64,000 nucleotides of DNA from Pelotomaculum schinkii (GTDB lineage: Bacteria > Bacillota > Desulfotomaculia > Desulfotomaculales > Pelotomaculaceae). Numbering within the stretch: the stretch's first letter is position 1; each line of letters begins with the position of its first letter. Below the pieces are notes generated by a model that worked only from the letters and a program-made list of their open reading frames with translations, was not told the DNA's origin and did not search any database. This document shows, piece after piece, positions 1 to 64,000 of the stretch. The stretch covers positions 1 to 64,000 of the forward strand of contig NZ_QFGA01000004.1 in NCBI RefSeq assembly GCF_004369205.1. Reading direction: 5' to 3'. Both the position numbers and the translations under genes were made by a program.

Positions 1-86
1 GTTTGAGTCATGGTTTGTAGTTCGCTTGTCGTGTGAACTCCCGGCTTCCTCTTGGGTCCTGGACCCTTGAGTCTGTCATTCATTCC

Positions 87-117
87 CACGTCTCACGTCT
101 CACATCCCACGTCTCAT
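87..117. repeat. Degenerate ACGTCTCAC-type short tandem repeat
   Basis: Three or four imperfect units of about 9-10 bases built on ACGTCTCAC or ACGTCCCAC. The same unit recurs in the intergenic region at 20.83-21.25 kb. It lies outside any supported gene, between the start of the window and the rRNA leader. Function unknown. Confidence 0.5.
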
Positions 118-127
118 TTCCATCCAT

Positions 128-150
128 CCACTGTTTAGTTTTCAAAGACC
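128..150 (-). promoter_or_regulatory. boxA-like antitermination element of an rRNA leader
   Basis: On the minus strand this reads GGTCTTTGAAAACTAAACAG. The core TTTGAAAACTAAACA is the sequence usually found in the leader just before 16S rRNA in Firmicutes. It follows two promoters that also point leftward. In Bacillus subtilis an rRNA operon lies directly after gyrA, so the 16S gene probably lies beyond the left edge of this window. The 16S itself is not visible here. Confidence 0.55.
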
Positions 151-179
151 GTGTCGCCCTTTAGCGCGACGCAAGTGTT

Positions 180-209
180 ATCCTATCATTTCTGCCGGCC
201 CCGTGTCAA
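180..209 (-). promoter_or_regulatory. Promoter P2 of presumed rRNA operon
   Basis: Minus-strand -35 TTGACA (204-209) and -10 TAGGAT (180-185) with an 18-base spacer. It is the downstream member of a tandem pair reading leftward out of the window, ahead of a boxA-like element. The assignment to rRNA is inferred from the leader and from position after gyrA. Confidence 0.55.
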
Positions 210-275
210 CCGGTATTTTCTGGCCGGATTCGTACTCTTGCTCCCGTGGGCTGTCCACCACACGGCACGGTTATA

Positions 276-304
276 AATTTAACACAGGGTTAACATGCTG
301 TCAA
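276..304 (-). promoter_or_regulatory. Promoter P1 of presumed rRNA operon
   Basis: Minus-strand -35 TTGACA (299-304) and -10 TAAATT (276-281), spacer 17. It starts about 50 bases downstream of the gyrA stop codon. Together with the second promoter at 180-209 it makes the tandem P1/P2 arrangement typical of Firmicute rrn operons. Confidence 0.5.
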
Positions 305-353
305 GGTACCTTATGGCTTTTTAACTTTTTAGTCGTAATATATTTTTCTGATA

Positions 354-2789
354 TTATTCCTCGTTATCATCGGTGTAAACCTTGGCCACCGCAACTACAG
401 AGTCTCCCGCATCCACCCGCATCAGGGTAACACCCATGGTAGACCGCCCAATAGTAGAAATATCTCCTGCTCTCAACCTGATGATGATACCCTCGGCGCT
501 GATCATCATGATTTCTTCTTCATCTTTGACCACTTTTACAGCTACCACCGGGCCGTTCCGCTCGGTTGTTTTGATATTAATCAGCCCTTTGCCGCCTCTG
601 GCCTGGGATCTATATTCCGTAAGAGGAGTACGTTTACCGAATCCATTGGCAGTGACAACAAGTAAAAATGCCTCGGGACGGACCGTTTCCATACCGATAA
701 CCTCATCATCATACTTAAGCGTAATCCCCCGGACTCCGTGGGTACCCCGTCCCATGGGGCGTACCTCTTCTTCCGGGAAGCGGACGGCCATGCCGCCCTT
801 GGTGGCCAGGATAATTTCTTCTTGACCATTTGTAAGCTTGACGTCCACCAGTTGGTCGCCTTCTCTAAGTGAAATGGCTATAATCCCGTCCCGGCGGGAA
901 GTGTCGTACTCATCGAGGGAGGTTTTTTTGACCTGACCCCTGGTTGTAGCCATAAAGAGGAACTGCTCGGGGTCGAACTCCCGGACAGGAATAACCGCGG
1001 TAATTTTTTCGTCCCCACCAATATACAACAGGTTCACGATGGCGGTACCCTTGGCCTGGCGTCCCGCCTCAGGAATTTCATGCACCTTCAAACGGTACAC
1101 CTTGCCCTGGTTGGTAAAGAAAAGAAAGAAATGGTGGGTTGTAGTTATAAAGAGATGCTGGACATAATCCTCTGTCTTGGTCCCCATAGCCGTTACACCA
1201 CGGCCGCCCCGGCGCTGGCTGCGGTAGGTGTCCAGGGGGATTCTCTTAATGTAACCCTGGTTGGTTATAGTGATGACCACGTCCTCTTCAGGAATTAAAT
1301 CTTCCGCACCAAAAGTAATTTCATCACTGGAAATAACTGTGCGCCTGGGATCGGCAAATTTTTTCTTAACTATGGTAAGCTCGTCCTTAATGATGCCCAG
1401 GACCTTGCTCTCATCTGCCAGAATAGCCCGCAGATAGGCGATCCTTTCCATCAGCTCTTTGTACTCCTGCTCCAGCTTTTCCCGCTCCAACCCGGTAAGC
1501 TGTCTCAGCCGCATTTCTACAATAGCCTCGGACTGTCTTTCCGTAAGGCTGAACCTTTCCATCAAAGCCTTTTTGGCGGCGTCGGTATTATGCGAGGACC
1601 TGATTATTTTAATTACCTCGTCCAGGTAGGCTATGGCAATGCGCAGGCCTTCGACGATGTGGGCGCGTGTCTCAGCCTTGTTCAGTTCAAAGCGGGTACG
1701 GCGTACGATTACGTCCTTTTGATGCTCCAGGTAGTAATGCAAAGCCTGCTTTAAGCTCAACACCTGGGGTTTTCCGTCCACGAGCGCCAGCATGATAACG
1801 CCGAAGGTTTCCTGCATTTGGGTGTGCTTATAAAGCTGGTTTAGAAGAACCTGGGGGTTGGCGTCTCTCTTTAGTTCGATCATAATCCGCATACCGCGGC
1901 GATCCGACTCGTCCCTGAGGTCGCTGATCCCTTCCAGTCTTTTATCCTTAACCAACTCGGCAATCTTTTCAATCAGCCTGGCTTTGTTGACTTGATACGG
2001 TATCTCGTTGACAATAATGCAGTTTCTGCCGTTGTTTGTCTTTTCAATGACGGCTTGAGCCCGCACCTTGATGCTGCCGCGCCCGGTGCGATAGGCGTTC
2101 CAGATCCCTTCCCGCCCCATAATCATACCGCCGGTTGGAAAATCAGGGCCTTGAATGGCGCTCATTAATTCTTTAACTTCTATGTCCGGGTTCTTAATCA
2201 GCATTATGATACCGTCGATGATCTCGCCAAGATTATGGGGTGGTATATTGGTTGCCATTCCTACGGCAATACCGGATGACCCGTTTACCAGCAAATTAGG
2301 GATACGGGCCGGCAAGACCGTTGGTTCCTCATTTTTATCATCATAGTTCGGTATAAAATTAACTGTATCTTTATCTATATCGGCCAGCATCTCCGCCGTT
2401 ATTCTGGCCATACGCGCTTCAGTATAACGCATGGCTGCCGGAGAGTCACCGTCCACGGAGCCAAAGTTGCCGTGACCGTCCACCAAAGGGTAACGGGAGG
2501 CAAAATCCTGGGCCAACCGGACCAGGGCGTCATAAACTGCCACGTCACCATGGGGATGGTACTTGGCCAGTACTTCACCAACTATATAGGCAGACTTACG
2601 GTGTGATTTATCGGAAGTTAAGCCCAGACTATGCATGGCATAGAGAATGCGCCTGTGTACCGGTTTCAGGCCGTCCCTTACGTCCGGCAGAGCCCGCCCT
2701 ACGATTACGCTCATGGCATAATCCAGATAAGAATGCTTCATCTCTTCGTTAATATTTATTGGCACGATTTTTCCGGTTAATGACGGCAA
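354..2789 (-). CDS. gyrA: DNA gyrase subunit A
   Basis: 811 aa, full length for GyrA, the DNA breakage-reunion subunit of type II topoisomerase, which introduces negative supercoils with GyrB. The catalytic tyrosine is Y122 in [10 protein letters not shown], preceded by R121. The GyrA box (QRRGGRG) opens the C-terminal wrapping domain near residue 530. The start is TTG, with GAGGTGAG seven bases upstream. In the quinolone-resistance-determining loop ([10 protein letters not shown]) the residue matching E. coli Ser83 is Val, while Asp87 is kept. The gene lies downstream of gyrB, but 2 kb of small ORFs and a coiled-coil gene intervene, so co-transcription with gyrB is not certain. Confidence 0.98.
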
Positions 2790-2879
2790 ACTCTGCTCAC
2801 CTCAATCAATCCATTATTTTCTACGAAGGAATTATATCAAAATGAGCCGTCAAATGCAATTTGGCGCTCTGCTCATAAT

Positions 2880-2906
2880 AAAGAGCAGGCCGTAAACCCG
2901 CTCTTT
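2880..2906 (-). terminator. Weak hairpin upstream of gyrA
   Basis: AAAGAGC and GCTCTTT arms separated by 13 bases. On the minus strand it is followed only by a short AT tract. It could end leftward transcription from the small-ORF region before gyrA. The rest of 2790-3157 shows no convincing gene. Confidence 0.3.
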
Positions 2907-3196
2907 TAATACTTGAATTTTTTTGAGGTATCCAGGCTGGCCTCCCAAACAGTTTCCGCACCGGCTCCACCGGAGGTAAATGTGTTTATTTTGGAGATGT
3001 TTGCTTACCTGTAATACCGTTTACTCTATACAAATAATTATATAACATATTAAATTTTCCACAACCAGGCAGCTTGGTTATTATCGGGTTTAACAACCCG
3101 GGGATGGTACATATTCCCCTTATCATCACACCTTTGAAGCCGCATGGTCTTATTTTTTTAACCCCAGGAGCCCTGCCCGGAGTTTATACATGCAAT

Positions 3197-3212
3197 CAAG
3201 GGACACCACCTC
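3197..3212 (-). repeat. 16-bp repeat, copy A (GAGGTGGTGTCCCTTG)
   Basis: Minus-strand GAGGTGGTGTCCCTTG, identical to 3822-3837. It looks like a strong Shine-Dalgarno sequence followed by TTG. Similar A-rich sequence flanks both copies. Confidence 0.5.
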
Positions 3213-3369
3213 ATATTTTTCTGTCTCGTTTTTTTGGGCGACATAGTTCATCCGCCCCAAACAACCTCCGGCACACTTTTCCAGCCGATAGTTTCAATAC
3301 CAGTTGAAACTTTTGCAGGAGAGCCTGCGGCCTGTGCCTCGAGATTATTATTATTTTTGCATCCCCAAT
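3211..3369 (-). CDS. Hypothetical 52-aa basic small protein
   Basis: Not a recognised family. The ORF starts at TTG (3369) or ATG (3363), with GGAGGT 7 or 13 bases upstream. It encodes 52 residues with an Ile-rich N-terminus (AKIIIISRHRP) and a very basic end (CRPKKRDRKI). Three cysteines are visible. The stop codon TGA overlaps the Shine-Dalgarno-like part of the 16-bp repeat at 3197-3212, an arrangement typical of translationally coupled genes. A second reading frame through the same DNA gives the RWCPL micro-ORF (3158-3244), so only one of the two is likely real. Expression is unproven. Confidence 0.35.
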   Translation of the reverse strand: MGDAKIIIISRHRPQALLQKFQLVLKLSAGKVCRRLFGADELCRPKKRDRKI

Positions 3370-3400
3370 TAAGCACCTCCCATGTATACCGCATCATTCT

Positions 3401-3694
3401 TTAAGGCCCTCTAACGGAGTGCCAGATGAAATCCTTTATAACCAGCAGCGTTATAGCTACCGTCCATTTAAATTGGCTGGTCACTGTATTCACCTTAAAA
3501 ACGACCTTCTCATTCAGGAACGCTTTAATTCCTTCTAAAGCGACGGGAGCCGCTGCAATTAAATCCTGTATGAAATTAGCTTCTTTTTGGACGGCGGCGC
3601 CCGCCAGGAATGCTGCTGCAAGAAACAGCAATGTTATTAATAAAGACTTTATTTTTTGCCCTTTAGCCGGCCGGTAGTTCGCGATAGTTCTCAT
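3401..3694 (-). CDS. Hypothetical small membrane protein
   Basis: 97 aa, unrecognised. The ATG at 3694 is chosen because GGGGGGG lies just upstream; an in-frame GTG 27 bases earlier is less well placed. A basic N-terminus leads into a hydrophobic segment (about residues 16-34, LLITLLFLAAAFLAGAA), either a signal anchor or a signal peptide. A second hydrophobic stretch lies near the C-terminus (TVAITLLVI). The middle is amphipathic. It sits between the two copies of the 16-bp repeat, with tiny ORFs on both sides. Function unknown. Confidence 0.6.
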   Translation of the reverse strand: MRTIANYRPAKGQKIKSLLITLLFLAAAFLAGAAVQKEANFIQDLIAAAPVALEGIKAFLNEKVVFKVNTVTSQFKWTVAITLLVIKDFIWHSVRGP

Positions 3695-3821
3695 AAGACG
3701 CCCCCCCAGATTTATGTGCAATCACACTGGGTCATCTTTACTGCATGTAGTTATTGGCCATGGTGTTGGCCTTCTGAAGGGTTTATCTAAACCACTCATC
3801 CCACGGCATGCTTCATACAAG

Positions 3822-3837
3822 CAAGGGACACCACCTC
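3822..3837 (-). repeat. 16-bp repeat, copy B (GAGGTGGTGTCCCTTG)
   Basis: Identical to 3197-3212 and in the same orientation. It is the tail of a 19-codon micro-ORF (3813-3872, well-placed SD GAGGGGGGG) and also a possible SD for a 32-codon ORF ending at 3722. Confidence 0.5.
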
Positions 3838-4077
3838 TTTTTTTGTTTTTTTGTAATGTAAGTTTTTTTCATTATCCCCCCCTCTTTACAAAAGTACCTT
3901 CGCCATATACCACCCAAGGACATATTGGTTATCCTTAAGTTCCTGGCCGATCCGGCAGGAATAATTCCAGCCTGTGCTCCAACCCTTACAGCCAGGCGGA
4001 CAGCGTCCCGGGCAACGCCGCCACGGTACAGGGCACTCAATACTCCATCCTAATACAATAAAAAACTGCCTTCGTTT

Positions 4078-4749
4078 TTATTTTAAGGCCCCACAGACCC
4101 GTGTTAATTTAACCACGGCGTCATACATGGTTGACCAGAACTTTTCTTTTTCGGCGGTGATCTCATCGCGCACCTCAATTTGTGCTTCACGTTTCATAAT
4201 CTCCCTTTCTTTATCCTGAAAATCCAACTCCATGTAACGGCGGTACTCCTCGCTTCTCTCCCTGACCTCGTTCTCAATGGCTGCAAGTCGCGCCTTGTAC
4301 TCTTCCTGCTGCCTGACACCGGTTTCCTTTAGTTCAGCCAACTTGGCCTGGTAGTCTTCCTCAAGCGCCTTGGCCCTTAGTTCCAATTCCTTTTTACGCT
4401 CTTCGATAATAGCGTCCTGCGCTTGCTCCAATTCGCCAAGACGCGTCTCTCTATCTGCAATGAGCTCCTCCTTGTCCTCTATGTACCTCAACTTGTCTTC
4501 GGCGTAAGCAATTTGCCCCAGGATCCGGTCCAGTTCTTCCTTGGCGTCTTTAATCTCCTCTGCCTGCAGGCGGTATGTCGCGGCTTCTTTCCAGAATTGA
4601 GCCATTGTACTACCTTTATCTTTAATAAAGGCCTGCACCGCCTGCATAATGGCGGAAGGCACCTCAACGTTGGGTATGCGGCAATTTTTAACAGTTTCTA
4701 TGGTCTTTGATTCCCCGGCGGATTTTTTTAGAGCAGTTACTTTTGACAT
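4078..4749 (-). CDS. Hypothetical long coiled-coil protein
   Basis: 223 aa. The start ATG is preceded by GAGGTGG at a good distance. After an N-terminal segment of about 60 residues (contains VPSAIMQAVQAFIKDKGSTMAQFWKEA), residues about 62-205 form one long charged helix rich in Glu, Lys, Arg and Ala with heptad spacing, so a rod-like coiled coil is expected. No membrane segment or signal peptide. No family recognised. It is a monocistronic-looking gene between gyrB and the small-ORF cluster, with a 14-bp perfect palindrome about 115 bases upstream of its start that may be its operator. Confidence 0.75.
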   Translation of the reverse strand: MSKVTALKKSAGESKTIETVKNCRIPNVEVPSAIMQAVQAFIKDKGSTMAQFWKEAATYRLQAEEIKDAKEELDRILGQIAYAEDKLRYIEDKEELIADRETRLGELEQAQDAIIEERKKELELRAKALEEDYQAKLAELKETGVRQQEEYKARLAAIENEVRERSEEYRRYMELDFQDKEREIMKREAQIEVRDEITAEKEKFWSTMYDAVVKLTRVCGALK

Positions 4750-4862
4750 AATTTACCACCTCGTTTTTGATTAACATATTACCATATCGATGCAAACTCC
4801 AAAAACGGTAATTATCGTTAAATAAGTTTTATTTTCTTTTGTATTCTTTTTGTATCGCTTTA

Positions 4863-4893
4863 TTATAAATATCCATATTATGGATATTTATAA
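4863..4893. promoter_or_regulatory. AT-rich perfect palindrome, possible operator
   Basis: Inverted repeat TTATAAATATCCAT / ATGGATATTTATAA, 14-bp perfect arms with a 3-base centre. It lies between the gyrB terminator and the coiled-coil gene. It is too AT-rich, and lacks a T tail, to be a normal terminator. A dimeric regulator site is the simplest reading. Confidence 0.4.
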
Positions 4894-4904
4894 TTTAATT
4901 AATT

Positions 4905-4948
4905 ATAAAAAAATAAGAGGCCCGGACGTGAACTTAATCCAGGCCTCT
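4905..4948 (-). terminator. Rho-independent terminator of gyrB
   Basis: On the minus strand an 11-bp stem (AGAGGCCTGGA with TCCGGGCCTCT, one G-T pair) is followed by TTATTTTTTT. It lies 24 bases after the gyrB stop. Confidence 0.85.
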
Positions 4949-4971
4949 CATTTCTATATTAAATGATTTTT

Positions 4972-6888
<1,917 letters not shown>

Positions 6889-7025
6889 TCAACTCCTAAC
6901 TCCAATACTCTAAATCGCTATATTATCATAAATTTGGAAATTCCTCAAGTTTATCCGGAAATACAAAACCGTGACAATAAAGCACGGTAATATTTAGAAA
7001 ATAACAATTAGATATAGATAACGCG

Positions 7026-7143
7026 GCGCCGGCAGAAGGTAAGAACAGCAATGCGGGCGCGAATTCAATCATACTTGCGTTGCGAAGCAGTTCAAGGTTT
7101 TTCTGCCAGGCCTTATACTGCGAATGAATTCGCACCCGCATTT
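7026..7143. repeat. Dispersed intergenic palindromic repeat, copy 1
   Basis: Contains the signatures CGGCGCCGGCAGA (7023 on), a GCGGGCGCGAATTC half and the palindrome TGCGAATGAATTCGCA (7119-7134) followed by CCCGCAT. Related sequences occur near 18.2, 22.7, 28.7, 32.75 and 39.3 kb. It fills most of the gyrB-remB gap; the 76-codon ORF across it is not credible. Confidence 0.5.
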
Positions 7144-7177
7144 GTAAGGCAACCAAGGACGTTATCCCCGGGGTGCT

Positions 7178-7426
7178 CTACTCACCCAGAAAAGCGTCGG
7201 ATCTTTTACGTAAAGTAACGCAGGAAATAGGAGATATATAAATTTCCTTGTTTGTCACGATATATGCTTTATCTTTGTCGTTTTGCGATATCTTTTTTAT
7301 AAAACCTTCATCTTTGGAAATCTCCAGAAACTCCCTGGTTGCAGGAGAAAGCTTTGTTCTGTAATCAAGAATTGCGATAATATCTTTCTTGGGGACAACC
7401 ACGTCTCCTCCCAGATGTAAAAACAT
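7178..7426 (-). CDS. remB: Extracellular matrix regulator RemB (DUF370/YaaB)
   Basis: 82 aa. It belongs to the small RemA/RemB (DUF370) family found between recF and gyrB in Firmicutes. The N-terminus MFLHLGGDVVVPKKDIIAIL and the later SPISCVTLRKR are the family's recognisable parts. In B. subtilis RemA and RemB influence biofilm-matrix gene expression. The ATG at 7426 is preferred because GGAGG lies just upstream; the longer frame from 7450 reads through this ribosome site. It sits 28 bases after recF in the same direction, so co-transcription with recF is likely. Confidence 0.85.
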   Translation of the reverse strand: MFLHLGGDVVVPKKDIIAILDYRTKLSPATREFLEISKDEGFIKKISQNDKDKAYIVTNKEIYISPISCVTLRKRSDAFLGE

Positions 7427-7454
7427 TTTTATTCCTCCTCGTAAAAGCAAAAAT

Positions 7455-8555
7455 TTATATGATGCTGCCGTGGCTTACTGTAAATGTCTTATGGTTCAAT
7501 TCTTTTGAAAAACCTATATCTTCAGTTTTGGTGGTAGTAAGAAAGGTCTGTACCAAACTTCCGATTCTCTCAAAAATAGCCTGCCGCCGGTCATGATCCA
7601 ACTCAAAAATGACATCGTCTAAAAGCAGAATCGGATACTCATCCAGTTCTTCTTTCCACAGGTCAATCTGGGCAATTTTAAGAGTTAGCACAATAGTCCG
7701 CTGCTGTCCCTGCGATCCATAAATTCTGGCGTCCCGTCCGTTTATAAAAAAAATAAGGTCATCCCGGTGCGGACCCAACAGAGATTGCGCTCTGTCAATC
7801 TCCTCGGCCTGAAGGAGGTACATTTGTTGCTGCAATTTATTATAAATTTCTTCCTCGGAATTTAGCCCCTCCAACTTTACCGTCGACTTGTAACGAATAT
7901 CAAAATCTTCGACTCCTGCGGCTAATTCACGGTACAGCGACCGCAGCAGCGGACTAAACTTTTTAAGGAGCTCCAGTCTGATATATAAAATTTTGGCTCC
8001 ATAACGGCACAGCTGTTCATCCCAAACCTGTAAGGAACTTTTTTCTTCTCTCTTCTGCCTGACTTCCCTTAAAAGATTGTTGCGTTGTACAAGCACACGT
8101 TGATACCTGGCCAGGTTATGAGCGTATTGCGGGTGAAAAGGACCTGCCTCTAAATCTAAAAAACGCCGCCTCTCAAAAGGCGACCCTTTGACCAAAGCCA
8201 GATCATCCGCTGTAAAAAGTACCACACCCGGCCAACCCAAAGGGCTGCCGCGTTTTAACGACCCGTTCACTTCAATTTTTTTAAACCCTTGTTTAAGAAA
8301 AATATTAACCTGAAGCGAACGTTGCTCTGTTTGCAGCAGGGAGTGAATATAAGAGAAGTCGCTTTCCCAGTTAATAATTTCTTTTTCCTTGCCCGTACGA
8401 AAAGAATTTCCAATACATGCCATGTAAATAGATTCCAGTATATTGGTCTTACCCTGAGCATTTTGACCTGTCAGGATGTTTAGAAAAAGCCCTGGTTCAA
8501 GGACCTGTTTATGATAATTTCTAAAATTGTTCAACTCGAGCTGCTTTAAAAACAA
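7455..8555 (-). CDS. recF: DNA replication and repair protein RecF
   Basis: 366 aa SMC-like ABC ATPase that loads RecA at gapped DNA together with RecO and RecR. Walker A is GQNAQGKTN, near residue 35. The signature region is GSQGQQRTIVLTLKIAQ. Walker B is LLLDDVIFELD near residue 315. The TTG at 8555 gives the family N-terminus (M)FLKQLELNNFRNY; a 17-codon longer frame has no support. It follows dnaN by 87 bases in the usual dnaA-dnaN-recF order. Confidence 0.95.
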   Translation of the reverse strand: MFLKQLELNNFRNYHKQVLEPGLFLNILTGQNAQGKTNILESIYMACIGNSFRTGKEKEIINWESDFSYIHSLLQTEQRSLQVNIFLKQGFKKIEVNGSLKRGSPLGWPGVVLFTADDLALVKGSPFERRRFLDLEAGPFHPQYAHNLARYQRVLVQRNNLLREVRQKREEKSSLQVWDEQLCRYGAKILYIRLELLKKFSPLLRSLYRELAAGVEDFDIRYKSTVKLEGLNSEEEIYNKLQQQMYLLQAEEIDRAQSLLGPHRDDLIFFINGRDARIYGSQGQQRTIVLTLKIAQIDLWKEELDEYPILLLDDVIFELDHDRRQAIFERIGSLVQTFLTTTKTEDIGFSKELNHKTFTVSHGSII

Positions 8556-8642
8556 TGACCTAACAACTCCCAACGAAAAACAGGCTAGAACACGCTGATA
8601 AACCACCCCCGGAGAAAAAACAAATAAACAAGGGCGCCTCCA

Positions 8643-9749
8643 CTATACCCCCCGTAAGCGAACCGGAAGCAGTAGTGAAAGATATTCTTGATCATCAACC
8701 GGTCTAAGTACTCCCGGACTGAGAGGACCGGTCAATTCCATGATTATTTCTTCCGAGCCCATGGCTTTCAAAACATCGCCAAGATAGCGGGCGTTAAATG
8801 CTACCTGAAACGGTTCTCCTTCCTGGAAAACCGGGATTTCCTCATGCACTCTGCCGGCTTCTGTATTAACAGAAATTATCAGTGTGTTTTGTTCAAGGCT
8901 CATTTTTACGATAGGAGAGCCATCCTTGGTCAGGAGAGAAGCCCTTTCCGTAGCTTCGGCCAATTCCTTGGTTTTAAGCCGTATCCTGGTAAGATGCTCC
9001 TGCGGGATTACCTGCTTGTAATTTGGAAACTGTCCGTCAATGAGACGGGAAATAAGACAGGTGTCATCAGCCTTAAAAAGAATCTGGTTTTCCGTAACTG
9101 TTATATTAACGACTTTCTCCGGCTCTATGACTTTTACCAACTCAGTTAAAGTTTTACCTGGAATGATAATATTTATATCAATTTTTTCGCAATTCTCCAG
9201 AGGAAGCCTGCGCCAGGCGAGGCGGTAAGTATCTGTTGCTATCACTTGAAGGTAGCCGTCATGTAATTCAAACAGGACCCCGTTAAAAACCGGACGGTTC
9301 TCATTATTGGCAGCTGCAAAAACGATCTGCCTGACCAACCCTCTTAATACTTCCGCCGGTAAATCGAAGGTCAAATCACCAGAGGGTATTGGAAAATCAG
9401 GAAATTCTTCGGCTGGATAGCCGTTGATACTTGTCTCTGATTGACCGTACTGAATGGTAACGCTGCCGGTGACTGTCTCGGCTCTTAGCAAAACTGGCAC
9501 ATCGGGCAACCGCCGCACCAATTCGCTTATATACCTGGCGGGAAGTACGGCGGCTCCAGGTTCTATTACTTCTGCTGCCAAGGAGCAACGTATACCCATG
9601 TCGAGGTCTGTTGCGGTGAGAAAAATCTTATTATCAACAGCCTCAAATCTAATCCCTGACAGTATAGGTAGAGGGTTTCTGACTGATACGGCCCTTTGCA
9701 CGATCTGAACAGCGTTTAGAAGCTGTTCTTTAGCGGCAACAACTCTCAT
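8643..9749 (-). CDS. dnaN: DNA polymerase III beta subunit (sliding clamp)
   Basis: 368 aa, the ring-shaped processivity clamp of the replicative polymerase. It has three repeated clamp folds over the full length, with the expected N-terminus (MRVVAAKEQLLNAVQIVQRAV) and C-terminal LLLPVRLRG, including the conserved hydrophobic-pocket region. ATG start with GGAG seven bases upstream. It lies downstream of dnaA. The 220-bp gap to dnaA holds the likely unwinding element of the origin. Confidence 0.97.
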   Translation of the reverse strand: MRVVAAKEQLLNAVQIVQRAVSVRNPLPILSGIRFEAVDNKIFLTATDLDMGIRCSLAAEVIEPGAAVLPARYISELVRRLPDVPVLLRAETVTGSVTIQYGQSETSINGYPAEEFPDFPIPSGDLTFDLPAEVLRGLVRQIVFAAANNENRPVFNGVLFELHDGYLQVIATDTYRLAWRRLPLENCEKIDINIIIPGKTLTELVKVIEPEKVVNITVTENQILFKADDTCLISRLIDGQFPNYKQVIPQEHLTRIRLKTKELAEATERASLLTKDGSPIVKMSLEQNTLIISVNTEAGRVHEEIPVFQEGEPFQVAFNARYLGDVLKAMGSEEIIMELTGPLSPGVLRPVDDQEYLSLLLPVRLRGV

Positions 9750-9767
9750 GGTTTTTCTCCAGTTTTT

Positions 9768-9838
9768 TTTATTATTATATTATTTATTATTAGAGATCTT
9801 TTAGTAATAGTAGTAGTTAGGTGTGATTATGTGTATAA
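9768..9838 (-). other. Origin unwinding element: DnaA box, DnaA-trio and AT tract
   Basis: The minus strand reads a perfect DnaA box TTATACACA (9838-9830), then ten bases, then six triplets TAA CTA CTA CTA TTA CTA (9819-9802), then an almost pure A/T tract to 9768. In B. subtilis the same order (DnaA box, 3'-GAT-5' repeats, AT-rich region between dnaA and dnaN) is the DNA unwinding element onto which DnaA loads as a filament. Another weak box (AAATCCACA) lies at 9934-9942. Confidence 0.75.
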
Positions 9839-9972
9839 GTAGCTTTAGAGATTGGTTAAGCTAGAAAATGTACGTGTTGATTAGTTAAGGACAAAGACAA
9901 AATAATTTTGCGCCATAAATGGACCGTTTAAAAAAATCCACAACTGTAGCAACAAGTTATAAGAGCAGCCTG

Positions 9973-11313
9973 TTAGTTCTTTTTAATAAGCTCAATCAAA
10001 TGTTTTATTTTATCCTGTAAATCAACGTTTTGATTTAGTTCGGTGTTGATTTTTTCACAGGCGTGGATGACGGTGGTATGGTCCCGGCCACCAAAAGCTT
10101 CTCCTATTTTGGGCAGAGATAAATCTGTCAACTCCCGTACCAGGTACATGGCTATCTGGCGGGGGAAGGCTACAAGCCTGGTCCTTTTCTTGGCCTTGAA
10201 TTCATCAATGCGGATATTGTAATAGGAGGCCACTACTTCCTGGATCAGATCAATGGTTATCTGTTTGGGTTTTCTGGTAGGAAGCATGTCTTTAAGGACT
10301 TCCGAGGTTAAGTCAGCATTAATCTCTTCATGGTTAAGAGTGGCGTAAGCGATGACCCGGATCAGAGCTCCTTCCAGCTCCCGGATATTGGATTGAATAT
10401 TGTCGGCGATAAAATAGATGCACTCATCAGGTATTGAAAGGTTTTCCTGTTGCGCCTTTTTTCTTAAGATAGCAATGCGAGTTTCTATATCGGGAGGTTG
10501 TATATCCGTAATCAGCCCCCACTCAAAACGGGAACGCAACCTGTCTTCCAGAGTGGGGATATCCTTTGGTGGCCGGTCGCTGGATATAATGATCTGCTTA
10601 TTGGCTTCGTAGAGGGTGTTGAAAGTGTGGAAAAATTCCTCCTGGGTACTTTCCTTACCGGCCAGAAACTGAATATCGTCAACCAAAAGAATATCCATAC
10701 TGCGGTATTTATTTCTGAATTCTACCGTTTTATCAAAGCGTATTGAATTAATCAGTTCGTTGGTGAATTGTTCGGAAGAGGCATAAGAAACCTTTTTCTT
10801 ATTGCTGTGTTCCAGAGTATACTGACCGATTGCGTGCATTAGGTGGGTTTTGCCGAGACCGACACCACCGTAAATAAACAAAGGATTGTAGGCCTTGGCC
10901 GGCAATTCCGCCACGGCCAGACAGGCGGCGTGGGCAAAGCGGTTGCTGTTTCCCACGACAAAGGAATCGAAGGTATATTTGGGGTTCAAGTGGGTCATGT
11001 TCAATTCTTCGTAATTATCTTTGTTTACTTTTTTATTCGGGCTTTGTGTATCTTCTACTTCACCTGATAAGACGAACTGGACCTCTATCTCTTGTTTTAC
11101 AAGTCCTTGAAAAACGTTTTTTATCATTGGGGCATACCGGTCACTCAGCCAACTTTTTGAAAAATGACTGGGAGCCTCGATAATCAGCCTGTTATTATAG
11201 CAACCAATTGGTTTGATTGATCTGAGCCAGGTATCAAAAGAGTGCTTGTTTAATTTCTTTTCTAAAATATGGAGGGTTTGTTCCCATACCTCAAGTAATT
11301 CATTTCTGGTCAA
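9973..11313 (-). CDS. dnaA: Chromosomal replication initiator DnaA
   Basis: 446 aa AAA+ initiator that binds DnaA boxes and melts oriC. Domain I is residues 1-80. A short linker is followed by domain III with Walker A GGVGLGKT (149-156), Walker [10 protein letters not shown] (near 212) and the sensor loop SSDRPPKD. Domain IV ends in the DNA-binding signature [15 protein letters not shown]. The TTG at 11313 is chosen because GGGAGGG lies nine bases upstream and the length then matches the family; the frame stays open 11 codons further. It faces rpmH across the origin. Confidence 0.97.
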
Positions 11314-11346
11314 CCTAACATACCCTCCCGCATGGTGTTGTTTCAA

Positions 11347-11775
11347 CGTACTATGAAAAGTAAACCTTTAAATTCCTCTCCTAGTCGAGAAGTGTTTTAA
11401 AGGTCGTTAAGAGAAATCAACAAATTAATCCACAATATTGTACACAGGGTGTGCAAAACCTGTGTGTGGACATTTTCAATGTTAAAATCATATCAAATTT
11501 TTTTAGAGTTATCAACAGGCTTTTTCCAGTAGAGAGGTAATAGGGCGGGGCGGGGATGCTCCTTGACGTTGAAAATTGGTTATTATATAATTGGTAGTGT
11601 GTGTCAATAGGACGGACTTTAATTTCCTTAAATGTATAAGAATTACTTTTCTATGTATTGCTTTTTTACAGGTAGAATAATTATATCAAATTTATTCAAT
11701 ATATAGAATTAATATATTCTATATCTACAAAATTTGATTTCTTGTGTATTACCTGTTTTAAAAGAGGTCTGCATC
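11347..11775. other. oriC, DnaA-box region upstream of dnaA
   Basis: The 500-bp gap between dnaA and rpmH contains several near-consensus DnaA boxes: TAATCCACA (11426-11434), TTGTACACA (11438-11446), TTATCAACA (11509-11517) and, less well, TGTGGACAT on the opposite strand (11465-11473). It is followed by a long AT-rich run (about 11580-11750). It matches the upstream half of the bipartite Firmicute origin. No gene is seen here. Confidence 0.75.
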
Positions 11776-11784
11776 CTGTATAAT
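11755..11784 (+). promoter_or_regulatory. rpmH: Promoter of rpmH-rnpA
   Basis: A perfect -10 TATAAT (11779-11784) lies 26 bases before the rpmH start. The -35 is poor (GTTTTA or TTTTAA at 17-18 bases). It is the only good -10 in front of this operon. Confidence 0.5.
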
Positions 11785-11810
11785 AAGGTTTTTCGAAGGA
11801 GGGGTGTTTT

Positions 11811-11945
11811 TTGAAGCGTACCTATCAGCCTAAATGCCGCAAACATAAAAAAGTCCACGGGTTTTTAAGCCGGATGGCCAGTCGTGCGGGTCGTAATGTA
11901 ATTAAAAGAAGGAGAATTAAAGGTAGAAAGAGGTTAACCGCGTGA
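11811..11945 (+). CDS. rpmH: 50S ribosomal protein bL34
   Basis: 44 aa, too short for routine ORF detection. The sequence begins [17 protein letters not shown] and ends [12 protein letters not shown], the unmistakable L34 pattern of a highly basic peptide that binds 23S rRNA. TTG start with GAAGGAGGGG upstream. First gene of the rightward operon, directly followed by rnpA. The usual Asn-Arg-Arg after QPK is Cys-Arg-Lys here. Confidence 0.95.
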
Positions 11946-12041
11946 GGCCGCTTCATCACAGCGGCCTCTCTAACTGTATAACGTGATAGGAGTATTGGAT
12001 AAGCTATTTTTTGCAGGCAGGAAAATGATCTTGGGGAAGAA

Positions 12042-12380
12042 ATGAGCAGTCTTACCAAAATTAAAAAAAACGGTGATTTTAGAAAAATATATAACAGCCG
12101 CAAGTCGGTTGCAGACCGCAATATGGTGTTGTATTTTTTGTCTAATAATAGAGAAGATTGTCGATTTGGTTTTACTGTCAGCAAGAAAGTTGGTAACGCG
12201 GTTACAAGGAATAGGGTCAGACGCCTGTTTGGAGAGGTATGCCGTTTAAATAAGGAAAAGTTTCCTAATGGATACGACTTTATTTTGCTGGCGCGCCGCG
12301 AAATAGTTGGGCTTAATTTTTACCAAATCGAGGAAGGTTTATTAAGGCTTTTAAAAAAAATCAAGATAAACAGGGGTTGA
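12042..12380 (+). CDS. rnpA: Ribonuclease P protein component
   Basis: 112 aa basic protein that assists the RNase P RNA in 5' maturation of tRNAs. The family motif [20 protein letters not shown] is present at about 47-66. N-terminal [19 protein letters not shown] is the typical substrate-binding part. ATG start with GGGGAAG just upstream. The stop codon overlaps the TTG start of yidD by four bases (TTGA), indicating translational coupling. Confidence 0.95.
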
Positions 12381-12589
12381 ACCCTTTGCGAGTAGTAGTA
12401 TTATTAATCAGGTTTTACCAGGCGGTTATTTCACCTTTAAAGCCGCCTTCCTGCCGGTTTTATCCCACGTGCTCCCATTATGCCCTGCAGGCCGTAGAGA
12501 GATACGGACCGTTTAAAGGTTCATGGATGGCCTTAAAAAGAATTTTAAAGTGTCATCCATGGCACCCGGGAGGATATGATCCGGTTTAA
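12377..12589 (+). CDS. yidD: Membrane protein insertion efficiency factor YidD
   Basis: 70 aa. It belongs to the YidD (DUF37) family, always next to rnpA and yidC, and assists insertion of membrane proteins by YidC. It has an N-terminal amphipathic or hydrophobic segment ([17 protein letters not shown]), the cysteine motif [11 protein letters not shown] and a C-terminal [11 protein letters not shown]. The TTG start overlaps the rnpA stop. Confidence 0.93.
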
Positions 12590-12632
12590 AATCAATTGGG
12601 AACCGCAGGGCTTATAAGGAGGCAGATTTTAT

Positions 12633-13301
12633 TTGGAGATTTTTAATGCCATTGTAGATGGGATGACCTGGTTATTAAACTGGTTGTACCAGCTGACGGG
12701 CAGCGTTGGGGTGCCGAATTACGGCATAGCTATCATTTTGCTTACCGTTATTATAAAAGTGGCTCTCTATCCGCTTACCAACAAACAGATGAAATCTATG
12801 CTGGCCATGCAGCAGCTGCAGCCAAAGGTCAAGGAAATACAGGAAAAGTGGAAAAATAAAGACCAACAAAAAATGCAGCAGATGATCATGGAATTGTATA
12901 AGCAGAACAATGTCAACCCAGCTGCCGGTTGTTTGCCGCTTCTGGTTCAGATGCCTATTTTGTTTGCGCTGTACAGGTCTCTATTTAATTTTCCATATCT
13001 CAACGAAGCTCATGCCAGTTTCATCTGGGTGCAAAATTTGAGCGCCAGAGACCCTTATTTTATTCTACCGGTTCTGGCAGGTGTTACTACCTTCTTCCAG
13101 TCCAAAATGACAACTACAACAAACGATCCTACCCAGCGTATGATGCTCTATACCATGCCCGTCTTTATTGCCTGGATTTCCGGCACCGTTCCGGCCGGGC
13201 TCGCGCTTTATTGGGTAGTATTTAACATAGTCGGCATTATCCAACAGTTTTTTATCAATAAGCAGATGCTGGTAGTAAAAAAGGAGGCCGAGAACAGTTG
13301 A
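12633..13301 (+). CDS. yidC: Membrane protein insertase YidC/Oxa1
   Basis: 222 aa, compact Gram-positive type. Five transmembrane segments are expected (about 30-48, 95-115, 140-160, 175-190, 195-210), with the charged cytoplasmic hairpin KQLQPKVKEIQEKWK-like after the first. The hydrophilic-groove position that is Arg in E. coli YidC and B. subtilis SpoIIIJ is Lys42 here (TVIIKVALYPLT). No lipoprotein cysteine is visible at the N-terminus. TTG start with GGAGG ten bases upstream. Overlaps jag by four bases. Confidence 0.95.
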   Translation: MEIFNAIVDGMTWLLNWLYQLTGSVGVPNYGIAIILLTVIIKVALYPLTNKQMKSMLAMQQLQPKVKEIQEKWKNKDQQKMQQMIMELYKQNNVNPAAGCLPLLVQMPILFALYRSLFNFPYLNEAHASFIWVQNLSARDPYFILPVLAGVTTFFQSKMTTTTNDPTQRMMLYTMPVFIAWISGTVPAGLALYWVVFNIVGIIQQFFINKQMLVVKKEAENS

Positions 13302-13918
13302 AGGCAGTCGAAAAAACTGGTAAGACGGTGGATGATGCCGTAAGCCAAGCCTTAATAGATTTAGGCGCTTCCAGGGAAGAAGTGGAAGTAACCGTTCTCG
13401 ACGAGCCGTCTAAAGGTATCTTTGGTATTTTCGGGGCTAAAATGGCCAGGGTTATGGTTAGTTTAAAAAACGGACCGTCCCAAAAGGCCACCAACCTTCT
13501 AAAAAATATATTTAGAGCCATGCAGATTCAGGTGGGCATAAAGGCAAATGAAAAGGACCATGAAATTCAAATTAACCTGGAAGGGGACGACCTCGGCATC
13601 CTCATCGGCAGGCGGGGTGAGACACTGGATTCCCTTCAGTATCTGGTAAATCTCTCGGTTAATAAGAACCAGGAAGTCAGAAAAAAAATCATTATAGATA
13701 TTGAGGGATATCGCAGAAGGCGGGAAGAGACGCTCCAGAAACTAGCATTGAAGCTTGCGGACAAAGCCAAGCAACGGGGCAGAAACGTAGTGCTGGAACC
13801 GATGAGTTCACAAGAAAGACGTATCATCCATACCGTCTTGCAGGGAAGGGATGATATTTACACCTTCAGCGAGGGAGAAGAACCCTTACGCAAAATTATT
13901 ATAGCCCCAAAAAAATAA
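13298..13918 (+). CDS. jag: RNA-binding protein Jag (KhpB)
   Basis: 206 aa. The order is Jag-N domain (about 1-50, with EPSKGIFGIFGAK), linker, KH domain (about 95-140, with the loop GILIGRRGETLDSLQYLV) and R3H domain (about 142-206, SSQERRIIHTVLQGR). In other Firmicutes Jag/KhpB binds RNA with KhpA and affects cell elongation and division. TTG start overlapping the yidC stop (TTGA), so it is translationally coupled. Followed by a hairpin terminator. Confidence 0.94.
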   Translation: MKAVEKTGKTVDDAVSQALIDLGASREEVEVTVLDEPSKGIFGIFGAKMARVMVSLKNGPSQKATNLLKNIFRAMQIQVGIKANEKDHEIQINLEGDDLGILIGRRGETLDSLQYLVNLSVNKNQEVRKKIIIDIEGYRRRREETLQKLALKLADKAKQRGRNVVLEPMSSQERRIIHTVLQGRDDIYTFSEGEEPLRKIIIAPKK

Positions 13919-13925
13919 CACCTTA

Positions 13926-13955
13926 AAACCCAGCAGGCCTTAGCCCGCTGGGTTT
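13926..13955 (+). terminator. Terminator-like hairpin after jag
   Basis: Stem AAACCCAGC / GCTGGGTTT, 9 bp, loop of 12. Only TTTATAAAT follows, so termination may be partial and mnmE could receive read-through. Confidence 0.6.
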
Positions 13956-13984
13956 ATAAATAGTGTGCCGGGAAGGTGCAATCG

Positions 13985-15364
13985 ATGTACGAGGATACCA
14001 TTGCAGCTATTGCTACGCCACTTGGTGAGGGCGGGATCGGTATTGTACGGGTAAGCGGCCCAGAAGCAGTAGAGATAGCCAAACTTATTTTCCGGGCCAA
14101 AAATAAAAATTGGACTGCTGCCGGAAGCCACCACCTTTTTTACGGACATATTGTTGACCGTGAAGGCGTGGTCGTTGATGAGGCTTTACTGAGCTATATG
14201 CAGGCGCCGTATACCTATACACGGGAAGACATCGTAGAAATTAACTGTCATGGCGGAATAGTACCATTGCGCCGGGTTCTGGAGTTGGTATTGGGTTGCG
14301 GAGCACGCCTGGCCGAGCCGGGTGAATTCAGCAAGAGGGCTTTTTTAAACGGCAGGCTGGATTTGGCTCAAGCCGAATCGGTCATTGATATCATCCGCGC
14401 CAGGACTGACGCAGGCTTAAAGCTGGCTGTGTCCCAGCTAAGAGGGGAACTTTCCAGGCACATTTTTTCTCTGCAGCACAAGCTGCTGGGTTTGTTGGCG
14501 CAGCTGGAGGCTGTTGTTGACTTTCCGGAAGAGGGACTGGAAGAATCGGCTGCCGCTGAAATCATGGTAATTAGTAAGGATCTCCTGTCAGAAATTGAGC
14601 AATTGATAAAAGGAGCTGAAACCGGCAAGATCTACCGGGAAGGTATCAGCACGGTTATTATTGGCAGGCCTAACGTAGGGAAGTCTTCCCTCTTAAACGC
14701 CATGCTGCGGGAGGACCGGGCCATTGTCACGGAAATTCCCGGTACAACCAGGGATATTATTGAAGAGATACTAAATATCCGGGGGATTCCATTAAAAATA
14801 ATTGATACCGCCGGGCTGCGGGAAACGGAAGATGAAGTTGAAAAAATTGGGGTGGCAAGGACCAGGGATAGTATAGGCCGGGCCGACCTGATCCTGCTGG
14901 TGCTGGATGCCGCCAGGGGCTTGGCGGGCGGAGACAGGTCGATTATTGAGAGCATCGGAGAAAAAAAATCAATTATCCTGTTAAACAAGGTTGATGTTGC
15001 AGAAATAAAAATTGAGCAGGGTGAAGTTGAGAGCCTTGCTCCGGGAAGTCCGGTGCTTTGGATTTCAGCTGAACAGGGGACCGGTCTTTCAGAGCTGGAA
15101 GATACGATCGTTGACATGGTTTTGGGCGGCCGGGCGCCCTCTTCTGACACGGTACTGGTGGCAAGTTTGAGGCACAAGCAAGCTCTGGAAAAAGCAGCCT
15201 CGCATCTGGCAGAGGCTATTAACGGTATACACGGAAAACTGCCGCTTGACATGGTGTCAATTGATTTGAGATCTGCCTGGGAGAATTTAGGGGAAATAAC
15301 CGGGTCAACTTCAACGGAAGATTTGCTGGATCGAATATTTGCAGACTTTTGCATTGGTAAGTGA
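13985..15364 (+). CDS. mnmE: tRNA uridine-34 modification GTPase MnmE
   Basis: 459 aa. With MnmG it installs the aminomethyl-type group on the wobble uridine of tRNAs. N-terminal folate-binding domain ([20 protein letters not shown]), then helical domain, then an inserted G domain with [21 protein letters not shown] and NKVD, then the C-terminal catalytic FCIGK. The ATG at 13985 with GGAAGG eight bases upstream is preferred over the GTG at 13976. Nine bases separate it from mnmG, forming one operon. Confidence 0.95.
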
Positions 15365-15373
15365 GGTGAGGAA

Positions 15374-17254
15374 ATGGAGTACAACGCGGGCAGGTACGAT
15401 GTAATTGTGGTAGGAGCCGGCCACGCAGGGTGTGAGGCCGGTTTGGCTGCCGCGAGAATGAACTGTCGCACCCTGGTGCTGACACTTAACCTGGACTATG
15501 TGGCGCTGATGCCGTGCAACCCGGCTGTGGGTGGACCGGCCAAAGGCCACCTGGTGCGGGAAGTGGATGCCCTGGGTGGCCAAATGGGTCTGAACACCGA
15601 TTACACCTCGATCCAGATGAGGCTATTAAATACCGGCAAAGGCCCCGCTGTCCACGCTCTTAGAGCGCAGGCGGACAAAAGTCTGTATCAGGGAAGGATG
15701 AAAGAAACCCTGGAAAGCCAGGCGTGCCTTGATTTAAAACAGGCTATGGTGGAAAGACTTGTTATCGAAAAGGGAAAAATTAGCGGTGTGGTGACCAGCA
15801 CCGGGGCGCGGTTTACAGCGACGGCAGTGGTGATTACCACCGGCACCTACCTTAAAGGCCGGATCGTGATCGGGGACCTGTCCTATCCGGGCGGACCGAA
15901 TGGACAGTTTCCGTCGGTAGGTTTATCAGATAGCTTGACTGATCTTGGTCTGAAATTGGGTCGTTTCAAAACCGGCACTCCGGCCAGGGTCAACCGGCAC
16001 TCAATAGATTTTAGCCGCATGACTGTCCAACCTGGTGACGATAAGCTGCATAACTTTTCTTTTATTTCGGATGTCACCGGGAGGGAGCAGATACCATGCT
16101 GGCTCACCTATACCAATGAAGAAACCCACCGGATTATCCGCGACAACCTGTACCGCGCACCGCTCTATACGGGGGCCATTCAAAGTCAGGGTCCGCGTTA
16201 CTGCCCTTCTATCGAGACGAAAGTAGTGCGTTTTGCGGACAAGCCGGCCCACCAGGTATTCATTGAGCCGGAAGGTAAGAATACGGCTGAGATGTACGTA
16301 CAGGGCATGTCCACCAGCCTGCCGGAGGACGTCCAGTTGGCCATGCTGCGTACCCTCCCTGGTTTGGAAAGAGTTGAGGTAATGCGGCCGGGCTATGCGA
16401 TAGAATATGATTACGTGGCGCCCACCCAACTGAAGCTGACCCTGGAAACCAAAACCATACCAGGTCTCTTCACGGCGGGACAAATCAACGGCACCTCCGG
16501 CTACGAGGAGGCGGCGGCGCAGGGCATTGTGGCGGGAATCAACGCAGCCCTTTACGTTAAAGGACGGGAACCGTTCATTCTAACACGTTCAGAAGCTTAT
16601 ACCGGGGTCATGATCGATGACCTGGTGACCAAGGATATTGATGAACCCTACCGGATGCTTACTTCCAGAGCCGAATACAGGCTACTCTTGCGGCAGGACA
16701 ACGCCGACCTCAGGTTGACGGAAAAAGGTTACCAGGTAGGGTTGGTCTCACCGGAAAGGTACCGGAGTTTCGAGAGCAAGCAAAAACTAATAGAAATAGA
16801 GAAAAACAGGTTGGAAAAAACTATCGTGCCGGTTACGGAAGAGGTGAAAGGGATTCTGGAACAGCTTGGGAGCGCTCCCCTTCCCCAGCAGGGAGCATCG
16901 CTGGCAGGCCTGATCCGGCGGCCGGAAATCACCTACGAGCAGCTTCTTCTTCTGCCTTTGGAAAATCCCGGACTGCCTGAAGATGTACGGGAGCAGGTGG
17001 AAATTCAGGTAAAGTACGATGGTTATATAAAAAAACAGCAGGCTCAGGTTGAGCGGTTCCGGCGGCTGGAGGATAAAAAAATTCCCGGTGACCTGGATTA
17101 TCAGATGGTCCGCGGACTGTCTTTGGAAGCCAGAGAAAAACTTGAGACGATCAGGCCCGCGTCGATCGGACAGGCCGGCCGGATCGCCGCTGTAACTCCG
17201 GCTGACGTATCCGTGCTGATGATTTACCTGGAGCAGATACGGCGTCTCAAGTAA
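15374..17254 (+). CDS. mnmG: tRNA uridine-34 modification enzyme MnmG (GidA)
   Basis: 626 aa FAD/NADH-dependent partner of MnmE. The FAD-binding motif is [20 protein letters not shown] at residue 10-29. The family signature [24 protein letters not shown] and the later [12 protein letters not shown] are visible. The C-terminal helical domain binds MnmE. ATG start with GAGGTGAGG immediately upstream. Confidence 0.97.
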
Positions 17255-17264
17255 GGTGGTAAAT

Positions 17265-17984
17265 GTGGGAGAAATAACGGCTGTGCTGAACGCCGCAGCA
17301 GGCGATTTGGATCTGGAGCTTACAGGCGGACAGCTCGAACAATTTGAAAAATTCTACGCGTTGCTGGTTGAGGTTAATAAAAGTTTCAACCTCACCGCCA
17401 TCACTGATGAACGGGAGGTTGCCATTAAGCACTTTCTCGATTCATTGACCTGTCAGGCCACAGTTCGTCTTAATAACGGCCTAAGGATTGTGGACATTGG
17501 GACGGGCGCAGGTTTTCCCGGTATTCCCCTGAAGATATACCGTCCGGGTATTATTCTGACTCTGGTAGAATCGCTGGAAAAGAGAGTTAAATTTTTAAAA
17601 GACGTGGTTGAGGCTCTGGGTCTTAGTGAAACCAGGGTTATACATGCCCGCGCTGAAGATTTTTGCAGGGACGGGGAGCACAGGGAACAGTATGATCTGG
17701 TTGTAGCCAGGGCTGTCGCCTGCCTGCCCGTACTGGCCGAGTACTGTCTGCCGGCCGTAAAAGTGGGCGGTTTATTTGTAGCAATGAAGGGTCCCAAAGT
17801 GGAGGATGAGACAAAAGCCGCAAAAAACGCACTGTCAATCCTGGAAGGAGCGCTGGAGAATGTGATTAAATTGAGGCTGCCGCTGTTGGGAGACGAAAGG
17901 AACCTGGTCATGGTAAGAAAAATTAGCTCTTCACCCGCCAAGTACCCCCGCCGCGCCGGCATGCCGCAAAAAAAACCGCTGTAG
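17265..17984 (+). CDS. rsmG: 16S rRNA (guanine-527-N7) methyltransferase RsmG
   Basis: 239 aa. SAM-dependent methyltransferase of 16S rRNA G527; loss gives low-level streptomycin resistance in other bacteria. Motif I is IVDIGTGAGFPGIPLK near residue 70. The GTG at 17265 is chosen for its AGGTGG five bases upstream; an in-frame GTG at 17256 lies inside that ribosome site. It follows mnmG by ten bases in one operon. No noc gene follows, unlike in B. subtilis. Confidence 0.93.
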   Translation: MGEITAVLNAAAGDLDLELTGGQLEQFEKFYALLVEVNKSFNLTAITDEREVAIKHFLDSLTCQATVRLNNGLRIVDIGTGAGFPGIPLKIYRPGIILTLVESLEKRVKFLKDVVEALGLSETRVIHARAEDFCRDGEHREQYDLVVARAVACLPVLAEYCLPAVKVGGLFVAMKGPKVEDETKAAKNALSILEGALENVIKLRLPLLGDERNLVMVRKISSSPAKYPRRAGMPQKKPL

Positions 17985-18172
17985 CTTGTGGCTTAAGCAG
18001 GTTACATTGGTTGTACAAAATAACTTTTTTATTCTAAAGAATTAGTAAGGTTAAATATGCCGTAGGGCGTAAGGCATAGGGCGTTAAAAAGTTGCTGGTA
18101 AACAAAATTTGATAACTCATTGCTTAGACAACATGTCGCTAATGTGCACGACTGTTGAAGATAAAAAACAGC

Positions 18173-18225
18173 GATGTGGGTGCGATTTTAATCGCACCCG
18201 GCGCGTAAGCGCCGAACCTGTATGG
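18173..18225. repeat. Dispersed intergenic palindromic repeat, copy 2
   Basis: Palindrome GGGTGCGATT / AATCGCACCC (18178-18199) is followed directly by the small hairpin GGCGC-GTAA-GCGCC and by GAACCTGTA. It belongs to the same family as the elements near 7.1, 22.7, 28.7, 32.75 and 39.3 kb. It sits in the 470-bp rsmG-parA gap. Confidence 0.55.
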
Positions 18226-18338
18226 CGTTAAGGTAACATTGTGCGAATAAATTAACAACCAGCTCTCTGAAGCAAACCCAAAACGTTATTTTTTGGCGAC
18301 GACAGGTCACTTGATAAGTAAAAAAATTCTTAACAAAC

Positions 18339-18369
18339 ATTTTCCGGGCGCTAAAAAAGCCCGGAAAAT
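18339..18369. other. Strong hairpin in the rsmG-parA gap
   Basis: ATTTTCCGGGC / GCCCGGAAAAT, 11 bp perfect with a 9-base loop. No T tail on either strand. Together with the repeat at 18173-18225 this is the only structure in the 470-bp gap before parA. Confidence 0.45.
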
Positions 18370-18452
18370 TCATTTTGGCTGGGGTAGCAGGAACTGGTAC
18401 GGCGGATGTTGAATAATTACGACCGGAACCGCCGGATAATAACCGGCTTTCC

Positions 18453-19232
18453 ATGCGGGGGGTGGGTACCATAGGCAAGTTAATAGCTATCGCCAACCAA
18501 AAAGGCGGGGTTGCCAAGACCACTACGGCTGTAAACCTGAGCGCGTGGCTGTCACTGATGGGACAAAAGGTGCTGCTGGTCGATATAGACCCGCAGGGCA
18601 ACGCCAGCACTGGAGTTGGGGTGGACAAACAAGAAATAGAGCTTTGCATTTATGATGTCCTGATCAACGGTGTGCCCGCCCGTGAGGTGATTGTGCCCTG
18701 CGCCGTCGAAAAACTGTACCTGATCCCCGCCACTATTGAACTGGCCGGCGCCGAAGTTGAATTGGTCGGCGTGGCGGACAGGGAAAAAATATTAAAGAAA
18801 GCGCTTGGGGAAATAAAAGAGGATTACGATTATATATTTATTGACTGTCCTCCCTCTCTGGGAATGCTGACTTTAAACGCGCTGACCGCCGCCGATTCCG
18901 TACTCATCCCGATCCAATGTGAATATTATGCTCTGGAAGGACTGGGCCAGTTGATGAACACCATCCAAATGGTGCAGCAGCAGCTTAACCCCGACCTGGT
19001 CTTGGAGGGAGTGCTGTTAACCATGTTTGACGGCAGGACCAATCTTGCCATTCAGGTGGTTGACGAAATAAAAAAACACTTCCGGGAAAAGGTATACAGG
19101 TCTATCGTCCCGAGAAATGTAAGGCTCAGTGAAGCGCCCAGTCACGGCAAGCCCGTAATGGTTTACGACCGGCGTTCGCGGGGCTCGGAGGCCTACCAGG
19201 AGCTGGCAAAGGAAGTGATGGGGATTGAGTAA
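18453..19232 (+). CDS. parA: Chromosome partitioning ATPase ParA (Soj)
   Basis: 259 aa. Deviant Walker ATPase of the chromosomal ParABS system, which binds DNA non-specifically in the ATP state and drives origin segregation. The motif is IAIANQKGGVAKTTTAVNLS with both signature lysines; Walker B is YIFIDCPPSLGML. The ATG at 18453 is kept, but GTG at 18462 is an alternative because the ribosome site is unclear. It overlaps parB by eight bases. Confidence 0.95.
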   Translation: MRGVGTIGKLIAIANQKGGVAKTTTAVNLSAWLSLMGQKVLLVDIDPQGNASTGVGVDKQEIELCIYDVLINGVPAREVIVPCAVEKLYLIPATIELAGAEVELVGVADREKILKKALGEIKEDYDYIFIDCPPSLGMLTLNALTAADSVLIPIQCEYYALEGLGQLMNTIQMVQQQLNPDLVLEGVLLTMFDGRTNLAIQVVDEIKKHFREKVYRSIVPRNVRLSEAPSHGKPVMVYDRRSRGSEAYQELAKEVMGIE

Positions 19233-20097
19233 GCGCAGGGGTTTGGGTAAGGGCTTGCAGGCTCTGTTTCCCGGCGCCGATCAGGCAGCCGCCGGCGCCA
19301 CAGAACAGCTCAAAGAAATTGATATTGACAAGATCAGGACGGCGTCCCGGCAGCCCAGGCAGTTGTTTGATCCGGAAAAATTGGCTGAACTGGCGGAATC
19401 GATCAGGGAACTGGGTGTTATCCAGCCGGTGGTGGTGCGACCCGAAGCAGGTGGCGGCTACGAATTAATTGCCGGCGAAAGGCGTTGGCGAGCCTGCAAA
19501 AGTCTGGGATACAAGACGATTCCGGCTGTGGTCAAGGATTACCGCGACCTGGAGGCTACTGCAGTTTCTTTAATTGAAAATATACAAAGAGAGGATCTGA
19601 ACCCATTAGAAGAAGCTCTGGCCTATCACCAACTGATGGAGGATTTTCAGTTGACCCAGGAGGAGGTCTCGGGAAGGGTTGGTAAAAGCAGGCCTTTCGT
19701 TGCCAACATGGTCAGGCTGTTGGGACTGCCCGACGAGGTTAAGGAAATGCTTGCCGCAGGGCAGCTTAGCGCCGGGCATGCCAGAGCTTTGTTAGCCATA
19801 GAAGATGCCAAAAAGCAGGCTGCCGCAGCCGGAAAAATTGTCAGGCAGCAGCTTAACGTCCGCCAGACTGAGAATTTAGCGAAGGCGCTTATGGCGGAGA
19901 AAGCTGCCGGCGAAAAAAAGAAGCGGTATAAAGCAATGCTGTTGGCGTCAGCCGAGGAAGAATTGCAAAAATTTTTAAAGACTCCGGTCAAAGTTCGAGA
20001 AACCCGAAACGGCAGGGGTAAGCTGGAAATTACTTATGGAGATCCGGTTGAACTGAACAGGCTTGTGGAACTTATCACCGGGCGGAAAAAGACGTGA
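19225..20097 (+). CDS. parB: Chromosome partitioning protein ParB (Spo0J)
   Basis: 290 aa. CTP-dependent clamp that loads at parS and spreads, linking origin segregation to SMC loading and sporulation control. The N-terminal CTPase domain shows ELIAGERRWRACKSLG (near residue 75). The helix-turn-helix is QEEVSGRVGKSRPFVANMVRLL, and the C-terminal dimer domain is Lys-rich. The TTG start overlaps the end of parA, so the two are translationally coupled. A perfect parS lies one base after its stop. Confidence 0.95.
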   Translation: MSKRRGLGKGLQALFPGADQAAAGATEQLKEIDIDKIRTASRQPRQLFDPEKLAELAESIRELGVIQPVVVRPEAGGGYELIAGERRWRACKSLGYKTIPAVVKDYRDLEATAVSLIENIQREDLNPLEEALAYHQLMEDFQLTQEEVSGRVGKSRPFVANMVRLLGLPDEVKEMLAAGQLSAGHARALLAIEDAKKQAAAAGKIVRQQLNVRQTENLAKALMAEKAAGEKKKRYKAMLLASAEEELQKFLKTPVKVRETRNGRGKLEITYGDPVELNRLVELITGRKKT

Positions 20098-20098
20098 A

Positions 20099-20114
20099 TG
20101 TTTCACGTGAAACA
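20099..20114. promoter_or_regulatory. parS centromere site
   Basis: TGTTTCACGTGAAACA, the exact 16-bp Spo0J/ParB palindrome, extended by AA/TT on both sides. It starts right after the parB stop codon. It is the loading site for the ParB encoded next door. Confidence 0.95.
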
Positions 20115-20135
20115 TTGTGAGGGGCTGGTTATACA

Positions 20136-20825
20136 GTGGGGACAATTGTCAATGCAGTTTCCATTATCCTGGGCTCCGTCCTGGGTCTTTTGTTTAAAAA
20201 AGGGATCCCGGAACGTTACGGGAGCACTATCATGCAGGGCCTAGGGTTGGCCGTACTCCTTGTTGGTGTCAGTATGTCGCTGCAGACCAAACAGGTACTG
20301 GTGGTTGTCCTGAGCCTGGTGCTGGGGGCCGTGACCGGCGAGTTTCTGAATATCGAAGGTGGTCTGGCCCGCTTGGGCAAATGGTTGGAAGCGAAGGTTG
20401 GCGGATCTACAGGCGACGTCGGCCGGGCCTTTGTCACCGCCAGCCTGATTTTTTGTGTGGGGGCCATGGCTATTATGGGCTCGATCGAAGACGGTCTAAA
20501 TCACAATCCCCGCATCCTCTTCATTAAGTCGGCTTTAGACGGCGTTTCATCGGTTGTTTTTGCCTCGACCATGGGGCTGGGGGTGGCCTTTTCAGCTATA
20601 CCTGTGCTCCTGTATCAGGGTTCCATTACCCTTCTGGCCTGGACTGTGAAGGACTACCTGGGACCGGCTGTGATTTCGGAGATGACTGCCACGGGAGGTC
20701 TTTTAATTCTGGGCATAGCTTTTAATATGCTAAACATAACCGAGATCAAAGTCGGCAACCTGCTGCCGGCGATATTTTACGCAATTCCCCTGGCCATACT
20801 AATACCCAGAATTATACCAGCGTGA
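20136..20825 (+). CDS. DUF554 family membrane protein
   Basis: 229 aa, a YdfK-type (DUF554) integral membrane protein of unknown transport role. It starts GTIVNAVSIILGSVLGLLFKKGIPERY, which is characteristic of the family. About seven hydrophobic segments cover the length. A Gly-rich region FVTASLIFCVGAMAIMGSIEDG is in the middle. GTG start; GAGGGG lies 17 bases upstream, which is rather far. It is the last gene in the parAB direction before 450 bp of repeat-rich DNA. Confidence 0.85.
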   Translation: MGTIVNAVSIILGSVLGLLFKKGIPERYGSTIMQGLGLAVLLVGVSMSLQTKQVLVVVLSLVLGAVTGEFLNIEGGLARLGKWLEAKVGGSTGDVGRAFVTASLIFCVGAMAIMGSIEDGLNHNPRILFIKSALDGVSSVVFASTMGLGVAFSAIPVLLYQGSITLLAWTVKDYLGPAVISEMTATGGLLILGIAFNMLNITEIKVGNLLPAIFYAIPLAILIPRIIPA

Positions 20826-20890
20826 TTGGACGTGAGACGTGGAACGTGAGGTTTAATACTTGAAGCAGTGTTGATACTAGCGCCGGTATA

Positions 20891-20961
20891 GACCCAAAGG
20901 GTATTATTTCTGACCCCAAAGGAATACAGCATATTCCCACGTCCCACGACCCACGTCCCAT
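20891..20961. repeat. Direct repeat A of an intergenic pair
   Basis: Shares a 31-bp perfect match (20913-20943, same as 21198-21228) plus flanking similarity (GACCC before, degenerate ACGTCCCAC units after). The 450-bp gap from 20826 to 21275 contains only these repeats and the nested hairpin at 20992-21047. Confidence 0.65.
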
Positions 20962-20991
20962 AGTTAGGTCGTAGGCTAATCCAGTATTCCT

Positions 20992-21047
20992 ATCGGGTCT
21001 TGAAAAACCCTTGGAAATTTCATATTTTCCAAGATATAATACCCGAT
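20992..21047. other. Nested intergenic hairpin
   Basis: Outer arms ATCGGGT / ACCCGAT (20992-20998 and 21041-21047) enclose inner arms CTTGGAAA / TTTCCAAG. It lies between the two direct repeats. No coding capacity; possibly the remains of a small mobile element. Confidence 0.4.
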
Positions 21048-21175
21048 TACATGTTGTTACGCCTTACGCCCTACGCCTTACGACGCAACAATTAATGTTC
21101 AACAGAATGATTTTAGAATGCAACGTGCAATCCATATGCTATCTAGACTTTCGTTTGCTTTTATATATTCATAAT

Positions 21176-21245
21176 AGACCCAGCGGGTATTTTCCCTACC
21201 CCAAAGGAATACAGCATATTCCCACGTCTCACGTCTCACGTCCCA
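21176..21245. repeat. Direct repeat B of an intergenic pair
   Basis: Second copy of the unit at 20891-20961, with a perfect 31-bp core (21198-21228) followed by ACGTCTCAC units. It sits just downstream of larC on the opposite strand. Confidence 0.65.
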
Positions 21246-21275
21246 AAAAGCAGGCGCGCAAATTCCTTAGTTATG

Positions 21276-22469
21276 CTATTCAGGCTTTTTACCGCATTTG
21301 TGTATATATTCGTGTGCTGCCCGCTGGGCGGCGGCGTATACTTTTTTAATGGGAACTGCATGCTGCAGGGCTAATTTTTTGCAGTCTTCAAATTCAGGAG
21401 CGTATTGTACCGGCGCGCCTCCTTCAGCGAGGCAGCCTGCTTTTACAGCAACCTCTCCGTATAGGGTACTTGTCATAAAGAAGTACCTGTGCAGGATTCT
21501 CCTCTCATCGTCCCGCACGCGGACGCCAAGCGTTGTTGTTTCATTAAATATAATACTAAGAACATCCTCAAGCCTTGACCGGTTGCACAAGGCTGTTAGC
21601 AGGTGGGCCGGACGGCTCTTTTTCATGTAAATGGGGATCAAAAAAGCATCCACGGCGCCGCCGGCAAGGAGACGATCGACCAGGAATGGGAAAAACTCGG
21701 GGTTCATATCGTCAATTGCTGTTTCAACTACCGTAATCGTTTCCGATTGGCCGAGCGGGGTTTCACCATCTCTTCCCGTACCGTACAGGATCCGCACCCG
21801 GGGGTTGTCCTGCCGGTCTTCACCTGAGGCGCCATAACCGGTTTCAGACAGCGTCATTTCCGGTAACAGTCCGAATTCATCCGCCCGGCAGGTCAGCAGC
21901 GCCACCCCCAGTGGAGTTATGGGGACGTCCGTCCCTCCGTATTGCTTGACTGCCGCTCCCCTGGCCAGTTCCATGAGGAGGGGCGCCAAGTTATGGGTGG
22001 AAAGTTGAGAGCCAACCGGCAAGGGAGACGCATTTATTCTCTCAATCCCTAACTGCTCTAAGGCCGTGAAAAAACCGGTGGCTATAATTATCATTCTCAG
22101 TATTTCCGCTTCCGGCATGACGACCTCCGCGACAGGTAAATTGAAAACTTTGGACTGAGCCAGAATAAATTTGTCGAATAAAGAATGTAACCTGTCTTCC
22201 AGTTCATCGCCAAAAAAAACTTTGGTGTTAATGCTTTTGAACATGGCGGCAACCGGTACGGGTTCTTGCCCGGCTTCCACCTTCAGGACAGTGGCCGTGG
22301 CAGTAGCGCCGTTTATGTTTCTCTTACGAAAGGTCAGTTGAAAAGGAATAGTTACAATGCTTTTAATTTTTTCCACCAGCAACTCCGGCTTTGCTCCCAG
22401 TTCAACCAGCGCTCCCAGGAGCGCGCTGCCGCTGAGTCCAGCCGAGCAATCTATATAAATGGCTTTCAA
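21276..22469 (-). CDS. Divergent LarC-like protein (DUF111)
   Basis: 397 aa, about LarC length. LarC inserts nickel into the pincer cofactor of lactate racemase-type enzymes, using CTP. The C-terminal half is well conserved (ETAIDDMNPE, then MKKSRPAHLLTALC, then ETTTLGVR). The N-terminal half is not: the usual GISGDM is GLSGSA, and the usual HFHEVGAxDSIxDI metal-site block is replaced by VVMPEAEILRMIIIATG, losing the His, Glu and Asp residues. TTG start with GGGAGGGAG upstream. No larB, larE or larA is nearby. Its substrate may therefore differ from that of LarC. Confidence 0.8.
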   Translation of the reverse strand: MKAIYIDCSAGLSGSALLGALVELGAKPELLVEKIKSIVTIPFQLTFRKRNINGATATATVLKVEAGQEPVPVAAMFKSINTKVFFGDELEDRLHSLFDKFILAQSKVFNLPVAEVVMPEAEILRMIIIATGFFTALEQLGIERINASPLPVGSQLSTHNLAPLLMELARGAAVKQYGGTDVPITPLGVALLTCRADEFGLLPEMTLSETGYGASGEDRQDNPRVRILYGTGRDGETPLGQSETITVVETAIDDMNPEFFPFLVDRLLAGGAVDAFLIPIYMKKSRPAHLLTALCNRSRLEDVLSIIFNETTTLGVRVRDDERRILHRYFFMTSTLYGEVAVKAGCLAEGGAPVQYAPEFEDCKKLALQHAVPIKKVYAAAQRAAHEYIHKCGKKPE

Positions 22470-22701
22470 TACAGCTCCCTCCCATACTAACTATTAACAA
22501 TTTTAACGCTTCGATATTAATTTATTAAGAAGTTTTTTTTGGCTGTAAAACTGTTAGCGAGTATATTATGATGTAACCTGTTAACGATAGTGTATAATGA
22601 TTTATCAATTGTGGCACTAGTTTAGTCAAAAATCCTGACCGGTGGGCCTTTAAGCAGGAACAGCAGTGCTTTTTTTTATACACAGAGCGCTTCAAAAAAA
22701 A

Positions 22702-22850
22702 GCAGGTGCGAAATCATTCGCACAAAAGTTAATTTAGATCCCATGTTCGGCGCTGGCGCGCCGTGTGCGATTAAAATGGCGCCTACATCGGCTGGTATTT
22801 TCATGATACGTGGCGCCGCGGCGGCATGGACAACTACAATGAAAACATGC
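22702..22850. repeat. Dispersed intergenic palindromic repeat, copy 3
   Basis: Starts GCAGGTGCGAAATCATTCGCAC, continues TTCGGCGCTGGCGCGCCGTG and ends with GATACGTGGCGCCGCG. Nearly the same order of blocks occurs at 28707-28860. It occupies the middle of the 478-bp gap between the larC-like gene and the phosphoribosyltransferase gene; no gene is seen in that gap. Confidence 0.65.
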
Positions 22851-22947
22851 AGAGCGCTTCCACTGTCGTGTATAACAAGTGGATGTGTTTGGGAATTATT
22901 GAGAACATAAGGCTGGTTGTAACAGCAGGTTTAAAAGGTGGTGCGAC

Positions 22948-23586
22948 ATGATTTTTCGTAACAGGGCCGAAGCTGGAAGGCAACTGGCGGAAAAACTTGC
23001 TGGTTTTATTGAAAGGGACGCGCTAGTGCTGGCTGTACCCCGGGGCGGGGTGGTTATAGCCGCTGAAATTGTCAGGATGCTGAATCTCAATATTGACCTG
23101 ATTATACCCCGCAAAATAGGGGCGCCCCATAATCCCGAGGTTGCCATAGGCGCTGTCACTCAGGACGGAACCACTCTCTTTGAGCCACGCCTGATTGAAT
23201 TGCTGGGAATAAGCCGGGGGGAACTGGAAGACAGGGTCGCCTATGAACTGGAAGAGATCCGGCGTCGTATGACGCTTTACGGCGCCGGACGAAACATAGG
23301 GAAAAGCGGGGGTCGCCAGTTGATAGTGGTTGACGACGGTGTCGCAACCGGCTACACCATGCAGGCCGCCCTGCGTTCCGCCAGAAGTTATGGGCCAAAA
23401 GAACTGGTTTTGGCCATTCCGGTAGCTCCTCGGGATACGTTGGAACTGTTGGAAAAAGAGGTCGACCGGACGGTCTGCCTGATGGTTCCCGAGGATTTCT
23501 ACGCTGTTGGGCAGTTCTATGAGAATTTTGAACAAACTAAAGATGAGGAGGTCATGGAAATAATGCGAAGATTTTCAGATCTTTAA
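22948..23586 (+). CDS. Phosphoribosyltransferase family protein
   Basis: 212 aa, type I PRTase fold of the ComF/Rv0571c-like group. The PRPP-binding loop is LIVVDDGVATGYTM near residue 128. An N-terminal LAVPRGGVVIAAEI and IPRKIGAPHNPEVAIGAV are typical of the stand-alone phosphoribosyltransferases annotated in many genomes without a known substrate. ATG start with AGGTGGTG upstream. The base transferred is unknown. Confidence 0.85.
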   Translation: MIFRNRAEAGRQLAEKLAGFIERDALVLAVPRGGVVIAAEIVRMLNLNIDLIIPRKIGAPHNPEVAIGAVTQDGTTLFEPRLIELLGISRGELEDRVAYELEEIRRRMTLYGAGRNIGKSGGRQLIVVDDGVATGYTMQAALRSARSYGPKELVLAIPVAPRDTLELLEKEVDRTVCLMVPEDFYAVGQFYENFEQTKDEEVMEIMRRFSDL

Positions 23587-23654
23587 ATCCGGCTGAAGAA
23601 TAAAAAACACCTCTTTAGCAGAACACTAACTGTTGTACAGGGAGGTGATTCAAG

Positions 23655-23888
23655 CTGAAAAGGATAATTGCTGTAGAAGACGGGCTGTCCAATATTAAAA
23701 ATGCATTGGAGCGAGTGGGTTACAAGGTGGTCAGTCCTGACACCGGCGGCAAAATTGACGCCACCATCGTGACAGGTATGGACGATAACATGATGGGGAT
23801 GCAGGATATTAAAGAAAGGTCCATAGTGTTGGAAGCGGCAGGAAAAACTGAGGACCAGATTATAGACGAGCTAAGAAATAGGCTTTAG
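23655..23888 (+). CDS. UPF0180 (YkuS) family protein, CTG start
   Basis: 77 aa, a small protein of unknown function found in spore-formers. The family N-terminus (M)KRIIAVEDGLSNIKNALERVGYKVV is encoded upstream of the first TTG at 23706. In that frame no ATG, GTG or TTG lies between a TGA at 23646 and residue 17. A strong GGAGGTGAT stands five bases before CTG 23655, so CTG is the most likely start. It ends 83 bases before a bidirectional terminator shared with yyaC. Confidence 0.85.
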   Translation: MKRIIAVEDGLSNIKNALERVGYKVVSPDTGGKIDATIVTGMDDNMMGMQDIKERSIVLEAAGKTEDQIIDELRNRL

Positions 23889-23970
23889 CAAAGGGCGTGG
23901 CGCTTTAATGTTTCTGCTTCTTGGCTTGATTTGTACAGCGCGGACTCTCTTTTAGAAATGAAGAGAATAT

Positions 23971-24004
23971 CAAACACCCGGGGGGTATGCTTCCCGGGTG
24001 TTTG
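23971..24004. terminator. Bidirectional terminator between convergent genes
   Basis: Perfect 12-bp stem CAAACACCCGGG / CCCGGGTGTTTG with a 10-base loop between UPF0180 (rightward) and yyaC (leftward). T tails are short on both sides. Confidence 0.7.
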
Positions 24005-24081
24005 ATTGCCGAAAACCTTTTGTCATGCAATTAGAGCATTCCCCACATACGAATAAATCTCTAAATAACATACGCGCAGGT

Positions 24082-24684
24082 TTATACTCCCCCTGCGTAT
24101 TCCTGCTCAAACTCGCGGATAGCCTTGATGAGTCCGCCCACAATGGTGTCAGCCAGTCGCATCACCAGGTTGAGCCGGGTGTTCTGCAGGATCATGTATT
24201 CCATATAGCCGCCAACATTGACAATGCCGGTAATATGGATTTGTCCCACCGGGGGGAGGTTTTTGTTTACACCTGCTCCAGGCAGTAGAGAGCCGTCGCC
24301 AAGGTGAATGCAGCCAACGCTTTCGAGCCGTCCGAGGCAGGCGTCAACTGCGATAATAAAAGGATTTTGATAGAGGTTGTTGATGTGTTCCAGGGTCTCT
24401 TTGAGGTTGCTGGCGTGTACCGGTTGGTCCAGGGTGCCGTAAACAGCAAAGAAATCTTGCTGCATTAAATCAATTTTTGAGCCAACCAGTGGTCCCAGAC
24501 AGTCCCCGGTAGACCGGTCGGTGCCGATACACAGCAACATCTTGGCAGTATCTCCGGTTACCCTGTATCTCTGCATGCGCTTAACCAGGTCACTTGCAAT
24601 TTTGCTGACGGCCACCGGATCTTCTATAGTTATTTTAGTCTTATCAGATAAAACCACAGTACCAGGATTGCCAGTAGTGGTCAT
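24082..24684 (-). CDS. yyaC: Spore protease YyaC
   Basis: 200 aa, DUF1256 family, distantly related to the germination protease GPR and made during sporulation. Recognisable parts are LLCIGTDRSTGDCLGPLVGSKI (about residue 50-71) and IIAVDACLGRLESVG. The ATG at 24684 has GGGGGGAAGG just upstream; the frame extends five codons further. In B. subtilis yyaC also lies close to parAB. It is on the opposite strand to its neighbours. Confidence 0.88.
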   Translation of the reverse strand: MTTTGNPGTVVLSDKTKITIEDPVAVSKIASDLVKRMQRYRVTGDTAKMLLCIGTDRSTGDCLGPLVGSKIDLMQQDFFAVYGTLDQPVHASNLKETLEHINNLYQNPFIIAVDACLGRLESVGCIHLGDGSLLPGAGVNKNLPPVGQIHITGIVNVGGYMEYMILQNTRLNLVMRLADTIVGGLIKAIREFEQEYAGGV

Positions 24685-24871
24685 GCGCCTTCCCCCCAAC
24701 GCGACACAAGCAATTTTTCTCCAATAATATATTTATTGCCAAAGTGGAGGAGGGATATTCTTCAATCTGTTAAATAATTTTTATGGTCAGCTCCTGTCCT
24801 TCCCGGCATAGTATTGCATCAGGCGGCTTTCGTTGCTATCCGGGAGCGGCCCAAAGGGGGCTCTAATCAGC

Positions 24872-25981
24872 TTGAAGGGACAGGTGTGGCTGCTGGCCAA
24901 GGTTGTCACCGCTTACATCGGGGCTGTAATCGGGGCGGGATTTGCCTCCGGGCAGGAAATAATGCAGTTTTTTATCCTGCACGGAGCAAGCGGGCTGAAA
25001 GGTGTAGCTCTGGCAACCGCACTGTTTGCGTATCTGGGCGGCTATGTTATGTTTCTCTGTACCTCGTTGAAATCAACCGGCTATAAGGAAATTCTCACTC
25101 TGCTGCTGGGTTCGCGGGTTGGAAAGGTTATAGATATATTAAATCTATGCATGCTTCTCGCTGGACTTAGTGTGATGCTATCCGGCAGCGCGGCTGTTTT
25201 CGGCGAGCAGTTTGGCCTGCCTGCCAGAGCCGGGGTCCTGGTGGTGGCCACCCTGACCGCAATGGTTATCCTGGGGGGGCTGGATGGAGTGTTGACGGCG
25301 AATGTGTTCATGGTTCCCTTAAAATTTTTGGCGGTTTCTCTTATATCGCTGGCTGCTCTGCGCCTGGGTGGAGGGCCGGTAAACCTGGAGCCGGTTGTAC
25401 CGGCGGCGGCCGGGGTGGCCGGGCACTGGGCTGTGGCGGGCTTGCTCTATGTATCCTATAACATGGTGGTGCCGGTGGCAGTCCTTTCCTCACTGGGCAG
25501 GATGGTTCCTCGCAAAATTGGAGTGGCCGGGGGGGTATTGGGTGGCCTGCTGCTGGGAGCCGCGGTCTGCCTGGTTACCTTGGCCGGACTGCGGCACTTT
25601 CCGGAGGCGTCCACTTACCAAATTCCGCTGCTTTACCTGGCCGGGCGCCTGGGTTATGGCTTTCAACAGGCTCTGGGCCTTCTGATCTGGTTGGCTATCC
25701 TCACCACTGCTATCGCCCAGGCCCACGGCTTTGCCAGCAGGTTGGCCGGAGGAGCGTTGAAGCCTTACCGCATCTTTGGTGTTGGGGCCTGCCTGCTGGC
25801 CTTGCCTCTATCCGGGTTCAGCTTCGCTGCGCTGGTCAGGTTACTCTACCCTCTCTTTGGTTGTGTCGGGCTGGCGTTGCTGTTAGCCTTGCTGGCGGCG
25901 CCGTTTTCTAAATTTTTCCGGAGACCGGAAAAAATGCTTCACATTATTAAAAGATTCAATATAATTAATAGGAAAATATGA
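24872..25981 (+). CDS. YkvI-type membrane protein (APC-superfamily fold)
   Basis: About 369 aa, polytopic with 10-11 hydrophobic segments. The N-terminal KVVTAYIGAVIGAGFASGQEIMQFF is characteristic of the YkvI family, uncharacterised proteins with a LeuT-like transporter fold. The start is uncertain: TTG at 24872 gives a natural N-terminus (LKGQVWLLAKVV), while the frame opens at TTG 24833. No partner gene is seen. It is 19 bases upstream of the CvpA-family gene, so both may be one operon. Confidence 0.75.
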   Translation: MKGQVWLLAKVVTAYIGAVIGAGFASGQEIMQFFILHGASGLKGVALATALFAYLGGYVMFLCTSLKSTGYKEILTLLLGSRVGKVIDILNLCMLLAGLSVMLSGSAAVFGEQFGLPARAGVLVVATLTAMVILGGLDGVLTANVFMVPLKFLAVSLISLAALRLGGGPVNLEPVVPAAAGVAGHWAVAGLLYVSYNMVVPVAVLSSLGRMVPRKIGVAGGVLGGLLLGAAVCLVTLAGLRHFPEASTYQIPLLYLAGRLGYGFQQALGLLIWLAILTTAIAQAHGFASRLAGGALKPYRIFGVGACLLALPLSGFSFAALVRLLYPLFGCVGLALLLALLAAPFSKFFRRPEKMLHIIKRFNIINRKI

Positions 25982-26000
25982 TTAGACAGGGAGACTTGAG

Positions 26001-26720
26001 ATGAACTGGCTGGATTGGTTAATCGTTGTGATTGTATCCTTTTCAGCTTTCCAGGGTTTGCGCCGCGGTCTATTGGCAAGTTTGGCAGGACTGGCCGGCA
26101 CCCTGGTTGGCCTGTTTGTCGCCTACACCTATCACCGTCCCCTTGCGGATTACCTTATCATAAACTGGAATGTGGAAGAAAAGATTAAGCCTCTGATCAT
26201 GCAGTTGTTTAAAATTTGGATGCCTTCCCAGAGCCCTGTTCCCGGCGCCGCTCAGCCGGGCAAGCTTATATCCGCAGGGAGCGCGGCTTCTGGTCAACTG
26301 TCTGATATCGGTGATTACCTGGCCGGAAGCTTTGCCTCCGTGGCGCTGGACGCCCTATGCTTTTTAGCTCTTCTGCTGGCCACCACCTGGGCTATTAACC
26401 TGGCTGGGATAGTTTTGACCAAGGTGGCTCAATTCAGTCTGCTGGGAGCGCCGAACCATCTCGGTGGTCTTTTGTTCGGAACCGTCCGGGGGTTGGCCGT
26501 TGTAGTCATCTTGTTGGCTCTGCTTACACCCTTTCAGAGCGCCACTTCTTTTCCTGACAGCCAGCACGGGACGCCCGGCGCTACCCAGCGCCGCAGCGGC
26601 GCCTTTGAGGACTCCATGCTGCTGCCATATTTTGAACCTCTGTTTAGTGCAATCGGACGATCGCTGCCCACCGGCGCCACCGTGCTCCGTAAAGAACCGG
26701 GGGAACTCAAAGAAAACTAA
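26001..26720 (+). CDS. CvpA family membrane protein
   Basis: 239 aa. N-terminal MNWLDWLIVVIVSFSAFQGLRRGLLASLAGLAGTLVGL is the CvpA pattern; four membrane segments are expected (about 5-25, 28-48, 105-130, 155-180). CvpA proteins are linked to envelope homeostasis or, historically, colicin V export; the biochemical role is unclear. The segment 70-100 is a Pro/Ala/Ser-rich loop. ATG start with GGGAG eight bases upstream. Possibly co-transcribed with the YkvI-like gene. Confidence 0.85.
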   Translation: MNWLDWLIVVIVSFSAFQGLRRGLLASLAGLAGTLVGLFVAYTYHRPLADYLIINWNVEEKIKPLIMQLFKIWMPSQSPVPGAAQPGKLISAGSAASGQLSDIGDYLAGSFASVALDALCFLALLLATTWAINLAGIVLTKVAQFSLLGAPNHLGGLLFGTVRGLAVVVILLALLTPFQSATSFPDSQHGTPGATQRRSGAFEDSMLLPYFEPLFSAIGRSLPTGATVLRKEPGELKEN

Positions 26721-26795
26721 TATATTCCATCACGTTTAAGGGGTATAATAGAAGTACATGCCGCCAATGTCCATAACAAAAACATCAAACATCTA

Positions 26796-26825
26796 TTGAT
26801 GCGAACACAAGTTCTGCGATAAAAT
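26796..26825 (+). promoter_or_regulatory. SOS (LexA/DinR)-type promoter
   Basis: -35 TTGATG (26796-26801) and -10 TAAAAT (26820-26825), spacer 18. The palindrome CGAACACAAGTTCTG (26802-26816) lies between them. GAAC-N4-GTTC is the Gram-positive LexA box and its place inside the promoter would allow repression. No other SOS gene is present nearby. Confidence 0.6.
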
Positions 26826-26871
26826 GGTAACGGTTAGCAGGTAAACTATATATAGCTGAGTGAGAATATAA

Positions 26872-26973
26872 GTGAAAGGGAAAAGGGTTTCTCAGCAGTT
26901 ACATCCAATGAATGTAAGCGGCGAAGATATTAGCTTACGAAGTGGAATCCTTTTGCAACTGCCTCCTGTTTAG
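26872..26973 (+). CDS. Hypothetical 33-aa peptide in an SOS-type unit
   Basis: The GTG start has GAGTGAG seven bases upstream. It encodes 33 residues beginning MKGKRVSQQLHPMN and ending LLQLPPV; no family recognised. The unit is complete in itself: LexA-type promoter 45 bases upstream, Shine-Dalgarno, ORF, then a strong palindrome. The same DNA can form several hairpins, two of which exclude each other: TTACAT/ATGTAA (26899-26917) and GTAAGC/GCTTAC (26914-26938). A structured regulatory RNA is an equally good reading. Confidence 0.35.
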   Translation: MKGKRVSQQLHPMNVSGEDISLRSGILLQLPPV

Positions 26974-26985
26974 TCGGCAGGAGCG

Positions 26986-27015
26986 AAATCCAAACAAAGG
27001 CCTTTGTTTGGATTT
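26986..27015 (+). terminator. 15-bp perfect palindrome ending the SOS-type unit
   Basis: AAATCCAAACAAAGG directly joined to CCTTTGTTTGGATTT, followed by TAG. A second hairpin CTCCTG/CAGGAG precedes it (26963-26983). Probably the terminator of the small unit and of the CvpA operon, before the aminopeptidase gene. Confidence 0.65.
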
Positions 27016-27034
27016 TAGAAACCAGGCCTAAACA

Positions 27035-28450
27035 ATGCATGTCGATAAGGAGTACCCTGCTCAAACACTTGCTTACAGCAGGCGCAATGTCTGGGACAGG
27101 ATGTCTAATCAGGAAAAAGCTACGACCATGGGCTTTTGTGAATACTATAAGAGATACTTAAACGATTGTAAAACAGAAAGAGAAGCGGTTGATGTAACTG
27201 TTGCTCAACTGCGGGGCGCCGGCTTTCTACCCCTGGGTGGGAGTGTCCGGTTAAAGGCAGGGGACAAAATATTTGCAGTCAACCGCCAAAAGGCTCTCAT
27301 CGCTGCAGTCATTGGCAGCAAACCACTGGAGTACGGGCTGAACCTGGTGGGGGCGCATGTAGACAGCCCGCGACTGGATCTCAAGCCGCAACCTCTGTTT
27401 GAAGAAGAAGGTTTGGCCCTCTTGAAAACCCATTATTATGGTGGAATTAAAAAGTACCAGTGGCTGTCGCTCCCCCTGGCCCTGCACGGGGTGGTCGTCA
27501 AGGGGGACGGCAACGCCGTTCCTGTGGTAATAGGAGAGGCGCCGGGAGACCCGGTTTTTACTATTACAGATCTGTTGCCTCACCTGGCCAAGGACCAGAT
27601 GGAGAAAAAAATGATTGACGCCGTACCCGGTGAAAGCTTGAATGTCCTGGCCGCAGGCATGCCGCTGGGCGGGGTTGATCTGAAGGAACGTTTTAAATTA
27701 TATGTCCTCGAATACCTCCATCGCATATACGGGATTAACGAAGAGGATCTGATCAGCGCTGAACTCGAACTCGTCCCGGCCTGGTCTGCCAGGGACACCG
27801 GTTTGGACCGGAGTTTCGTCGCCGCTTACGGTCAAGACGACCGTGTTTGCGCTTACACTGCTCTGAGGGCTATAATTGATACGCCCAACCCTATACGGAC
27901 ATCCATGCTGCTGCTGGCCGATAAGGAAGAAATAGGCTCTCTCGGCAACACCGGGATGAATTCGGCTTTTTTCGAGCATACGGTTGCGGAAATCGTCTCA
28001 CGCTGCACGCCATCTTACAGCGATCTCCTTGTACGGCGGGTACTTGCTAACTCCTTTGCCCTTTCAGCCGATGTAAATGTAGGTTTGGATCCCAATTTCG
28101 GGGATGTAGTTGAGAAAATGAACACTGCCCGCCTGGGCTGTGGTGTGGTCTTAACCAAATATACAGGAAGCCGCGGCAAATCTTCTTCCTCCGACGCTCA
28201 TGCTGAAGTGGTGGCCACGATCAGGAGGTTGTTTAACAGCGCCGCAGTAACCTGGCAGACTGGAGAACTTGGTAAGGTAGACCAGGGCGGGGGCGGGACT
28301 ATCGCCCACTTCCTGGCAGAGCACGGCATGGATGTCCTTGATTGCGGGGTGCCCCTGCTGGGTATGCATTCTCCCCTTGAGGTGGCCAGCAAGGCGGATA
28401 TCTACATGGCCTACCAGGGCTACCGGGCTTTTCTGGCTGGCTTACAATGA
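27035..28450 (+). CDS. M18 family aminopeptidase
   Basis: 471 aa, a di-zinc exopeptidase that removes N-terminal residues from peptides, expected in the cytoplasm as a dodecamer. Metal-site motifs are visible: GAHVDSPRLDLKP (His near residue 108), DKEEIGSLGNTG (Glu pair near 289), SSDAHAE (Asp) and the final HSPLEV. The length fits the M18 family. ATG 27035 has only a weak ribosome site (CCAGG); an in-frame ATG at 27101 is an alternative. Confidence 0.9.
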   Translation: MHVDKEYPAQTLAYSRRNVWDRMSNQEKATTMGFCEYYKRYLNDCKTEREAVDVTVAQLRGAGFLPLGGSVRLKAGDKIFAVNRQKALIAAVIGSKPLEYGLNLVGAHVDSPRLDLKPQPLFEEEGLALLKTHYYGGIKKYQWLSLPLALHGVVVKGDGNAVPVVIGEAPGDPVFTITDLLPHLAKDQMEKKMIDAVPGESLNVLAAGMPLGGVDLKERFKLYVLEYLHRIYGINEEDLISAELELVPAWSARDTGLDRSFVAAYGQDDRVCAYTALRAIIDTPNPIRTSMLLLADKEEIGSLGNTGMNSAFFEHTVAEIVSRCTPSYSDLLVRRVLANSFALSADVNVGLDPNFGDVVEKMNTARLGCGVVLTKYTGSRGKSSSSDAHAEVVATIRRLFNSAAVTWQTGELGKVDQGGGGTIAHFLAEHGMDVLDCGVPLLGMHSPLEVASKADIYMAYQGYRAFLAGLQ

Positions 28451-28489
28451 CAAGCTTCAAGACCATCCGCCTGTGAGGAGGTCGACGAT

Positions 28490-28702
28490 TTGCATAAGTA
28501 TACTGTCGGGGATGTGGTCAGGACGAGAAAAACCCACCCCTGTGGCGGCGACCTGTGGGAAGTCATTCGCACTGGCGTGGATTTCCGGATTAAATGCCTG
28601 AAATGCGGGCGGGTTTTGCTGCTGCCGCGGCCTAAATTTGAAAAAGCGGTTAAAACGGTGGTCCAACAGGGAACACAAAGCCCCCCGGAACAGCTGTCCT
28701 GA
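28490..28702 (+). CDS. DUF951 family small protein
   Basis: 70 aa. The pattern KYTVGDVVRTRKTHPCGGDLWEVIRTGVDFRIKCLKCGRVLLLPRPKFEK is DUF951, a small Cys-containing protein common near the origin of Firmicutes, function unknown. Three cysteines (CGG and CLKCG) could bind zinc. TTG start with GGAGG seven bases upstream. Confidence 0.88.
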   Translation: MHKYTVGDVVRTRKTHPCGGDLWEVIRTGVDFRIKCLKCGRVLLLPRPKFEKAVKTVVQQGTQSPPEQLS

Positions 28703-28706
28703 AAAT

Positions 28707-28860
28707 GCAGGTGCGAATTCATTCGCACAAAAGTTACTTTAGATGCCCAAGTTCGGCGCTGGCGCGCCGTGTGCGATTGAAATTCGCACCTGCATCATAC
28801 GTGGCGCCGCGCTAGCGGCGTGGGCAGCTATCATGAAAATAAGTTGCATCATTTGATAAG
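28707..28860. repeat. Dispersed intergenic palindromic repeat, copy 4
   Basis: Closest relative of the copy at 22702-22850: GCAGGTGCGAATTCATTCGC, then TTCGGCGCTGGCGCGCCGTG, then an inverted GCGATTGAAATTCGCACCTGC, then ATACGTGGCGCCGCG. The outer GCAGGTGCGAATT / AATTCGCACCTGC arms (28707 on; 28778-28794) form inverted ends about 75 bases apart, like a small non-coding transposable element. Confidence 0.65.
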
Positions 28861-28903
28861 CTATAACACCAGAAATTGTGGGTGGAGAATTATTCGCGCC
28901 GGA

Positions 28904-29230
28904 CTACTCGGAAATTCGGTAGGCCCAGTTCGTTCCGTTGTTGTTGTCCCAGTGGTTGGAATTGTCTTTGAAACAAAAGTTTAGCTGGTTGCCCTTTTCT
29001 AGCCGTACAGCCTTTTCCCATCCGTCGTTGCGTTGCTCCATCGGCTGGTCGATTGTTTCGAGCCAATCCTGCTGTTCCCCGTACCCGTAGTGCAGGTAAA
29101 CGCTGGCAGCGCCCTGGTTTGCCAGGAGACCCTTGTAAAGTATGCTTACATGCCGTCCGTCTTCCGAAAGCGGTTTAACTTGTACGCCTTGGATGGAATG
29201 AGAGTAGGTAAAAGGCTTAATTGAGCTCAC
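28904..29230 (-). CDS. Stand-alone carbohydrate-binding module (CBM25/53-like)
   Basis: 108 aa. The pattern [16 protein letters not shown], then [21 protein letters not shown], then [11 protein letters not shown] is the starch-binding CBM25/CBM53 fold, with aromatic residues placed for glucan contact. No signal peptide and no catalytic domain is present, so it would act inside the cell, perhaps on glycogen or as part of a complex. The GTG at 29230 has GGGAGGTG just upstream. It is on the opposite strand to its neighbours. Confidence 0.8.
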
Positions 29231-29323
29231 AAAAGCACCTCCCAATATATTCACCAGCTTTATTGTGCGCCGAAGGCCTTTGTAATATTAGCTAAGCGGA
29301 AGAGGACAAATTTCCCATTATCC

Positions 29324-29352
29324 TTGTCAATTTTAAGTCCTTGTGCTATAAT
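29324..29352 (+). promoter_or_regulatory. Promoter of the rpsF-ssb-rpsR operon
   Basis: -35 TTGTCA (29324-29329), 17-base spacer, perfect -10 TATAAT (29347-29352). The leader to rpsF is about 80 bases. Confidence 0.75.
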
Positions 29353-29437
29353 CTATAGGTCAAAATTTGCATTTGACGTTCCACCCTGCTCTACCCCTGG
29401 TGTAGGGCCGATAGTCCAAAGGGAGGAGGTGAATGGT

Positions 29438-29725
29438 TTGCGCAAGTATGAGGTAGTCTTTGTGCTTCGTCCGGATCTGGACGAGGAAAAAAACGCGGCG
29501 GTATTGGATAAATTCCAGTCTTTAATTGAAAGCCACGGTGGAGAGATTACAAAACTCGACAAGTGGGGCAAGCGCAGGCTGGCTTACGAGGTGAAAGACT
29601 TCAGAGAAGGCTTTTACATCCTGGTCAAAATGAATGCAGAACCCAAAGTGGCTGCAGAGCTTGATCGCGTTTTTAAGATTACGGATGAAGTGCTGCGACA
29701 TATCATCGTCCGGGAGGACGAGTAG
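29438..29725 (+). CDS. rpsF: 30S ribosomal protein bS6
   Basis: 95 aa. The sequence starts [25 protein letters not shown] and has [18 protein letters not shown], the S6 fold that pairs with S18 on the 30S platform. TTG start with GGGAGGAGGTG upstream; the frame stays open another 38 codons over the promoter, which is an artefact. First gene of the rpsF-ssb-rpsR operon. Confidence 0.95.
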
Positions 29726-29794
29726 CGCCAGGTAGAGCATAACTACCTTTAGCGCTGACCGCTGGAAAAAGATTAACTTAAGGCGGTGAGAAAA

Positions 29795-30208
29795 ATGCTA
29801 AACCGAGTGATTCTAATAGGCCGGCTTACCAAAGATCCGGAGCTTCGCTACACACCTAACGGTGTGGCGGTAGCCAGGTTTACCTTGGCCGTGGACCGGC
29901 GTCAGGCCAAGGACCGGGAAAAAGAGGCCGACTTTATTGACATCGTGGTATGGCAGAAACAGGCCGAAAACTGTGCCAACTATATTGGCAAGGGGAGGCT
30001 GGTGGCGGTCGACGGTAGATTGCAGATACGCTCTTACGACGACAGCCAGGGTATACGACGCAAAGCCGCCGAGGTAATTGCCGAGAATGTGCGTTTTCTG
30101 GATCGCGCCAAAGAAGGCGGATCTTCATATAACGCCAGTCACCCCAACCACGCCGACGAGGGCATGGGGAGCGAAATTAGCTTTAATGAGGATGATATAC
30201 CGTTTTAA
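29795..30208 (+). CDS. ssb: Single-stranded DNA-binding protein
   Basis: 137 aa. OB fold (residues 1-105) with MLNRVILIGRLTKDPELRYTPNG and ADFIDIVVWQKQAENCANYIGKG. A short flexible linker and the acidic C-terminal tip DDIPF recruit repair and replication proteins. ATG at 29795 with GGCGGTGAG upstream. Middle gene between rpsF and rpsR, the conserved order. Confidence 0.95.
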   Translation: MLNRVILIGRLTKDPELRYTPNGVAVARFTLAVDRRQAKDREKEADFIDIVVWQKQAENCANYIGKGRLVAVDGRLQIRSYDDSQGIRRKAAEVIAENVRFLDRAKEGGSSYNASHPNHADEGMGSEISFNEDDIPF

Positions 30209-30262
30209 TAAATGACCGGTACCAGCGCAGCGGGCCGGTATGAGGAGGTGCGCGAATAAATC

Positions 30263-30493
30263 GTGAAACGTGAAAGAGGCCGTCGCGGTAAAAAACGGAT
30301 TTGCAGTTTCTGTGTGGATAAAATGGAAGCAATTGATTATAAAGATATACCTCGCCTTAAAAAATATATCACCGAACGGGGCAAAATTCTACCCCGCCGC
30401 ATTTCTGGAAACTGCGCCGGACACCAGCGCATGCTGACCACAGCGGTTAAGAGGGCTCGTAATATAGCGCTCCTGCCGTTTACAGCGGAATAG
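30263..30493 (+). CDS. rpsR: 30S ribosomal protein bS18
   Basis: 76 aa, basic. It contains [33 protein letters not shown] and GNCAGHQR, with three cysteines as in the zinc-binding C+ forms of S18. GTG start; GAGGAGGTG lies 13 bases upstream. Followed by a strong terminator that closes the operon. Confidence 0.95.
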
Positions 30494-30503
30494 TAGCTAC
30501 CGG

Positions 30504-30526
30504 GGAGGCCAAGGCCTCCTTTTTTA
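30504..30526 (+). terminator. Terminator of the rpsF-ssb-rpsR operon
   Basis: GGAGGCC-AA-GGCCTCC followed by TTTTTTT. Eleven bases after the rpsR stop. Confidence 0.92.
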
Positions 30527-30565
30527 ATTAAACGTGTCTTTTCGCGGGCACAGGGCCGGCCGAAA

Positions 30566-30601
30566 GCGCTACGGAGCGCCTGGGCGCGTTCTCCGTAGCG
30601 C
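30566..30601. other. Strong GC-rich intergenic hairpin
   Basis: GCGCTACGGAG / CTCCGTAGCGC, 11 bp perfect with a 14-base loop that contains its own GCGC pairing. No T tail. Nothing else is recognised in the 350-bp gap 30494-30842. Confidence 0.45.
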
Positions 30602-30842
30602 GTGCAAGCATGTTTATGAAGCTTGCATAGAAGCGTAGTGAACTGGCGGCTGCCTGCAAAAGCGGCAGGTATGATGAATAGTAGACCATGACCTCTTTTG
30701 TGAAATTATATTGAAAGCTTCTAGGCCCATACATTTGGGGCAACAAATAACAGGCAAATCGGCCATGATAGGGGCAGGAAAAGAAATCGCTCCTGAAGAA
30801 TAGTTAAAGGTCAAGTGTCAAGTCTACCGAAGGAGGATACCC

Positions 30843-31160
30843 ATGTTACCCGGCAGTCAGGAGGGCGGTATTGCCAAGAATATTAAAATAATCGATTGGT
30901 TAAAGGCAGATTTGATTACCTCCGTTTCTGCGCTTTTCAAGGCCATGCTTAGAAGCAATGAGGAGTTAATCATGGACGCGCTGGCCAGCTTGCACATCAC
31001 TTGCTATGTATTAGGCCGGCGGTTGGGTATTAATTTTAACCGACTCGACTTGAAAGTGGAAGCAAAACTGCGTAAGGGCATCGACCAGGAGCATGAGGTT
31101 GAAAAATGGTACGGCGACCTCTCGGGTCTGTTAAATTATCTGGCCGAAAAAAAGAGGTGA
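30843..31160 (+). CDS. MazG-like family protein
   Basis: 105 aa. Helical protein with the pattern NIKIIDWLKADLITSVSALFKAMLRSNEELIMDALASLHITCYVLGRRLGI, matching the MazG-like family of small helical proteins found in Firmicutes near yybS. True MazG proteins hydrolyse nucleoside triphosphates, but the usual EExxE metal motif is only partly present, so activity is doubtful. ATG with GAAGGAGG upstream. Four bases before yybS, hence co-transcribed. Confidence 0.75.
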   Translation: MLPGSQEGGIAKNIKIIDWLKADLITSVSALFKAMLRSNEELIMDALASLHITCYVLGRRLGINFNRLDLKVEAKLRKGIDQEHEVEKWYGDLSGLLNYLAEKKR

Positions 31161-31164
31161 TTCT

Positions 31165-32130
31165 TTGCTGACCGGCAATAAGACCAGAGCCCTGTCGGAA
31201 TGGGCTTTTTTTACATCCCTGGCGATTCTGTTTGTTCTGGCTGGTCTTTATGTACCGTTTCTCGGTCTTCTAGCCACAGTAGTTTTCCCCCTGCCGTTGA
31301 TACTGTTGGTTTTACGGCTTGACACCCGCTACGCCGGCCTAAGCCTGGCGGTGGTTGGAACCAGCCTGTTTATTTTGGTTCCCGGCCAAACTCCGGCCTT
31401 GCTGATGCTTTTACCGGCAGGTTTGCTGGGTGTTTTGTACGGTTTACTGTTTAAAAATCAGGTATCCCCCGGTATCAGTATTTTTGCGGGACTGGCCGGG
31501 GCGGCTGTTCTTACGCTCCTTTCAGCTCTGCTCATAGATGTCATTACAGGCATAAAGCTGTTTACTCTGGACCAGGACAGCCGGTTGTTTGTCGAGCAGT
31601 GGCTGGAAGCGAACAGTAGTGTGAATGTTTTCAGTGACGTTCCCCCTGAGATGCAGGGAAACTTAAATCAGAACGTTACGAGCCTTTTTGAACTATTCAT
31701 TCCGGGTCAGTATATTGTAGCTTCGGCTGCCGGCGCAGTTTTATCGTATTTTGCGGCCAGAACCGTGCTCAGACGGATGCAGTATGAGTTGCCGCCGGTC
31801 CCCGCCTTCAGCAGGGTATATGTTCCATGGTATGCCATCTGGGGTCTTATTTCAGGATTGGGGATGACCCTGGCGGGTGATTTTTTATCAATACCGCTGG
31901 TGGGGAAGATAGGAAAGAACATCCTTTTCGTCTTGTTTTATTTTCACCTGGTGTTGGGAGCCTCTGTCGCCGCGTATTTTTTCCGCAGCATCAAACTGGC
32001 CAGGCCTTTCAAACTGGCGCTTTTGGCCTTGGTCTTAGTCTACCTGCCCTTCAGTGTTTCTGTTTTTTTGATGTTGGGAGTGATTGACCCTCTGATAAAC
32101 ATGCGTCAGCTGCCGGAAGCGAAGGAATAA
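31165..32130 (+). CDS. yybS: DUF2232 membrane protein (YybS)
   Basis: 321 aa polytopic membrane protein with about eight hydrophobic segments, like B. subtilis YybS and with the same neighbours (rpsR and rplI). Folate/ECF-type S-component similarity is known for the family; the ligand is unknown. TTG start with AAAGAGGTGATT upstream. Unlike B. subtilis, no gdpP (yybT) follows before rplI. Confidence 0.8.
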   Translation: MLTGNKTRALSEWAFFTSLAILFVLAGLYVPFLGLLATVVFPLPLILLVLRLDTRYAGLSLAVVGTSLFILVPGQTPALLMLLPAGLLGVLYGLLFKNQVSPGISIFAGLAGAAVLTLLSALLIDVITGIKLFTLDQDSRLFVEQWLEANSSVNVFSDVPPEMQGNLNQNVTSLFELFIPGQYIVASAAGAVLSYFAARTVLRRMQYELPPVPAFSRVYVPWYAIWGLISGLGMTLAGDFLSIPLVGKIGKNILFVLFYFHLVLGASVAAYFFRSIKLARPFKLALLALVLVYLPFSVSVFLMLGVIDPLINMRQLPEAKE

Positions 32131-32201
32131 TCCCTTATAGGGCCGTCCAAGTGTTTTTCATGCAAAACAGGCTGAGGTTAGCTTTCCAGGAGGTAATGGA
32201 T

Positions 32202-32654
32202 ATGAAAGTAATACTGCTAAAAGATGTACCCGGCCAGGGCAAGCGGGGGGACGTAATCAACGTAGCGGAAGGCTACGCCCGCAACTATCTGCTGCCGCGC
32301 AACCTGGCCAGCGAGGCTTCCCAGGGAAAGATGAAGGAACTGGCCGAGCGACAGCAGGCGAATGCGTTAAAAGGGGAAAAAATAAGGCGGGAGGCGGAAG
32401 AACTGGCAGCCCGCCTGGGAAAGATTACAGTAGTTGTGCAGACTAAAGCCGGTGAGGGCGGCAAGCTCTTCGGCTCTGTCAACAACAAGGATGTTTGCGA
32501 CACCATGGTCTTACAACATCGTATCAGGCTTGACAAAAAGAAGGTTATTCTGAAGGAGCCCATCAAGCAGCTTGGAGAGTATTCTGTGGTGGCCAAACTG
32601 CATCCGGATGTACATGCCGAGATTAAGGTCAAAGTGGTTGGGGAGCAGGATTGA
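32202..32654 (+). CDS. rplI: 50S ribosomal protein bL9
   Basis: 150 aa. N-terminal domain MKVILLKDVPGQGKRGDVINVAEGYARNYLLP, long connecting helix (about 40-75) and C-terminal RNA-binding domain with GGKLFGSVNNKDV. The ATG at 32202 has AGGAGGT seven bases upstream; 17 extra codons upstream are not used. Confidence 0.95.
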   Translation: MKVILLKDVPGQGKRGDVINVAEGYARNYLLPRNLASEASQGKMKELAERQQANALKGEKIRREAEELAARLGKITVVVQTKAGEGGKLFGSVNNKDVCDTMVLQHRIRLDKKKVILKEPIKQLGEYSVVAKLHPDVHAEIKVKVVGEQD

Positions 32655-32741
32655 TTAACCATCATCTTTCTCTGGGTTTGGTCCGGTTGTTTGTGCCCGT
32701 AAACTGTAAACGCCGGGTTGTTCAGTTAGTTCACAACCATA

Positions 32742-32905
32742 ACGCGGCGCCGGCAGAGTAGGAAAACGCAGCAATGTGGGTAACACCACACCGGGTCTTT
32801 CAGGTTTTGCCTATGCCTCTATGGCGGCGACTTGAGCCGTGCGATTTTCTTTCGCACACGGCGCGCTGGCGCCGAACTTGTAGGGAGCGAATGCAGCACT
32901 TGTCG
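32742..32905. repeat. Dispersed intergenic palindromic repeat, copy 5
   Basis: Begins CGCGGCGCCGGCAGAGTAGG (like copy 1 near 7.02 kb), continues with GCAGCAATGTGGGT and ends with GTGCGATTTTCTTTCGCAC and GGCGCGCTGGCGCCGAACTT. It occupies most of the 330-bp gap between rplI and the Lon-family gene; no gene is seen there. Confidence 0.6.
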
Positions 32906-32986
32906 AATGAATCGCCCCCACGTTTTGGGGTTATCGCTTCTTATGCCGGACTCTTATTTTTAGGGTAGCACTGAAAGGAGCACAAC

Positions 32987-34927
32987 ATGAAAGTATTCCT
33001 CGAAAAGTTTATCGGAGGGAACAAAAACGAAACCTCTGTTAAACTGAAAGGCAACGAGCAAATTAAACGCCAGGTTACGGCTATGTTTGGCCTCCTGGCT
33101 GATCTGTACGGCTCCGACAAGCTGGTCCTGCGGGCCGGCAAGTTGGATGCCCTGCAGTTCATGCGCTCCGAAAGGATGGAGGAAAGAGTACTGGCCCTCC
33201 AGAAGTTGGTTTTCGAGGATCCAACCTTTAATACCCCGCCCGAGCAGGAAGCCATCCCGGGCATATTGGAAGAGATAGAAGAAGAGATTGCCGATAATAT
33301 TGCCCGGCGCACGGTCGAAGACCAGCTGGAAAAGAAAATCAGCGAAAAGCTGCAGCAGCGCCACGAGGAGTATGTCAAAGAAATAAAAATGCAGGTTATC
33401 AAGGAGAACGCAGGTCCGGAAAACGCCCACACTTTAAAGAAGCTGGCCCTCCTGGAAAAGATGGAGCAAAAAAAACTGACCACCTCCGCCATGGAGTTTC
33501 TGCGCCCGGCTTCCTTTGAAGAAATTGTTGGCCAGTCGCGCGCAATTAATGCCTTATTGGCCAGGCTGGCATCTCCCTATCCACAGCATATTATCCTTTA
33601 TGGACCGCCGGGTGTAGGCAAAACCACTGCAGCCAGGCTGGCCCTGGAAGTGGCTAAAGCGGCCAAGGGGACGCCCTTTGCCAGGGAAGCGGCCTTTGTG
33701 GAGGTAAATGGCGCCACCTTGCGCTGGGATCCCCGTGAAGCTACAAACCCGCTCTTGGGCTCAGTGCACGACCCTATTTACCAGGGAGCAAAGCGGGATC
33801 TGGCTGAGACGGGTGTGCCGGAACCCAAACTGGGATTGGTCTCCGACGCCCACGGTGGTGTGTTGTTCATTGACGAAATCGGGGAAATGGACCCCCTGTT
33901 ACAGAATAAGCTTTTAAAAGTGTTGGAGGATAAGAGGGTCTTTTTTGACTCCTCCTATTACGACCCGCATGAACCCAACGTACCCCAGTATATTAAAAAG
34001 CTTTTTGAAGAAGGCGCCCCGGCAGACTTTATCTTAATCGGGGCGACCACCCGCGAGCCTGAAGATATTAACCCGGCCATCCGCTCGCGTTGCGCCGAGA
34101 TTTTCTTCGAGCCGCTAACGCCAAAAGACATCCAGGCCATTTTGACACAGGCGGCCGGAAAACTGGGTGTGTTTTTAGATAACAGGGTGGCCGAGGCTAT
34201 CAGCGAGTACACCATTGAGGGCCGTAAGGCCATCAGCATCCTGGCAGACGCCTACGGACTGGCCTGCTATCGTGATAAGACGGATTGCGGATGTCCCGCG
34301 ATAACCCTTGAAGATGTCCTGGAAGTGGCTCAGGTAAGCCGTCTCAGCCCCTATGCAACCTGCAAGGTTTCCAGCCGGCGGGAAGTGGGGAAAATTTTTG
34401 CGCTGGGCGTGCTGGGCTACCTGGGGTCAGTTTTAGAACTCGAAGCAGTGGCTTTTCCCGCCCGCAGCCAGGGCCAGGGGGCCATCCGCTTTAACGATAC
34501 CGCCGGCAGTATGGCCAAGGACTCCGTGTTCAACGCCGCCTCTGTAATACGCAAACTGACAGGCGAAGACCTCAGCAATTATGACCTGCACGTTAATGTG
34601 GTGGGTGGCGGCAGAATAGACGGCCCATCAGCTGGTGTAGCTATTTTCCTGGCCATCTTAAGCGCTATTCAGGGGCGCCCCATACCCCAGGATATAGCCG
34701 TCACCGGCGAGGTGTCCATCCAGGGCAAGGTCCGCGCGGTTGGAGGAGTATGCGAAAAAATATATGGCGCCAGGCAGGCCGGCATCAAAACCATCCTGCT
34801 GCCGGCGGAGAATGAAAATGACGTGCCTTCCGAGGTAAAGGGCATTCAGGTGGTGCTGGCGCACACTGTTGAAGATATCATCAGGCACGTGTTTCCACCC
34901 ACGGATGTTGATGAACTGGTCAGCTGA
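32987..34927 (+). CDS. Lon-family ATP-dependent protease (LonB/LonC type)
   Basis: 646 aa. An N-terminal charged helical region (1-165, no LAN domain) is followed by an AAA+ module with GPPGVGKTTAA (Walker A) and GVLFIDEIGEMD (Walker B). The C-terminal Ser-Lys protease domain has the catalytic Ser in GGGRIDGPSAGVAIFLA and the Lys in CEKIYGARQAG. No clear transmembrane insertion. It lies between rplI and dnaB, which are adjacent in B. subtilis. ATG with AAAGGAG upstream. Substrates are unknown; related proteases act during sporulation or stress. Confidence 0.88.
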   Translation: MKVFLEKFIGGNKNETSVKLKGNEQIKRQVTAMFGLLADLYGSDKLVLRAGKLDALQFMRSERMEERVLALQKLVFEDPTFNTPPEQEAIPGILEEIEEEIADNIARRTVEDQLEKKISEKLQQRHEEYVKEIKMQVIKENAGPENAHTLKKLALLEKMEQKKLTTSAMEFLRPASFEEIVGQSRAINALLARLASPYPQHIILYGPPGVGKTTAARLALEVAKAAKGTPFAREAAFVEVNGATLRWDPREATNPLLGSVHDPIYQGAKRDLAETGVPEPKLGLVSDAHGGVLFIDEIGEMDPLLQNKLLKVLEDKRVFFDSSYYDPHEPNVPQYIKKLFEEGAPADFILIGATTREPEDINPAIRSRCAEIFFEPLTPKDIQAILTQAAGKLGVFLDNRVAEAISEYTIEGRKAISILADAYGLACYRDKTDCGCPAITLEDVLEVAQVSRLSPYATCKVSSRREVGKIFALGVLGYLGSVLELEAVAFPARSQGQGAIRFNDTAGSMAKDSVFNAASVIRKLTGEDLSNYDLHVNVVGGGRIDGPSAGVAIFLAILSAIQGRPIPQDIAVTGEVSIQGKVRAVGGVCEKIYGARQAGIKTILLPAENENDVPSEVKGIQVVLAHTVEDIIRHVFPPTDVDELVS

Positions 34928-34974
34928 TTGTTTATTGAAACGTACGGCTTTCATTTGTTAAAAAGGAGATCATT

Positions 34975-36306
34975 TTGTTAGACCGAATTCCTCCCCAGAA
35001 TATAGATGCGGAACAGTCCGTGCTGGGCGCCATCCTTATCGACCGCGAGGCTATTTACAAGGCGATGCGGGTGCTCCAGCCGGGCGATTTTTACCGGGAA
35101 AGCCACCGTACCATCTACGAGGCCATGCTCTTCCTGAATGAAGCAGGGAGCCCGGTGGATTTGATCACGCTCAGTGATCAGCTGAGGCAGCAGGGTGACC
35201 TGGAAAAAGTGGGCGGCGTAGCGGCTATCGCCACTCTGGCGGAAATGGTGCCAACTGCCGCCAATGTGGAGTACTACGCCCGCATCGTCGAGGAAAAATC
35301 GCTCCTGCGCACCCTGATCAACCTGTCGACGCGCATTGCCGGTATGGGGTACGAAGAACACGAGGAGCCTGAAAAACTGATCGCCGAGGCCGAGCAGATG
35401 ATCATGGAACTCGGTAACCGGCGTACCAGCCAGGCCTTTTTCACAATCAAGGAAATCTTCCTGCAGACCTTCCCGCACCTGGAGTTCCTTTACAATAATC
35501 GCGGCGTTGTAACCGGCGTGCCGACATCCTTTGGGGACCTGGACCAGATCTGCTGCGGATTTCAGCCAAGCGACTTTATTATCCTGGCGGGGCGTCCCAG
35601 CATGGGCAAAACCAGCTTAGGGTTATGTATAGGCTATAATGCCGCCATGAAGCACAATATCCCGGTGGCGGTGTTCAGCCTGGAAATGTCAAAGGAGCAA
35701 CTGGCGCAGAGGATCCTCTGCGCGGAGGCGAAAGTCGACCAGCAGCGACTTCGCAATGGTACCATTGATGAGGAGGACTGGCTGAAGCTGCACGAGACGG
35801 CCGGTAAAATGGCCAAGGCGCCAATATATATTGACGACACCCCCGGTATCAGCATCCGCCAGCTGCGGGCCAAGGCCAGACAGCTCAAGTCTGAGAAGGG
35901 GCTAGGGCTGATCGTGATCGATTATCTTCAATTGCTCCAGGGCAGCCGTCGCTCCGAAAACCGCCAGCAGGAGATTTCAGAGATATCCCGTTCCCTTAAG
36001 GGACTCGCCAAGGAACTGCAAATCCCTGTACTGGCTCTGGCTCAGCTCAGCCGGTCTGTGGAGCAGCGTCCCAACAAGCGCCCGGTGATGTCCGACCTGC
36101 GTGAGTCGGGTTCATTGGAGCAGGACGCCGATCTGGTCATGTTTATTTACCGCGATGAATACTACAACCCCGAATCGGAGAAAAAGGGCATCGCAGAGGT
36201 CATTATCTCCAAGCACCGCAATGGACCGGTCGGCAGCGTCGAACTGGTTTTCCTGAAAGAATATACCAAGTTTGTCTCCATTATAAAAAACACATCAGAC
36301 CATTGA
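34975..36306 (+). CDS. dnaB: Replicative DNA helicase DnaB
   Basis: 443 aa, hexameric 5'-3' helicase of the replication fork (DnaC in B. subtilis). The N-terminal domain opens with DRIPPQNIDAEQSVLGAIL. The RecA-like domain has Walker A GRPSMGKTS near residue 204 and Walker B LGLIVIDYLQLL. TTG start with AAGGAG seven bases upstream. Neighbours rplI and purA are the usual ones. No intein. Confidence 0.97.
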   Translation: MLDRIPPQNIDAEQSVLGAILIDREAIYKAMRVLQPGDFYRESHRTIYEAMLFLNEAGSPVDLITLSDQLRQQGDLEKVGGVAAIATLAEMVPTAANVEYYARIVEEKSLLRTLINLSTRIAGMGYEEHEEPEKLIAEAEQMIMELGNRRTSQAFFTIKEIFLQTFPHLEFLYNNRGVVTGVPTSFGDLDQICCGFQPSDFIILAGRPSMGKTSLGLCIGYNAAMKHNIPVAVFSLEMSKEQLAQRILCAEAKVDQQRLRNGTIDEEDWLKLHETAGKMAKAPIYIDDTPGISIRQLRAKARQLKSEKGLGLIVIDYLQLLQGSRRSENRQQEISEISRSLKGLAKELQIPVLALAQLSRSVEQRPNKRPVMSDLRESGSLEQDADLVMFIYRDEYYNPESEKKGIAEVIISKHRNGPVGSVELVFLKEYTKFVSIIKNTSDH

Positions 36307-36342
36307 CAGCCCTCTCCAGGGCTCTATACAGGTGTTAAATCG

Positions 36343-36373
36343 TCCCTGGCCGGCCGCAGGCCGGGATTTTTTG
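36343..36373 (+). terminator. Terminator of dnaB
   Basis: GC-rich stem CCGGCC-GCA-GGCCGG with outer TCCC/GGGA pairing, followed by TTTTTTG. Confidence 0.8.
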
Positions 36374-36375
36374 TC

Positions 36376-36404
36376 TTGACAAGATTTCTTTGGTTTGTTA
36401 AGAT
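36376..36404 (+). promoter_or_regulatory. Promoter of the flavoprotein-purA unit
   Basis: -35 TTGACA (36376-36381), 17-base spacer, -10 TAAGAT (36399-36404), right after the dnaB terminator. The 160-base leader to the next start has no recognised riboswitch. Confidence 0.65.
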
Positions 36405-36573
36405 CTTTGTGTTGTTTAAAAAAGGTTCACTCACTACTACAACTACATTTTCGGGGACCACACTGAAGCACTCAAATGGCAACTGGTATAAGGTTTGTTG
36501 TTTGGGTTATTTTTATGCCGGCAGGGAAAAATATCATAAAGCTTCCTACCCAAAAAAGGGGGAGGGAATATTT

Positions 36574-37962
36574 TTGAGTAAATTGTATGATGTTGTCATC
36601 GTAGGCGCCGGACCGGCCGGGATTTTCACGGCGCTGGAGCTGGTCAAGTCCGGCAAGGATTTAAAAATTTTAATTATCGATAAAGGCCGGGCGATCGGCG
36701 ACCGGTCCTGCGTAGCCCGCGTCCAAAACGCCCCGTGCAGCAACTGTTCTCCTTGTTCGACGGTGTGCGGCTGGGGTGGCGCCGGAGCTTTCAGCGATGG
36801 CAAGCTTACTCTTTCCACAGAGATAGGCGGCAGCCTGGAGCAATACATCGGGGAAAGTCGCCTGGCTGAACTCATTGATTATGTGGACCGTACTTACCTG
36901 AGCTTTGGCGCTCCTGAAAAGGTCTACGGCCTGGAGAATGAAGAGGCAATCCAGGAGGTCCAGCGGCGCGCCGTACTTGCAGAGTTGAAGCTGGTGCCGG
37001 TCAGGATCAGGCATATGGGAACAGGCCGCTGTAAGGAAATCCTCCATAGAATGTACGAAAGCCTGGTTTCCGCCGGGGTTGAAGTGAGAACCTCCACTTC
37101 GGCGGAAGAGGTGCTGGTGGAGAACGGGGTCGCGCGTGGTGTGACCTGCCGCAACGGGCAGGTGATCACAGCCAAACAGGTGGTTCTGGCGCCTGGCCGG
37201 GAGGGCGCCGGCTGGCTCTGTGACGAGGCTCAACGTTTGGGACTCGAGACCACCATCAATCCTGTAGATATCGGGGTCAGGGTGGAGTTGCCGGCAGCCG
37301 TGATGGATCCCTTGACCAGTATTTTTTACGAAGCTAAATTCATTTACTACTCCAGGACCTTCAACGACAAAGTACGCACTTTCTGCATGAACCCGAACGG
37401 GGAAGTGGTGCTTGAAAATAATGACGGGCTCGTTACGGTAAACGGGCACAGCCACGCATATAATAAGACGGAAAACACCAATTTTGCCGTCCTGGTCAGC
37501 AAGACCTTTACCGAGCCCTTCAAAGAGCCGATTGCTTACGGCAGGTACGTTGCCAGCCTGGCTAACCTCCTGGGTGGCGGAGTTATTGTGCAAAGCCTGG
37601 GTGACCTCATTTCGGGCCACCGCTCCACCAGGGAAAGGCTGGCCAAGTGCATGACCGTACCAACCCTGGCGGAGGCCACGCCGGGTGATTTAAGCCTGGT
37701 CCTGCCGTACCGCCACCTGATGGGCATCGTAGAGATGCTCAAGGCGCTCAATGAACTGGCGCCGGGGGTTTATTCCAGGTATACACTGCTCTACGGGGTA
37801 GAAGTCAAGTTTTATTCTTCCCGCCTGGCCCTTACAGGTTCCCTGGAAACACGGGTGAAAAACCTGTTCGCGGCCGGGGACGGCGCCGGTATCACCAGGG
37901 GCTTGGCCCAGGCCTCTGCGGCCGGTGTGGTGGCGGCCAGGGAAATTATTAATAGGATTTAG
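36574..37962 (+). CDS. FAD-dependent oxidoreductase, COG2509 type
   Basis: 462 aa. N-terminal dinucleotide-binding motif [21 protein letters not shown] (residues 8-28) and C-terminal [26 protein letters not shown] Cys-rich block [22 protein letters not shown] (near residue 52) is typical of this uncharacterised flavoprotein group. The electron partner is unknown. The TTG at 36574 is chosen because GGGGGAGGG precedes it; the frame runs 66 codons further upstream through the promoter and is not coding there. Eleven bases before purA, likely one operon. Confidence 0.88.
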
Positions 37963-37973
37963 GGGGTAACCTG

Positions 37974-39260
37974 ATGTCTACAGTGGTTCTAGTCGGCGCC
38001 CAGTGGGGCGATGAAGGAAAAGGGAAGGTAACGGATTTCCTGGCCGAAAAGGCCGACCTGGTGGTCCGCTACCAGGGGGGCAACAATGCCGGACACACGG
38101 TTGTGGTGGGTGACCGGGAGTTTAAGCTACACCTGATCCCTTCGGGCATACTTTACCCCGAAAAAATTTGCGTCATCGGGAGCGGTATGGTTATCGATCC
38201 GGGGGTTCTGCTCCAAGAAATGGAAGCCCTTAAGAATAAAGGGATCAGTATTGATAACTTGAAAATCAGTGACCGCGCTCATGTCATTTTCCCTTATCAC
38301 CAGCGACTCGACCAGGTGGAAGAAGAGCGCAGGGGAGATAATAAAATCGGCACTACCGTCCGCGGCATCGGACCTGCCTATATGGATAAATCGGCGCGTG
38401 TCGGTATCCGTATGGTTGACCTGCTGGATCAGGATGAATTCGCTTCTTTACTGGAAGCCAACATCGAAGTTAAAAATCACCTGCTTACCAAGGTCTACGG
38501 GATGAATGCGCTGGATTACCCCAGCATCCTGGCAGAATACCGCGGTTACGCCGAGAACCTGGCCAAGTACGTGGCTGATGACTCTTTGCTTATCAATGAG
38601 GCCTTCAAGAAGGGGCAGAACGTGCTCTTTGAGGGCGCTCAGGGCACCCTGCTGGATATTGACCATGGCACCTATCCCTATGTCACCTCTTCGCACCCGA
38701 CTGCCGGGGGCGCCTGCCTGGGCGCAGGGGTTGGACCGACCAAGATTGACCGTGTCATCGGCGTTGCCAAAGCTTATACCACGAGGGTCGGGGAAGGTCC
38801 CTTTGCCACGGAACTTGAGGACGACACCGGCGAGTACATCCGCACCCAAGGGGGCGAGTTCGGCACCACCACCGGCCGGCCACGCCGCTGCGGTTGGTTT
38901 GACGGGGTAGTGGCCCGCTATGCCGTGCGCATCAACGGCCTGGACTATCTTGCCATCACCAAGCTGGATGTCCTGAGTGGTCTGGAAAAGGTTAAAATCT
39001 GTACCGGTTACAACTACCGCGGGAGAATTATTGAAGAATTTCCGGCCAGCCTCAGGGTTTTAGAAGAGTGCGTGCCTGTCTACGAGGAGTTTGACGGCTG
39101 GCAGGATGATATTACTTCAGCCAAAACACTGTCGGATCTCCCAACTTCCGCCAGAAAGTACCTGGAACGGGTCAGCGAAGTCGCCGGTGTGCCCATAGCC
39201 CTGGTTGGCGTCGGCAGCAGGCGCAGCCAGACCATTCTAACAACCGAACTATACAAATAA
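37974..39260 (+). CDS. purA: Adenylosuccinate synthetase
   Basis: 428 aa. GTP-dependent ligase joining IMP and aspartate in the first step to AMP. The GTP loop [11 protein letters not shown] and catalytic Asp13 are at the N-terminus. Other marks are NNAGHTVV (His near 41), [14 protein letters not shown] and the C-terminal [14 protein letters not shown] with GGGGGTAAC upstream. Followed by a strong terminator. Confidence 0.97.
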
Positions 39261-39267
39261 TCTAAAT

Positions 39268-39288
39268 ACCCCCGGCCCGGCCGGGGGT
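39268..39288 (+). terminator. Terminator of purA
   Basis: ACCCCCGGC-CCG-GCCGGGGGT stem of 9 bp followed by TTTAG. Eight bases after the purA stop. Confidence 0.85.
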
Positions 39289-39294
39289 TTAGTA

Positions 39295-39320
39295 TGTGGG
39301 TGTGAATTCATTCGCACAAT
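39295..39320. repeat. Dispersed intergenic repeat, short copy 6
   Basis: TGTGGGTGTGAATTCATTCG followed by CACAAT: one half of the palindromic repeat family seen near 7.1, 18.2, 22.7, 28.7 and 32.75 kb. The remaining part of the 350-bp gap to the tRNA cluster is AT-rich and holds only the tRNA promoter. Confidence 0.5.
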
Positions 39321-39562
39321 GACCCCACAGAAATGCATGTTATTAAAGGATTGGCATTAATTCCTGAAACGCTAGGAGGTTATTCCCAGTGATCCCCTTT
39401 GCAATTTAAACCAGCATAACGAATTATAATACGGGCGCATATACTATTGTTCTGCCGGCGCCTCCGCTGTATAAGAACGATCCAACCAAAAAAAGAACCT
39501 ATTCAATATTTAGTTTAATGCTTTTTATCTGATAATCCTTTAAGTTTTATATTTTTTAGTGG

Positions 39563-39591
39563 TTGACACCCCATCGGGGTTATAGTAATAT
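39563..39591 (+). promoter_or_regulatory. Promoter of tRNA-Lys-Glu
   Basis: -35 TTGACA (39563-39568), 17-base spacer, -10 TAATAT (39586-39591). Twenty bases before tRNA-Lys. Confidence 0.7.
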
Positions 39592-39611
39592 ATCTATCTG
39601 TAAGGCTTGTT

Positions 39612-39687
39612 GGGCCATTAGCTCAGTCGGTAGAGCACCTGACTTTTAATCAGGGTGTCCCGCGTTCGAGTCGCGGATGGCTCACCA
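39612..39687 (+). tRNA. tRNA-Lys (TTT)
   Basis: Cloverleaf complete: acceptor GGGCCAT/ATGGCTC, D arm GCTC...GAGC, anticodon arm CCTGA-CTTTTAA-TCAGG with anticodon TTT, T arm CGCGTTCGAGTCGCG, encoded CCA. Co-transcribed with tRNA-Glu 21 bases downstream. Confidence 0.97.
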
Positions 39688-39708
39688 ATTTAATCCTTGC
39701 GAATATAC

Positions 39709-39784
39709 GGCCCCATGGTCAAGCGGCCTAAGACACCGCCCTTTCACGGCGGTAACCCGGGTTCGAATCCCGGTGGGGTCACCA
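39709..39784 (+). tRNA. tRNA-Glu (TTC)
   Basis: Acceptor GGCCCCA/TGGGGTC, anticodon arm CCGCC-CTTTCAC-GGCGG with anticodon TTC, T arm CCGGGTTCGAATCCCGG, encoded CCA. A terminator follows. Confidence 0.97.
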
Positions 39785-39796
39785 AGACGTATAACG

Positions 39797-39822
39797 AAGC
39801 AGCCTTGGACAGGCTGCTTTTA
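39797..39822 (+). terminator. Terminator of tRNA-Lys-Glu
   Basis: AAGCAGCC-TTGGACA-GGCTGCTT followed by TTA. Thirteen bases after the tRNA-Glu CCA end. Confidence 0.75.
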
Positions 39823-39847
39823 CCATCAAACAACAAGTCTGAATAAC

Positions 39848-39876
39848 TTGCATTTTCATCTGGATCAGGCTATAAT
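39848..39876 (+). promoter_or_regulatory. Promoter of tRNA-Gly
   Basis: -35 TTGCAT (39848-39853), 17-base spacer, perfect -10 TATAAT (39871-39876). tRNA-Gly starts 12 bases later, so this tRNA has its own promoter. Confidence 0.75.
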
Positions 39877-39887
39877 AATAGAACTAA

Positions 39888-39962
39888 GCGGGTGTAGCTC
39901 AACGGTAGAGCATCAGCTTCCCAAGCTGAGGGTTGCGAGTTCGATCCTCGTCACCCGCTCCA
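39888..39962 (+). tRNA. tRNA-Gly (CCC)
   Basis: Acceptor GCGGGTG/CACCCGC, anticodon arm TCAGC-TTCCCAA-GCTGA with anticodon CCC (reads GGG), T arm GCGAGTTCGATCCTCGT, encoded CCA. Confidence 0.96.
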
Positions 39963-39971
39963 AGAAAATTT

Positions 39972-40012
39972 AACCCTCATAAAGATTATTTAATCTTTGT
40001 GAGGGTTTTTTT
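39972..40012 (+). terminator. Terminator of tRNA-Gly
   Basis: Long stem of 17 bp: AACCCTCATAAAGATTA pairs with TAATCTTTGTGAGGGTT (one G-T), loop TT, then a T run. Confidence 0.9.
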
Positions 40013-40118
40013 ACGCCTGAGCGTCATTTTCGTCTGACTTAAGAACTAAAAACATCATCTTTACATTGTATTTTGGGTCACCTGGCAACCTGGTCGACCT
40101 CCGGCCGCAGCTAATAAC

Positions 40119-41567
40119 TTAATTTCTCTGTTTGGTGTACTGTTTAATCAGTTCCATTCTGGTATTCCAGACCTTTTCGCTCAGGTCGACGGGATAAACC
40201 TCGGGGTTGAGACTGCGCAGGTACTCCGGCCAGAAGAGGGACAGTTGGCTTTTGTGATGGTTTTTAATCTCTTTCAGGGACGGCGGGTCAAACACCTGCT
40301 CCCCGTCAATAAATATAGGTTCGAGCAGTTCAACCGCCTCGAAACCGGTTACATATTTATAGAGCCAGGTGTGTACAGGGTCAAACATTTTAATGCGGCC
40401 CAGGCTCCGTACGTCCTCATCCGCCATGGCGATGTAATCGCCCCCAGTCTTGCCCGTATCCTTCTTGATAATCCTGTACACTGTCTTATAACCGGGTATG
40501 GTAACTTTTTCAGGGTTGCTCGAGATCTTGATGGTCGGGACATAAACTCCGCGCTCTTCCTTGGCGGCCAGCTTGTAGATGCCGGTTAGCGCCGGGTCGT
40601 CCGCGCAGGTAATCAGCCTGGTGCCAACTCCCCAGCTGTCTATTTTGGCTCCCTGGGCTTTTAAATAGCATATTTTATTTTCGTCCAGGTCGTTGGACGC
40701 AACGATTTGGACGTAATTCAGGCCGGCCTCGTCCAGCATCCTGCGGCATTCGATAGAAAGGAAGGCCAGATCTCCGCTGTCGAGGCGGATTCCTTTCATC
40801 CTCTTGCCCACAGACTCCATGTATTTGGCGGTTTTAATCGCGTTGGGGAGGCCTGATTTCAGGGTGTCGTAGGTATCCACAAGCAGAATAACGTTATCAG
40901 GTAAAGCCTTGGCGTAGTTGATAAAGGACTCTGCCTCTGTGCCGTGAGCCTGGACCCAGGCGTGGGCGTGAGTGCCCTTGCTGGGAATGCCGAACATCTT
41001 CCCGGCCAGGAGGTTGGAGGTGGAGTCAAAGCCGCCGATATAGGCGGCCCTGGTTCCCCAGATAGCGGCGTCGGCTTCCTGTGCCCGCCTGGTGCCGAAC
41101 TCCATCAGGACGTCGTTGGGGGCCGCCTGTCTGATCCTGGCGGCTTTGGTTGCAACCAGGGTCTGGAAATTAATAAAATTCAGGATGGCGGTTTCTACCA
41201 GCTGAGCCTCAAAAATCCTCGCCTCCACCTGGACCAGCGGTTCGTTGGGAAAGACCAGCGTGCCCTCCCTGACCGCTTTCAAATTGCCGCTGAACCTGAA
41301 TTTTCTCAGCTCGTCGAAAAAACCGGGCTCGTAATTTTCCTCCTGCTCGGCCAAATAGGCGATATCCTCTTCGGTGAACCTGAGATTGTTGATGTAGCTG
41401 ATAATCCTTTCCAGACCTGCGAAAACCGCAAAGCCGTTGCCGAAAGGCAACTTTCTGAAAAAAGCTTCAAAGACACACTTTCTGTTCTCCGTACCATGTT
41501 TCCAGTAAGCGTACATCATATTGACCTGGTACTTATCGGTGTGAAGAGACATGTTATCGTACTGCAA
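40119..41567 (-). CDS. pncB: Nicotinate phosphoribosyltransferase
   Basis: 482 aa. Converts nicotinate and PRPP to nicotinate mononucleotide in NAD salvage. Typical parts: SLHTDKYQVNMMYAYWK at the N-terminus, LMEFGTRRAQEADAAIWGTRAAYIGGFDSTSN, GTHAHAW with the conserved His, and GIRLDSGDLAFLS. Length fits the longer bacterial class. TTG at 41567 is chosen for the GGAGGGGGG eight bases upstream. It follows the nicotinamidase-like gene by 46 bases, so nicotinamide to NaMN is covered by one operon. Confidence 0.92.
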   Translation of the reverse strand: MQYDNMSLHTDKYQVNMMYAYWKHGTENRKCVFEAFFRKLPFGNGFAVFAGLERIISYINNLRFTEEDIAYLAEQEENYEPGFFDELRKFRFSGNLKAVREGTLVFPNEPLVQVEARIFEAQLVETAILNFINFQTLVATKAARIRQAAPNDVLMEFGTRRAQEADAAIWGTRAAYIGGFDSTSNLLAGKMFGIPSKGTHAHAWVQAHGTEAESFINYAKALPDNVILLVDTYDTLKSGLPNAIKTAKYMESVGKRMKGIRLDSGDLAFLSIECRRMLDEAGLNYVQIVASNDLDENKICYLKAQGAKIDSWGVGTRLITCADDPALTGIYKLAAKEERGVYVPTIKISSNPEKVTIPGYKTVYRIIKKDTGKTGGDYIAMADEDVRSLGRIKMFDPVHTWLYKYVTGFEAVELLEPIFIDGEQVFDPPSLKEIKNHHKSQLSLFWPEYLRSLNPEVYPVDLSEKVWNTRMELIKQYTKQRN

Positions 41568-41613
41568 GTTCCATTCCCCCCTCCACAATCATCAAAAATA
41601 TGCAGCCGATGGT

Positions 41614-42285
41614 TCAATCCTCAACTGAACTATAGAGTTTCACGCCGCTCTCCTGCATAAAATAAAGCGCCATCATGTGTGTCAGATCACCATTGTGAGG
41701 TCCCAGGTCATAGGTATCCACAGCGTCCACGGGGACAGCCACCAGCCTGCGCTGGTTTTTACGGTTGAAATCTGCTTTCAGTGAGGTGGCGAACTGCTGG
41801 ATGCAGATGTCGGTACAGTCGCCCACAATGATAAAATTTTCTATCTGCCGGTTATCTATCAGCCATTCCTGAAATGATTCCTCCAAAAAGCCGTTGGTCG
41901 AGTTTTTATGAATCAGGGTATAGTCTCCGATTTCCTTAATCTCGTCGACAATTTCGCATTCTGAAGTTCCAGTCAGGGCATGGACTGGAAAGGCATCGTA
42001 TTCGGGCGATTCAGTGGTATGGCAGTCAGCAAAGGACAGGACCGTAATCCCTCGGCTCCGGCACAGCCTTACCAGCTTTGCTACGGCAGGGATTAGAGCG
42101 TTAACCCGGGGACTCTGGAGCGGCCCCTCTCTGGCAAAGGCGTTGATCATATCTACTACCACCAGCGCTGTTTTTTGCGGTTCAAGCCCGTCGAGCTTGA
42201 GAATGGGTAAATCTTCCAGAGATGACAGGATATTGACCAGGCTATCGGCACAGTTCTTAACTATGCTATCTTTTTGCAGGGGCAT
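41614..42285 (-). CDS. Isochorismatase-fold cysteine hydrolase, probable nicotinamidase
   Basis: 223 aa. Catalytic triad of the family is visible: Asp in LVVVDMINAFA (near residue 45), Lys in LIHKNSTNGF (near 126) and Cys in VGDCTDICIQQFA (near 157). Position directly upstream of pncB supports hydrolysis of nicotinamide to nicotinate. The N-terminus is about 30 residues longer than in short PncA. ATG with AAGGAG nine bases upstream. Substrate is inferred from context. Confidence 0.85.
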   Translation of the reverse strand: MPLQKDSIVKNCADSLVNILSSLEDLPILKLDGLEPQKTALVVVDMINAFAREGPLQSPRVNALIPAVAKLVRLCRSRGITVLSFADCHTTESPEYDAFPVHALTGTSECEIVDEIKEIGDYTLIHKNSTNGFLEESFQEWLIDNRQIENFIIVGDCTDICIQQFATSLKADFNRKNQRRLVAVPVDAVDTYDLGPHNGDLTHMMALYFMQESGVKLYSSVED

Positions 42286-42321
42286 GTCGCATGACTCCTT
42301 TTAAAAAAACACTTTGATCTA

Positions 42322-42350
42322 GTAAACCATGTTTGATAAGGTTTAGTCAA
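42322..42350 (-). promoter_or_regulatory. Promoter with inverted repeat ahead of the NAD salvage operon
   Basis: Minus-strand -35 TTGACT (42345-42350) and a weak -10 GTTTAC (42322-42327), spacer 17. The inverted repeat TAAACC / GGTTTA (42323-42328 and 42340-42345) spans the spacer, as an operator would. No regulator gene is next to it. Nothing else is seen between 42351 and 42625. Confidence 0.35.
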
Positions 42351-42625
42351 ACTATAGCACCATGTAATGTTTTTGAGATGATTATTTATTTCACATATCC
42401 ATTTAAAATGGAATTTGCCGGGGTGAATTTTTAAAAAGCAACAGTGCCAGGTTTCATTATTAAAACCGTATAATAACTAAGTGGAAATGAAGAAAAAGCC
42501 GTACCATAGATACGCCTTTAAGATTTTTTCTAGTTTTTATGCTTTTGGGGTTAAGGTTGCCGGGGACAAGATTAACCCGGAACTGCCTGCCCCGGGGCTG
42601 GAGATCAGAAGCTGTTTCAGGAGGC

Positions 42626-42841
42626 TTAAGGGTTGGCGTTTAAACGCTGTTCCTGCCTTGAGAACAGCTCTTCGTAGGTAGACATGTTGCGGATTAATAT
42701 CCTTCTTTTTTCCTTGGCGGTTAACTCCGTGATCCTTTCCAGTTTCCAACTGCCTCCGTTGACAAACCCGGAAACCAGGTAGCCCAGATAGAAATGCAGT
42801 TTGTTAACCAGTTTCAGGTTGCCGATTCTAAAAATTACCAT
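42626..42841 (-). CDS. Hypothetical 71-aa protein
   Basis: Unrecognised. ATG at 42841 with GGGTGG five bases upstream; a good promoter (TTGTAT 42882-42887, TAAAAT 42859-42864, spacer 17) points the same way, but places the RNA start almost on the ribosome site. The protein has a short hydrophobic N-terminal half (KLHFYLGYLVSGFVNGG) and a charged C-terminal half (LTAKEKRRILIRN). It lies divergently from scfA. An ORF on the other strand (42481-42681) overlaps the end. Weak evidence of being real. Confidence 0.4.
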   Translation of the reverse strand: MVIFRIGNLKLVNKLHFYLGYLVSGFVNGGSWKLERITELTAKEKRRILIRNMSTYEELFSRQEQRLNANP

Positions 42842-42948
42842 TACTACCACCCGCTATTATTTTATCATTTCTTACAGGCATATACAATATTCGCTGGAAA
42901 ATTTGAATTTCTTACCTGCATCTGTGGTTATTTTACTTTTTCACCCTG

Positions 42949-42977
42949 TTGCGCAGGCCAACCCGATCCATTATAAT
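42949..42977 (+). promoter_or_regulatory. Promoter of scfA-scfB
   Basis: -35 TTGCGC (42949-42954), 17-base spacer, perfect -10 TATAAT (42972-42977), 26 bases before the scfA start. Confidence 0.65.
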
Positions 42978-43002
42978 GTTTAGGAAGGAGGGATAGGTAA
43001 AA

Positions 43003-43155
43003 TTGGGCAAGCATATCAGGACAATCAACAGCGCCAGGCTCGCGGCTGATGTTGCCGGTCGCGGTTGCGGTGAATGCCAGACTTCCTGCCAGTCCGCCTG
43101 CAAGACCTCGTGTACGGTGGGAAATCAGGCATGTGCGAAGAAAACAGATAAGTAG
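43003..43155 (+). CDS. scfA: SCIFF ribosomally made peptide precursor
   Basis: 50 aa, six cysteines in the C-terminal half (GRGCGECQTSCQSACKTSCT and then NQAC). This is the Six-Cys-in-Forty-Five peptide, near universal in Clostridia. A radical SAM enzyme installs a thioether bridge on it; the final role of the product is unknown. TTG start with GGAAGGAGGG 11 bases upstream. Directly followed by a terminator and then its maturase gene. Confidence 0.95.
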   Translation: MGKHIRTINSARLAADVAGRGCGECQTSCQSACKTSCTVGNQACAKKTDK

Positions 43156-43159
43156 CTAA

Positions 43160-43192
43160 AAAGCCTTGTCCCCGGGGATAAGGCTTTTTTTT
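43160..43192 (+). terminator. Terminator between scfA and scfB
   Basis: AAAGCCTTGTCC-CCGG-GGATAAGGCTTT stem of 12 bp (one G-T) followed by TTTTTT. The scfB ribosome site begins right at the T tail. It would make the precursor transcript more abundant than that of the maturase. Confidence 0.9.
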
Positions 43193-43208
43193 GGGAGGTT
43201 TGAAATTT

Positions 43209-44564
43209 TTGCTGCATAAGTTTGAATTTGACGGAACGAAGATAGTGCTGGATGTGCATAGCGGCGCTGTCCATGAAGTGGATGAACTGGCCTGGCTGAT
43301 GCTGGATGAATACAAGGCACTGGCCAGGCCGGAGTTTTTAGAAAAATTTTGCAGGCGTTACGATAGTGATGAAGTTGATATGGCGGTTGCAGAAATTGAA
43401 CAGCTGGAACGGAGCGGCTTGCTGTTCAGCCCGGACCCCTACGAAGGTAAATATAACCCGCCGGCGGGAGGCATTACCAAGGCCCTCTGTCTGCATCTGG
43501 CACATTCCTGCAACCTGAGCTGCCGCTACTGCTTTGCCGGGCAAGGGCGTTTTGGTGGGGCTGATGAGCTGATGCCGGCCGGGATCGGGCGGTCCGCCAT
43601 AGATTTTCTAATCGGCAGGTCGGGCAGCCGTAAGAACCTGAACATAGATTTTTTTGGTGGAGAGCCTTTATTGAATTTTCAGGTGTTGAAGGAACTGGTT
43701 GCTTACGGGAGGCTGCGTGGCCGGGAAAAAGGCAAGGAAATACAGTTCACGGTGACTACCAATACCCTGCCGCTCAATAGTGAAATCTCCCATTACCTCA
43801 ACCAGGAAGGGATCAGCGCGGTACTGAGCCTGGACGGACGGCGTGAGGTACATGATAAAATGCGCCCGACGCCCGCTGGAGGAGGCTCATATGAGCTGGT
43901 GCTGAAACGGATCCGGAGTTTCGTGAATTCGCGGGATGGTTTAAACTATATCATCCGCGGTACCTTTACCGGTTTCAACCTTGATTTTTGCGCTGACGTT
44001 CTGCACATGGCCGACCTCGGCTACAAAAATCTGTCGGTGGAACCGGTGGTAGCGACCGGTGAAGCAGACTACGCTATCCGTGAAGAGGACCTGCCTGCCC
44101 TTTTCAGCCAGTATGAGCAGCTGGCGCGAGAACTCCTGCTGCGCCGGAAAGAAGGCAGGCCTGTGGATTTTTTTCACTTCAACATCGACCTGGAAGGCGG
44201 TCCTTGCTTACCCAAGCGTCTGACCGGATGCGGGGCGGGGTATGAGTACCTGGCAGTGGCTCCGAACGGCGACCTGTACCCCTGCCACCAGTTTGTCGGA
44301 AGGCCAGGCTTTCTTATGGGAAACGTCAGGGAGGGACTGGTTAACAGCGACATTGAAGCCGTTTTCAGAAACGCCCATGTATATAACATGGAAGACTGCG
44401 CAGATTGTTGGGCTAAGTTTTACTGCAGCGGGGGTTGTCATGCCAACGCCGAGCTTTTTAACGGCTCTATTTTCCAGCCTTACCGCCTGGGCTGCGCATT
44501 AATGAAGAAACGACTTGAGTGCGCTCTGTATTTGAAAGTCATGGAAAGCAGTCAGGCGGGCTGA
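43209..44564 (+). CDS. scfB: SCIFF peptide radical SAM maturase
   Basis: 451 aa. N-terminal peptide-recognition region (about 1-85), radical SAM domain with the 4Fe-4S motif CNLSCRYC near residue 98, and a C-terminal SPASM domain rich in Cys (GCGAGYEYLAVAPNGDLYPC, then CADCWAKFYCSGGC, then LGCALMKKRLECA). It forms a Cys-to-residue thioether in the SCIFF peptide encoded upstream. TTG at 43209 with GGGAGGT nine bases upstream is preferred to the earlier TTG codons, which lie in that ribosome site. Confidence 0.94.
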   Translation: MLHKFEFDGTKIVLDVHSGAVHEVDELAWLMLDEYKALARPEFLEKFCRRYDSDEVDMAVAEIEQLERSGLLFSPDPYEGKYNPPAGGITKALCLHLAHSCNLSCRYCFAGQGRFGGADELMPAGIGRSAIDFLIGRSGSRKNLNIDFFGGEPLLNFQVLKELVAYGRLRGREKGKEIQFTVTTNTLPLNSEISHYLNQEGISAVLSLDGRREVHDKMRPTPAGGGSYELVLKRIRSFVNSRDGLNYIIRGTFTGFNLDFCADVLHMADLGYKNLSVEPVVATGEADYAIREEDLPALFSQYEQLARELLLRRKEGRPVDFFHFNIDLEGGPCLPKRLTGCGAGYEYLAVAPNGDLYPCHQFVGRPGFLMGNVREGLVNSDIEAVFRNAHVYNMEDCADCWAKFYCSGGCHANAELFNGSIFQPYRLGCALMKKRLECALYLKVMESSQAG

Positions 44565-44791
44565 GAAATATGCAGCCTTTTCCTGCTGGACGGTTTATTT
44601 GCCAATTAGACCAAATACAACATGTTTCCCTGCAATATTGTGTTGATTGAGCCGTTTGCTATAAAGAAAGATGTTTTACGCTGGCGCCGTTACCATGTTA
44701 TAATGAAACATCTTTTTTCCTCATGTAGTCGCTATAATCTGCAATTTTTTACAATATATGCTACTAATTGCGCAGAAAGGAGCTGACCGAT

Positions 44792-46195
44792 TTGCCGCCA
44801 AGGTTTGAAGGATTGCGGCGCCTTCCGGGGCTAAATAATAAAGCTTTTAGCGGTGTTTTTAGGCAGTGGTTAGCAAGGCAAAGCATATTTCGCCGGGTGG
44901 TAATGGGTGTGGCGGGCTACCTGGTACTGGCGCTCATCGCCTATGCCATCTTTGGAGGTAACGCTTGCGCTGTGATGGTGGACGGCAAGACCGTTGCAGT
45001 GGCTGCAAACGAAAAAACCGCAAGGCAAGCCCTGGGTGAAGTGCTTAAACAGAAGTCCGGTGAGATCGGTGGATCCGTCAAGGTAGCCGGCAAGATATCA
45101 TATAAGGCAATTAAAGTTCAACCTGAAGAGTTGCTTGAGCGGGAAACCTTGCAAGCAAGGCTGAACGAGACGCTTACTTTCAGCACCGAATGCACGGCCA
45201 TAGTCATTAACGGCGAGGAAAAGATTTTCATCAAAGAAAAGGAAGATGCCGAAACTTTGCTGGCCTGGTTGCAGACGCTATACCCGGTGGAAGCAGGTGA
45301 ACATCCGTCCATCAAAGAAAATGTCGAGCTGGTTAAAACGAGCTCTGCGATAGACAGCGTCCTGGACCTCGAGACAGCCAAAAAAACGGTCTTACTGGGA
45401 ACCAATAAGATCGAGCAGTACGTTATCAAAGACGGGGATACCCTGTGGGATATTGCCCGCGCGGTCAATATCGATGTGGACCAGATTGCGATGGCAAACC
45501 CGGGCATCGACATCGATAATATCAGCATCGGACAGTCGCTTTATCTCAGCAAGGCGGCGCCCCTGCTTACGGTGGTGGCCACCCGGCAGGTAACCGTGAA
45601 CGAAGAGATACCATATGAGGTCGAGGTGAAAAAGGACGACCAGCTGCTGCTGGGTGAGAAGAAAGTGCTCACGGCGGGTGAACCGGGTGAGCGTACAGTT
45701 ACATACTTGATTACAAGGGAAAACGGGTTTGAGACAGGGCGACAGGTGCTCGATCAAAAAATCATACGTGAGGCCACAACTGAGGTGGTAGCCATGGGCT
45801 CCGTAACCATGCTGGCGTCACGTGGCGGCGGGAGGCTTAGTTGGCCTTGTTCCGGCGGCATTACCTCCCCCTTCGGCATGCGGTGGGGTAGAATGCATGA
45901 AGGCATTGATATCGGCGCCGGCTACGGGTACAAGGTGGTGGCTGCAGCCGGAGGAACAGTGATTTCCACCGGTTGGGAGGGCGGCTATGGCAAGGCCGTG
46001 CAAATTTCCCACGGGGGAGGCCTGGTCACACATTATGCCCACCTTTCTTCAATTGAGGTCAGCAATGGACAGACGGTTGAACGAGGTGAGTTGATAGGTT
46101 TGGTGGGGTCAACCGGAAGTTCCGAAGGGCCGCATTTGCACTTTGAGGTGCTGATGGCTGGACAGCCACGCAACCCGGTCAATTACTTGCCTTAA
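44792..46195 (+). CDS. Membrane-anchored LysM-G5-M23 peptidoglycan endopeptidase
   Basis: 467 aa. Order: cytoplasmic stretch, one membrane segment (near 35-60, VVMGVAGYLVLALIAYAIF), an extracellular linker region to about 210, LysM (YVIKDGDTLWDIARAVNIDV, about 210-255), G5 domain (VVATRQVTVNEEIPYEVE, about 262-335), then peptidase M23 with zinc residues in HEGIDIGA and HLHFEV. It should cut cross-bridges in the wall and resembles SpoIIQ- and DipM-like enzymes. All catalytic histidines are present, unlike in SpoIIQ. TTG start with AAAGGAG nine bases upstream. Confidence 0.9.
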   Translation: MPPRFEGLRRLPGLNNKAFSGVFRQWLARQSIFRRVVMGVAGYLVLALIAYAIFGGNACAVMVDGKTVAVAANEKTARQALGEVLKQKSGEIGGSVKVAGKISYKAIKVQPEELLERETLQARLNETLTFSTECTAIVINGEEKIFIKEKEDAETLLAWLQTLYPVEAGEHPSIKENVELVKTSSAIDSVLDLETAKKTVLLGTNKIEQYVIKDGDTLWDIARAVNIDVDQIAMANPGIDIDNISIGQSLYLSKAAPLLTVVATRQVTVNEEIPYEVEVKKDDQLLLGEKKVLTAGEPGERTVTYLITRENGFETGRQVLDQKIIREATTEVVAMGSVTMLASRGGGRLSWPCSGGITSPFGMRWGRMHEGIDIGAGYGYKVVAAAGGTVISTGWEGGYGKAVQISHGGGLVTHYAHLSSIEVSNGQTVERGELIGLVGSTGSSEGPHLHFEVLMAGQPRNPVNYLP

Positions 46196-46207
46196 AATAT
46201 GTTAAGC

Positions 46208-46240
46208 TTAAACCGCCAGGGGGTTGCTCTGGCGGTTTAA
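46208..46240 (+). terminator. Terminator of the M23 peptidase gene
   Basis: TTAAACCGCCAG / CTGGCGGTTTAA, 12 bp perfect, 9-base loop, weak T tail. Confidence 0.8.
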
Positions 46241-46292
46241 AATTGGAAAGCTCCAGGATCCTTCCGGGAAATTGGTTTCCAACCAAAAATAC

Positions 46293-46320
46293 TTGTCTTT
46301 AAATGCGTCAATGCTATAAT
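46293..46320 (+). promoter_or_regulatory. Promoter of the TPR protein gene
   Basis: -35 TTGTCT (46293-46298), 16-base spacer, perfect -10 TATAAT (46315-46320). It excludes the longer ORF start at 46303, which lies inside it. Confidence 0.65.
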
Positions 46321-46338
46321 GTTAGTAAGGTGATGGAA

Positions 46339-46920
46339 TTGTTTAATAAAAAAACATTTAGAAAAAAATTCCACAAAGGGATTTTTCTGTTCGTAACCAT
46401 ACTTATCGCCATTGGTCTGGTCATACCACTCGCGGGACTATTTTCCAGTCAGCCTGATTATAGCGGTGTACAGGGCGCCGACACTGCACACCAGACGCTT
46501 CAGGAGAGGTTGTCCGAGCTGGAAAAACAGGCCCAGGAAAATCCGGGGGATGTAAATGTTCTGCTGGAACTGGCCCAGGCCTATTTTTACGTCGGTGCTC
46601 CCGACCAGGCCACGAAGACCTACGAACAGGTGCTGGCGCTGGATGCCCAGAATAGCGAAGCCCGTTACGATATGGCAACTATTTACTATTACAGCAGCGA
46701 ATATGACCTTGCTGTAGCGCAACTGCAGGAGTTGTTGAAAAATGAACCGGACAACAAAGACGCCCGCTATTTCTACGGGATCGTCCTGGGTACGGGAGTC
46801 AAAGATTATCAAAGCGGCATACAGGAGCTTGAGAAATTTATTGAGCTGGCGAAGGAAGGTCCCGATGTAGAGAAAGCCAAACAGATTATCAATGAATGGA
46901 AAACCGCACCGGCCCAGTAA
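46339..46920 (+). CDS. Membrane-anchored tetratricopeptide repeat protein
   Basis: 193 aa. One N-terminal membrane anchor (about residues 12-33, IFLFVTILIAIGLVIPLAGLF) followed by about three TPR units from residue 65 (NVLLELAQAYFYVGAPDQAT, then ARYDMATIYYYSSEYDLAV, then ARYFYGIVLGTGVKDYQSG). Such proteins act as protein-protein scaffolds at the outer face of the membrane. The TTG at 46339 is used because the promoter -10 and AAGGTG lie just upstream. Confidence 0.8.
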   Translation: MFNKKTFRKKFHKGIFLFVTILIAIGLVIPLAGLFSSQPDYSGVQGADTAHQTLQERLSELEKQAQENPGDVNVLLELAQAYFYVGAPDQATKTYEQVLALDAQNSEARYDMATIYYYSSEYDLAVAQLQELLKNEPDNKDARYFYGIVLGTGVKDYQSGIQELEKFIELAKEGPDVEKAKQIINEWKTAPAQ

Positions 46921-46939
46921 GTTTCACTATGTAACCGAC

Positions 46940-46980
46940 CACGGCAGGGTTGGCCCAACGCTCTCTGCCGTGATTTTTTT
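46940..46980 (+). terminator. Terminator of the TPR gene
   Basis: CACGGCAG / CTGCCGTG, 8 bp with a 17-base loop, followed by ATTTTTTT. Confidence 0.8.
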
Positions 46981-47152
46981 ACGAAATTTTCGACCCGTTA
47001 CTTAAAAACAAGTGGGTCAGGCCGTAATTATTTATTAGACAATCATGCCGTTGCCGCGGTACTCCCTGCATTATGAAGTATTTTCCGCTTGGACGGGCTT
47101 ATCCCCCGGCTTTATAATTAGACTGATTAAATGACTAATTAGGAGGCCGGCT

Positions 47153-48079
47153 ATGAAACTTGCAGCGCAGGATAATATCGATCGTGCTTCCGGCCGCCCC
47201 TGGGGAGCGTCCTGGTTTCGAGTGATGAGGGCTCTGGCTGCAGCTTTTATTTTACTGGCCGCTCTTTTCTGGAATATACCGGCCGGTATAAAATCTTACA
47301 GTTATGCCGCTATCCGCGAGCTGGTCAAGGTCCATACCATCCTCGGGACCTGGCATTTGGAAAAATTAACTTCCGAGCACTATTATATAAAGTTCAGGCC
47401 GGAGGACCGTGTCGAGGCTGAGTTAGTCCTGGACACGGCGGAGTTTTTTTACCGGCCGGTTACGGAGGAGTTTAACTTTACCCCGCGCGGCAGGATCCCT
47501 ATTATCCTTTATTCATCCCGCGAAGCTTTAAACAAAAGCTTTGGCTGGGAAGCTGACGAAAGCGCCATGGGTGTTTACTGGGCCGGGGCGATCCGGGTCC
47601 TGTCGCCGGGGGTCTGGGTGGAACAACAAGAGGCCGGGCGTATTGCTGAAGTCTTTAAAACTGCCGGACCTATGGCCCACGAATTGACCCACCTGGTGGT
47701 GGATTACCTGACCGGGGGCAACTACCCCCGCTGGTTTACTGAAGGAGTCGCTCAGTATGAGGAATACAAGCTAACCGGCTTTGAATTACAAGACGCGACC
47801 AGCTCTCTGAAGCCGCCTTTTTACAGTATGCGCGATCTTACCGGGCGTTTTGACCAGTTGCCCAATCAAACCAAGGCCTACGGGGAGTCACTGGCAGCGG
47901 TGCGTTTTATTGTGAGCTATGCCGGGGAACCAGCTCTTCACCAGCTCATAGCTGAACTGGGGCAGTGCCTGGATTTCAACCAGGCGGCCGCTAAGGTGTT
48001 GCGTCTCGATGAGGCCCAGTTTGAAGCCGGCTGGCAGGATTGGGCTATGACTAAGGCGCCCCGGCGGGATTTATTTTGA
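47153..48079 (+). CDS. Peptidase MA-like metalloprotease, membrane-anchored
   Basis: 308 aa. One membrane segment near residues 22-44, then an extracellular domain. The zinc motif HELTH is in MAHELTHLVVDYL (near residue 177), with a downstream Glu in WFTEGVAQYEE (near 202), as in gluzincin peptidases of the MA-like superfamily group. Substrate unknown. ATG with TAGGAGG seven bases upstream. A good -10 TATAAT lies near 47113. It is followed by murA 93 bases on. Confidence 0.85.
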   Translation: MKLAAQDNIDRASGRPWGASWFRVMRALAAAFILLAALFWNIPAGIKSYSYAAIRELVKVHTILGTWHLEKLTSEHYYIKFRPEDRVEAELVLDTAEFFYRPVTEEFNFTPRGRIPIILYSSREALNKSFGWEADESAMGVYWAGAIRVLSPGVWVEQQEAGRIAEVFKTAGPMAHELTHLVVDYLTGGNYPRWFTEGVAQYEEYKLTGFELQDATSSLKPPFYSMRDLTGRFDQLPNQTKAYGESLAAVRFIVSYAGEPALHQLIAELGQCLDFNQAAAKVLRLDEAQFEAGWQDWAMTKAPRRDLF

Positions 48080-48172
48080 TGCCCTCCTCCTGAAGCGGCG
48101 CAGGAATAACGGCAGTTGAGACGAATAGTTAAATAAGTGGTTGAAAGGCAGCAACATAAACAGGAGGACTTC

Positions 48173-49429
48173 ATGGACAGTATAGTCATAGCCGGAGGCA
48201 GGCCCCTCCGTGGCCGCTTGAAAATTTGCGGCGCCAAAAACGCTTCTTTGGCTGTTTTGTGCGCCACCTTTCTATGTAAAAATGAAGTTGTGCTCGAAAA
48301 TATTCCGAACATCAGTGATGTGCGGTTTATGCTTGGCATTATCAAGAGCCTGGGGGCCTCCGCCGGCTGGGACGGGCCGGATACCCTGCGGGTAACTCCT
48401 CCGGAACAGGTTAATGACGAGGCGCCCTACCAGCTGGTCAAGAAACTGCGGGCCTCCAACCTTCTTTTGGGTCCTCTGCTGGCCCGTTTCTCCGAGGCTG
48501 AAGTGGCGCTGCCGGGCGGCTGCAATATCGGCATCCGTCCTATGGATTTGCATTTTAAGGGACTGTCCGGGCTTGGCGCGGAACTGTCCCTGGAACACGG
48601 CTGCATCCGCGGTAATGCCCCCGGACGGCTCAGGGGGGCCAGGGTTTACCTTGATTTTCCCAGCGTCGGAGCCACTGAAAATATCATGATGGCCGCCTGC
48701 CTGGCCGAGGGGCAGACACTGATTGAAAACGCGGCCAAGGAGCCCGAGATAGTCGACCTGGCCAACTTTCTTAACACCATGGGAGCTAAAGTACGGGGCG
48801 CCGGTACGGATGTGATTAAGATAGACGGGGTACCCTTTCTGGAGGGGGGCGCCCGCTACTCCGTCATACCGGACCGGATCGAGGCCGGGACCTTTATGGT
48901 CGCGGCGGCGGCCACAGGCGGTGACGTCGTACTGGAAAACCTCATTCCAATTCACCTCCAGCCCTTGACCGCCAAGCTCCGGGAGGCAAGAGTCGAAGTG
49001 TATGAGGAGGAGGATACCATCCGGGTATGCGCGAACCAGCCCTTGCGTTCCATTGACATTAAAACGATGCCTTACCCCGGTTTCCCCACGGACCTGCAGT
49101 CGCAGTTGATGGCCATGCTTTCCACGGTGCCGGGGACCAGCGTAGTGGTTGAAAATATTTTTGAGAACCGCTTTATGGTTGCCGACGAACTCAAGCGCAT
49201 GGGTGCACGGATCAAAGTGGAAGGCCGCATGGCGGTCATCGAGGGAGTGCCCTCCCTGCAGGGGGCGCAGGTCAAGGCCACCGACCTGCGGGCCGGGGCA
49301 GCCCTGATTGTGGCCGGCCTGATGGCCAACGGGGAAACGGAAATCGGCAACGCCGGCTACATTGACCGGGGCTATTACGACCTGGAAAAAAAATTAACCT
49401 CACTGGGAGCGACAATCTGGAGAAAATAA
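48173..49429 (+). CDS. murA: UDP-N-acetylglucosamine 1-carboxyvinyltransferase
   Basis: 418 aa. First committed step of peptidoglycan synthesis, transferring enolpyruvate from PEP to UDP-GlcNAc. Catalytic loop LPGGCNIGIRPMDLH keeps the Cys attacked by fosfomycin. Other marks: GAKNASLAVLCATFL near the N-terminus and RAGAALIVAGLMANGET near the end. ATG at 48173 with AGGAGG upstream; the 12 codons before are not used. The terminator stem overlaps the stop codon. Confidence 0.95.
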   Translation: MDSIVIAGGRPLRGRLKICGAKNASLAVLCATFLCKNEVVLENIPNISDVRFMLGIIKSLGASAGWDGPDTLRVTPPEQVNDEAPYQLVKKLRASNLLLGPLLARFSEAEVALPGGCNIGIRPMDLHFKGLSGLGAELSLEHGCIRGNAPGRLRGARVYLDFPSVGATENIMMAACLAEGQTLIENAAKEPEIVDLANFLNTMGAKVRGAGTDVIKIDGVPFLEGGARYSVIPDRIEAGTFMVAAAATGGDVVLENLIPIHLQPLTAKLREARVEVYEEEDTIRVCANQPLRSIDIKTMPYPGFPTDLQSQLMAMLSTVPGTSVVVENIFENRFMVADELKRMGARIKVEGRMAVIEGVPSLQGAQVKATDLRAGAALIVAGLMANGETEIGNAGYIDRGYYDLEKKLTSLGATIWRK

Positions 49430-49452
49430 AGCGTGGCAACACGCTTTTTGTT
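49428..49452 (+). terminator. Terminator of murA, overlapping the stop codon
   Basis: AAAGCGTG-GCAA-CACGCTTT followed by TTGTTTTTT. The first stem bases are the AA of the murA TAA codon. The rest of 49453-49695 has no recognised feature. Confidence 0.85.
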
Positions 49453-49695
49453 TTTTGGTAATAAATTTATGTTCTGCATGAGTGCTCTGTGAGCTTATGC
49501 CAGCGGCTCATGTCCGACCCTTATAATTGTATGAGCGAATTCCCCCTTAAGCCGGGGGACTTACCGGCACTCCGTCACTCGAACAGTTCCCGAGCCTTGC
49601 TTCGGATTCACTTACTCTTTAATTGGGACTCAAAATCATTGCTAACGTAAGCCTATAGGTCACCAGGCGCGAATTAGTTCTTTTGGAGGGAAATC

Positions 49696-50178
49696 ATGTT
49701 TCATATTACCATCCTGGCCGTAGGCCGGCTGAAGGAGAGGTACCTGACCGAGGCGGCAGCCGAATACTTAAAAAGGCTGTCCGTTTATGCCCGCATCAAC
49801 GTCGTTGAAGTGGAAGACGAGGGTTTTAGTGAAAACCTGACCGGGCATGGCCTGGAAAAAGTTAAGCAGAAAGAGGGCGAGCGTATTGTAAGCCGCCTGC
49901 GTCCGGGCGCCTTTGTGATTGTCCTGGATCCGGGGGGGAGCGCAAAGACCTCCGAAGAGATGGCGGAAATCCTGGACAAGCTGGCGCTGGAAGGCAGGGG
50001 AGAACTGATCTTTGTGATCGGCGGCAGCCTGGGTCTGGCCAAGGCTGTGCTGGAGCGGGCCGATCTGAAGCTGTCTTTTTCCAGGTTCACCTTCCCCCAC
50101 CAACTGATGCGGGTAATCCTCTTGGAGCAGATTTACCGCTGGTTCAAGATTTCCAGGGGTGAACCGTACCACAAGTAA
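49696..50178 (+). CDS. rlmH: 23S rRNA (pseudouridine-1915-N3) methyltransferase RlmH
   Basis: 160 aa, a full-length SPOUT-fold methyltransferase acting on pseudouridine 1915 of 23S rRNA. Knot motifs: [42 protein letters not shown] and the C-terminal [21 protein letters not shown] with TTGGAGGG upstream. Its last 87 bases, including the stop codon, recur exactly at 54203-54289. This is the gene whose 3' end serves as attachment site for SCC elements in staphylococci. Confidence 0.96.
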   Translation: MFHITILAVGRLKERYLTEAAAEYLKRLSVYARINVVEVEDEGFSENLTGHGLEKVKQKEGERIVSRLRPGAFVIVLDPGGSAKTSEEMAEILDKLALEGRGELIFVIGGSLGLAKAVLERADLKLSFSRFTFPHQLMRVILLEQIYRWFKISRGEPYHK

Positions 50179-50181
50179 CGG
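50095..50181 (+). repeat. Left 87-bp direct repeat (rlmH 3' end)
   Basis: Identical to 54203-54289, starting at CCCCACCAAC and ending at TAACGG, three bases past the rlmH stop. Identity stops sharply on both sides. Possible attachment-site copy; the downstream 4 kb differs in character from the core genes. Confidence 0.8.
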
Positions 50182-50286
50182 TTCAACGAGAATGCTTCTT
50201 TAATCAATACCGCCAGCCCGTCAATGGATCTTCTTAAGTCGGTGCTGCCGCAGACCAGGTAAACTTGCCGGTTCGATACTTCGCTA

Positions 50287-50510
50287 TTATATTGTCTGTA
50301 CATAATTCATTACAAATTCGGTCCACTTATATTTCTGTTCCAGTGCAGGTAAATCTTTAATATTGTTATCCGCCATAACGTCCTTAATATCTTCCCAGGC
50401 ATCCAGCAATATATCGCAGCCCCTCACTGTTTGGCCGCTTTGAAGTACCCCTGACCGATCTTCCCGTCAATTTTTCTGTATTTCTCCACAGCTTCCTCTG
50501 ATGTTCCGGC
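50287..50510 (-). pseudogene. Remnant of a small helical-repeat protein gene
   Basis: Minus-strand coding fragment broken by a frameshift. One frame reads TSEEAVEKYRKIDGKIGQGY up to a TGA at 50424-50426. A second frame then continues with CDILLDAWEDIKDVMADNNI, followed by KYKWTEFVMNYVQTI and a stop at 50287. An in-frame TAA lies just upstream, so no intact start exists. The composition resembles helical C-terminal regions of SEC-C or TPR-type proteins of Firmicutes, but the family is not certain. Confidence 0.55.
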
Positions 50511-50707
50511 ATCTTACAGTCATCTTACCATTTTTGCATTTCTGGAACAGCGGTCATCTATTCCGGCAGCACCGGTCAGAAAATTCCGTCAGCTTTTTGC
50601 TGCTTTCGCCGTCAACATTTACTACTAAATAAAAATTGAACATTTTTACTACAAATTGCATAAAGTAATAAAAATTAGCAATGACGCTCCAATTTCAGAA
50701 TACCTGT

Positions 50708-50726
50708 TACCATAAATGTTATGGTA
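50708..50726. promoter_or_regulatory. Perfect palindrome, possible operator
   Basis: TACCATAA-ATG-TTATGGTA, 8-bp arms. It lies 330 bases before the C39-like peptidase gene. A second small hairpin TCTCCC/GGGAGA follows at 50749-50767. No gene is supported between 50511 and 51060. Confidence 0.35.
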
Positions 50727-51060
50727 TTTGGGTCGTTAGGATGGGGTGTCTCCCATTTTAGGGGAGAGGTGTTTTAATGCAGTCATTTTATTAACTAACA
50801 AGTGAATCCGGAAACTTGATCAAGGTCATAATAACAATTTGCATCGAGGGGTTCAAATCGGATTTATCGACATGTTTCTAAGGGCTAATGGCAGCCCAGC
50901 TTTGTTAGTTGCCCCTTGCCATGAAAAGGCTAACACGTGCATTCCCCATGTCAAGGGTCTTCGCTATCACTCCGAAAAACGACCCCGATCTATGCGTATC
51001 CTTTTTAATAAACCTAGCAACAAAAAAAGAGATCATGAACAAATTAGGAGGAAGTTTTAT

Positions 51061-52569
51061 ATGGAAAAGAATTTACTAGCTGAAGAAAATTCAATATCGG
51101 CATTAGAGGCTAAGAGGGCAGTTGTATTTCAAATTGTAATGGATATGAAAAGTTTTAATCATACTCCTTGGAGCAACAAAGCCGTTAAAATTCAGAATCC
51201 TATTGAAGTATATGATGCATCAGATTCCCTTTATAGTTACCTGTTTAATTTATCAGTAGATGGAAAGGCCGCAGGATTTATTGAAGTGAGCGCGATGAGG
51301 GACGAATATCCAGTCCTCAGTTTTGCCAGGGAAGGTTCTGCTATGGACCAATTACAGATGGAGAAGCTACAACAAAATGTGAAAAAACCGCCAGAAAACA
51401 AGAAGGTAGTTTTAGCCGGACCTGCGCATTTTGCGTTGAAAGTTGATTACGCCGACGGTTCCGCAGATGTCATGACGTCTCTTGAAACTTTCTCGCTTTC
51501 AAAAGAAAAGAATAAACCCGTGCCTAAAAAAGGTATGGATAGAAATGACCATGCCAGAGAGCTTAGACAGAATATTGACGCAATTACTAGAGAAATCGGA
51601 ACGATAGACGATGGGGTAACGGATGACCTCGGTTTTGAAACCGGTTCAAATAGTTATGCAAATTATGACGGTGTACCTGATTTAAACCAGTTTTTGAATC
51701 CATTATGGGTTGGTTTTTCCGGTTGTTCACCAACTTCTGCCGCCAACATTATGAAGTATTGGAGTACTCACGGCTATCCGGCATTAACACAGGGCATGTC
51801 CGATGCCCAACTGCTTTACGAACTTCGTCTTGCTATGGGAACAGATAACAATGGTGCAACATCGGTCAATAGCATTGCGCCCGGGATGAAATCCTTTGCC
51901 CTTTCCCGCGGCGTAAGCGCAGCCAGAGCTTACTATCTTCCCGGAACACCCCCTTCATGGAGTACTTATAAATCATATCTTAACTCCTTTGACCCCAATG
52001 TAATAACTTTAGATACGCACACATATTATAACGAAGGGGATAAGCGCAGATCGCACTCGGTAACAGGAGTGGGCTGGACGGAATTCTTCTACAATGGTTC
52101 ATCTACCGGGCATCAATATATGGAGGTTCATGATAACGACTTTGACACACCGATGACTGTGTATGTAGCTTATAACCAGAATTACTACGAAGCAATATAC
52201 TTTGATCAATTCTCCCCTGCCGGGCTTGCAATAGGAAAATATATATTGACACCAGTTACAAATTCTTACTATACTAAGGGTAAGACAGCCGACGGCATAA
52301 ATACCATGACTGTGAACAGTGGGGTCCAAGGATTAAAGTACTTCACCGTAACCAGTGCCCCGGTAATAGAACACCGGGGCACTGAAACAGTAATCTTTAC
52401 CCAGTTGCGGGATGGTACGCAAATAGGCATGAATACCACCGTAGCGGACTTTGATGTAGTGCAAACCGCCAGCGCGGGGTTTAACGTGCAGTCCGGTGAC
52501 GTGATCCGGGTATTTATCGTAGATTTCCTGACCAATGAGCCCGACTTCAACCCGAGTCTATTAGAATAA
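51061..52569 (+). CDS. C39-like papain-fold cysteine peptidase
   Basis: 502 aa. The peptidase domain has the nucleophile in GFSGCSPTSAANIMKYW (Cys222), His332 in RRSHSVTGVGW and an acidic or amide residue in MEVHDNDFD near 355. The first 200 residues may be an inhibitory pro-region. No clear signal peptide. The last 70 residues look like a beta-rich extension. Start ATG at 51061 with TAGGAGGAAG upstream; 74 in-frame codons before it lack any ribosome site. A 12-bp perfect hairpin lies within the gene at 52353-52384. The N-terminal part is AT-rich, the end is not. Substrate unknown. Confidence 0.8.
   Translation: MEKNLLAEENSISALEAKRAVVFQIVMDMKSFNHTPWSNKAVKIQNPIEVYDASDSLYSYLFNLSVDGKAAGFIEVSAMRDEYPVLSFAREGSAMDQLQMEKLQQNVKKPPENKKVVLAGPAHFALKVDYADGSADVMTSLETFSLSKEKNKPVPKKGMDRNDHARELRQNIDAITREIGTIDDGVTDDLGFETGSNSYANYDGVPDLNQFLNPLWVGFSGCSPTSAANIMKYWSTHGYPALTQGMSDAQLLYELRLAMGTDNNGATSVNSIAPGMKSFALSRGVSAARAYYLPGTPPSWSTYKSYLNSFDPNVITLDTHTYYNEGDKRRSHSVTGVGWTEFFYNGSSTGHQYMEVHDNDFDTPMTVYVAYNQNYYEAIYFDQFSPAGLAIGKYILTPVTNSYYTKGKTADGINTMTVNSGVQGLKYFTVTSAPVIEHRGTETVIFTQLRDGTQIGMNTTVADFDVVQTASAGFNVQSGDVIRVFIVDFLTNEPDFNPSLLE
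52353..52384. other. Intragenic 12-bp perfect hairpin
   Basis: CAGTGCCCCGGT / ACCGGGGCACTG with an 8-base loop, inside the C39-like peptidase gene (about residues 431-442). Composition becomes GC-richer after it, so it may mark a fusion point or an inserted fragment. Confidence 0.55.
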
Positions 52570-52789
52570 CAACCCCCCTTCCACAGCTGGCGTAATTTCG
52601 GCAACCCAGTTTGGAAGGCCAACCGCGACAGCGGCGCGCAACGCAGTGGAGCGGCCTTGACCGGTATGCCGGGCTGACAGAGCCCGGGCGGCCCGACGTC
52701 CAGCTTGCGGCCGTCGGGCGGTCGCCTTCATAGGCGCATACCGAGTCAAGGCCTGTCCTGTACTCTTACAATGAAGGGAGGGGCTAGCT

Positions 52790-53797
52790 TTGAAAAAGAC
52801 TTTTGTGATGCTGCTGCTTATTTTGATGATGAATTGCGGCTTCCAATCTGCGGTTTTCGGTAACACGGTTACGGAAGCCCCTGAACCGGCAAAGGTAAAA
52901 ATATTGCTTGATGGGGAAACAATCTCCTTTGACGAGCAGCCGGTAATGCTAAACAACAGGGTCCTGGTGCCGCTACGCGAGGTGGCGGAACGGATGGGGG
53001 CCGATGTTGCATGGTCCGAAGCAGGAAGAATAGCAGTAAGCAAAGACGACACCGGTGTTCTTTTAACTGTTGGGAAGGATACTGTTTATGTAAATCGGCA
53101 GAAATTCTTTATGGACCAGGTGCCGGTCCTTCTGAACGGCCGCACATTTGTGCCCGTCCGTTTCGTCGCTCCGGCACTGGGGGCAAAAGTGGATTGGGAC
53201 GAAGCAAACCAAACGGTATTGATACTATCGGAGGGGAATTTTTCTGACAGCTTTCAATCAACCGAAAAATATTATAAATTATTTGATGTTAAAGTAGGAG
53301 GACAAGATTACTGCTCTCCCGAAGAAGCCAAACAATACGTTTTGCAACAAAACCTTTTAAAATATGCCGAGAATATTCGCGTCGTTTATATTCGCTTTGC
53401 TGAATATGGACCAGCGGACACGATGGTTACAGGATATGATTGGGAGGGCAATAGCAAAGCTGTATGGCTATCTAAGGACCCTTATTTAGAAACTATAGAA
53501 GTGGACGGTTCTGTGCTTCTGCAGGATGGAGTTTCGGAGGAGAAAATTTATGCAATCTTACAGGAAAAGGGAGTTAAACGGGAGGATGTCACAGACTTAT
53601 ACCTGGCGATAAACAACAAGGAATTGAATCAAATATGCTGGTATGCATTGGTTCAGCAAGAGCAAAAAAAATATAATTACTTGTTTGATTTTAAAACCGG
53701 AGAGCTTATTTCCGAATATCAATACGAGGTAGAAGGGAATGTTTCATATTCCATCACAAAGAAGCAGCACCCTTTATATTCCTGCTTTTCTTTATAA
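52790..53797 (+). CDS. Secreted protein with two copper-amine-oxidase-N stalk repeats
   Basis: 335 aa. Cleavable signal peptide (KKTFVMLLLILMMNCGFQSAVFG). Two stalk repeats follow (about 35-145), with VMLNNRVLVPLREVAERMGADVAW and VLLNGRTFVPVRFVAPALGAKVDW. They are typical of extracellular proteins of Firmicutes and bind no copper as far as known. The C-terminal 180 residues are unrecognised (contains EEAKQYVLQQNLLKYAENIRVVY). TTG start with GGGAGGGG upstream. The same stalk repeats end the NamZ-like protein at 56785, so both may be at the cell surface. Confidence 0.8.
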   Translation: MKKTFVMLLLILMMNCGFQSAVFGNTVTEAPEPAKVKILLDGETISFDEQPVMLNNRVLVPLREVAERMGADVAWSEAGRIAVSKDDTGVLLTVGKDTVYVNRQKFFMDQVPVLLNGRTFVPVRFVAPALGAKVDWDEANQTVLILSEGNFSDSFQSTEKYYKLFDVKVGGQDYCSPEEAKQYVLQQNLLKYAENIRVVYIRFAEYGPADTMVTGYDWEGNSKAVWLSKDPYLETIEVDGSVLLQDGVSEEKIYAILQEKGVKREDVTDLYLAINNKELNQICWYALVQQEQKKYNYLFDFKTGELISEYQYEVEGNVSYSITKKQHPLYSCFSL

Positions 53798-54010
53798 GGC
53801 AACATCGGGTATCCAGAATGGAATCCCATTAATTTTGACGGATATATTTTTTCAGTTGTTTAGCAGACAAACCAGGGGAAACGAGGTGTGAGGCGATAAC
53901 CTTGCAGCTCTTTTTTTATGCGCAAGCAACCCCGGCGCAAAATACAGAGCACACCCCTTAAGGCGGGTTGACATTGAGAAATACGGCAAAAAGTTGTAAT
54001 ACGGTATTTT

Positions 54011-54286
54011 ATGGCGGAATTAATAAACTTCGTTTCAGACGACAGGTATTATTTACCAGATAAAAATTCTATCAAAATGCTGGACAAGCTGGCATTGGAA
54101 GGCCGGGGCGAGTTGCTCTTTGTTATCGGTGGCAGCCTGGGCCTGGCCAAGGCAGTGCTGGAACGGGCCGACCTGAAGCTTGCTTTCTCCAGATTCACCT
54201 TTCCCCACCAACTGATGCGGGTAATCCTCTTGGAGCAGATTTACCGCTGGTTCAAGATTTCCAGGGGTGAACCGTACCACAAGTAA
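54011..54286 (+). pseudogene. Chimeric remnant: DUF6544-like fragment fused to rlmH 3' end
   Basis: 91 codons, open but without a ribosome site. The first 22 codons ([13 protein letters not shown]) match the middle of the gene at 55712 ([12 protein letters not shown]). From codon 24 it is the last 69 residues of RlmH. Compared with the intact rlmH the first 123 bp differ at 18 positions with two amino-acid changes, and the last 87 bp are identical. It marks the right border of a 4.1-kb segment that begins at the real rlmH end. Confidence 0.85.
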
Positions 54287-54289
54287 CGG
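54203..54289 (+). repeat. Right 87-bp direct repeat (rlmH 3' end)
   Basis: Exact copy of 50095-50181, including the stop codon and CGG after it. Beyond it the two sequences are unrelated (CGTTTTTT here, TTCAACGA at the left copy). Confidence 0.8.
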
Positions 54290-54568
54290 CGTTTTTTGTA
54301 AGATATGTTTCCGCATACGCACCATGTAGAGGCAGTTGTGAAATTGGAGAGGGCGAAAGGCTGATGGATAGAGGGTTTGCTGCTCTTTATTAATTTGCTG
54401 TTCTTGGGTAACCCTTGAGTGCTCAAAAGAGATTGAAGATGATATCACGCAGCCGGTTGATTATCTGACGGATTTTGACTGGTGAATGTTATAGCTAGAT
54501 GGAAAATTTTATGATATAATTACTTATTAAAAGACAAAGATATTGCTGAAATAGATGGAGGTGCCAAT

Positions 54569-54892
54569 ATGGAAAAACGAATACAGGATGAGTTGAATAT
54601 CCTAAAAGATATCATAGTAGAAACTGTTCCTGTAGAACAGATATTCCTGTTTGGTTCCTATGCAGGCGGTACGCCGCATGCTGATTCGGACTTAGACCTT
54701 TATGTTGTAATGTCGGATAATGTTAACATTAGAGAAATTGATGCGATGAGACTAATTCGCAAAGCGATTCGGGATAAAAAAACAATGCCTGTGGATGTTA
54801 TGGTAGGCAAAAAAGATAAGTTTAATCAGCTCAAATCTACCCCTAGTATTGAGCGGCAAATTGTGAGGGAGGGGATGATGCTGTATGGATAA
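54569..54892 (+). CDS. MNT-type nucleotidyltransferase, antitoxin of a HEPN-MNT pair
   Basis: 107 aa minimal nucleotidyltransferase. Motif GSYAGGTPHADSDLDLYVV (near residue 34) has the GS pair and two catalytic Asp; the third Asp is in MPVDVMV (near 78). In related pairs the MNT protein blocks the HEPN RNase toxin, in some cases by adding AMP. ATG with TGGAGG seven bases upstream. Overlaps the HEPN gene by eight bases. AT-richer than the core genes. Confidence 0.88.
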   Translation: MEKRIQDELNILKDIIVETVPVEQIFLFGSYAGGTPHADSDLDLYVVMSDNVNIREIDAMRLIRKAIRDKKTMPVDVMVGKKDKFNQLKSTPSIERQIVREGMMLYG

Positions 54893-55292
54893 CGTAACAC
54901 AAGCACAGGAATGGCAGAGATTTGCTGCAATGGATTTAGACAGTGCCGAATATCTTCTCAAAATGCATCCTGTTCCAATTGAAATCATTTGTTATCACTG
55001 CCAGCAATCTGCTGAAAAGTATCTAAAAGGATATCTTGTTTTATGCGGCCAAAACCCGCCTAAGATACATGATCTAGACGAATTGTGCAAGCTTTGTACG
55101 CGATTGTCCGAAACCTTTAAAAATATAGCCGACAACTGCTCCGACCTGACTGCATATGGTGTCCATTCGAGGTATCCAATGGAGATGATGCTGGAAGAGC
55201 AAGATATGTGGCAAGCACTAAACAGCGCAAAAGCAATTCGAGATTTTGTTCTAGTCCTGGCACCGAGAATGGCACCGGGGAAACAGGACTAA
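54885..55292 (+). CDS. HEPN-domain protein, toxin of a HEPN-MNT pair
   Basis: 135 aa, all-helical HEPN fold: AAMDLDSAEYLLK near the N-terminus, CYHCQQSAEKYLKGYLVL (residues 36-53) and LTAYGVHSRYPMEM near 90. HEPN proteins of this class are thought to be RNases. A classical R-x4-6-H motif is not obvious, so catalytic type is uncertain. It overlaps the upstream MNT gene, the usual toxin-antitoxin order. Confidence 0.85.
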   Translation: MDNVTQAQEWQRFAAMDLDSAEYLLKMHPVPIEIICYHCQQSAEKYLKGYLVLCGQNPPKIHDLDELCKLCTRLSETFKNIADNCSDLTAYGVHSRYPMEMMLEEQDMWQALNSAKAIRDFVLVLAPRMAPGKQD

Positions 55293-55392
55293 GTATAATC
55301 GCAGGACATTCCTTCATTCTAGCCAAAAATAAATGTTGATTTCCACTGAGCTATCGTAAGAAAACGATGGCTTTTTGCTTTGAAATATATAA

Positions 55393-55677
55393 ATTATTCG
55401 ATCCTATCAACTTGCCACCGTACTGGATGCTACCGTCCTTGGGGGAGCCGACATACTTTTTAGCAATAACGGTTCATTAACCGGCGTCAGCCACACTGCG
55501 GGGACCGCCACTCTTACAGTTGATACCACAGGTGTTTATATGATAGATTATAATGTCAACATGACTGCCGGTGTCGGCTCACAAGTGGCAATTGCAGTTA
55601 ACGGAGTGGTCGATGCGGATACCTGCGTTTCAGCGCTTAATGGGTGTAGTATTACGGTTCAACCCGCTAATTCATAG
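55393..55677 (+). pseudogene. Truncated BclA-like C-terminal domain
   Basis: 94 codons open from just after a TAA, with no start codon or ribosome site. The sequence QLATVLDATVLGGADILFSN, then TLTVDTTGVYMIDYNV, matches the TNF-like C-terminal domain of collagen-like exosporium proteins of spore-formers (BclA type). The collagen repeats and N-terminus are missing, so this is a 5'-deleted remnant or a displaced 3' end. Not counted as an expressed gene. Confidence 0.7.
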
Positions 55678-55711
55678 AATCCAAACTATATGATTGTAAG
55701 GGGTATATTTA

Positions 55712-56572
55712 ATGGCCAAAAAGTATGTTTTTACAATAATATTATTCTTCCTAATTTTGGTTATCTCATTTCTAATCTATAAAGCACAGGATCTCAAGAG
55801 AATGTATAAAGCAGAGGCGTCAAAGGCTTTAATAGGTGCTTCGGAAACAAGCAGCAGTATTCTAACTCACCAGGATATAAAACACTTGCCTGCGCCTGTT
55901 CAAAAATACCTTATATATGTCGGGGCGATAGGTAAGGAAAAAGTAAGGAATTTCAGGGTTGCATTTGATGGAGAGTTTAAAACCGACCCGAAGAAAAGTT
56001 GGGCTAAGATGGCCGCCATGCAGTTTAGTGAGTTGGATCATACTACACGACTTTATTTTTTACAGATGAGAATGTTTGGGCTCCCGGTTATTGGCTTGCA
56101 TAAATACGCCGATGCAAAAGCTACGATGCTGGTTAAATTGGCAGGCCTGATTACAGTTGCCGATGGCAGGGGCGAGGAAATGAATCAAGGTGAAACAGTG
56201 ACGGTATTCAATGACATGTGTATACTGGCGCCCGCCAGTCTCATCGATAAGAGAATAGAATGGGAAACCGTTGATCCGTCGACAGTGAAAGCAACCTTCA
56301 ATAACAACGGCTGCAAAATATCTGCGTTATTGTATTTCAATGAAAAAGGTGCGTTAGTAAACTTTGTTTCAGACGACAGGTATTATTCGCCGACTGGAAA
56401 ATCCTATCAAAAGGTTAGATGGTCAACTCCGGTCAAAGAGTATAAAGACTATAACGGGATAAAGATTTCAGCTGGCGGAGAAGCCATATGGTCTTTCCCC
56501 GAGGGTGATTACTGTTATGCCAGGGCTGAGATCAAAGAAATCGAGTATAATTGTACAAGTCAAGGACAATAG
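55712..56572 (+). CDS. DUF6544 family membrane-anchored protein
   Basis: 286 aa. One N-terminal membrane segment (residues 5-23, YVFTIILFFLILVISFLIY), then an external domain with LPAPVQKYLIYVGAIGKEKV, LDHTTRLYFLQMRMFGLPVIGLHKYADAKATM and [20 protein letters not shown]. It resembles the DUF6544 family of unknown function. ATG with AAGGGG upstream. A fragment of a second copy of this gene is fused to the rlmH fragment at 54011, so a paralogue once existed on the other side of the toxin-antitoxin pair. Confidence 0.75.
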   Translation: MAKKYVFTIILFFLILVISFLIYKAQDLKRMYKAEASKALIGASETSSSILTHQDIKHLPAPVQKYLIYVGAIGKEKVRNFRVAFDGEFKTDPKKSWAKMAAMQFSELDHTTRLYFLQMRMFGLPVIGLHKYADAKATMLVKLAGLITVADGRGEEMNQGETVTVFNDMCILAPASLIDKRIEWETVDPSTVKATFNNNGCKISALLYFNEKGALVNFVSDDRYYSPTGKSYQKVRWSTPVKEYKDYNGIKISAGGEAIWSFPEGDYCYARAEIKEIEYNCTSQGQ

Positions 56573-56784
56573 AGACATATATTTTATATAACCTGCCTGT
56601 CGTACAGAGAAAAGACGCCGGCCCAACAATGCTCCTCATATTGCAGAGTCTTGGACATTTCTGGAGCTTGATTAAAGGTAGGTTGTGTGGTAATCTGGGC
56701 CAAACTTGTCCGCTGGATTAGTGAAAATTTCATGCGCATAATTTGTGGCGGACCAGATTTTGGGTAAAAAGGGGAGCTGATGTT

Positions 56785-58353
56785 GTGGTAAAAAAGATTA
56801 CCCTGATGCTGCTGGTGGTGATACCGCTGCTGGTTTTGCAATTTACCGCTCCGCTGGAAGCTGCTCCGGTGAAGCTCGGCAGTGAAGTCCTGATGAGCTC
56901 TCAACATGACTTAATTGAAGGGAAAAGAGTGGGCCTGGTTACCAATCAAAGCGGTGTGAACAGCCGGGGTGAAAGCACGATTGAGGTACTGTCACGGGAT
57001 CAAACCATTCAGCTCGCAGCCCTTTACGGGCCGGAGCATGGCATTGACGGGCAAGCCCCGGCAGGTGAGTATGTGGAGTCATATGTCCACCCGGCATTGG
57101 GGATTCCGGTGTACAGCCTGTACGGCCAGACCAGGATGCCAACGGAGGAGATGCTGGAAGGCGTCGATGTCCTCCTGTTTGACGTGCAGGACATCGGAGC
57201 CAGGTCTTACACCTACATGTCCACCCTTAATTACTGTATGGTCGCGGCCCAAAAATACGGTAAAGCCATCATTGTCCTGGACCGGCCAAACCCGGTCGGG
57301 GGGGTAATCGCTGAGGGGCCTGTTTTGGAAGAGGCATATCGCACTTTTGTCGGGGTGGATAACCTGCCCATGGCGCACGGAATGACCGCTGGGGAACTGG
57401 CGCAATTTTTTAACCGCAAAATCGGCGCCCAACTCACCGTGGTCCCCATGGATGGTTACAACCGGTCGATGGTCTTCCAGGATACCGGACTCCAGTGGGT
57501 TCCCACGTCGCCGCATATCCCTGACCTGGATGCAGTTTTTGGCTATATGGCCACCGGTTTGGGGGAGGGTACGGGGATTTCTCAGGCGGACAACTTTAAA
57601 TGGATTGGCGGAAAAGGTGTGGATTCTCAAAGTTTTGCCGGTTTACTGAACGGTTCCGGTCTGCCTGGCGTGACCTTTATTCCCGAAGACAGAGGAGCGT
57701 CCGGCGGGGTGCGGCTGAAGATTACTGATTATCACAGGTTTAACCCGGCCCTGACCGGGATTTACGCCCTTACCTATGCCCATGGCTTAAACGGATTCGA
57801 GGTTCCCAAAAGTGGTGAAACGGTAGTGATGTTTGATAAGATAATGGGTACGGATAAAATCGGCCAATTTTTGGAGCAGGGGTTGTCCCCCCAGCAGATC
57901 AAGGCGGCGTACGAACCAGACTTGCAACGCTTTATTGAAGAACGCAAGCAATACCTTATTTATGGAGACGGAGACAGCTTGCTTCCTGATAAAAACAGAG
58001 AAGAGATCAAGATCGTGGTCAACGCCAGGGTAATCCCATTTGATTCCGCCCCGTATATTGACGAGCATGACCGTACCATGGTTCCCCTGCGGGCGATCGC
58101 GGAAGCGTTGGGCGCCGAAGTGGGTTGGAACGGTCAAACCAGGGTTGTTACCATCCGGAGGGACGATAAGGAAAGCCTCTTTACGATCGACAGCAATACG
58201 GCGGTCTTTAGCGGAGTGAGGGTCTCGATGGATACCTGCCCGGTCATTCGCAATGACCGCACCATGCTGCCTGTAAGGTACGTGGCCGAGTCACTGGGGG
58301 CTGAAGTTGACTGGAATCAGGACACGATGACCGTAAGCATTGAGTCTGAATAA
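56785..58353 (+). CDS. namZ: NamZ-type exo-N-acetylmuramidase with stalk repeats (DUF1343)
   Basis: 522 aa. Signal peptide (VKKITLMLLVVIPLLVLQFTAPLEA), then the DUF1343 domain (about 30-400) with GLVTNQSGVNSRGEST, YGPEHGIDG, FDVQDIGARSYTYMSTL and RPNPVGG. NamZ of B. subtilis removes terminal MurNAc from wall fragments. The C-terminal 110 residues hold two copper-amine-oxidase-N stalk repeats (RTMVPLRAIAEALGAEVGW, RTMLPVRYVAESLGAEVDW). GTG 56785 with GGGGAG eight bases upstream is chosen over the ORF start 14 codons earlier. Wall recycling is the likely role. Confidence 0.88.
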   Translation: MVKKITLMLLVVIPLLVLQFTAPLEAAPVKLGSEVLMSSQHDLIEGKRVGLVTNQSGVNSRGESTIEVLSRDQTIQLAALYGPEHGIDGQAPAGEYVESYVHPALGIPVYSLYGQTRMPTEEMLEGVDVLLFDVQDIGARSYTYMSTLNYCMVAAQKYGKAIIVLDRPNPVGGVIAEGPVLEEAYRTFVGVDNLPMAHGMTAGELAQFFNRKIGAQLTVVPMDGYNRSMVFQDTGLQWVPTSPHIPDLDAVFGYMATGLGEGTGISQADNFKWIGGKGVDSQSFAGLLNGSGLPGVTFIPEDRGASGGVRLKITDYHRFNPALTGIYALTYAHGLNGFEVPKSGETVVMFDKIMGTDKIGQFLEQGLSPQQIKAAYEPDLQRFIEERKQYLIYGDGDSLLPDKNREEIKIVVNARVIPFDSAPYIDEHDRTMVPLRAIAEALGAEVGWNGQTRVVTIRRDDKESLFTIDSNTAVFSGVRVSMDTCPVIRNDRTMLPVRYVAESLGAEVDWNQDTMTVSIESE

Positions 58354-58376
58354 CGAAATTATATCGGACATAAGTA

Positions 58377-58416
58377 AAACTCCTGCAAAGGTTTAGGGAA
58401 ACTCTTGCAGGAGTTT
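58377..58416 (+). terminator. Terminator between namZ and rsgA
   Basis: AAACTCCTGCAA / TTGCAGGAGTTT, 12 bp perfect, 16-base loop. It lies between convergent genes and may serve both. Confidence 0.75.
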
Positions 58417-58478
58417 GTTGCCAAGGGCAGATATGCTTTCTTTGACAAGCTTTATGCCTCAGTAATCCTCGTCTTTTT

Positions 58479-59558
58479 CTACCTCTGCCTGTTCTTTTCC
58501 TTGAAAAACGATCTTGCTTGCTTCATGCCGCCCGTGCCGCCAAACATCCGGTTGATCTTTTCATGCTCAAGCTGGCGGGAGTTCAACCCTTGATAGCTCA
58601 GCTCGGTCTGTAGCTTTTGGTAGCTGCCAAGACGTTCTGCTGAGAGAATCCCTTTTTCAATCGCTGTTTTTACTGCGCAGCCCGGCTCGTTCTGATGTTT
58701 ACAATCATTGAAGCGGCAGTAATTTGCCAGGTCCTCTATGTCGGCAAATGACTTGGACAGGTCGGCATTTTCTAATTGCAGCTCACGCATACCGGGAGTG
58801 TCTATGACCACACCGCCGTTTGGAAGAGCGATCAGCTGCCTGTGGGTGGTGGTATGCCTGCCTTTGTCGTCATCACCGGTTTCATAGGTCACAAGTATTT
58901 CTTCCCCCATCAGGCGGTTGATCAAGGTGGATTTCCCGACGCCGGAGGAACCGATGAAGGCTGCTGTTTTGCCTTGGCCGAGATATCTGTTTACCGCGGC
59001 ATACCCCTCATCGCCCATGCTCGTGGTCACCAGTACATCAACACCCGGGGCAACAGAATGCGCTTCCGATAGTCTGGCCGAGATATCATCGCAGAGGTCT
59101 GATTTTGTCAGTATGACAACAGGGGTCGCCATACTGTCCCACGCGATTGCCAGGTATCTTTCCAGGCGGCGCAGATTAAAGTTGTTATTAAGGGACATGC
59201 AGATAAAAACAGTATCAATATTAGCGGCTACTACTTGCGTTTGATTGGACGTGCCTGCCGCCTTGCGTTCAAAAGCGCTTTGGCGCCGCAGGATGCGGTG
59301 AATGATGGCATTGCCGCCGCTGTCATCGATCCGGTCGACCATGACCCAGTCGCCGACAACGGGATAATCCGAGCTGTCCCTCGCGCTAAAGTCTATCTTG
59401 CCGGAAACCTCGGCCTGTATCTCGCTGTTTTCTGTAACTACCTTGTATAAATTTTTATGTTGTACCGATACCCTGGCCAGGTGCAAACCTTCATACATGG
59501 TTGCTTCCTGCTCAAAGCGGCCGGTCAGTCCTACTTTATATAAATTGGCTTTAGCCAT
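58479..59558 (-). CDS. rsgA: Ribosome small subunit-dependent GTPase RsgA
   Basis: 359 aa. Circularly permuted GTPase that helps 30S maturation: OB fold at the N-terminus, then G4 (LTKSDL), G1 (GSSGVGKST) and G3 (DTPGMREL) in that order. The C-terminal zinc site is CRFNDCKHQNEPGC. The tail is long and basic (RSFFKEKNRQR). ATG at 59558 with GGGAGGACAG upstream; the frame opens 23 codons earlier. Longer than average RsgA, as in the family subgroup that is not linked to thiamine genes. Confidence 0.9.
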   Translation of the reverse strand: MAKANLYKVGLTGRFEQEATMYEGLHLARVSVQHKNLYKVVTENSEIQAEVSGKIDFSARDSSDYPVVGDWVMVDRIDDSGGNAIIHRILRRQSAFERKAAGTSNQTQVVAANIDTVFICMSLNNNFNLRRLERYLAIAWDSMATPVVILTKSDLCDDISARLSEAHSVAPGVDVLVTTSMGDEGYAAVNRYLGQGKTAAFIGSSGVGKSTLINRLMGEEILVTYETGDDDKGRHTTTHRQLIALPNGGVVIDTPGMRELQLENADLSKSFADIEDLANYCRFNDCKHQNEPGCAVKTAIEKGILSAERLGSYQKLQTELSYQGLNSRQLEHEKINRMFGGTGGMKQARSFFKEKNRQR

Positions 59559-59765
59559 TTTTTGCTGTCCTCCCATATTTTTGTGGTGAACTAGCGGGGA
59601 GGGCAGAGGGTATATTCTACTCTGCAAGCACCTCCCCGCATGATGCCGACTCGGCGCTATATGTTATAAACATAAAAATTCAACTCCTTTCATTTTGTTT
59701 TAGTATATCACATTTATACACATTTTGATTTGCATTGCACATGGGCTGGTTTCAACATAGGCATG

Positions 59766-60470
59766 CTATTTTGCCAATGTTTCTTTCATCCATTCCACCA
59801 GGCTCAGCCCGTACTGTTCCCGGATGTGATCCACTTCGTCCATACCCTTAATCTGCCCTTCATGTACTGAGATGACCAGATCCAGCACCGGTTCTACCTC
59901 GGACACTTCATGTGTCGATAGGAACACCGTTTGCTCCTGCAGATTCAGGTAGGAGATCATGGATTTTATAATGGAATCCCGCACCACAGGATCCAGCCCG
60001 GCCAGGGGTTCGTCCAGAAGGATGAGCGGCGCCCGGCGTGAGAGAGCCAGCAGGATTTTTAACCGGCCGCGGTTGCCCTTGGAAAGGTGCCTGACCTTTT
60101 TATTCGGGTCAAGCTGCATAAAGCTTAGGATCTCCTGTGCTTTTTGTTCATCGAAGTCAGCAAAGAGACCGGCGTTGAACTTGATAGTTTCCGCTACGGT
60201 AAAAAAAGGATAAAGAACGTCCAATTCTGAAAGGTAGGCCACCTCCGCGGCTATACGTCGTTCGGCAGTTTTTCCGTTAACAGTTACCGAACCCTGGCTG
60301 GGATGGACCAAGCCTGCCGTCAGTTTTAAAATTGTCGATTTGCCGCTGCCGTTCGGGCCCACCAGGGCGATTATTTTCCCGCGAGGCAGGTCGAAGCTCA
60401 CGTTGTTTAAGGCTATCTGCCCCAAATATTTTTTGGTCACATTGGAAAAGCTTGCAATATGTTTGGACAT
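59766..60470 (-). CDS. ABC transporter ATP-binding protein (YtrB-like)
   Basis: 234 aa. Walker A is ALVGPNGSGKS (near residue 35), signature HLSKGNRGRLKILLALSR (near 130), Walker B PLILLDEPLAG, then the switch His in LSTHEVSE. The altered signature (SKGNRG in place of SGGQ) is typical of the YtrB/EcsA-like exporters. Third gene of a leftward operon: permease, GntR regulator, ATPase. The substrate is unknown; YtrA-type operons often respond to wall-targeting antibiotics. Confidence 0.88.
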   Translation of the reverse strand: MSKHIASFSNVTKKYLGQIALNNVSFDLPRGKIIALVGPNGSGKSTILKLTAGLVHPSQGSVTVNGKTAERRIAAEVAYLSELDVLYPFFTVAETIKFNAGLFADFDEQKAQEILSFMQLDPNKKVRHLSKGNRGRLKILLALSRRAPLILLDEPLAGLDPVVRDSIIKSMISYLNLQEQTVFLSTHEVSEVEPVLDLVISVHEGQIKGMDEVDHIREQYGLSLVEWMKETLAK

Positions 60471-60485
60471 AATGAAACTCCTCTC

Positions 60486-60857
60486 CTAAGCTTTAGGGTT
60501 GGACAGCTCTTTACGCACACCGTCCACAATTTCCTCCGGGCTAAAGCCCGTTTCCCTCATGTCTGCGATAAAGCTGCCGATCTGCTCACATTTTAAGTCT
60601 TCCCGCAACTGCTTCAGCCGGAAGGTATCTTCCGTAATATAAGAGCCGAGCCCTCGCCTGGTTTCGGCAATCGACAGGCGTTCCAGTTCCGTGTAAACCC
60701 GCTGGATGGTATTGGGGTTCACCCCGGTTTGTAAGGCCATTTCCCGTACTGACGGCAACTTGGCCCCGGCTTTCAGTTCGCCCCGCACCACCTGACGGCA
60801 GAGGCGCCGCATAATTTGCAGGTAAATCGGTTGGGTGTTGTTGAAGGTTTGACTCAT
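60486..60857 (-). CDS. GntR family regulator, YtrA subfamily
   Basis: 123 aa. Winged helix at the N-terminus (PIYLQIMRRLCRQVVRGELKAGAKLPSVREMA, then VNPNTIQRVYTELER) and a short dimerisation tail, the YtrA type without effector domain. ATG at 60857 with GGAGG nine bases upstream. It lies between permease and ATPase genes and probably represses its own operon through the inverted repeat at 61688-61711. Confidence 0.88.
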   Translation of the reverse strand: MSQTFNNTQPIYLQIMRRLCRQVVRGELKAGAKLPSVREMALQTGVNPNTIQRVYTELERLSIAETRRGLGSYITEDTFRLKQLREDLKCEQIGSFIADMRETGFSPEEIVDGVRKELSNPKA

Positions 60858-60861
60858 ATTG

Positions 60862-61659
60862 CTAAACCTCCACCTTGTGGTCGATGAGCCAGGCCGACAG
60901 GGCATATAAAGCCGCGGTCAGAAGCAGGTAGAATAGTATTTCACCGGCATAGAGCCGACCTATGGCGGCATTAACTGACAGGCGCGTTCCAAAATCAGGT
61001 AGTTCCGGAAGGCTCTGCAGTGGAATATTGATCAGTCCCCAGCGGGTAATCAGTTCATAAAGCCGGGTTTCCTGCAGCTGTCCGAAGCCCACTACAGCGA
61101 CTACAAAAGCAGCTGCGCCGGCCAGCCAGCGGAACCTGCCCAGGATATTCCCGGCCAGGGCATTTACCACAGAGATCAGGGTTGCCCAGGCCCCGATGTA
61201 AATGCTCACGGCGAATGTGAAAACAGCAGCGTAAAAACCTACTTCGATAATAAAGGGAAGCCATGACGAAAGAGTAATGCCTCCCACGTCTTCCGGGATA
61301 GGGCTGACGGAAAACCCCAGCAACAACAGCGCCGCTGCTATCAGCATGATGGCCAGCATTTGCAGCAGGGCGACAGCCAGCTTGGACGACAACAGCATCC
61401 AGGCCGGTTGGGGGCAGTGCAGCCACAGGTGAGGTGTCACTTTCCATTCCCAATGAAGGCTTTTTAAGACGTAGATGGCCGGGTAAAACAACAGAAAGAC
61501 CAGGAGAAAAGATGCCGGTACAATGATAATACCGATATTGTACCGGGAAGACAGGTAGACCAGCCATAGCCCTCCGATTAACAGGATGGCCAGGGCTAAG
61601 AGAGCAGAAGTGCGGGTCATGCGGAATTCCTTGTGCAACAGATTCCACCAGGCGCTCAT
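60862..61659 (-). CDS. ABC transporter permease of the YtrA-type operon
   Basis: 265 aa, six hydrophobic segments. N-terminal WWNLLHKEFRMTRTSALLALAILLIGG and C-terminal IGRLYAGEILFYLLLTAALYALSAWLIDHKVEV are typical of ABC-2-like permease subunits. First gene of the leftward operon; ATG with GAGGAGG eight bases upstream. Its stop lies four bases before the regulator start. Confidence 0.82.
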   Translation of the reverse strand: MSAWWNLLHKEFRMTRTSALLALAILLIGGLWLVYLSSRYNIGIIIVPASFLLVFLLFYPAIYVLKSLHWEWKVTPHLWLHCPQPAWMLLSSKLAVALLQMLAIMLIAAALLLLGFSVSPIPEDVGGITLSSWLPFIIEVGFYAAVFTFAVSIYIGAWATLISVVNALAGNILGRFRWLAGAAAFVVAVVGFGQLQETRLYELITRWGLINIPLQSLPELPDFGTRLSVNAAIGRLYAGEILFYLLLTAALYALSAWLIDHKVEV

Positions 61660-61687
61660 GGTTTTTCCTCCTCAAATATACTATGAA

Positions 61688-61711
61688 TGTGTATTAGATA
61701 AATAGTACACT
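61688..61711 (-). promoter_or_regulatory. Operator of the YtrA-type ABC operon
   Basis: TGTGTA and TACACT separated by 12 bases, 29 bases before the permease start. AGTGTA-N-TACACT is the operator form used by YtrA. A minus-strand -10-like TAGTAT (plus-strand ATACTA at 61678-61683) follows it, so the operator covers the promoter. Confidence 0.6.
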
Positions 61712-61937
61712 AAATCACTATGGCTGTCAATGCTCTTTATAAATAGAAATTCTCTCCATGTAGCTGGAATAAAATCAAAAAGATACCGAGATATGACGCA
61801 GTGGATCTTTATTGACTGTAATCCCCTCGGCATGGTATTTTTAAACAAGGGGTTGACCCCCTTTTGTAGTGTCTGCAGGAAATGATTGTTTCCTTGAACA
61901 AGAGCTATGAACTAACGCTACGGAGGTGTTTTTTTAT

Positions 61938-62255
61938 ATGTCAAACTTAGCTGTTGGCGGCCGGGAGATTGAATTGGATGAGGACGGCTTTCTTGTTGAT
62001 TTTGAGGACTGGACAGAAGATGTGGCCGGTATTTTGGCTTCTAAAGAGGGGATCGATGAATTAACTGAAAGGCACTGGCAGGTTATGAAATACCTGCGGG
62101 ACTACTATAAAGAGTTTCAGATAGCTCCCATGATCAGGAAGCTTTGCAAGGATACGGGGTTGAGTTTGAAGCAGATCTACAGCCTGTTTCCATCTGGTCC
62201 GGCCAGGGGCGCCTGCAAAATAGCGGGACTTCCCAAACCGGCGGGCTGTGTTTAA
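61938..62255 (+). CDS. dsrC: DsrC/TusE family sulfur carrier with Cx10C arm
   Basis: 105 aa. Family pattern LDEDGFLVDFEDWTEDVA, HWQVMKYLRDYY, and the C-terminal arm CKIAGLPKPAGC with Cys93 and Cys104 ten residues apart. TusE proteins of tRNA thiolation keep only the last Cys, while DsrC of sulfite reducers has both and carries the trisulfide made by DsrAB. ATG with GGAGGTG upstream; own terminator. No dsrAB or tus genes are near. This supports a sulfite- or sulfate-reducing organism. Confidence 0.92.
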   Translation: MSNLAVGGREIELDEDGFLVDFEDWTEDVAGILASKEGIDELTERHWQVMKYLRDYYKEFQIAPMIRKLCKDTGLSLKQIYSLFPSGPARGACKIAGLPKPAGCV

Positions 62256-62339
62256 ACTGGCGGATCGTTCCCCCGGACGCCTTGAAAAGCGCCAGACAAG
62301 ATGTAGGGATTAAGAGCCGTTATGAAATTACCATATGAT

Positions 62340-62370
62340 AACCTGCCCGTTGTTGGCGGGTTTTCTTTTT
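62340..62370 (+). terminator. Terminator of dsrC
   Basis: AACCTGCC-CGTTGTT-GGCGGGTT stem of 8 bp (one T-G) followed by TTCTTTTTTT. Confidence 0.88.
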
Positions 62371-62465
62371 TTAGGACACTTACATAAAAAAAGGATTACA
62401 AGAGAAAATATTAACATATTGCCAGGGGGTGAGGAACTATCTTCAAAAAACTCAGCGTTTCAAAA

Positions 62466-63146
62466 ATGATTATCCTGTATTCTTGCTGCGCGCTGGTCCT
62501 TGCTGTAGCGGTAGTCACACTGTATTACCGCCAGGCCGCCGCCCAGACCCAGGGTGTAAGCTGGGGAAACAGCGGTGATGAGGTCACCAGTGTCCAGAAT
62601 AGGCTGAGCCAGTGGGGCTATTATACCGGATCGCTGGACGGCTATTACGGCTACGACACCTACCGGGCCGTGCAGAACTTTCAGCGCAACAACGCCATTG
62701 AACCGGACGGTATTGTTGGAGATGCTACCTTGGAGGCCATGGGTCTGAGCTCTCCCGTAGCCGCACCGGCGGTTTCGAGAGGCGCTGCCACCGATCAGGG
62801 CGACGTATCCTTGCTGGCCCAGGTCATTGAAGGAGAGGCCGCTAATGAACCCTACCTGGGTAAGGTCGCTGTTGGGGCTGTCATCGCCAACCGCACCAAG
62901 AGCGCTTCTTTCCCACATACCATCAGCGGAGTGATCTTTCAGGATTTTGCCTTTGAATCCATCAGCAACGGTCAGGCTTACCGGCCGGTGACCAGTGAGT
63001 CGATTGAGGCAGCCCAGGCGGCCTTGGCAGGGTACGATCCGACAGGCGGAGCGCTGTTTTTCTGGAACCCGTCCAAACCGGTCAACCCCTGGATTTGGTC
63101 CAGGAACATTATAACCCAGATTGGAGAACACGTTTTTGCACGATAG
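62466..63146 (+). CDS. sleB: Spore cortex-lytic enzyme SleB
   Basis: 226 aa. N-terminal hydrophobic segment (signal or anchor, 1-26), peptidoglycan-binding domain (about 32-92, DEVTSVQNRLSQWGYYTGSLDG), then the hydrolase_2 lytic domain (about 115-226) with the catalytic Glu in AQVIEGEAANEPYLGKVAVGAVIANR. It breaks cortex peptidoglycan during germination. ATG 62466 has no close ribosome site; GGGGGTGAGG lies upstream of an in-frame ATC (62439), which could be a rare start. Partner ypeB follows by 11 bases. Confidence 0.93.
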   Translation: MIILYSCCALVLAVAVVTLYYRQAAAQTQGVSWGNSGDEVTSVQNRLSQWGYYTGSLDGYYGYDTYRAVQNFQRNNAIEPDGIVGDATLEAMGLSSPVAAPAVSRGAATDQGDVSLLAQVIEGEAANEPYLGKVAVGAVIANRTKSASFPHTISGVIFQDFAFESISNGQAYRPVTSESIEAAQAALAGYDPTGGALFFWNPSKPVNPWIWSRNIITQIGEHVFAR

Positions 63147-63157
63147 GAGGGTAAGCT

Positions 63158-64000
63158 TTGAGAAGGTGGATAATCCCTGTTGTAATAGGGTTACTGGCGC
63201 TTGCAGCCGTAGGTGTCTGGGGGTACAACCAGCAACTGGCCAGGCGCGATCTGGAAAACTATCTGGGCAATAAGTACCGGCGGGCTTTTTTCGACATGGC
63301 CGGCCAGGTCCAGAACGTGGAGGTGCTTTTGTCCAAAAGCCTGGTGGCCGCCGATCCGCGACTGGAAAGCTCGCTCTTGAATGATATCCGCATGCAGGCC
63401 AACTTTGCCCAATCCAACCTGGGGCAGCTGCCCTTAAACGATGCCCTGGCCGGCCGGACGTCTAAATTTTTGACCCAGGTTGGGGATTATGCCGACAGTA
63501 TGGTCAGGCAGATCAACCAGGGCCAGGCTATAGACGGTTCCAACTGGGATACGCTGAACAGTTTGTACCAACAGTCGACAGATTTAAACCGGGAGCTGCA
63601 AGGTATGCAGTACCAGGTGACCCAGAATAACCTTTATTTTGGGGAACTGCTCTCCCAGGTACGCAATAACCTGCAAAAGCAGCCGGACAACCTGGCTGTA
63701 ACCAATTTCCAGGCTATGGATAAACAGATGCAGCAGTATCCTACCCTTATTTACGACGGACCGTTCTCGGAACACCTTGAGAAGACTGAGCCCGCGGCGC
63801 TTGGCGGGGAAGGTGAAGTCAGCGCGGAAGAAGCAAAAAACCGGGCGCTGGCTTACATCGATAAGAGGGCCGGCGTTCACTATCAGGCTACGGTAACCGG
63901 GGACGCCAACGGGCGTATACCGGCCTACCGGGTGGAGGTAAACCCCGGACAGGATGGTGGGGATACCACACAGTTGGATGTTTCAAGGATTGGGGGACAG
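63158..64000 (+). CDS. ypeB: Germination protein YpeB, cut by window end
   Basis: 281 codons visible, open at the right edge. TTG start with GATAGGAGGG upstream. One N-terminal membrane anchor (WIIPVVIGLLALAAVGVWGY), then a long helical domain, then the beginning of the first PepSY-type domain (AEEAKNRALAYIDKRAGVHY). YpeB is needed for SleB to be present and stable in the spore; the sleB-ypeB pair is conserved in spore-formers. Confidence 0.93.
   Translation, partial: MRRWIIPVVIGLLALAAVGVWGYNQQLARRDLENYLGNKYRRAFFDMAGQVQNVEVLLSKSLVAADPRLESSLLNDIRMQANFAQSNLGQLPLNDALAGRTSKFLTQVGDYADSMVRQINQGQAIDGSNWDTLNSLYQQSTDLNRELQGMQYQVTQNNLYFGELLSQVRNNLQKQPDNLAVTNFQAMDKQMQQYPTLIYDGPFSEHLEKTEPAALGGEGEVSAEEAKNRALAYIDKRAGVHYQATVTGDANGRIPAYRVEVNPGQDGGDTTQLDVSRIGGQ

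What the first reader, a model, noticed from the sequence alone, without database searches (positions are those of the whole stretch)
26796..27015. Self-contained SOS-box unit encoding a 33-aa peptide or a structured RNA
Within 220 bp there is a promoter (TTGATG-18-TAAAAT) with a Gram-positive LexA box GAACACAAGTTC in its spacer, a Shine-Dalgarno, a 33-codon GTG ORF and a 15-bp perfect palindrome. Two hairpins inside (TTACAT/ATGTAA and GTAAGC/GCTTAC) share bases and exclude each other, like an attenuator. SOS-induced small proteins in other bacteria include division inhibitors and type I toxins. No known family or riboswitch is recognised, so it may be new.
Basis: partly seen in the sequence, partly recalled or inferred. 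Interest (0 to 1): 0.65.

Follow-up and report, generated by a model that had tools for sequence, protein, structure and literature searches.

The report
Decayed SOS-driven IS607 element remnant
The 220-bp unit is not a new stand-alone SOS gene: it is an old, shrunken copy of a jumping gene (IS607/TnpB type) that inserts into ribosome-binding sites, and the wider family carries a conserved DNA-damage-response switch and a structured guide-type RNA.

Summary
The sequence features exist, but the unit is not self-contained. It is one of nine copies in its genome of a dispersed IS607-type element. An intact relative there encodes a serine recombinase TnpA, a TnpB-like protein and a 3' structured RNA. 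The window copy is non-autonomous: promoter, LexA box and a partly deleted 3' RNA remain. A covariance model built without it finds it (46.8 bits, E=2.7e-10). Copies sit between a GGAGG Shine-Dalgarno and the start codon; the 15-bp palindrome is the right-end hairpin. The LexA box is real at family level: 15 of 26 left ends carry it at fixed distance (reversed-motif control 0), in a promoter matching the host's own ruvC. At this locus it is degraded in both orthologues. The 33-aa ORF is broken in G001 and lacks silent changes, so no peptide is supported. However, the RNA body is unusually conserved between sister species (4/164 versus 36/234 four-fold sites, p=1e-5), including a compensatory pair. 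Best reading: fossil element whose RNA persists as a leader of the M18 aminopeptidase gene. Family novelty: SOS-controlled, RNA-only IS607 satellites with an RNA absent from Rfam.

The parts
26738..26743 (+). Probable remnant of the target (Shine-Dalgarno/TAM-like AAGGGG) at the decayed left end
   Evidence: Inferred: lies 60 nt before the LexA box, the spacing from GGAGG to the box in intact copies such as L060; sequence itself has decayed
26744..26795 (+). Decayed left end of the element (transposase-binding region in intact copies)
   Evidence: Alignment with L003/L006 copies and orthologues; weak similarity, inferred by position
26796..26825 (+). Promoter TTGATG-18-TAAAAT
   Evidence: same architecture in paralogues (TTGACA-18-TATAAT type) and in the host ruvC promoter
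26803..26814 (+). LexA box GAACACAAGTTC, intact here, one mismatch in each orthologue
   Evidence: host SOS genes carry the same box
26863..27026 (+). Remnant of the element's structured 3' (omega-type) RNA; internal core lost by deletion after about 26910
   Evidence: Paralogues, orthologues, conservation test
26885..26892 (+). GGGTTTCT: 5' strand of the closing helix that pairs with AGAAACC at the right end
   Evidence: Minimum-energy fold; matching strand seen in 42 of 66 right ends examined; nearly invariant, so no covariation support
26872..26973 (+). 33-codon GTG ORF, judged not a gene
   Evidence: Frameshifted in G001; one replacement and no silent change against G002
26918..27026 (+). 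Match to covariance model R1 of the family's 3' RNA domain (window and orthologues held out of the model)
   Evidence: 46.8 bits, E=2.7e-10 in the window, 1.9e-8 in the genome
26986..27015 (+). Right-end hairpin (the 15-bp perfect palindrome)
   Evidence: homologous hairpin in the other copies with compensatory changes; A26992-T27009 becomes G-C in G002
27018..27026 (+). Right terminus GAAACCAGG ending in the GG crossover dinucleotide
   Evidence: Shared by nearly all copies (GAAACGAGG in a few), followed by unrelated sequence
27035..28450 (+). Downstream host gene (M18-type aminopeptidase), start codon 8 nt after the right end
   Evidence: relatives without the element have GGAGG just before the start. 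Family name from own recognition of the sequence

Best explanation
The unit is a fossil, non-autonomous copy of an IS607-type (serine recombinase plus TnpB) element. Shown by sequence: intact relatives have a left end preceded by GGAGG, a promoter with a LexA box, tnpA, tnpB and a structured 3' RNA ending at GAAACCAGG; non-autonomous relatives keep ends, promoter and RNA but lack both genes. Inferred from published IS607 work: TnpA inserts the element at GG dinucleotides, and the RNA, read through the right end, carries the adjoining host DNA as guide for TnpB, so chromosomes that lose the element are cut and repaired from a copy that still has it. Inferred: LexA control ties transposase and guide RNA expression to DNA damage, when RecA repair is available. 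In the window the copy has lost part of its RNA core and most of its left end, so it is probably immobile and not a working guide. Its RNA now forms the region just before the aminopeptidase start codon, where it appears to be under selection and probably acts as a 5' leader or promoter-bearing unit of that gene.
For: Paralogues in the same genome; intact copy L094 with TnpA scoring 199.6 bits against the IS607 transposase model (cut-off 110) and a TnpB-like protein. Held-out covariance model finds the window copy and nine copies genome-wide, 122 matches in 37 of 113 genomes of the order. 13 of 28 model pairs show compensatory changes. 43 of 57 right ends have a start codon of an ORF of at least 60 aa 4-25 nt on, random 17%. 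Left ends follow GGAGG, matching the AGGAG motif measured for related IS607 TnpBs (PMC11061315) and GG targeting (PMC6188088). LexA box: 15 of 26 left ends, control 0; host ruvC, Y-family polymerase and DnaE-like genes use the same box. RNA body 4/164 changed against 36/234 four-fold sites.
Against: No expression, LexA-binding or transposition data. TnpB scores below the NCBIfam cut-off (59.9 against 100), its third RuvC acid is not conserved and its fold could not be modelled well (pLDDT 52.6), so guide-RNA function of the 3' RNA is by analogy. The left end in the window is too decayed to align with confidence. The conservation test rests on one pair of genomes.
Confidence: 0.85

Rival explanations
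1. A new SOS-induced small gene: LexA-controlled 33-aa peptide (division inhibitor or type I toxin).
For: Promoter, box and short ORF are present; ORF is open in G002.
Against: ORF is frameshifted in G001, only one replacement and no silent change against G002 although four-fold sites differ by 15%, no good Shine-Dalgarno, and the ORF lies inside a structured RNA shared with dozens of paralogues.
Confidence: 0.03
2. The palindrome in the promoter is an operator for the element's own TnpA (self-control at the left end), not a LexA box.
For: IS607-type TnpA coats about 8-78 bp of the left end (PMC6188088) and the box lies about 60 bp in; it occurs at fixed spacing in the element family.
Against: The box equals the host's own SOS box in ruvC (TTGACACGAACATCAGTTCC, same promoter layout) and in the Y-family polymerase gene; several intact elements lack it altogether, which is odd for a transposase site.
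Confidence: 0.2
3. An IStron: a group I intron plus IS607 whose splicing restores the split Shine-Dalgarno.
For: IS607-based IStrons that insert at GG targets are known (PMC4227781); copies sit before genes such as ribosomal protein genes, where loss of the Shine-Dalgarno should hurt.
Against: No group I or any other Rfam family matches these RNAs, even at E up to 10; the promoter lies inside the element and the conserved RNA helices are downstream of it.
Confidence: 0.05
4. A purely dead fossil with no present role.
For: Deletion of the RNA core, decayed left end, LexA box degraded in both orthologues.
Against: RNA body shows 2.4% change against 15.4% at neighbouring four-fold sites (Fisher p=1.2e-5) with a compensatory pair in the terminal hairpin.
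Confidence: 0.3

Closest known systems
IS607-family insertion sequences (serine recombinase TnpA + TnpB)
   Same: TnpA passes the IS607 equivalog model; ends in GG, targets contain GG (PMC6188088)
   Different: LexA-box promoter; gene-free derivatives that keep the RNA; insertions concentrated between Shine-Dalgarno and start codon
IS607 TnpB with RAGATH-18-derived reRNA (PMC11061315)
   Same: Structured RNA downstream of an IS607 tnpB; measured TAM AGGAG equals the left flank found here
   Different: RAGATH-18 model does not match the RNA here; TnpB here is about 480-490 aa, not about 390; in autonomous copies a helix strand lies within the tnpB end, whereas the published reRNA is outside the coding sequence
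Group B IStrons (IS607 + group I intron, PMC4227781)
   Same: IS607 component, GG targets, conserved RNA, copies without genes
   Different: No group I intron detected
SOS-regulated transposases (for example Tn5 under LexA, from own knowledge)
   Same: LexA-type box over the transposase promoter
   Different: Different transposase class; here gene-free copies keep the box in front of the RNA alone

Membership tests
IS607-family element | TnpA: N-terminal MerR-type HTH plus serine recombinase domain | tested here: met
   Intact copy L094: NF033518 199.6 bits, cut-off 110; Pfam Resolvase and MerR. Window copy itself has no gene
IS607-family element | Insertion at GG dinucleotide | tested here: met
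   Right ends finish ...CCAGG, left flanks GGAGG; relatives' uninterrupted sites have GGAGG
TnpB RNA-guided nuclease system | TnpB with RuvC catalytic triad | tested here: inconclusive
   D286 and E347 invariant, third acid replaced by S/N/V/T-H-E/Q/A; below NCBIfam cut-off; model unreliable
TnpB RNA-guided nuclease system | Right-end RNA with conserved fold next to the guide | tested here: met
   13 of 28 pairs with compensatory changes, RNA runs to the element's end; guide use not tested
RAGATH-18 reRNA family | Match to the RAGATH-18 covariance model | tested here: not met
   No match in Rfam 15 scans up to E=10
IStron | Group I intron in the element | tested here: not met
   No Rfam intron match; splicing itself not testable
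LexA/SOS regulon | LexA box over the promoter, shared with host SOS genes and kept among copies | tested here: met
   Family: 15 of 26 left ends, control 0; host ruvC and others. At the window locus orthologues each have one mismatch
LexA/SOS regulon | LexA binding and induction by DNA damage | not testable with these tools
   Needs footprint and expression data
SOS small peptide gene | Conserved reading frame | tested here: not met
   Frameshift in G001; no silent changes against G002

The most novel reading that the evidence does not exclude
A family of SOS-controlled IS607 satellites made of ends, a LexA promoter and a guide-type RNA only, which live on the TnpA and TnpB of intact copies and split Shine-Dalgarno sequences of host genes; DNA damage, including the breaks made by TnpB itself, would raise transposase and guide RNA when recombination can copy the element back. 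The window copy would be one of these, domesticated as a leader RNA of a peptidase gene.
Probability: 0.35. Interest if true: 0.7.

Novelty: new variant of a known kind. Interest (0 to 1): 0.5.

Why it matters
TnpB systems are the ancestors of CRISPR-Cas12, and how their expression is timed relative to DNA repair is open. A conserved LexA box on both the transposase promoter and the gene-free, RNA-only copies would make the link between SOS and RNA-guided element maintenance directly testable. The element's preferred target coincides with the Shine-Dalgarno sequence, so one simple rule explains why copies sit before start codons of many genes, some of them core genes. The family's RNA is not in Rfam 15.

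Tried and rejected
Rfam scans of the window and of ten loci with copies gave no relevant family (a STnc490 hit at L002 686-794 lies outside the element and below its gathering score). HEARO, group I intron and RAGATH-18 were considered and not matched. Peptide or toxin gene: rejected on frame conservation. Attenuator with two exclusive hairpins: rejected, one hairpin is a deletion artefact. AlphaFold model of TnpB was too poor to search with, and no solved structure matched by sequence. Phage records hold only distant TnpBs, under 60% identity. Paper searches for IS607 with LexA, TnpB with SOS and LexA, and TnpB with Shine-Dalgarno found no prior report, but only open-licence papers were searched; the 2024 Science paper on IS607 IStrons is known to me only from memory.

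Full report
What was checked. By itself the LexA box means nothing: 0.72 such sites are expected per window and the genome has fewer of them (41) than of the reversed pattern (86).

It is a repeat. Searching the host genome with the unit found paralogues, some over the promoter and 5' part, some over the 3' part. Reading them showed elements of about 400-470 nt with the same promoter and a longer conserved RNA, of which the window holds a shortened version. A search with the hisI copy gave more copies in the genome and matches in 33 of 100 genomes.

It is an IS607-type element. One copy (L094) contains, between the same left and right ends, a 218-aa protein with MerR-type HTH and resolvase domains that scores 199.6 bits on NCBI's IS607 transposase model, and a 490-aa TnpB-like protein. 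Named carriers of the TnpB are Pelotomaculum, Desulfotruncus arcticus, an unnamed Peptococcaceae and a Desulfosporosinus MAG. Gene-free copies keep left end, promoter, RNA and right end. Three gene-free copies in G005 are nearly identical inside but lie at unrelated sites, so such copies have moved recently.

Where it inserts. Nearly every copy ends in GAAACCAGG, and 43 of 57 right ends are followed within 4-25 nt, mostly 7-8, by a start codon of an ORF of at least 60 aa; random positions give 17% (several of the 14 exceptions are antisense matches). Recognisable left ends follow GGAGG: 26 of 51 candidates from a deliberately loose pattern do so, the others being mostly chance matches of that pattern. 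The elements therefore separate Shine-Dalgarno sequences from their start codons. Relatives without the element have GGAGG just before the aminopeptidase start. This agrees with GG targeting by IS607 (PMC6188088) and with the AGGAG motif measured for 18 of 22 IS607 TnpB strains (PMC11061315).

The RNA. Thirty copies, with the window and its orthologues left out, gave an alignment with 28 consensus pairs, 13 of them with changes on both sides. The model finds the window at 26918-27026 (46.8 bits, E=2.7e-10), nine copies in the genome and 122 in 37 of 113 genomes of the order. No Rfam family matches. A closing helix between GGUUUC on the 5' side and GAAACC at the right end is seen in the minimum-energy fold; its 5' strand lies near the end of tnpB in intact copies and in AGGUUUCU in gene-free ones, in 42 of 66 right ends examined. 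It does not vary, so covariation cannot test it.

The LexA box. Of 26 left ends preceded by GGAGG, 15 have GAACNNNNGTTC with at most one mismatch 51-57 or 70-71 nt inside; the reversed motif gives none. It is present in intact and in gene-free copies of several host families, and absent in others. The host's ruvC promoter reads TTGACACGAACATCAGTTCCGAAATAATATGG, the same layout as the element promoter; a Y-family polymerase gene and a DnaE-like gene have boxes too. LexA is therefore the likeliest binder. TnpA binding at that place is the main rival, because IS607-type TnpA coats the left end to about 78 bp.

The window copy. Orthologous copies exist in G002 and G001, both in the same genus. G001 lacks the internal deletion shared by the window and G002. 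Each orthologue has one mismatch in the LexA box. The 33-aa frame breaks in G001. Against G002 the RNA body (26863-27026) differs at 4 of 164 sites while four-fold sites of the next gene differ at 36 of 234 (Fisher p=1.2e-5); two of the four changes form a compensatory pair, A26992-T27009 to G-C. Silent positions of the ORF are as frozen as the rest, which points to RNA or DNA rather than protein. Another old copy, before livH, is less constrained (19/241 against 17/111), so this is not a general property of old copies.

How it most likely works. Shown: anatomy, family, target preference, conserved RNA fold, conserved box. Inferred: TnpA moves the element; the RNA guides TnpB to empty sites; LexA couples both to DNA damage; the window copy can no longer do this and its RNA persists as a leader of the aminopeptidase gene. 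Weak points: the TnpB has an altered RuvC-III motif and scores under the family cut-off, its fold could not be modelled, and nothing here measures expression.

Verdict. The finding is a member of a known kind of element, decayed. The family around it is a new variant: SOS-box promoters, gene-free copies that keep the guide-type RNA, and an RNA not in Rfam.

Noticed in passing
L094 1207-2676 and alignment A3: TnpB of this family lacks the usual RuvC-III Asp (S/N/V/T-H-E/Q/A instead, H413 invariant) and shows no zinc-finger motif; it may be inactive or use another residue.
   Followed up: partly
L060, L061, L062, L059: In G005 a roughly 100-nt insert with inverted-repeat ends (CCCAGCACTCAACCTA...TAGGTTGAGTG) sits in the same loop of the element RNA, in both orientations: a miniature element nested in the element.
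   Followed up: no
L117 855-953: TPP riboswitch (74.1 bits) with an intact IS607 element inserted just downstream, after a GGAGG.
   Followed up: no
L055, L025, L026, L023, L060: Copies sit directly before genes that look like pyrG, gltX and ribosomal proteins L28, L9 and L32 (by eye from the translations).
   Followed up: partly
G000:C1:52489, C1:680726, C1:706047, C4:263761: Host SOS-type boxes before ruvC, a Y-family polymerase, a DnaE-like polymerase and a radical SAM protein.
   Followed up: partly
L092/L099 and L093/L065: Two other old copies are kept at orthologous sites within the genus (before livH and a YlbF-like gene); the latter ends GAAACGAGG, which restores a better Shine-Dalgarno.
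   Followed up: partly
G047 (13 matches): Thirteen near-identical element RNAs in one genome, suggesting recent activity; the copies read (L113, L114, L216) lack the LexA box.
   Followed up: no
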